Source: Candidatus Hydrogenedentota bacterium (GTDB lineage: Bacteria; Hydrogenedentota; Hydrogenedentia; Hydrogenedentales; JAGMZX01). Taken from it: 21,099 nt of DNA. The position numbers were made by a program, and so were the translations under genes. The DNA lies in the NCBI GenBank assembly GCA_029556545.1, contig JAKQEQ010000006.1, positions 1 to 21,099 on the forward strand, written 5' to 3'. Below the pieces are notes generated by a model. That model was not told where the DNA came from. It did no database searches and saw only the letters and a list, made by a program, of their open reading frames with translations. Shown here piece after piece: positions 1 through 21,099 of this stretch (within the stretch, counting starts at the first letter, position 1; every line of letters begins with the position of its first letter).

Positions 1-475
1 GGCGGCGGCGGCGCGCTCGGCTATCTTTGGTGGGTGCCGTGGCAGTGGTACGGCGGTTGGGGCGGCGCGGGCGGCAACGGCGGCCAAGGGCAGACCGGCG
101 GCTGGGGCGGCGCGGGCGGTAGCGGCGGCTGGGGCGGTTCCGGCGGCGCGGGCGGTTCCGGCGGCGGCGCCATCGTGCTCTCGGCTCGGGGTCTGCTCCG
201 TGTCGAGCCCGGCGCTACGGTGAATATATCATCGTCCGCCCCGGCGGGCGGTTCGAGCGGCGCGAGCGGCACGGGCGGTGCGGGCGGCGGCGCGCCCAGC
301 GGCTGGACCGGCAATGGCCGCACGGACGGGGCTGGCGGCTCTTGCCTGTTGTGGTGCGGCGGCACGGGCGGCGGCGGCGGCTACGGCGGCGGCGGCGGCT
401 ACGGCGGCACGGGCGGCAGCGGCGGCACGGGCGGTTCCGGCGGTGGCGGCGGTCTGGCGACGCCCGGCATGGTGA
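1..475 (+). repeat. Gly-rich low-complexity coding segment (GGC/GGN runs)
   Basis: Dense ggcggc-type codon runs encode stretches such as GGWGGAGG, GGSGGTGG and GGGGGYGG, interrupted near 169-260 by a beta-strand-like segment (AIVLSARGLLRVEPGATVNI). This pattern occurs in large secreted bacterial proteins where Gly-rich loops separate beta-helix-like strands. Such sequence expands and contracts easily and is prone to assembly error, so the exact unit count may be unreliable. Confidence 0.8.
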
Positions 476-3400
476 AACTGCACGGCTCGATCGTCGAGGC
501 GGCGGGCTCCACTGTCGTGTGCAACAATCACACCGCTGACACGAACGTCAACTATCGCGGCCGCTTCACCATGATTTCCAACATGACTTCCGCGAAACAG
601 GCTGCCGGTATGCCGGGATTCAGCGACGATTATCTCCCGGGATCCGCCTACAACGACCCGGTGCTGACCACGCCGAGCCTTTATGACCCCGACCTGTACG
701 CACCGTTGGTTCCGACCTTGGTCGGCGGTCCCACGGCGGGCGGCTTCGCACTTCCCGACTACTGGAACAAGAGCCGCGTGGACGCGGCCATTGCGGCTGT
801 CGGCGCGCCGGCGTTGATCGAGTTGGTCGTGCTCACGGGCGATTTCGAGGGCTTTGATCAAATCTTCCTTGTGAACACCAGCGCCGCGGATACGGCGGCG
901 CTGGTCACGTTGAACATCGAAGGCTATGCGCCGCTGTCTATCGGGTTCATGACGCCGGGCCAGGTGTGGACCACCCTCGCGCCGGTCGGCGCGGCGGTCA
1001 GCGCCTCGTTCGTGCTGGACATCGGCCCGCAGATTTCCGTGACCGGCGGACCGCTGAACTTCGGTATTCACGAGACCGGCGGCGCGCTTACGGCAACGCA
1101 GCGTATCACCATCGAAAACACCGGCACCCGCGACCTCGCCTTCACGAGCGTCGACGTAGTCGGGTCGGACGCCGCGAACTTCCCGGTTCAAGGATACTCG
1201 TGGACGAATCCGATGACGCCTGGACAGACCGGCGTCGTCGACATCGCGTTCGATCCGCAACTGTCGGGCGAGAAACTCGCCGATCTGGCCATTCTCTCGA
1301 ATGCGCTGAATGAACCCGAAGTCCTCGTCGAATTGACCGGCATCGCCGATCTCAAGCCGACGATAGCGGCGGCGGAATCGGTCGTCACGGTCGAGTGCGA
1401 GGGACCAGCGGGCACGGAAGCGACCCTCTCGGTATCGGTCGAGGATGCGGACGGCGACCCGCTCACGGTCACGTGGGAGATCGGGGGCGCGATCGTGCGG
1501 ACGGATGAAGCGGCGCCCGGCGGACCGCCGACCACGGCGGACCTCTCCCTCGCCAGTCTCTTCCCGAACGGTTCAAGCACGGTGCGGGTGACGGTTTTCG
1601 ATCAATACATCGGCCAGCAGAATGAGACACTGGTCACGGTGACGGTCGAGGACACGATCGCGCCGGTCATCACCATGCTCGGTGCGCCGGAGCTTACGAT
1701 CGAGGTATTCACGCCTTATGTGGACGCCGGTGCGACCGCCCTCGACGCGTGTGAGGGCGACCTCACGAATCAGATCGTAACCGTCAACGGTGTTGTGGCC
1801 TCCGTCGTCGGAAGCTACACGGTGACCCATAACGTGGCCGACGGGGCCGGTAACCCCGCCGTTGAAGCAATCCGGTTGGTGCACGTAGTCGATACCACGC
1901 CGCCAGTGATCGGGCTGAACGGCGCCGACCCGTTGTATCACGAGGTCAACACGCCGTTCGTGGATCCTGGCGCGACGGCTGTGGACAATTACGATGGCGA
2001 CATCAGCCATCTCATCGTCGCGTCCAGCAACGTGGACCCCGCCGAGTTGGGCGCGTATGCCATCGTGTATGACGTGGCCGATTCGTCGGGCAACGCGGCG
2101 GCCACGGTGACCCGCGCGGTTATCGTGCGCGACACGACGCCGCCGGACGCCTTCTGCAAAGACGTGACGGCGGAACTGGACGCGACCGGGGCGGCGATGA
2201 TTACCGCCGCTAATATCGACGGTGGCAGTACGGACAACTACGCGATCGCGTCGAAGGCGGTCGCGCCGGACCTCTTCACGTGCGACAACCTCGGGGCAAA
2301 CGAGGTAACGCTCACGGTGACGGATACGAGCGACAATGCGAGTGCTTGCACCGCGACGGTTACGGTCTTGGACCTGCTGCCTCCCATCGTTGAGACGTCT
2401 GATATCACTATCGCGCTGGATGCCTCGGGTCTGGCGTCGATTTCGGCCTCCGATGTGGACGGGGGTAGCAGCGACAATTGCGCCGTGGCGACCCTGAGCG
2501 TTTCTCCGGACGCGTTTACATGCGCGGACCTTGGCGCGAACGCGGCAACCTTGACGGTGACGGATAACAGTGGCAACACGGCCAGCGCGCTGGCCACGGT
2601 CACGGTCGCGGATACGCTCGCCCCGACGGCGTTGGCGCAGGACCTCACGGTGGCGTTGGACGCTTCGGGTCTGGCGTCGATCTCGGCGTCGGACGTGGAC
2701 GCGGGCAGCAGCGATAATTGCGCCGTGGCGACCCTGAGCGTTTCTCCGGATGCGTTCACCTGCGCGGACCTTGGCGCGAACGCGGTAACCTTGACGGTGA
2801 CGGACGACAGCGGGAACACGGCCAGCGCGGCGGCAGCGGTGACGGTGGTGGACACGATTGCGCCGGCAGCGTTGGCGCAAGACTTCACGGTGGCGCTGGA
2901 TGCCTCGGGCGTGGCGACGATTGCAGCGTCCGACGTGGATGCCGGCAGCAGCGACAACTGCGCGGTGGCGTCCATGAGCGTGTCGCCGAGCGTCTTTACG
3001 TGCTCGAGCGTGGGCGCCAACGTCGTGACGCTGACCGTCGTTGACCAGAGCGGTAACACGAGCACGGCGACGGCCGTGGCGACAGTCGTTGACGTGACGT
3101 CGCCGGTGGCGCTGTGCCGCGATCTCACGGTCCGACTCGATGCATCCGGCAACGCCGCAATCACGGCGGCGGACATCGATGCGGGCAGTAACGACGCCTG
3201 CGGCGTTGCGAGCATCGAGGTCGTACCGAGCGCGTTCACCTGCGCGAACGTGGGCGCGAACGTGGTTACCTTGACCGTATTGGACGTGAACGGCAACGTG
3301 GCTTCCTGCGAAGGCACCGTGACCGTCGAGGACGGTATCGCGCCGGTAGTGACCTGCCCGGCGGATGTCACGCTGGTGGCCGACGATACCTGCACGGCGG

Positions 3401-4329
3401 CCGTGCCGGACCTCGCGGCGCTTGCGGCGGCGACCGATAACTGCGGTGTGGCCTCGATCACGCAGGAACCCGCCGCCGGGACCGCCGCGCCCTTGGGCGA
3501 TACGGTCGTGACGATCACGGCCACGGACGTCAACGGCAACCGCGCGCAATGCCCCGTGCTCGTTACGGTCGTCGACACGACGTCCCCGGTGGTGACGGAT
3601 GAAGCGGTCACGCCGAACCCGGTGGCGGTCGGCACGCCGTTTGCCATTACGGCAGCCATCGAGGACCTTTGCTCGAATATCGTGGCGGCGGAATACAGCC
3701 TCGACGGCGGCGTCACATGGCTGCCCATGGACCCGATAGCGTCGCCCGCCCTGTCCGTGACCGCAGGGGTCACGGTGGCGGGGATTGCCGCGCCGGCGAT
3801 CTTGACGGTGTCCGTGCGTGGTTGGGACGCCGCGGGCAACGTGAGCGCGCCGGTGAGTCTCTTCCTGCCGGTCTACGATCCGTCTGGCGGTTTCGTGACG
3901 GGCGGCGGCTGGATCAACTCGCCTCCGGGCGCCTACGCGCCGGACCCGACACTCGTGGGCAAGGCGACCTTCGGTTTCGTCTCGAAGTACAAGAAGGGTG
4001 CGAACACGCCTGAAGGCCAGACCGAGTTCCACTTCAACGCGGGCGGCTTGAAGTTCCACTCGAGTTCCTACGAGTGGCTCGTGGTCGCCGGGGCCAAGGC
4101 CCTGTACAAGGGCGAGGGCCGGATCAACGGACAGGGCAACTACAAGTTCTTCCTGAGCGCCATTGACGGCGACCTCAAGAAGCCGAAAGTTCCCGACACG
4201 TTCCGCATCCGCATCTTTACCGAGGAGAACGGCATCGAGGCGCCGGTCTATGATAACCTCCTCGGCGCGAACATGGATGCCGATCCGACCACGGTGCTCG
4301 GTGGCGGTTCGATTGTGGTGCACAAGTAA
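1..4329 (+). CDS. Giant secreted multidomain repeat protein (5'-truncated)
   Basis: The frame is open to the left edge, so the true start and signal peptide lie outside the window; GTG 34 is only the first in-window start-like codon. Domains in order by nucleotide: Gly-rich low-complexity segment (1-475); choice-of-anchor D-like beta-sandwich (about 1020-1345, containing LNFGIHETGG and FDPQLSGEKLADLAI); Ig-like segment (about 1350-1650); two DUF5011/Cry22-type Ig domains (about 1660-1890 and 1900-2130, each with F/Y-VD-GATA); five 80-residue repeats (2161-3360, each with LDASG/LDATG, then SxDNxAV or similar, and a VTLTVxD strand); a HYR-like domain (about 3340-3580, CPADVTL... TDNCGVASI); and a conserved C-terminal domain from FVTGGGWI (3894) to the stop, resembling the post-COAP-1 domain. 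The architecture fits an extracellular, surface or matrix protein. No enzyme motif is visible. Architecture is confident, function is not known. Confidence 0.85.
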   Translation, partial: GGGGALGYLWWVPWQWYGGWGGAGGNGGQGQTGGWGGAGGSGGWGGSGGAGGSGGGAIVLSARGLLRVEPGATVNISSSAPAGGSSGASGTGGAGGGAPSGWTGNGRTDGAGGSCLLWCGGTGGGGGYGGGGGYGGTGGSGGTGGSGGGGGLATPGMVKLHGSIVEAAGSTVVCNNHTADTNVNYRGRFTMISNMTSAKQAAGMPGFSDDYLPGSAYNDPVLTTPSLYDPDLYAPLVPTLVGGPTAGGFALPDYWNKSRVDAAIAAVGAPALIELVVLTGDFEGFDQIFLVNTSAADTAALVTLNIEGYAPLSIGFMTPGQVWTTLAPVGAAVSASFVLDIGPQISVTGGPLNFGIHETGGALTATQRITIENTGTRDLAFTSVDVVGSDAANFPVQGYSWTNPMTPGQTGVVDIAFDPQLSGEKLADLAILSNALNEPEVLVELTGIADLKPTIAAAESVVTVECEGPAGTEATLSVSVEDADGDPLTVTWEIGGAIVRTDEAAPGGPPTTADLSLASLFPNGSSTVRVTVFDQYIGQQNETLVTVTVEDTIAPVITMLGAPELTIEVFTPYVDAGATALDACEGDLTNQIVTVNGVVASVVGSYTVTHNVADGAGNPAVEAIRLVHVVDTTPPVIGLNGADPLYHEVNTPFVDPGATAVDNYDGDISHLIVASSNVDPAELGAYAIVYDVADSSGNAAATVTRAVIVRDTTPPDAFCKDVTAELDATGAAMITAANIDGGSTDNYAIASKAVAPDLFTCDNLGANEVTLTVTDTSDNASACTATVTVLDLLPPIVETSDITIALDASGLASISASDVDGGSSDNCAVATLSVSPDAFTCADLGANAATLTVTDNSGNTASALATVTVADTLAPTALAQDLTVALDASGLASISASDVDAGSSDNCAVATLSVSPDAFTCADLGANAVTLTVTDDSGNTASAAAAVTVVDTIAPAALAQDFTVALDASGVATIAASDVDAGSSDNCAVASMSVSPSVFTCSSVGANVVTLTVVDQSGNTSTATAVATVVDVTSPVALCRDLTVRLDASGNAAITAADIDAGSNDACGVASIEVVPSAFTCANVGANVVTLTVLDVNGNVASCEGTVTVEDGIAPVVTCPADVTLVADDTCTAAVPDLAALAAATDNCGVASITQEPAAGTAAPLGDTVVTITATDVNGNRAQCPVLVTVVDTTSPVVTDEAVTPNPVAVGTPFAITAAIEDLCSNIVAAEYSLDGGVTWLPMDPIASPALSVTAGVTVAGIAAPAILTVSVRGWDAAGNVSAPVSLFLPVYDPSGGFVTGGGWINSPPGAYAPDPTLVGKATFGFVSKYKKGANTPEGQTEFHFNAGGLKFHSSSYEWLVVAGAKALYKGEGRINGQGNYKFFLSAIDGDLKKPKVPDTFRIRIFTEENGIEAPVYDNLLGANMDADPTTVLGGGSIVVHK
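2161..3360 (+). repeat. Five in-frame tandem repeats of exactly 240 bp
   Basis: Units begin at 2161, 2401, 2641, 2881 and 3121, each 80 codons with no indels. Each starts with the strand before LDASG/LDATG (GAC/GAT at the first codon) and ends just before the next. Units 2 and 3 are the closest at DNA level, sharing long identical stretches (for example around 2480-2510 and 2720-2750). Units 1 and 5 are the most divergent, as expected when arrays grow by central duplication. The following HYR-like domain at about 3361 keeps the same phase. Confidence 0.9.
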
Positions 4330-4337
4330 GCGTGTGG

Positions 4338-4412
4338 CGGGATTTTTCCCGACCTCTCGGGAATAGCAGGGCGGCGTGTGCGCACGCCGCCCTGCGCGCA
4401 CCGGGTGCGCGC
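4338..4412 (+). other. Cluster of tandem stem-loops between the giant protein and lipoprotein genes
   Basis: Three hairpins follow the stop codon. The first pairs TTCCCGA (4346-4352) with TCGGGAA (4357-4363); the same left arm can instead pair with upstream CGGGA (4338-4342). The second is a perfect 13-bp stem (4366-4378 with 4383-4395) and 4-nt loop. The third is an 8-bp stem (4394-4401 with 4405-4412) and 3-nt loop. None is followed by a U-tract, so a canonical intrinsic terminator is not shown. A 3'-end stabiliser, a factor-assisted terminator or an interspersed repeat are all possible. Confidence 0.6.
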
Positions 4413-4445
4413 GGCGGTCCCGTTGCGTGAAACAGGAGGCAGTTG

Positions 4446-5441
4446 ATGCGGTATACGATGCTGGGTCTGACGGTCGTTGTGATTGTGCTGATTCTTGGCG
4501 CGTGTTCGGAATCGGCGCCGCTGAAGGCGGTTTCGCTGCCCCCTCAGGAAGCGGACGGCGCGGCGGAAGAAGGCCCCGTGTCTCACGAGGCCGCGACGGT
4601 CAAGGAAGACGTTAGCGCGCCTGACGCACCGCCGGACCCGGCGTTAATGGCCGCGATTGAGGATATCAACGCGCGGTGGGCGCGCGTGAAGACGCTGCGC
4701 GCCCGGTTGGAAACGACGACAACGATGATGGCGAGTCCCGACCAGGGCGGCACGGTCACGGCGCGGGGCGTGTACGAGTACGAGCAATCCGGCGAATTCG
4801 GGCTATATCGCGCGGAGATGGCCGTCCATTTCGAGCCGCTCGACGCGCAAGCGGCGGACGCGGACGCGACGCCGTCCGCGCCGCAACGGCCCGGCATGCC
4901 GGCCATGAAATTATTGCACGTCTACAACGGGCAGCACGTCTACCTGCAAACCAGCATGTCCGTACCCGCTCCCGACATGCCCGAGGGCGCCGTCAATCAC
5001 AGCGTAATCCGCGGCGCGCCCGAGGATATGGGAGCGCTCCAATTACCCGGCGCGGCCGGGTCGAACCTGCTCGCGCGGTACCAGAAAGACGACTGGATGC
5101 TCCGACTCCTGCCGGACGCGATCGTCGAGGACCGGCCCGTGTATGTTATCGAGGCGACGGCGCCCCCGGAGGTCGCCGGATTACAGGCGATGCCCGCCTT
5201 TTCGCCGGGCGGAGGGGGGATGCCGGGCGTGCAACACCTGCATTTCGACAAAGACACCGGCGTGCTCGTCAAGACGGTACACTACGCCGCCCCCGAGCAA
5301 CCCGCGGCAACGACGATTCTTACGGGCCTTGAATACAATGCCGTTATCGATCCGGCCCACTTCGTCTATGACCCGCCGGAAGGTGTCGCCGTCCGCGACG
5401 CGAAGGAAATCATGGGCATGTTCGGTATGCGGGGCCAATAG
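4446..5441 (+). CDS. Lipoprotein with LolA-like core
   Basis: ATG 4446 is chosen over the adjacent TTG 4443 because AGGAGG (4434-4439) sits 6 nt upstream. The N-terminus is a lipoprotein signal: short basic start, hydrophobic run, lipobox LGAC with the lipidated Cys at residue 20. An acidic, Pro/Ala-rich linker follows, then a domain opening with a helix (MAAIEDINARWARVKTLRA) and ending in beta strands with FVYDPPEGVAVRD. That ending is typical of LolA/LolB-like lipid-binding folds (F-Y-PPEGV-V-D). It may bind or move a lipid or lipoprotein, or sense envelope state; the real ligand cannot be read. It lies 116 nt after the giant secreted protein on the same strand, so the two may be co-expressed, but the hairpin cluster between them weakens that. 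Confidence 0.75.
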   Translation: MRYTMLGLTVVVIVLILGACSESAPLKAVSLPPQEADGAAEEGPVSHEAATVKEDVSAPDAPPDPALMAAIEDINARWARVKTLRARLETTTTMMASPDQGGTVTARGVYEYEQSGEFGLYRAEMAVHFEPLDAQAADADATPSAPQRPGMPAMKLLHVYNGQHVYLQTSMSVPAPDMPEGAVNHSVIRGAPEDMGALQLPGAAGSNLLARYQKDDWMLRLLPDAIVEDRPVYVIEATAPPEVAGLQAMPAFSPGGGGMPGVQHLHFDKDTGVLVKTVHYAAPEQPAATTILTGLEYNAVIDPAHFVYDPPEGVAVRDAKEIMGMFGMRGQ

Positions 5442-5454
5442 CGCGCCACTGTGG

Positions 5455-5473
5455 CACGGGCGTCCCGCCCGTG
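5455..5473. repeat. Palindromic repeat, copy 1 (CACGGGCG arms), between convergent genes
   Basis: CACGGGCG (5455-5462), loop TCC, CGCCCGTG (5466-5473). Its reverse complement differs from the palindrome at 17677-17695 at only two positions, which form one base pair. It lies in the 64-nt gap between the convergent lipoprotein and glycosyltransferase genes, where it could also act as a weak bidirectional stem-loop; no U-tract follows on either strand. Confidence 0.7.
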
Positions 5474-5505
5474 ATCGAACACTTTGTTGTGGCCGATCTC
5501 CTGCG

Positions 5506-6633
5506 CTACCTCTTCGCGAGCGATTCGTAGATGGCGATGACCGCGTCGCTCTGTGCTTCGAGCGAGTACCGCTCAACAGCCTTCTCGCGGGCGGCGCGGC
5601 CCAGTGCGTGGCGGTAATCACGCCGCCGGGCGAGGCGCTGGAACGCATCGTGGAGCGCATCGGGCGCGCCATCGACAATCAGTCCCTCTTCTTCGTGCGT
5701 GACAATCTCGGGGAGCATGCCGCGACGCGCGGCGACGACCGGCTTGCCCATCGCCATCATCTCCCGCACGGCGCGGCACGCGCCATCGCTGCCGGGAGTG
5801 AGGAACACGCCCATGTCGAAGGCGCGCAACATGCCGACGTAGTCCTCGCTGTCGAGGAATCCGGCAAAGTGAACGTGTTCGGCAAGCCCGAGCCGGCGCA
5901 CCGGTTCGAAACCGACCTGTTCCTGCCGGGTGCCGCGCCCGACGACGATCAGGTGCGCGCGGGGCAGGTCGTTGACGAGGCGGCGCATGGCTTCGAAGAG
6001 GTCGTCATAGTGGCGATGGGTCTGAAGCCGGGCGACGATGCCGATCACAAGGGCATCGGCGGGCAGATTAAGGCGGTGGCGTCCGTCGGGCGTCGGCCGC
6101 GCCGGATCAAATCGCGCGACATCAACGGCGCCGGAGACGACCGCCGCGCGCTCACGCGGGTACTGGAAAGCGGCGAGGTCGTGTTCGAGGGCCGCGTGCG
6201 ACGGCTCGATAAGGAACGCGGTGCGCGCGAGCAGGCGCGCGTGCCGCCTGCCCTCGGGCAATCCCAGCCCAAAATAGCTTGAGCGCACGAGGGGAATCCC
6301 GGCGACGTTTGCCGGACCGGCGGCGATGCCGTGGTCGTTGTCGAGGTGGCAGTGAATGACATCATAGGGGCGATTACGCAATATTCCGGCGAGGCCGCGT
6401 CGATCAAGATAGTTTTTGATCGGATGTCGATGTTTGTGTAGATATAGATCGGTTATTGGCTCAATGCCGCGGTCTCTGGCGGTTTCGATGATTTTGTTGA
6501 TGTTTTCGCCCGCATCCGGGCTGCACGCGAAATCCGCCGCAATGCCCCGGGCCCGCAGACCCACACACAGGTTCAGGGCCGGTTCAGCGGGGCCGGTCCA
6601 CTTGGCGTTGCTGAACAGGTGGAGGACTCTCAT
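5506..6633 (-). CDS. GT4-type glycosyltransferase (GT-B fold)
   Basis: The 375-residue protein has the two Rossmann-like halves of GT-B enzymes. The N-terminal acceptor half starts MRVLHLFSNAKWTGPAEPAL and contains DVIHCHLDNDHG (residues 91-102). The C-terminal donor half begins near VIGIVARLQTHR (196-207) and contains TPGSDGACRAVREMMAMGKP followed by VVAARRGMLPEIV (to about 311), the usual GT4 nucleotide-sugar region with E309. The first Glu of the classic EX7E motif is not obvious. Sugar and acceptor cannot be inferred. The ATG overlaps the smc stop (ATGA, 4 nt), so translation is probably coupled to smc, an unusual partner. Assignment to GT4 is confident, specificity is unknown. Confidence 0.88.
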   Translation of the reverse strand: MRVLHLFSNAKWTGPAEPALNLCVGLRARGIAADFACSPDAGENINKIIETARDRGIEPITDLYLHKHRHPIKNYLDRRGLAGILRNRPYDVIHCHLDNDHGIAAGPANVAGIPLVRSSYFGLGLPEGRRHARLLARTAFLIEPSHAALEHDLAAFQYPRERAAVVSGAVDVARFDPARPTPDGRHRLNLPADALVIGIVARLQTHRHYDDLFEAMRRLVNDLPRAHLIVVGRGTRQEQVGFEPVRRLGLAEHVHFAGFLDSEDYVGMLRAFDMGVFLTPGSDGACRAVREMMAMGKPVVAARRGMLPEIVTHEEEGLIVDGAPDALHDAFQRLARRRDYRHALGRAAREKAVERYSLEAQSDAVIAIYESLAKR

Positions 6634-9600
6634 ACGGGCGCTTCGGCGTCGGCGATTTCCTCGAAGCGGACCGAGACCACCTCGGAGACGCCGCGTTCCT
6701 GTTGGGTGACCCCGAAGAGGGCATCCGCGCGGGACATGGTCTGTTTGTTGTGGGTGATGATGACGAACTGGCTCTGGCTCGTGAATTCGTCGACCAGCGA
6801 CAGGAATCGCCAGATGTTGGCGTCGTCGAGGGGCGCATCGACCTCGTCAAGAACGCAGAAGGGGCTGGGCTTGGCCCGGAAGATGCTGAAGAGCAGGGCG
6901 ATGGCGGTGAGGGCCTGTTCGCCGCCGGAGAGCAGCGAGATGGTCTGCGGTTTCTTGCCGGGGGGCCGGGCCTCGATCTCGATGCCGCTCTCGAGGGGGT
7001 CGTCTTCATTGAGCAGGTAGATGCGCGCGTGGCCGCCATTGAACAGTCTGCGGAAGTACTCCTTGAAATTCTCGCCGATGGTCTCGAAGGTCTCCTTGAA
7101 CATGGCGATGATGGTCTTGTCGATGCGGTCGATGACGCCGAGCAGCGTCTCGCGCGCCTTGCGCAGGTCTTCCTCCTGCGTGGTGAGGAATTTGAGGCGC
7201 TGTTCGAGCGCTTCGTATTCCTCGATGGCCATGAGATTGACCGTGCCGAGGCGCTGCAGCGCGTCGCGGTGATGCTTGATCGTACGTTCGCGGGTCTCCT
7301 CGTCCAATTCGTCCGTGCCGACGTCTTCCTCCGTCAGGGCGGGCAGCGCGACGTGGTATTCCGTCTGGATGCGTTCCTGGAAGAACGCGATCTGATCCTC
7401 ATGGTGCGTGAGGTCCTTGTCCAGGGCGTGGACTTCCTTCATGACCGCGTCGCTTCGTTGCCGCAGTTCCTTGAGCGCGCCTCCGACCTCGGTGATTTCC
7501 GCGAGAAGTTGCTGCTGCCTGTTCCCCGATTCGATCACCTTGGCCTGGGCTTGTTCCCGGCCCTCTGAAAGCGCGCGTGCGCGTTCCGTTTTCGCGGCGA
7601 TGGCCTCCTCGATGTCCTTTTCGCGCGTTTGAAGTTCCTCGGTGAATTCGAGGCGGCGCGCGGCTTCCTTGAGCGCGTCCTGATGATCGTCCAATTCCCG
7701 CTGGCGGTTGCGCTCGGCCTCTTCGAGGTTCTGCGTGAGCCCCGCGACGCGCACGCGCAGGTCCGCCAGCGCGTCCGAACACAGCGAAACCGCCTGCCGC
7801 GCTTGGGCGGCCGCGTCCTGCGCTTCGGCGACCTGCCGCTGCACGGCCTCGTCGTCGCTTTCGATGCCGCTGACCCGCGCGAGCGCCTCCTTGCGGCGTT
7901 GTTCGAGTTGTTCGCGTTGCGAGACCAGCCCGTCCCGTTCCTCGCCCGCGTGCGCCGCGGCCTGCGTGAGGCTATCGAGTTCCGTACTGAGCCGGGCGAC
8001 GGCGACCTCGGTCTCGGAAAGCGCGCGGCGTGTGGTATCCGCTTCCTCGAGCAGCGTGTCGCGCCGCCGGGCGAGTTCCTGCAACGTGGCGCCGAGGTCG
8101 CGCGCCCGCGCGGCCGCGTCCTCGAGTTTTGCGCCGGTGTCGCTGACCTGGCCCTCGAGTTCCTCGATCTCGGCGGTGCGCCCGAGAAGGCCGCGGCTCT
8201 GATGTTTCGTCAAGCCGCCGGTGACGGCGCCCGCCGAGGAGACCACTTCGCCCTCGAGCGTGACGAGCCGCGGGAACCGGCGCTCGGACCGCGCGATCCG
8301 TATGGCGTCGTCAATCGTCGCGACGATGACGGTGTTCCACAGCAGGTACGCGACCGCGGGTCGAATGCGCGGGTCGAACTGCACGAAGTCGATGGCCGGG
8401 CCGATGATCCCAGGCATGCCCGCGAGCGCGTCTGTGTCGTCGTGCTTGCCGCCGCGTATGGTGTCCAGCGGCAGGAACGTGACGCGGCCCGCGCGGTTTT
8501 CCTTGAGAAACGTGATGGCGTCCTTGGCGGCGTCCGCGTCCTCGACGACGATGTTGTTGATGTTGCCGCCCAGAGCCGCCTCGATGGCGACCTCGTGGTC
8601 CTTGTCGGTCGAGAGCAGTTCGCCGACCGGGCCGAGAATGCCCCGGCACGCCGCGATGCCCTCCTGCCGGGCCTGCATGACCGCGCGCACGCCGGCGGCG
8701 TAACCCTCGAAGCTGTCGCGCAATTCGCGCAACGAGTGCAGGCGCGCCTCGAGGCTGCTCTTCTGCTCGCGCAGCGACTGGAGCGCGCTTGCGGCCTTCT
8801 CGAGGGCCGCGGCGGTCTTGGCGTGCTCGCTCGAAGTGTCTTGGCGGTCCTGTTCGAGCGTCGCGAGGCGCCCCTGGCCCTGTTGGGCCTGCTCCTGCGC
8901 GATGCGCAGGTCGGCGGCGACCGCCTCGATCCGCGCGTTCCGCTGCTCTTGGCGCTCGTAGACCTCGCCGAGTTGCACGTCGAGGCGCTCGAGCGCGCCC
9001 TCGATCGCCTCGATCTCGTCCTGGGTGCGGGTGCGCGAGTGCACCGCCTCGACGGCGCGGGCGCGCGCTTCTTCGACCCGCGCGCCGGCCTCGCCGAACT
9101 GCCGCGACAAGGCTTCGTGTTCTTCCTGTTTTCGGGCGATCTCCTCGTTGCACGCCGCGATGTCCGCCTGGATGGCCGCGGCGCGCCGCTCGGTCTCGCG
9201 GGACGCTTCGAGGATGCGCGCCGCGCGCTCGGTGTATTCCGCGTGCTCGGTCCGAGCCTGTTCCTGCTGCTGCTTCGAGAAATCGATTTCCTTGCGGAGC
9301 AGGGCAATGTCGCTCTCGATGCGCTCCATATCGGAGTCGATCTGGTGGACCCCTTCCCGGCGCGCCGTGAGCGCCCGTTCGACCTCGATGCGCTCGAGGT
9401 TGAGTTTCTCCTCGCGCGCCTCGCGCCCGCTGAGTTCCGCCGCCGCGGCCTCGTAAGTGTTCTGCGCAGAGGCGTACTGCTCTTTCAGGCGGACGACCTC
9501 GGATGTCAACTGGCGGAATTTCAACCACGACCCCCGAATCTCGAGCGCGCGCAGTTCCTCGGTCAGTTTGCGGTGCCGGATGGCGGCCGCGACCTGTCGC

Positions 9601-10217
9601 TTCAGCGACCGCGTCTGCCGCTCGACCTCGACAATAATGTCGCGCAGGCGGAGCAAATTCTGGTCCGCGCTTTCGAGCTTGCGCATGGCCGTGCGCTTGC
9701 GTGTCTTGTACTTGATGATGCCCGCCGCTTCTTCGAAGAGGAAGCGCCGGTCCTCCGGTTTCGAACTGAGCACCATGTCGATCTTGCCCTGCCCGATGAG
9801 CGAGTAGGCGTTCGTGCCGATGCCCGTATCCATGAAGAGTTCCTGGACGTCGCGCAGGCGGCACGCCGCTCCGTTGAGCAGATATTCACTTTCACCGGAG
9901 CGGTAGAGACGACGCGAGACCTGGACCTCGGCGAAATCGACCGGCAGGCGCGAGTCCGCGTTGTCGAAAATGACGGTGACCTCGGCCATGCCCGTGGCCG
10001 CGCGGTGCTCGCTGCCGTTGAAGATCACGTCCTGCATGTGGCTGCCGCGCAGCGATTTCGGGCTCTGCTCGCCGAGCACCCATCGCAGGGCGTCCAGGAC
10101 ATTGCTCTTGCCCGACCCGTTCGGGCCGATGATGGCCGTGATTCCGGGCTCGAAAGGCAGACGGGTCCGGTCCGCAAACGACTTGAACCCGCTCATTTCA
10201 ATGCTTTTGAAATACAT
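6630..10217 (-). CDS. smc: Chromosome segregation protein SMC
   Basis: At 1195 residues this matches full-length bacterial SMC. The N-terminal ATPase head has FKSFADRT and Walker A GPNGSGKS (31-38), with the Q-loop/R-loop region around WVLGEQSPKSLRG. Two long coiled coils (about 175-500 and 680-1000, Glu/Arg/Ala/Gln-rich) flank a hinge at about 523-675 (ILGPVGEL... GGLTK). The C-terminal head has the ABC signature LSGGEQ (1096-1101) and Walker B FCVLDEVDAPLDD (about 1120-1132, D1124 and E1125). All ATPase motifs are intact. It condenses and segregates the chromosome with ScpA/ScpB, which are not in this window. It lies 34 nt downstream of the ymdB-like gene and overlaps the glycosyltransferase start, so it is probably in one transcription unit with them. 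Confidence 0.97.
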   Translation of the reverse strand: MYFKSIEMSGFKSFADRTRLPFEPGITAIIGPNGSGKSNVLDALRWVLGEQSPKSLRGSHMQDVIFNGSEHRAATGMAEVTVIFDNADSRLPVDFAEVQVSRRLYRSGESEYLLNGAACRLRDVQELFMDTGIGTNAYSLIGQGKIDMVLSSKPEDRRFLFEEAAGIIKYKTRKRTAMRKLESADQNLLRLRDIIVEVERQTRSLKRQVAAAIRHRKLTEELRALEIRGSWLKFRQLTSEVVRLKEQYASAQNTYEAAAAELSGREAREEKLNLERIEVERALTARREGVHQIDSDMERIESDIALLRKEIDFSKQQQEQARTEHAEYTERAARILEASRETERRAAAIQADIAACNEEIARKQEEHEALSRQFGEAGARVEEARARAVEAVHSRTRTQDEIEAIEGALERLDVQLGEVYERQEQRNARIEAVAADLRIAQEQAQQGQGRLATLEQDRQDTSSEHAKTAAALEKAASALQSLREQKSSLEARLHSLRELRDSFEGYAAGVRAVMQARQEGIAACRGILGPVGELLSTDKDHEVAIEAALGGNINNIVVEDADAAKDAITFLKENRAGRVTFLPLDTIRGGKHDDTDALAGMPGIIGPAIDFVQFDPRIRPAVAYLLWNTVIVATIDDAIRIARSERRFPRLVTLEGEVVSSAGAVTGGLTKHQSRGLLGRTAEIEELEGQVSDTGAKLEDAAARARDLGATLQELARRRDTLLEEADTTRRALSETEVAVARLSTELDSLTQAAAHAGEERDGLVSQREQLEQRRKEALARVSGIESDDEAVQRQVAEAQDAAAQARQAVSLCSDALADLRVRVAGLTQNLEEAERNRQRELDDHQDALKEAARRLEFTEELQTREKDIEEAIAAKTERARALSEGREQAQAKVIESGNRQQQLLAEITEVGGALKELRQRSDAVMKEVHALDKDLTHHEDQIAFFQERIQTEYHVALPALTEEDVGTDELDEETRERTIKHHRDALQRLGTVNLMAIEEYEALEQRLKFLTTQEEDLRKARETLLGVIDRIDKTIIAMFKETFETIGENFKEYFRRLFNGGHARIYLLNEDDPLESGIEIEARPPGKKPQTISLLSGGEQALTAIALLFSIFRAKPSPFCVLDEVDAPLDDANIWRFLSLVDEFTSQSQFVIITHNKQTMSRADALFGVTQQERGVSEVVSVRFEEIADAEAPV

Positions 10218-10233
10218 GGCAACCTTATCGCCG

Positions 10234-10249
10234 CTCCCCGAAAGGGGAG
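10234..10249 (-). other. Small stem-loop between ymdB-like gene and smc
   Basis: CTCCCC and GGGGAG form a 6-bp stem around a 4-nt loop in the 34-nt gap between the ymdB-like stop and the smc ATG. There is no U-tract. It lies just upstream of the weak smc ribosome-binding region (AAGG), so it could tune smc translation or transcript processing; this is inference. Confidence 0.4.
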
Positions 10250-10251
10250 TT

Positions 10252-11034
10252 TCACGCTTCCTCGCGCACGATCCGCTCGATCGACACCGCCCGCCCCGAA
10301 GCGTCGTCCGCCTCGACCAGCACGGCGTTCAGCCATACCGGGCCTTTGGCCACGTGGAACTGGCGCGGCAGCCCGGTGATGAACTTCGTGATCACGGCGT
10401 CCCGTTCCGTGCCGATCACGCCGTCCCGCGGTCCCGTCATGCCGATATCGGTAATGTATGCCGTTCCGCCGGGGAGTATGCGCTCATCCGCCGTCGGCAC
10501 GTGCGTGTGCGTCCCGAGCACGGCGGTGCATTGTCCATCCAGATGCCATCCGAAGGCAACCTTCTCGGACGTGGCCTCGGCGTGAAAGTCGACAATCGTA
10601 ACATGCGCTTGCGCGCGCAGCGCTTCGAGTTCGCGCGCCGCGCACGCGAAGGGACACTCGAACGGCGTCATAAACACGCGCCCCATTACGTTGAGCAGCG
10701 CCAGACGGCGCCTATCCGGCAAGGTCAACACCGCCGCACCGCGCCCGGGAACCCCGGCGGGGAAATTGGCGGGCCGCACCACGTCCGTCATGCCGTCGAT
10801 GGCGGACATCAAGGGCGCTTTGCGCCAGGCATGATTTCCCATCGTGAAACCGGCCACGCCGGCTTCGCGCAGGGTATCGAGCACCTCGGGCGTGGCGCCG
10901 AGCCCGCCGGCCGCGTTTTCCGCATTGGCCAGCACGATATCGACGCCGAATTCGTCGCGCAAGTCGGGCAGCCACTGCGCCACGGCGCGCCGGCCCGGGC
11001 GCCCCACGATATCGCCGAGAAACAGAATTCTCAT
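10252..11034 (-). CDS. ymdB: YmdB-like metallophosphoesterase (2',3'-cyclic-nucleotide phosphodiesterase family)
   Basis: ATG 11034 gives 260 residues starting MRILFLGDIVGRPGR, exactly where the family begins. The frame stays open upstream to 11127, but that extension is translated 9-bp repeat DNA and should be excluded. Metal and catalytic motifs of the TIGR00282-type family are present: D8 in GDIVGRPGR, NAENAAGG (37-44), GNHAW (66-70, H68), VDFHAEATSEK (148-158, H151) and GTHTHVPTADE (174-184, H176/H178). TDIGMTGPRDGVIG (195-208) is also typical. B. subtilis YmdB hydrolyses 2',3'-cAMP and affects RNA turnover and developmental choice, and its gene lies next to rny, as here. The substrate in this organism is inferred. 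Confidence 0.93.
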   Translation of the reverse strand: MRILFLGDIVGRPGRRAVAQWLPDLRDEFGVDIVLANAENAAGGLGATPEVLDTLREAGVAGFTMGNHAWRKAPLMSAIDGMTDVVRPANFPAGVPGRGAAVLTLPDRRRLALLNVMGRVFMTPFECPFACAARELEALRAQAHVTIVDFHAEATSEKVAFGWHLDGQCTAVLGTHTHVPTADERILPGGTAYITDIGMTGPRDGVIGTERDAVITKFITGLPRQFHVAKGPVWLNAVLVEADDASGRAVSIERIVREEA

Positions 11035-11067
11035 CGGTTCCAATGCGCTCCGCGCGTGAAGGCCAAT

Positions 11068-11240
11068 GGACCTAAAGGACGTAAAGGACGCAAGGGACAC
11101 AAACGACCGAAAGGCCCCGAAGGACACGAGACCACCGCGGTATTTGGGCTGGTCGCATAATGCGCGGTCTTGCCCCGTTTCTCCTTCACGTCCTCCTCGC
11201 GCCTTCTCGAACTCTTGGTCCCTGCGGTCCCTTCGGTTTC
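11068..11240. repeat. Inverted pair of 9-bp repeat arrays (GGACNNAAA)
   Basis: On the + strand seven contiguous 9-mers run from 11068 to 11130 (GGACCTAAA, GGACGTAAA, GGACGCAAG, GGACACAAA, CGACCGAAA, GGCCCCGAA, GGACACGAG). On the - strand a more decayed array of the same unit occupies about 11176-11240 (for example GGACCGCAG, GGACCAAGA, GGACGTGAA). The purine-rich and pyrimidine-rich arms can pair as a long imperfect hairpin in the rny-ymdB transcript. The gap between rny and ymdB (11035-11257) is made almost wholly of this element. It is not a gene, although it is open in several frames. Confidence 0.75.
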
Positions 11241-11257
11241 TTGTCGTCGCGCGCCGG

Positions 11258-12826
11258 CTACTTGGCCACCTCGACGGCCCGGGTCTCTCGCACCACCGTA
11301 ATTTTGATCTCGCCCGGATACGTCATTTCCGCTTCAACCTTCCGCGCGATGTCCCGCGCCAGCAAGACCGCGTCCGCATCGGTGATCTTGTTCGGCTCGA
11401 CAACGATGCGGACCTCGCGGCCCGCCTGCAAGGCGTAGGACTTCTCGACGCCCGTGAAGGTATCGGCAATCTGTTCGAGCTGCTCGAGACGCTTGACGTA
11501 GTGCTGCATGGACTCGCTGCGCGCGCCGGGCCGCGCGGCGGACAACGCGTCCGCCGCCTGGACCAGCACGGCGGTCAGGCCTTCCATAGGCATTTCGCCG
11601 TGGTGCGCGCCGATGGCGTTGGCAATCGCCTCCGTCTCCCCATAGCGCCGGGCCAGGTCGTGCCCGAGCACGGCGTGCGACCCTTCGACCTCGTGGGTCA
11701 GGGCTTTGCCGATGTCGTGGATGAGGCCGGCGCGCTTGACTTCGGCGATATTGATGCCGAGTTCGGCGCCCATCACCGCGCAGAGGTGGCAGACCTCGAG
11801 CGAGTGGCGCAGCACGTTCTGGCCGTAGGAAGTGCGGAAGCTCAGGCGCCCGAGCAGCTTGACGATCTCGGGGTGAAGCCCGTGCACGTCCGCCTCGAGG
11901 CAGGCCTGCTCGCCCCGTTCTTTGATCGTCTGGGCGATTTCCTCGTTGACCTTGACCACCATTTCCTCGATGCGCGCCGGGTGGATGCGTCCGTCTGAAA
12001 CGAGGCGCTCGAGGGTAACGCGGGCCACTTCGCGCCGAATCGGGTCGAAGCCGGAAAGTATGACGGCCTCGGGGGTGTCGTCGATGATCACGTTGATCCC
12101 CGTCGCGTTCTCGAGCGCGCGGATGTTCCGGCCCTCACGCCCGATGATCCGGCCCTTCATTTCGTCGTTGGGCAGCGCCACCACCGAAACCGTGGACTCG
12201 GCCACGTGGTCCGCCGCGCACCGCTGGATGGCCTCGCCGATGATCCAACGCGCCTTCTTCTCCGCGGTTTCCCGAGCCTCCTCCTCGATCTTCTTCAGTT
12301 GCAGGGCGCAATCGCGCTTCACTTCGTTTTCGAGGTTGTGGAAGAGTTCGCGCCGCGCCTGGTCCGCCGTCATGCCCGAGATGGCCTCGAGCCGTTCCGT
12401 CTGCCGCGCGATGATCGCCGCGACCTTCTCTCTTTCCTTCTCAACGACTTTCTCGCGTCGGACGAGGTCGCGCTCTTGCGCGTTCAACTCGTTGGCCTTC
12501 TTGTCCAGCGTCTCGGTCCGCTTATCGAGGGCTTCCTCCTTCGTTTGCAGCCGTTTTTCGAAACTGGCCAGTTCCCGGCGCTGCTCGCGGCCATCTTTCT
12601 CGACCCGCGCCCGCAGGTCGATCTCCAATTCCTTGAGACTGGTCTTTGCGTCCTTGAGGATTGAAGCGGCGTCCTTCTCCGCATTGCTCATGATCTGGCC
12701 GGCGTCGCGTTTGGCTTTCCCAAGCACGCTGTTGCCGCGCCATCGCGCCATCAGTACGGTGGCCACAATGCCGAGGATAAGACCCGCCGCCGCAATCCCG
12801 ACAAGGACAAGAATCATGCTGTTCAT
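11258..12826 (-). CDS. rny: Ribonuclease Y
   Basis: The 522-residue protein has the complete RNase Y layout: an N-terminal membrane anchor (residues 3-26, [20 protein letters not shown]), a long charged coiled coil (about 35-200), a KH RNA-binding domain with [10 protein letters not shown] (225-234), and an HD phosphohydrolase domain with HSLEVCHL (341-348), the HD pair H370-D371 in [14 protein letters not shown] (406-411) and D426. Length is the family norm. It is a membrane-tethered endonuclease that starts mRNA decay. ATG 12826 is preceded by AAAGGA at 7-nt spacing. A perfect consensus promoter about 290 nt upstream and a structured leader suggest post-transcriptional control, possibly autoregulation; this last point is inference. 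Confidence 0.97.
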
Positions 12827-13113
12827 GCTGTCGTCCTTTCAGTCCTGTTCGGGAACACGTCAAGGCGGTTTCGCCCGGCGGGAAGCGGAACGCGGGAAAG
12901 GGCCTCGGGAGGATTAGCACATTCCAAGAGCGCGGGCCGCAACCGGTTGCGCGCTCGAAAGGTTCTCTAACTCCACCACAACATCGTCTGCATCAGATCG
13001 CCAAGAAAAGGCGGTGAAGAATCTATCAGGACGCCTCCGCGAGGCGCGTACCATGCTTCCTTCACAAGGCCTTGCCATTTCCCAACCTACCGCCGGGTAA
13101 ATCTGCCAATAGT
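12827..13113 (-). ncRNA. Long structured 5' leader of rny or an independent small RNA
   Basis: About 287 nt separate the predicted transcription start (near 13113) from the rny ATG. Four nested helices can form in order: CAGAT (13105-13101) with ATCTG (12998-12994); GGCGG (13094-13090) with CCGCC (13014-13010); GTGAAG (13065-13060) with CTTCAC (13019-13014, sharing one base with the previous helix); and a terminal hairpin CGCCTC/GAGGCG (13046-13032). A separate strong hairpin follows at 12956-12928 (7-bp stem GAGCGCG/CGCGCTC enclosing a GCAACCGGTTGC palindrome). No U-tract terminator is visible before rny. The rod-like fold would suit a 6S-type or other small RNA, or an RNase Y-sensitive leader, but I recognise no known family. 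Confidence 0.4.
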
Positions 13114-13120
13114 GGGAGTT

Positions 13121-13149
13121 ATTATAGGGGTGTCCAGCGATGATGTCAA
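13121..13149 (-). promoter_or_regulatory. Perfect sigma70 consensus promoter upstream of rny
   Basis: On the - strand TTGACA (13149-13144), a 17-nt spacer (13143-13127) and TATAAT (13126-13121) match the housekeeping consensus at all twelve positions. A second TTGACA lies 22 nt further upstream (13171-13166). The expected start is near 13113, about 290 nt before the rny ATG. A full-consensus promoter is rare for an ordinary protein gene in GC-rich DNA and suggests strong constitutive transcription, as for an abundant RNA. Confidence 0.8.
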
Positions 13150-13469
13150 TCAAGGCAGTAGTCGCTGTCAAAACTCGTTAGAAATGTCAGGGTGTGTCCG
13201 ATGGCGCACTTCGCTCTAGCGTGACTCTCCGCGGAATTCGGAACGGGGCGGGGGATGTGATAGATAGCGCGGGCGGCGGGGAAGCGGGCTACTCCCCGGA
13301 GGCGTCCAGCGAGTCTTGCCGGGGAGCAAACCGGAGCGCAGCGGCAGGGGGAGTGCTATCGTGATTCCGCATTTGACTGGGCGCGGGGTTCGGGGGTAGG
13401 CTGGATGGGTCGGGGGATGAACCCTCCGAACGAGGCGCCCGAAGTGCGCGAACAGGGGAGGCTTAGGCC
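13150..13469. other. Intergenic region between divergent rny and aminotransferase genes
   Basis: No credible coding region is seen here. It holds a long hairpin CTCCCCGG (13292-13299) with CCGGGGAG (13319-13326), 8-bp stem and 19-nt loop, plus the possible aminotransferase promoter. The stretch 13185-13260 shows nothing recognisable. A TTG-initiated 85-codon frame on the - strand (13171-12914) starts upstream of the rny promoter and resembles nothing, so it is not called. Confidence 0.5.
13373..13402 (+). promoter_or_regulatory. Possible promoter of the aminotransferase gene
   Basis: TTGACT (13373-13378) and TAGGCT (13397-13402) are separated by 18 nt, giving a predicted start near 13409 and a 60-nt leader. 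The -10 box is a weak match, so this is tentative. Confidence 0.35.
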
Positions 13470-14816
13470 ATGCAGTCGAGCAAGAATAGCCTGAAAGAGA
13501 CGCGGCGAGGATTTCTGAAGACGGCGAGCGCGGCGGGCGCCGCGCTGTACCTGGGCGGCGTGGAAAGCGGGAAGGCGGCGGCCGCGCCGGCGAAGGTCGA
13601 GACGCTGGCGTTGAACGGCGGCCCGAAGGCGGTGACCGCGGCGGCGGCGGGCGCGACGAAATGGCCGCTTTACGGGGAGGATGAGATTGCGGCGGTCGCG
13701 GAACTGTTGCGCAGTCCGGGGTACGGTCCGGTGGCCGAGTTCGAGGAGGCGTGGAAGTCGTATCACGGGTGCGCTTATGTTAAGGCGCACTGTAACGGCA
13801 CGAACGCGCTGACGTCGATGCTGTTCGCGCTCGACTTGCCGCCCGGCAGCGAGGTGCTCGTGGCGGATTACAGCACGTGGTTTCCGGTGGTGCCGATGCG
13901 GTTCTTTGACTTGGTCCCGGTCTTTGTCGACGTGAATCCGCGCACGATGAACATCGACGTCGAGGACTGCAAGCGGCGGCTGACGGCGAAGACGCGGGCG
14001 ATCATGCCGGTGCACTGGTACGGCGTGCCGTGCGATATGGACGATATCTGTGAGTTCGCGAAGGAGCACGGCCTCGAGGTGGTCGAGGACGCGAGCCACG
14101 CCCACGGCGCGCGGGTGAAGGATACACTCATCGGGAATTGGGGGCGCATGGCCGGTTTCAGCCTCCAGACCGGCAAGCCACTGCCCGCCATCGAGGGCGG
14201 TGTGGCCATGTACAAGCAGCAGGGGGACTTCGAGCGCGCCGTCACGTACGGCAATTACGACTTGCCGCGCACGTTCCCCGAGGACAGCCCGTACCGCAAG
14301 TACCAGGGCACGGCCTTTGGGTCGAAACTGCGCATTCACCCCGTGGCCGCCATCCTGGCGCGCATCCAGCTCGGGAAGCTTGACGAGTACAATCGCGTCG
14401 GCATGAGCCAGCTTCGCCGGCTGAACGACCGCATAACGCAGTTGCCCGGCCTGAGCGAGCAGTACGCGCGGCCCGACATGCAGCGGGTGTGCTATTCGAG
14501 CAACCTGATGTTCATCGACGAGCAGGCGGCGGGCATGTCGCGCGCGGCGGCGGTGAAGGCGCTTCAGGCGGAGGGCGTCGACGTGGGCGAATACTCCTGG
14601 ACCCTGCTGCACACGTACCCGATATTCAGCGAGTCGCAGTGGTGGCGGCATATGCCCGTTCTGCCCGTGCCCGATTCCGTGCCCGGCTGCGACGAGGCGA
14701 ACCGCAAGGCGATTCGGCTACCGTACTTCACGTCCGAGCAGCCCGAGTTGGTCGATCAGTACATTGCGGCCTTCGAGAAGGTCTGGGCGCACCGGGACGC
14801 GATCGGCAGGACGTGA
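13470..14816 (+). CDS. Tat-signal DegT/AHBA-synthase-like PLP aminotransferase
   Basis: ATG 13470 follows GGGGAG (13455-13460). Residues 1-40 form a twin-arginine signal: TRRGFLKTA, then an Ala/Gly-rich hydrophobic stretch (SAAGAALYLGG) ending in Ala-rich sequence. The remaining 400 or so residues are a DegT/DnrJ/EryC1/StrS aminotransferase with D207 in VEDASHAHGA (the PLP pyridine-nitrogen Asp) and K236 in SLQTGKPLPAIEGG (Schiff-base Lys). So the enzyme looks active, and the motif is closer to AHBA synthase-like members than to sugar aminotransferases. Family members normally transaminate nucleotide-linked keto-sugars in the cytoplasm; a Tat signal implies a PLP-loaded folded enzyme exported to the periplasm, where the substrate is unknown. 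It has no sugar-biosynthesis neighbours. Family is confident, substrate is not. Confidence 0.9.
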   Translation: MQSSKNSLKETRRGFLKTASAAGAALYLGGVESGKAAAAPAKVETLALNGGPKAVTAAAAGATKWPLYGEDEIAAVAELLRSPGYGPVAEFEEAWKSYHGCAYVKAHCNGTNALTSMLFALDLPPGSEVLVADYSTWFPVVPMRFFDLVPVFVDVNPRTMNIDVEDCKRRLTAKTRAIMPVHWYGVPCDMDDICEFAKEHGLEVVEDASHAHGARVKDTLIGNWGRMAGFSLQTGKPLPAIEGGVAMYKQQGDFERAVTYGNYDLPRTFPEDSPYRKYQGTAFGSKLRIHPVAAILARIQLGKLDEYNRVGMSQLRRLNDRITQLPGLSEQYARPDMQRVCYSSNLMFIDEQAAGMSRAAAVKALQAEGVDVGEYSWTLLHTYPIFSESQWWRHMPVLPVPDSVPGCDEANRKAIRLPYFTSEQPELVDQYIAAFEKVWAHRDAIGRT

Positions 14817-14820
14817 ACGG

Positions 14821-14875
14821 GTTCGGAGTGCCGCCTTCAGGTCGCCGAATACGGGCTGAAGCCCGCACACCGAAC
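14821..14875. repeat. 55-bp imperfect palindromic element after the aminotransferase gene
   Basis: Left arm 14821-14840 and right arm 14856-14875 are inverted repeats matching at 17 of 20 positions (GTTCGGAGTGC against GCACACCGAAC, and CTTCAG against CTGAAG), around a 15-nt centre. It begins 5 nt after the stop codon. No U-tract follows, so a standard terminator is not supported. The shape suggests a REP-like or non-autonomous palindromic repeat. The rest of the gap to 15015 contains an AT-rich patch (14930-14955) with TTGAAA and a GTTGTGCAAC palindrome (14951-14960), possibly a promoter/operator. Confidence 0.65.
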
Positions 14876-15015
14876 TGTCGGTGGAGCACTGAGATAGGCG
14901 CCCAGTGGGTGGAGCGGACAATTCCAGTCTAACTTGAAAATCTAGAAAAAGTTGTGCAACGATACGGGGAAACGGGGTCTGGGTCTCAAAGCACATATAC
15001 CGGGAGGATCATGCC

Positions 15016-16572
15016 ATGTCCAAAGTGGTCAGCGCGGACGAAGCGGTAGGCCGGATTCGCGACGGGGCGACAGTGCTCATCGTGCCGATGCCGTCGGAGG
15101 AGGTCTACCCGGCGTTCGCTCGGGTCTTCAAGGCGACGGGCTCGCCGAAGGACCTTACGATGCTTTGGGCGGCGGGTCTCGGGCCGTTCAGCATGGAGGC
15201 CCAGGGCATGAACCATTTCGCGGTTCCGGGCATGGTCCAGCGGATCATCGCGGCGCACATCGGGTTGAATCATGCGGTGATGCGGATGGTGGCGATGAAC
15301 CAGTGCGAGATGTACATCTGGCCGCAGGGGACGATGTGCCAGTGGTACCGCGAGGTGGCGGCGAAGCGGCCGGGTCTGCTCACGCGGGTGGGGCTGCACA
15401 CGTTCATCGATCCGCGCGTCGAGGGCGGCAAGGCGAACGAGCGCACGCGCGCGTGCGAGGACCTTATCGAGGTGGTGCATCTCGGGGGGCGGGAGATGTT
15501 GTGGTATAAGCCCATGCCCATCGACGTGGCGGTCATCCGGGCGACGACCGCCGACCCGAACGGGAACCTGACGTGCGAGGACGAGGCGCTGCGTATGGAA
15601 ATCTTCGAGGGGGCGCTTGCCGCGAAGAACTGCGGCGGGATCGTTATTGCGCAGGTGGCCCGTGTGAGCGACGCGCCGGCGCGTCCCTACGAGGTGATTG
15701 TGCCGGGGATTTTCGTCGATCACGTGGTGGTCGCCCAGACGCCGGAAGCGCACCCGCACACGCTCTTTGTGCAACGCGACGATTCGTATACGGGGGCGGT
15801 CCGGGCGGACGTGTCCAAAGAGCTTGCGGCGATGCCGCTGAACAGTGAGAAGGTTATCTGTCGTCGGGCGGCGATGGAACTCAAGCCGGGGATGGTGGTG
15901 AACCTTGGCATCGGCGTGCCGATGGAGGTGGCGCAGGTGGCGGCGGAAGAACGGATATTGGATCGAATAACGCTGACCACTGAGATCGGGGTTATCGGCG
16001 GGGTGCCGCAAGGCGGGAAGAACTTCGGCCCGGCCAAGAACCCGGAGGCGTTTATTTCTCAGGCGGCCATGTTCGACTTCTACGACGGCGGCGGGCTCGA
16101 TGTGACGTGCGTGGGCATGGCCGAGGTGGACCGCGAGGGCAACGTGAACGTGAGCCGGCTGGGTCCCAAGGTCATCGGCAGTGGCGGCTTCGTCAATATC
16201 ACCCACGCATCGAAGAAGTGCCTGTTTTGCGGCGAATTCGACGCGGGCGGCGCGAAGACAGTCATCGAGGACGGGCGTCTGGTTGTCCGGCAACACGGCC
16301 AAGTGGCCAAGTTCGTGGAGGCGGTGCAGCAGATCACTTTCAGCGGCCAGACGGCACGAGAGGATGGCCGCGAGGTCCTCTATGTGACGGAGCGGTGCGT
16401 CTTCAAGCTCGTGCCGGAAGGGCTTCTACTGGTCGAGGTCGCGCCGGGCGTGGATATCCAGCGCGACATTCTCGATCGCATGGCGTTCCGGCCCATCGTG
16501 CCGGATGCGGTCGCCACGATGCCGGAGGCCATCTTCCGCGACGCGCCGCTGGGATTGAATGGGGTGGCGTAG
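15016..16572 (+). CDS. Fused family I CoA-transferase (acyl-CoA:acetate/propionate type)
   Basis: The 518-residue protein carries both halves of family I CoA-transferases in one chain, as in YdiF and propionate CoA-transferase (Pct). The first half has the N-terminal IRDGATVLI segment; the second has KPGMVVNLGIGVP (290-302) and the catalytic Glu E323 in TTEIGVIGG, matching the conserved ExGxxGG signature. It would swap CoA between an acyl-CoA and a free carboxylate through a glutamyl-CoA thioester, in the cytoplasm. ATG 15016 follows GGGAGG (15002-15007); an ATG at 15011 is out of frame. It precedes the Por operon, suggesting it uses or recycles the acyl-CoA made there. An intrinsic terminator-like hairpin 82 nt downstream suggests partly separate transcription. 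Exact acyl specificity cannot be read. Confidence 0.9.
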   Translation: MSKVVSADEAVGRIRDGATVLIVPMPSEEVYPAFARVFKATGSPKDLTMLWAAGLGPFSMEAQGMNHFAVPGMVQRIIAAHIGLNHAVMRMVAMNQCEMYIWPQGTMCQWYREVAAKRPGLLTRVGLHTFIDPRVEGGKANERTRACEDLIEVVHLGGREMLWYKPMPIDVAVIRATTADPNGNLTCEDEALRMEIFEGALAAKNCGGIVIAQVARVSDAPARPYEVIVPGIFVDHVVVAQTPEAHPHTLFVQRDDSYTGAVRADVSKELAAMPLNSEKVICRRAAMELKPGMVVNLGIGVPMEVAQVAAEERILDRITLTTEIGVIGGVPQGGKNFGPAKNPEAFISQAAMFDFYDGGGLDVTCVGMAEVDREGNVNVSRLGPKVIGSGGFVNITHASKKCLFCGEFDAGGAKTVIEDGRLVVRQHGQVAKFVEAVQQITFSGQTAREDGREVLYVTERCVFKLVPEGLLLVEVAPGVDIQRDILDRMAFRPIVPDAVATMPEAIFRDAPLGLNGVA

Positions 16573-16618
16573 GCGACGAGACAGAGCACTGCAAGGTCCC
16601 GGCGCGCCGGCACGATGA

Positions 16619-16647
16619 TTGTAAGGCGCGTCATCGCGTGGTAAAAT
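16619..16647 (+). promoter_or_regulatory. Promoter for the por operon
   Basis: TTGTAA (16619-16624), a 17-nt spacer (16625-16641) and TAAAAT (16642-16647) give a good sigma70 match with ideal spacing. The predicted start near 16654 lies downstream of the in-frame ATG at 16646, which supports the later TTG start of porG. Confidence 0.55.
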
Positions 16648-16653
16648 GCGAGG

Positions 16654-16702
16654 GTTGCGGGCGCGCGAGTCCGTATGGGGACCGAGAGCCCGTAACTTTT
16701 TT
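16654..16702 (+). terminator. Intrinsic terminator or leader attenuator before porG
   Basis: GTTGCGGGC (16654-16662) pairs with GCCCGTAAC (16688-16696) as a 9-bp stem with one G-U pair. An inner 4-bp stem (GTCC 16669-16672 with GGAC 16679-16682) sits in the loop, and the stem is followed directly by six T (16697-16702). This is the canonical layout of a Rho-independent terminator. It could end the CoA-transferase transcript. Because it begins at the predicted start of the por promoter, it could instead attenuate por transcription. Confidence 0.6.
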
Positions 16703-16723
16703 ATCAGCAAAGGGATACGGTCA

Positions 16724-17332
16724 TTGTCCAAGAGCGACGTAGCGATTGCGGACACGGGTCCGCTGACGTTTAACGGCTTCTGCGAGATACGCTGGCACGG
16801 GCGCGGCGGGCAAGGGGCCATTACCTCGGCGAACATCCTGGCGGATGCGGCGTATCGGGCGGGGTTCAAGGGCGTGACGTCCGCCCCGTCCTTCGGGGCG
16901 GAGCGGCGGGGCGCGCCGGTGACCGCCTCGACCCGGTTGTCGGCGGAGCCGTTGCGCATCTTCTCGCAGGTCGAGTGTCCGGACGTAATCGTGGTGCTGG
17001 ACGAGAGCCTGCTGGTTACGGCGCGGGCGACGACGGGCATGAAGCCGCGGGGGCGGGTTATCGTGAACAGCAAACGCGCGCCGGACGCTTTGCCCGTGCC
17101 GGAAGACTTTATCGTGGCGGCGGCGGACGCCTCGGGCGCGGCGGAGGAACTCGGTCTTATTATCGGCGGCGCGCCGATGGTGAACACGGCCATGCTGGGG
17201 GCGGTGGCGCGTGCGACGGGCCTCATCGGGCTCGATGACCTCGATGAGGCGATCCGCAACGCCTTTTCGGCCAAGGCCGCGGCGAAGAACTTCCAGGCCG
17301 CGAAACTGACTTACGAACGCACGAGGATGTAA
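16724..17332 (+). CDS. porG: 2-oxoacid:ferredoxin oxidoreductase, gamma subunit
   Basis: TTG 16724 is preferred: AAAGGGA (16709-16715) lies 8 nt upstream, and the protein then starts just before the family core. The frame extends upstream to ATG 16646, but that would include the terminator stem and lie at or before the predicted transcription start. The 202-residue protein has the classic gamma signatures: RWHGRGGQGAITSANILA, then PSFGAERRGAPV. In POR-type complexes the gamma subunit helps assemble the TPP/CoA active unit. Its stop overlaps the delta ATG by one base (TAATG), so delta translation is coupled. Name assumes pyruvate as substrate; a branched-chain-oxoacid (Vor) complex would look similar. 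Confidence 0.9.
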   Translation: MSKSDVAIADTGPLTFNGFCEIRWHGRGGQGAITSANILADAAYRAGFKGVTSAPSFGAERRGAPVTASTRLSAEPLRIFSQVECPDVIVVLDESLLVTARATTGMKPRGRVIVNSKRAPDALPVPEDFIVAAADASGAAEELGLIIGGAPMVNTAMLGAVARATGLIGLDDLDEAIRNAFSAKAAAKNFQAAKLTYERTRM

Positions 17333-17739
17333 TGGAAGCGGAACGGAAGAAGGACGCCGCCGCCGAGGAGGCGCGACAGCCGCACACGCGCGCGTGCGAG
17401 CAGGAACTCGCGATGTCGTGGCCGAAGGTCGGCGAGGCCGGCGAAACGGGCGACTGGCGCACGGTGCGGCCCGTGCTCGATACGTCGAAATGCCTGGCGG
17501 CGCAGCGCGGGAAACTGGCGTGCATGCAGTGCTGGATGTTCTGCCCGGACGCCGTGATCACGCGCACGGTGCCGCCCGGCGTCAATATGACCTACTGCAA
17601 GGGCTGCGGCATCTGCGTCGAGGTTTGCCCTGCCGGCGCGATCACCCTCGAACCGGAACACGAGCATGAAGAAGAACATGGGCGGGACGCCCATGCTGCG
17701 GAAGAACAAGGGAGCGCGGACGGTGACGACCAACCCTGA
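17332..17739 (+). CDS. porD: 2-oxoacid:ferredoxin oxidoreductase, delta (ferredoxin) subunit
   Basis: The core has GDWRTVRPVLD (40-50), then two iron-sulphur motifs. The second is canonical: C89-x2-C92-x2-C95-x3-C99-P. The first is unusual: C54-x9-C64-x2-C67-x3-C71-P, with seven extra residues between the first two Cys compared with the usual Cx2C. It should still carry two [4Fe-4S] clusters and pass electrons from the beta subunit to ferredoxin. ATG 17332 overlaps the gamma stop; an internal ATG at 17413 (residue 28) with AGGAA upstream fits the usual family start better, so the first 27 residues may be untranslated. The C-terminal tail (from about residue 108) is His/Glu-rich and includes HGRDAHA, encoded by the palindromic repeat. 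It overlaps porA. Confidence 0.85.
   Translation: MEAERKKDAAAEEARQPHTRACEQELAMSWPKVGEAGETGDWRTVRPVLDTSKCLAAQRGKLACMQCWMFCPDAVITRTVPPGVNMTYCKGCGICVEVCPAGAITLEPEHEHEEEHGRDAHAAEEQGSADGDDQP
17677..17695. repeat. Palindromic repeat, copy 2 (CATGGGCG arms), inside porD/porA overlap
   Basis: CATGGGCG (17677-17684), loop GGA, CGCCCATG (17688-17695). The sequence equals the reverse complement of copy 1 (5455-5473) except for one swapped base pair in the stem (C-G to T-A), so the palindrome is kept. It is read as HGRDAHA at the end of PorD and as MGGTPM near the longest possible PorA N-terminus. Confidence 0.7.
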
Positions 17740-18937
17740 CGTGCATATCATCACGGGGAACAAGGCCGCCGCCGAGGCGGCGCGGCTGTGTCGGGTGCAG
17801 GTCATCGCGGCGTATCCGATAACGCCGCAGTCTTCGGTCGTCGAGAACCTTGCGAAATACGTGGACAGCGGCGTGCTCGACGCGGAATTTATCGCGGTCG
17901 AGAGCGAACACAGCGCCATGTCCGTGTTGATCGGCGCGTCGATGGTGGGGGCGCGTGTGTTCACCGCGACAAGCGCGAACGGGCTCGCCTACATGTGCGA
18001 GCAAATCCACTGGGTCGCCGGGTCGCGGCTTCCGATCGTGATGGGCTGTGTCAATCGCGCCCTGGCCGCGCCGTGGAACGTGTTGAACGATCAGCAGGAC
18101 TCGATGTCCATGCGCGACGCGGGGTGGATTCAGATCTTCTGCCGCAACAATCAGGAAATTCTCGATACGTTCATCCAGGCGTTCAAGATCGCCGAGACGA
18201 CGCACCTGCCGGTGATGGTCTGCTACGACGGCTACATCCTCTCGCACACGGTGATGCCCGTCGAAGTCCCGACGCAGGAGGCCGTGGACGCCTTCCTGCC
18301 GCCGTACAAGCCGCATACGGTCCTCGACCCGGCCGCGCCGCGCAATATCAACCCGGTGACGCTGGCGGATCCGCGGCCGAACGCCGACGGCGTGCTCTGC
18401 CACGGGTATATGGAACTGCGGCACCTGCACCACGCGGCGCTGCGCGAGGCTATCGACACGATTGTCGCCGTGGACAACGAGTTCGGCGCGGCCTTCGGGC
18501 GGTCTTGGGGCGGGCTGTACTGGGACTACCTGCGCGCGGACGCGGAGGTGCTGCTGATGGCCGCGGGAAGTCTCGCGAGCGAAGCGACCGCGGCAGTGGA
18601 CGCGCTGCGCGAGGCGGGCGTGAAGGCGGGCGTGATCGGCCTGCGCGCGTATCGTCCGTTTCCGGACGACGCCGTCGCGGACGCGGTGGCCGCGGCGAAG
18701 GTCGTGGTCGTGTTCGACAAGAGCCTGAGCTACGGCTACGAAGGCCCGATTTGCGCCGATCTGCGGGCGGCGCTGCACGGGCGCGCGACGAGCCCCGCGG
18801 TGCACGGCTATATCGGCGGGCTCGGCGGGCGCGACATCAAGGCGCGGGAACTCGTCGCCGCGACGTGCGAGAGCATCGAGTGGATGAAGAAGAACACGGG
18901 CCGCAAGGGCACTGGTTGGGTGAATTTGCAGTTGTAA
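17723..18937 (+). CDS. porA: 2-oxoacid:ferredoxin oxidoreductase, alpha subunit
   Basis: GTG 17723 is chosen: GGGAG (17710-17714) is 8 nt upstream and the protein then begins a few residues before the conserved core (VHIITGNKAAAEAARL). ATG 17666 would add 19 residues made of palindromic-repeat translation. The 404-residue chain has AYPITPQS (30-37), ESEHSA (60-65), GARVFTATSANGL (76-88), NRALAAPWNV, RDAGWIQI, a C-terminal domain with DNEFGAAFGR and RPFPDDAV, all matching POR/VOR-type alpha. It binds the 2-oxoacid with the beta subunit at TPP; YPITP contains the substrate-contact Thr of this family. It overlaps porD by 17 nt. Confidence 0.92.
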   Translation: MTTNPDVHIITGNKAAAEAARLCRVQVIAAYPITPQSSVVENLAKYVDSGVLDAEFIAVESEHSAMSVLIGASMVGARVFTATSANGLAYMCEQIHWVAGSRLPIVMGCVNRALAAPWNVLNDQQDSMSMRDAGWIQIFCRNNQEILDTFIQAFKIAETTHLPVMVCYDGYILSHTVMPVEVPTQEAVDAFLPPYKPHTVLDPAAPRNINPVTLADPRPNADGVLCHGYMELRHLHHAALREAIDTIVAVDNEFGAAFGRSWGGLYWDYLRADAEVLLMAAGSLASEATAAVDALREAGVKAGVIGLRAYRPFPDDAVADAVAAAKVVVVFDKSLSYGYEGPICADLRAALHGRATSPAVHGYIGGLGGRDIKARELVAATCESIEWMKKNTGRKGTGWVNLQL

Positions 18938-18976
18938 CACGGACAAACACGGACGGACACGGACGAACACGGGAGA
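18937..18976 (+). repeat. Four 10-bp tandem repeats (ACACGGACRR) in the porA-porB gap
   Basis: Units ACACGGACAA (18937-18946), ACACGGACGG (18947-18956), ACACGGACGA (18957-18966) and degenerate ACACGGGAGA (18967-18976) fill nearly the whole gap. The last unit supplies the porB ribosome-binding site (GGGAG, 18971-18975), so the repeat may set porB translation. The unit is 10 bp, so copy changes would shift the RBS only by whole units. Confidence 0.8.
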
Positions 18977-18980
18977 CATC

Positions 18981-19880
18981 ATGGCGACGACCGCATTGAC
19001 CTTGCCCGAAACCGAATACATGTTGCCCGGCAACCGCGCGTGCGCGGGGTGCGGGCTCGGGATCGCGTTCCGTCACATCACGAAGGCGCTCGATGGGAAG
19101 TGCATCTTCGTCGTGCCGGCGAGTTGCCTTACCGTTCTCGGCGGGATGTACCCGACCTCGTCGGTGACGGTGCCGATCATGAACTGCGCGTTCCCGAGCA
19201 CGGCGGCGAGCGCCTCGGGCGTGGCGGCGGGGCTGAAGGTCCTTGGCCGCGAAGACACGACCGTCGTCGCCATGGCCGGCGACGGCGGCACGGCGGATAT
19301 CGGCATCCAGGCGCTGAGCGGGGCCGCGGAACGCAACGCGAACATCCTCTACATCTGCTACGACAACGAGGGCTACATGAACACCGGCACGCAGCGGTCG
19401 GGATCGACGCCCCTCGGCGCGAAGACCACCACGTCGCCCGCCCTCGGCAAGTGCGAGTTCCCGAAGGACGTGCCCGCCATCCTCGAAGCGCACCACATCC
19501 CCTACGTCGCCACGGCGAGTCCGTCTTATCCCGGCGACCTCTACGACAAGGTGAAGAAGGCCAAAGACCTGCGCGGCACGCGGTACATGCACCTCAACGC
19601 GCCGTGTCCGTCCGGCTGGCAGTTCGCGCCCAAGGACACCGTCGAACTGGGCCGGCTCGCCGTCGAGACCGGCGTGTTCCTCCTCTACGAGATCGAGGAC
19701 GGCGTGTTCCGCCTCACCAGCCGCAGCCGGGCCCTCGCCAAGCAAGGCGCGCTCAAACCGGTCCGCGAATTCCTCGAACTCCAGGGCCGCTTCAGCAGCG
19801 CCGCGGACGCCGCCATCGACGCCGTCCAGGAATGGGTCAACCAGCGCTGGAAACGGGCCATCGAGCGCCACGCGGAGTAG
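18981..19880 (+). CDS. porB: 2-oxoacid:ferredoxin oxidoreductase, beta subunit
   Basis: The 299-residue protein has the TPP-binding and cluster motifs of POR beta: C21-x2-C24 in RACAGCG, C49 in ASCL, C209 in APCPSGW (the four ligands of the proximal [4Fe-4S] cluster), and the TPP motif GDGGTADIG (101-109, starting at residue 100-101) through YDNEGYMNTG (127-136). QRSGSTPLGAKTTTSP (138-153) is the usual CoA/substrate-proximal segment. All Cys ligands and TPP residues are present, so it looks functional. ATG 18981 follows GGGAG at 5-nt spacing from the decamer repeat. With gamma, delta and alpha it completes the gamma-delta-alpha-beta order typical of four-subunit POR/VOR. Confidence 0.94.
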   Translation: MATTALTLPETEYMLPGNRACAGCGLGIAFRHITKALDGKCIFVVPASCLTVLGGMYPTSSVTVPIMNCAFPSTAASASGVAAGLKVLGREDTTVVAMAGDGGTADIGIQALSGAAERNANILYICYDNEGYMNTGTQRSGSTPLGAKTTTSPALGKCEFPKDVPAILEAHHIPYVATASPSYPGDLYDKVKKAKDLRGTRYMHLNAPCPSGWQFAPKDTVELGRLAVETGVFLLYEIEDGVFRLTSRSRALAKQGALKPVREFLELQGRFSSAADAAIDAVQEWVNQRWKRAIERHAE

Positions 19881-19907
19881 CCGACCTATTGCGGAGTCTC
19901 CAAGGCG

Positions 19908-20843
19908 TCATGGGGCTTCGGTCGTCAGGGCGGTGACGAGGAGTTCCTCGAAGGCGTCGCGGTCTTTCCAGCGGAGGGCGCAGCGAACGGGCCGGCCCGA
20001 TTCGTCGGGGACGGTGTTACCCTTGTCGTCGATGACGAGGTTGACGGTTTCGAGCTCCATGCACGCCTCGGCGAAGCAGAGGTAGGTTGCCGTGGTGTCG
20101 AAGAGGACGCTGCTGGCGTCGGCGGGATGGCGGGGGCGGTGGCTCCAGGCTTCGTAGTTCTCGATGACGACGCGCGCGAGGGGGGCCTTCGACTCGGCGA
20201 CGGCCCGGTAGCGGGGCCCGTCGAGTACGAGCGTGCCGTTGATGTCGAGGGGGGCCATGACAATTTCCCAGGGCGCGGCGAAGACGGCGCGGGCGGCTTC
20301 GACGTCTTTGTGGACGTTCCACTCGGGCATGCGGCCTTCTTTGCCGGCGTAGCCGATGTGGACGCTGCCGGCCATGGACACGACGCGGGCCTTTTTTGCG
20401 ATGCCGGGATCGCGGCGGAGCGCTTCGCGGAGGTTGGTCTGCGGGCCGATGACGCACAGGGTAATGGGGCCGGTAGCGGCGTTGATGCAGTCGATCATGG
20501 CCTGGACGCCGTCCTGGTGGACCGCGCCCTTGTAGTTCGCGAGGTCGTAGTCGCCGAGCCATTGCGCCTGATGGATGGCGTTGTCGCTGGTCTTGACGCC
20601 GGTGCCGAGGGGGATATCGGTCCGGCCCACGTATTCGAGGATTTTCGCGACGAGCCGGGTCTTTGTCGGCGTATCGTCCGAGGCCGTCAGCACGAGTTTG
20701 AGGTCCACCGTATCGACTCCGAGCAGCATGGCGAGGGCCCATGTGTCGTCGATGTCGTCGCCGAGGTCGGTGTCCAGGATGACCGGAACAGGCTGCGCGT
20801 GTACGGACAGGGCCAGCATTGCGGCGGGCAGTAACAGCGTCAT
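19908..20843 (-). CDS. Secreted nucleoside-hydrolase-family protein
   Basis: The 311-residue protein begins with a cleavable signal (MTLLLPAAMLALSVHA, likely cut before QPVPV). The IUNH calcium-binding motif DTDLGDDIDD (24-33) is present, followed by GPQTNLREAL (133-142), SMAGSVHIG (156-164), PEWNVHKDVEAA (173-184) and PLDIN (198-202). Family members hydrolyse nucleoside N-glycosidic bonds. The usual C-terminal HDPLA motif is replaced by LFDTTA (D249 kept, His to Phe at 248), so catalysis or specificity may differ. ATG 20843 has AGAGGGGA upstream with 7-nt spacing. It is convergent with porB, 27 nt away, with no terminator visible between them. A periplasmic nucleoside- or sugar-salvage role is possible. 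Confidence 0.87.
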   Translation of the reverse strand: MTLLLPAAMLALSVHAQPVPVILDTDLGDDIDDTWALAMLLGVDTVDLKLVLTASDDTPTKTRLVAKILEYVGRTDIPLGTGVKTSDNAIHQAQWLGDYDLANYKGAVHQDGVQAMIDCINAATGPITLCVIGPQTNLREALRRDPGIAKKARVVSMAGSVHIGYAGKEGRMPEWNVHKDVEAARAVFAAPWEIVMAPLDINGTLVLDGPRYRAVAESKAPLARVVIENYEAWSHRPRHPADASSVLFDTTATYLCFAEACMELETVNLVIDDKGNTVPDESGRPVRCALRWKDRDAFEELLVTALTTEAP

Positions 20844-20952
20844 GGCGGTGTCCCCTCTTTGTTTGGGCTGAAAAGTTTCAGTCGTAACTGTACCGGGTGG
20901 TGGGCGCGTTTTTCCAGGTGCGCGGCGTTATGCGCGGCGCGGGGGAGGGGAT

Positions 20953-20970
20953 CGATTACGATTACGATTA
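20953..20970. repeat. Three hexanucleotide repeats (CGATTA)
   Basis: CGATTA is repeated three times (20953-20970) and followed by CGAG, in an otherwise gene-free right-edge stretch upstream of the nucleoside-hydrolase-family gene. No function is visible; it may be part of a dispersed simple repeat. Confidence 0.7.
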
Positions 20971-20990
20971 CGAGTTGTCATGAAATCCTC

Positions 20991-21087
20991 CTGCGGCGGA
21001 TTTCTCCCGCAGAGCATGAAAATGCGCGACGCATGTGGACTGCGCAAGCTTGCTTGCGCTCTTGTCCGGCAAGCTAGCTTGCTGGAC
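20991..21087. repeat. Three palindromes at the right edge, two with CAAGC/GCTTG cores
   Basis: First, CTGCGG (20991-20996) with CCGCAG (21007-21012), 10-nt loop. Second, GCGCAAG (21042-21048) with CTTGCGC (21053-21059), 4-nt loop. Third, a 24-bp near-perfect palindrome 21064-21087 (arms GTCCGGCAAGC and GCTTGCTGGAC, one mismatched pair position). The last two share the CAAGC/GCTTG core and look like one REP-like family. The window ends just after, so the element may continue. Confidence 0.65.
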
Positions 21088-21099
21088 GGGAAAGCTGGA

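Follow-up and report, generated by a model that had tools for sequence, protein, structure and literature searches.

The window, that is, the whole stretch of DNA that was analysed (21,099 nt from a Candidatus Hydrogenedentota bacterium, order Hydrogenedentales), carries on its minus strand the gene of RNase Y (rny), with a ymdB homologue and then smc downstream on that strand, and a DegT-type aminotransferase gene (13470-14816, plus strand) lies divergent to the rny leader. The N-terminus of this DegT/DnrJ/EryC1-type protein (MQSSKNSLKETRRGFLKTASAAGAALYLGG) resembles a Tat export signal, which is unexpected for that family. A long open frame at 1-4329 (plus strand) has a glycine-rich start (GGWGGAGGNGGQ...) and continues with many repeats of about 80 residues that resemble one another; its product looks like a secreted surface protein. 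Upstream of rny, the minus strand carries the promoter TTGACA-17-TATAAT (13149..13121), and the sequence-only reading of this stretch was exact in this respect, as motifs, 17-nt spacer and strand all agree and 12 of 12 consensus positions match. The leader of about 287 nt that it had placed before rny agrees with a predicted start near 13114 and the rny ATG at 12826. The features of the locus are listed below in the order in which they would be transcribed; the arm-swap test is described further on.

13144..13149, minus strand: -35 element TTGACA, part of the 12/12 promoter match; 56 genomes of the order have a 10-12/12 promoter at the equivalent position
13121..13126, minus strand: -10 element TATAAT, part of the 12/12 match and conserved in the order
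13098..13114, minus strand: predicted transcription start (about 13114), placed by its distance from the -10 element, and a 5' tail that is mostly unpaired in the fold
13053..13097, minus strand: 5' arm of the rod, from the leader fold and the arm-swap test (z = -9.2, 34 genera); outer helix 13097-13090, CCCGGCGG
13016..13083, minus strand: conserved 67-nt core GGCAAGG...CGCC-loop-GGCG...GAUAGAUU, from the alignment of relatives and a match to the core model R1
13031..13047, minus strand: hairpin H1 of the core, from the fold and paired changes among relatives (arm-swap z = -1.3)
13020..13030, minus strand: segment 3' of H1, U/A-rich in relatives (consensus GUUU..AUAU), candidate RNase Y site
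12971..13019, minus strand: apical hairpin CUUCACCGC / GUGGUGGAG, from the fold; retained in the two-species consensus of the genus
12928..12956, minus strand: strong GC-rich apical hairpin, from the fold; noted already in the sequence-only reading
12874..12920, minus strand: 3' arm of the rod, from the leader fold and the arm-swap test; outer helix 12881-12874, CCGCCGGG
12842..12856, minus strand: possible hairpin GUUC...GGAC close to the ribosome-binding site, weak here (p = 0.24) and common in relatives
12834..12839, minus strand: Shine-Dalgarno-like AAAGGA, from sequence and fold
11258..12826, minus strand: rny (RNase Y), Pfam RNase_Y_N, KH_1 and HD
10252..11127, minus strand: ymdB homologue, the gene that follows rny, Pfam YmdB

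Perfect TTGACA-N17-TATAAT sites number nine in the 6.1-Mb genome, against none for the same pattern read backwards as a control, and the loci of the other eight (roughly 3 kb each) contained no Rfam family or tRNA. Analysis of the single sequence revealed a leader of ordinary stability: the full 288 nt fold at -103.3 kcal/mol, compared with -103.6 ± 5.2 for shuffles (z = 0.06), and the first 155 nt (13114-12960) gave z = -0.25. The foldability claimed earlier was borne out for the separate strong hairpin, which was found at 12956-12928, but not for the folding energy. Taken alone, an energy equal to that of shuffles would suit the view that a chance promoter and chance folds lie in an unconstrained spacer holding no special RNA, a view that we regard as hardly credible, as it is contradicted by the covariation between leader arms, by consensus folds within genera and by nine genomes outside the main test.

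Orthologues of rny were detected in 92 of 100 genomes, a sample comprising nearly all available members of the order together with distant outgroups, and the leaders of the order members were extracted. A promoter matching 10-12 of 12 consensus positions was present upstream of the rny ATG in 56 genomes from nine families (f1-f5, f7 and f9-f11), mostly at a distance of 246-321 nt; in family f3 the distance was 395-483 nt. No such promoter preceded rny among the f6 genomes listed, and in family f8 rny was not found in the assembly searched. Among the f3 leaders L081, L082, L084, L085, L086 and L089 (about 395-483 nt), several form an additional hairpin domain 5' of the rod.

Examination of the corresponding places in the leaders of relatives revealed that a long-range rod is kept, in which a 5' arm (13097-13053) pairs with a 3' arm (12920-12874). 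The four nested helices that had been proposed within 13105-12994 are not the conserved structure, and this local rod was rejected, as it was no better than shuffles and relatives keep the other pairing. To search for the rod, pairing was computed between the 5' part of each leader and the stretch from -120 to -31 before the ATG of the same genome, and the distance from the end of the 3' arm to the rny ATG was found to be about 30-63 nt across relatives. The outer helix is formed by different letters in different genomes, namely CCCGGCGG/CCGCCGGG here, UGACG/CGUCA in G038, CUGGCCA/UGGCCAG in G058 and GCUCUU/AAGAGC in G048.

Covariation was assessed by an arm-swap test using one genome per genus (34 genera, 2000 permutations). 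Arms from the same genome paired at a mean of -43.0 kcal/mol, whereas exchanged arms reached -35.6 ± 0.8, corresponding to a swap cost of 7.4 (z = -9.2, 0/2000); own-arm pairing was better than predicted from row and column means in 31 of the 34 genera, and the outer rod alone gave z = -10.0. In control pairings, the 5' arm gave z = 0.5 with rny codons 1-30, -1.7 with a segment upstream of the promoter and 1.7 with the middle of the leader, and the upstream segment gave -2.5 with the 3' arm and 0.2 with coding sequence. As the permutations treat genera as independent and ignore their kinship, the z values are not exact probabilities, and the conservation of the rod is thus argued from the contrast between the arm-swap z and its controls. 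Nine genomes of families f3 and f6, outside the main test and with 5' arms located through a core-like motif that was picked by eye, gave z = -3.9 (0/5000). Furthermore, RNAalifold consensus folds beat column-shuffled alignments in all 11 genera with at least two species (z from -2.1 to -7.4), and compensated pairs occurred in 10 of these 11 folds, including the two-species fold of the host genus. Covarying secondary structure, as expected of a structured mRNA leader, was thus found in 34 genera, in nine further genomes and in 11/11 genera. Neither MAFFT nor a home-made structure-aware aligner produced a usable full-length consensus for the whole order, and hence no full covariance model was made. 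The sequence-only reading had named a kept promoter above leaders lacking covariation as the pattern that would speak against it; relatives were checked for this pattern and the opposite was found. These findings led to the conclusion that a conserved structured RNA of roughly 150-260 nt almost certainly lies in the 5' leader of the rny mRNA across the order.

The core is located at the head of the 5' arm, within a branched head of the rod, and is nearly constant in length (63-72 nt in 35 genomes), with the consensus GGCAAGGAYUYGG..CGCC-loop-GGCGGUUU..AUAU and a mean column identity of 47%. Its hairpin H1 shows paired changes among relatives (CGCC/GGCG, CGCU/AGCG, CCGC/GCGG), and its weak arm-swap value (z = -1.3) is attributed to partial conservation in sequence. 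Positions in the U/A-rich segment 3' of H1 are unpaired to a moderately higher degree (0.33-0.58 each) than the leader average (0.38). At the other end of the leader, the hairpin immediately 5' of the Shine-Dalgarno motif gave an arm-swap z of -3.4, with p < 0.05 in 7 of 34 genera and a median p of 0.16.

A sequence-only core model trained on sequences of the order (R1) was searched over 60 genomes. As its matches within the order come mostly from the training alignment, they inform on uniqueness and place more than on independent discovery, and leaders of greater divergence escape the model; the match here (13082-13020, E = 1.1e-4) itself belongs to the training set. At E < 0.01, 20 matches were obtained, 19 of them upstream of a detected rny; the 20th, in a genome that is not part of the model (G052), ends 99 nt from a contig end, and in the same genome rny begins 181 nt into a different contig. 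No more than one match at E < 0.02 was obtained in any genome searched. Outside the order, about 174 genomes yielded five matches at E ≤ 0.02, close to the roughly 3.5 expected by chance, and three of these regions were examined and contained no rny. Within the order, confident core matches are thus associated with one gene, lying only upstream of rny, and the 3' arm ends at a near-constant place before its ATG.

Since the element occurs only upstream of rny, once per genome, within a narrow range of distances from the ATG and mostly without a strong terminator, it very likely acts in cis on rny. The same observations bear on the proposal that the strong promoter produces a free-standing small RNA acting in trans, with rny transcribed by read-through or released by processing. 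Full-consensus promoters are indeed rare in the genome (nine sites), and a few genera do have leaders with strong terminator-like hairpins, yet most leaders lack a strong terminator, the rod end is held within the same narrow range before the ATG, 6S RNA is encoded elsewhere, and termination in the genera with internal terminators would delete the 3' arm of the rod. We therefore consider a stand-alone small RNA improbable. Of the two functions suggested for the segment at the outset, control through the RNase Y leader survives by its position in cis, with autoregulation still inferred, and the small RNA is left without support.

Comparison with Rfam 15 (4227 models) gave nothing credible for the window or for 20 related leader loci, and at this leader nothing credible even at E ≤ 10. 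A 6S-like identity, for which an Rfam search had been advised, was not borne out, with no RF00013 match here at the gathering threshold or at E ≤ 10. 6S RNA (RF00013) is likewise rod-like and about 200 nt long; in contrast, the rny rod has a 5' tail in front of it, and the ribosome-binding site and rny come directly after it. The order encodes its 6S RNA at another locus, with a match of 58 bits elsewhere in the host genome, and the single RNase P RNA (RF00010) match of the genome is found at G000:C63 (310.6 bits), with none at the rny leader. Thus, 6S RNA, RNase P RNA and other known RNAs were rejected for the leader.

A leader peptide was also rejected on inspection, as substitutions alter amino acids and a frameshift occurs within one genus. 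Inspection by eye revealed three amino-acid-changing codons against one silent codon between the leader frames of G010 and G059, and a frameshift in G047 relative to G049 and G055. The short frames MTxAPxGAVWIW (G010, G059, G016) and MxxxRxxGG (several f4 genomes) follow from the conserved letters of the RNA. Short ATG or GTG frames through the core of relatives, and an 85-aa TTG-start frame here (12914-13171, minus strand) that spans promoter and leader, were both judged not to be coding from their substitutions. Terminator-like sites of any strength were present in 16 of 59 leaders, mostly weak, compared with 1 of 59 for coding sequence as a control; strong internal terminators occur in a few genera only, and transcription attenuation was rejected as a general mechanism. 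In G027/G035 (L062, L056) and G013/G019 (L059, L060), terminator-like hairpins with long U runs lie upstream of the 3' arm of the rod, and genus-specific attenuation or a short terminated RNA is possible there.

The foremost alternative to feedback by RNase Y is that the leader senses another effector, such as a metabolite, an RNA-binding protein or temperature, and gates the rny ribosome-binding site, for example by a 3' arm that switches between rod and Shine-Dalgarno sequence. A long structured leader whose head is branched is typical of riboswitches, and the rny leader has this general form. The 3' arm is often complementary to the Shine-Dalgarno region (in G038, CCUCCCUGCC with GGUAGGGAGG), and own pairs were slightly better than swapped ones (z = -2.7, 7/2000). 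Only 20 of 34 genera exceeded expectation, however, and a control without expected pairing reached z = -2.5, values that do not establish such a switch and leave sequestration by the 3' arm weakly suggested by single cases. Moreover, no known riboswitch matches the leader, and the letters of the core are not strongly conserved (the 47% given above), unlike those of the usual metabolite pockets. Control by another effector is thus unlikely.

Second among the alternatives is a leader that regulates nothing, constitutively stabilises the message at its 5' end and aids translation, with the rod protecting the message and the strong promoter and Shine-Dalgarno sequence raising output. Structured 5' ends are generally known to protect messages, strong Shine-Dalgarno motifs are present in the rny leaders of the order alongside the strong promoter, and a hairpin beside the motif is common. 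Nevertheless, a short hairpin would be enough for protection, whereas a rod of many helices with an order-wide core suggests recognition, and we regard a purely constitutive role as rather unlikely. The stand-alone small RNA takes the last place among these three alternatives.

The leader very probably represents an RNA control element not described before, and is best regarded as a new RNA of an established type, a structured leader of a ribonuclease gene, absent from Rfam 15. An example of this type is rne5 of E. coli (Rfam RF00040), an element of the RNase E 5' UTR. Both are structured leaders of the gene for a main decay-initiating endonuclease, with a use in feedback that is proposed for rny, but the enzyme belongs to another family and the rny leader has no credible Rfam match even at the permissive threshold used above. 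RNase E is controlled through its own 5' UTR, where it binds a stem-loop (PMC3997798). In the Synechocystis rne 5' UTR, self-cleavage by RNase E takes place in a stretch of six uridines, and premature termination occurs as well; this is again the leader of an RNase gene, but the enzyme differs, and the abstract describes no rod related to that of rny (PMC10989929).

The precedent for such feedback is rny of B. subtilis, which shares the gene, a long 5' UTR (164 nt), a sigma-A promoter and a strong Shine-Dalgarno sequence; there, the rny message is shorter-lived when RNase Y is active, as the enzyme cleaves it within the 5' UTR and the initial 100 nt of the ORF (PMC10303841). Cleavage in that leader is strongest in an AU-rich region containing one stem-loop, and a large rod has not been described (PMC10303841), whereas the leader of the order, which RNase Y may likewise cleave, is longer, branched and covarying. 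In B. subtilis, however, most of the control resides in the ORF, and deletion of most of the 5' UTR lowered it only partly (PMC10303841), which counts against a leader-based feedback here. This paper alone was returned for a conserved structured rny leader by a literature search mostly confined to journals readable without subscription.

Taken together, a feedback element in the rny leader is the best explanation overall, with a probability of roughly one half. The gene downstream of the leader encodes a decay-initiating RNase (RNase_Y_N, KH_1 and HD domains), and there is an about even chance that RNase Y itself is the effector. The strong promoter would yield a surplus of rny message, whose leader would be shielded by the rod while the U/A-rich segment beside H1 would be kept accessible; RNase Y in surplus would bind or cut near H1 and so open the message to decay, and the level of the enzyme would thereby track the amount of other RNA awaiting degradation. 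Known RNase Y sites are single-stranded, AU-rich and next to secondary structure (PMC3997798), and the segment 3' of H1, a candidate site, fits this description, although cleavage at that very place is doubtful. Tentatively, the leader may sense RNase Y activity, or the load of RNA decay, throughout the order by means of a core recognised by the enzyme and embedded in a protective rod.

How long mRNAs last is set by RNase Y in many bacteria, and the literature located here explains the control of RNase Y itself only for B. subtilis. A covarying leader that has probably co-evolved with RNase Y could reveal the features that the enzyme recognises, so far poorly defined. If the sensing role proposed here is true, the order would possess a dedicated RNA sensor for its main decay-initiating nuclease, one without a described counterpart in other bacteria with RNase Y.
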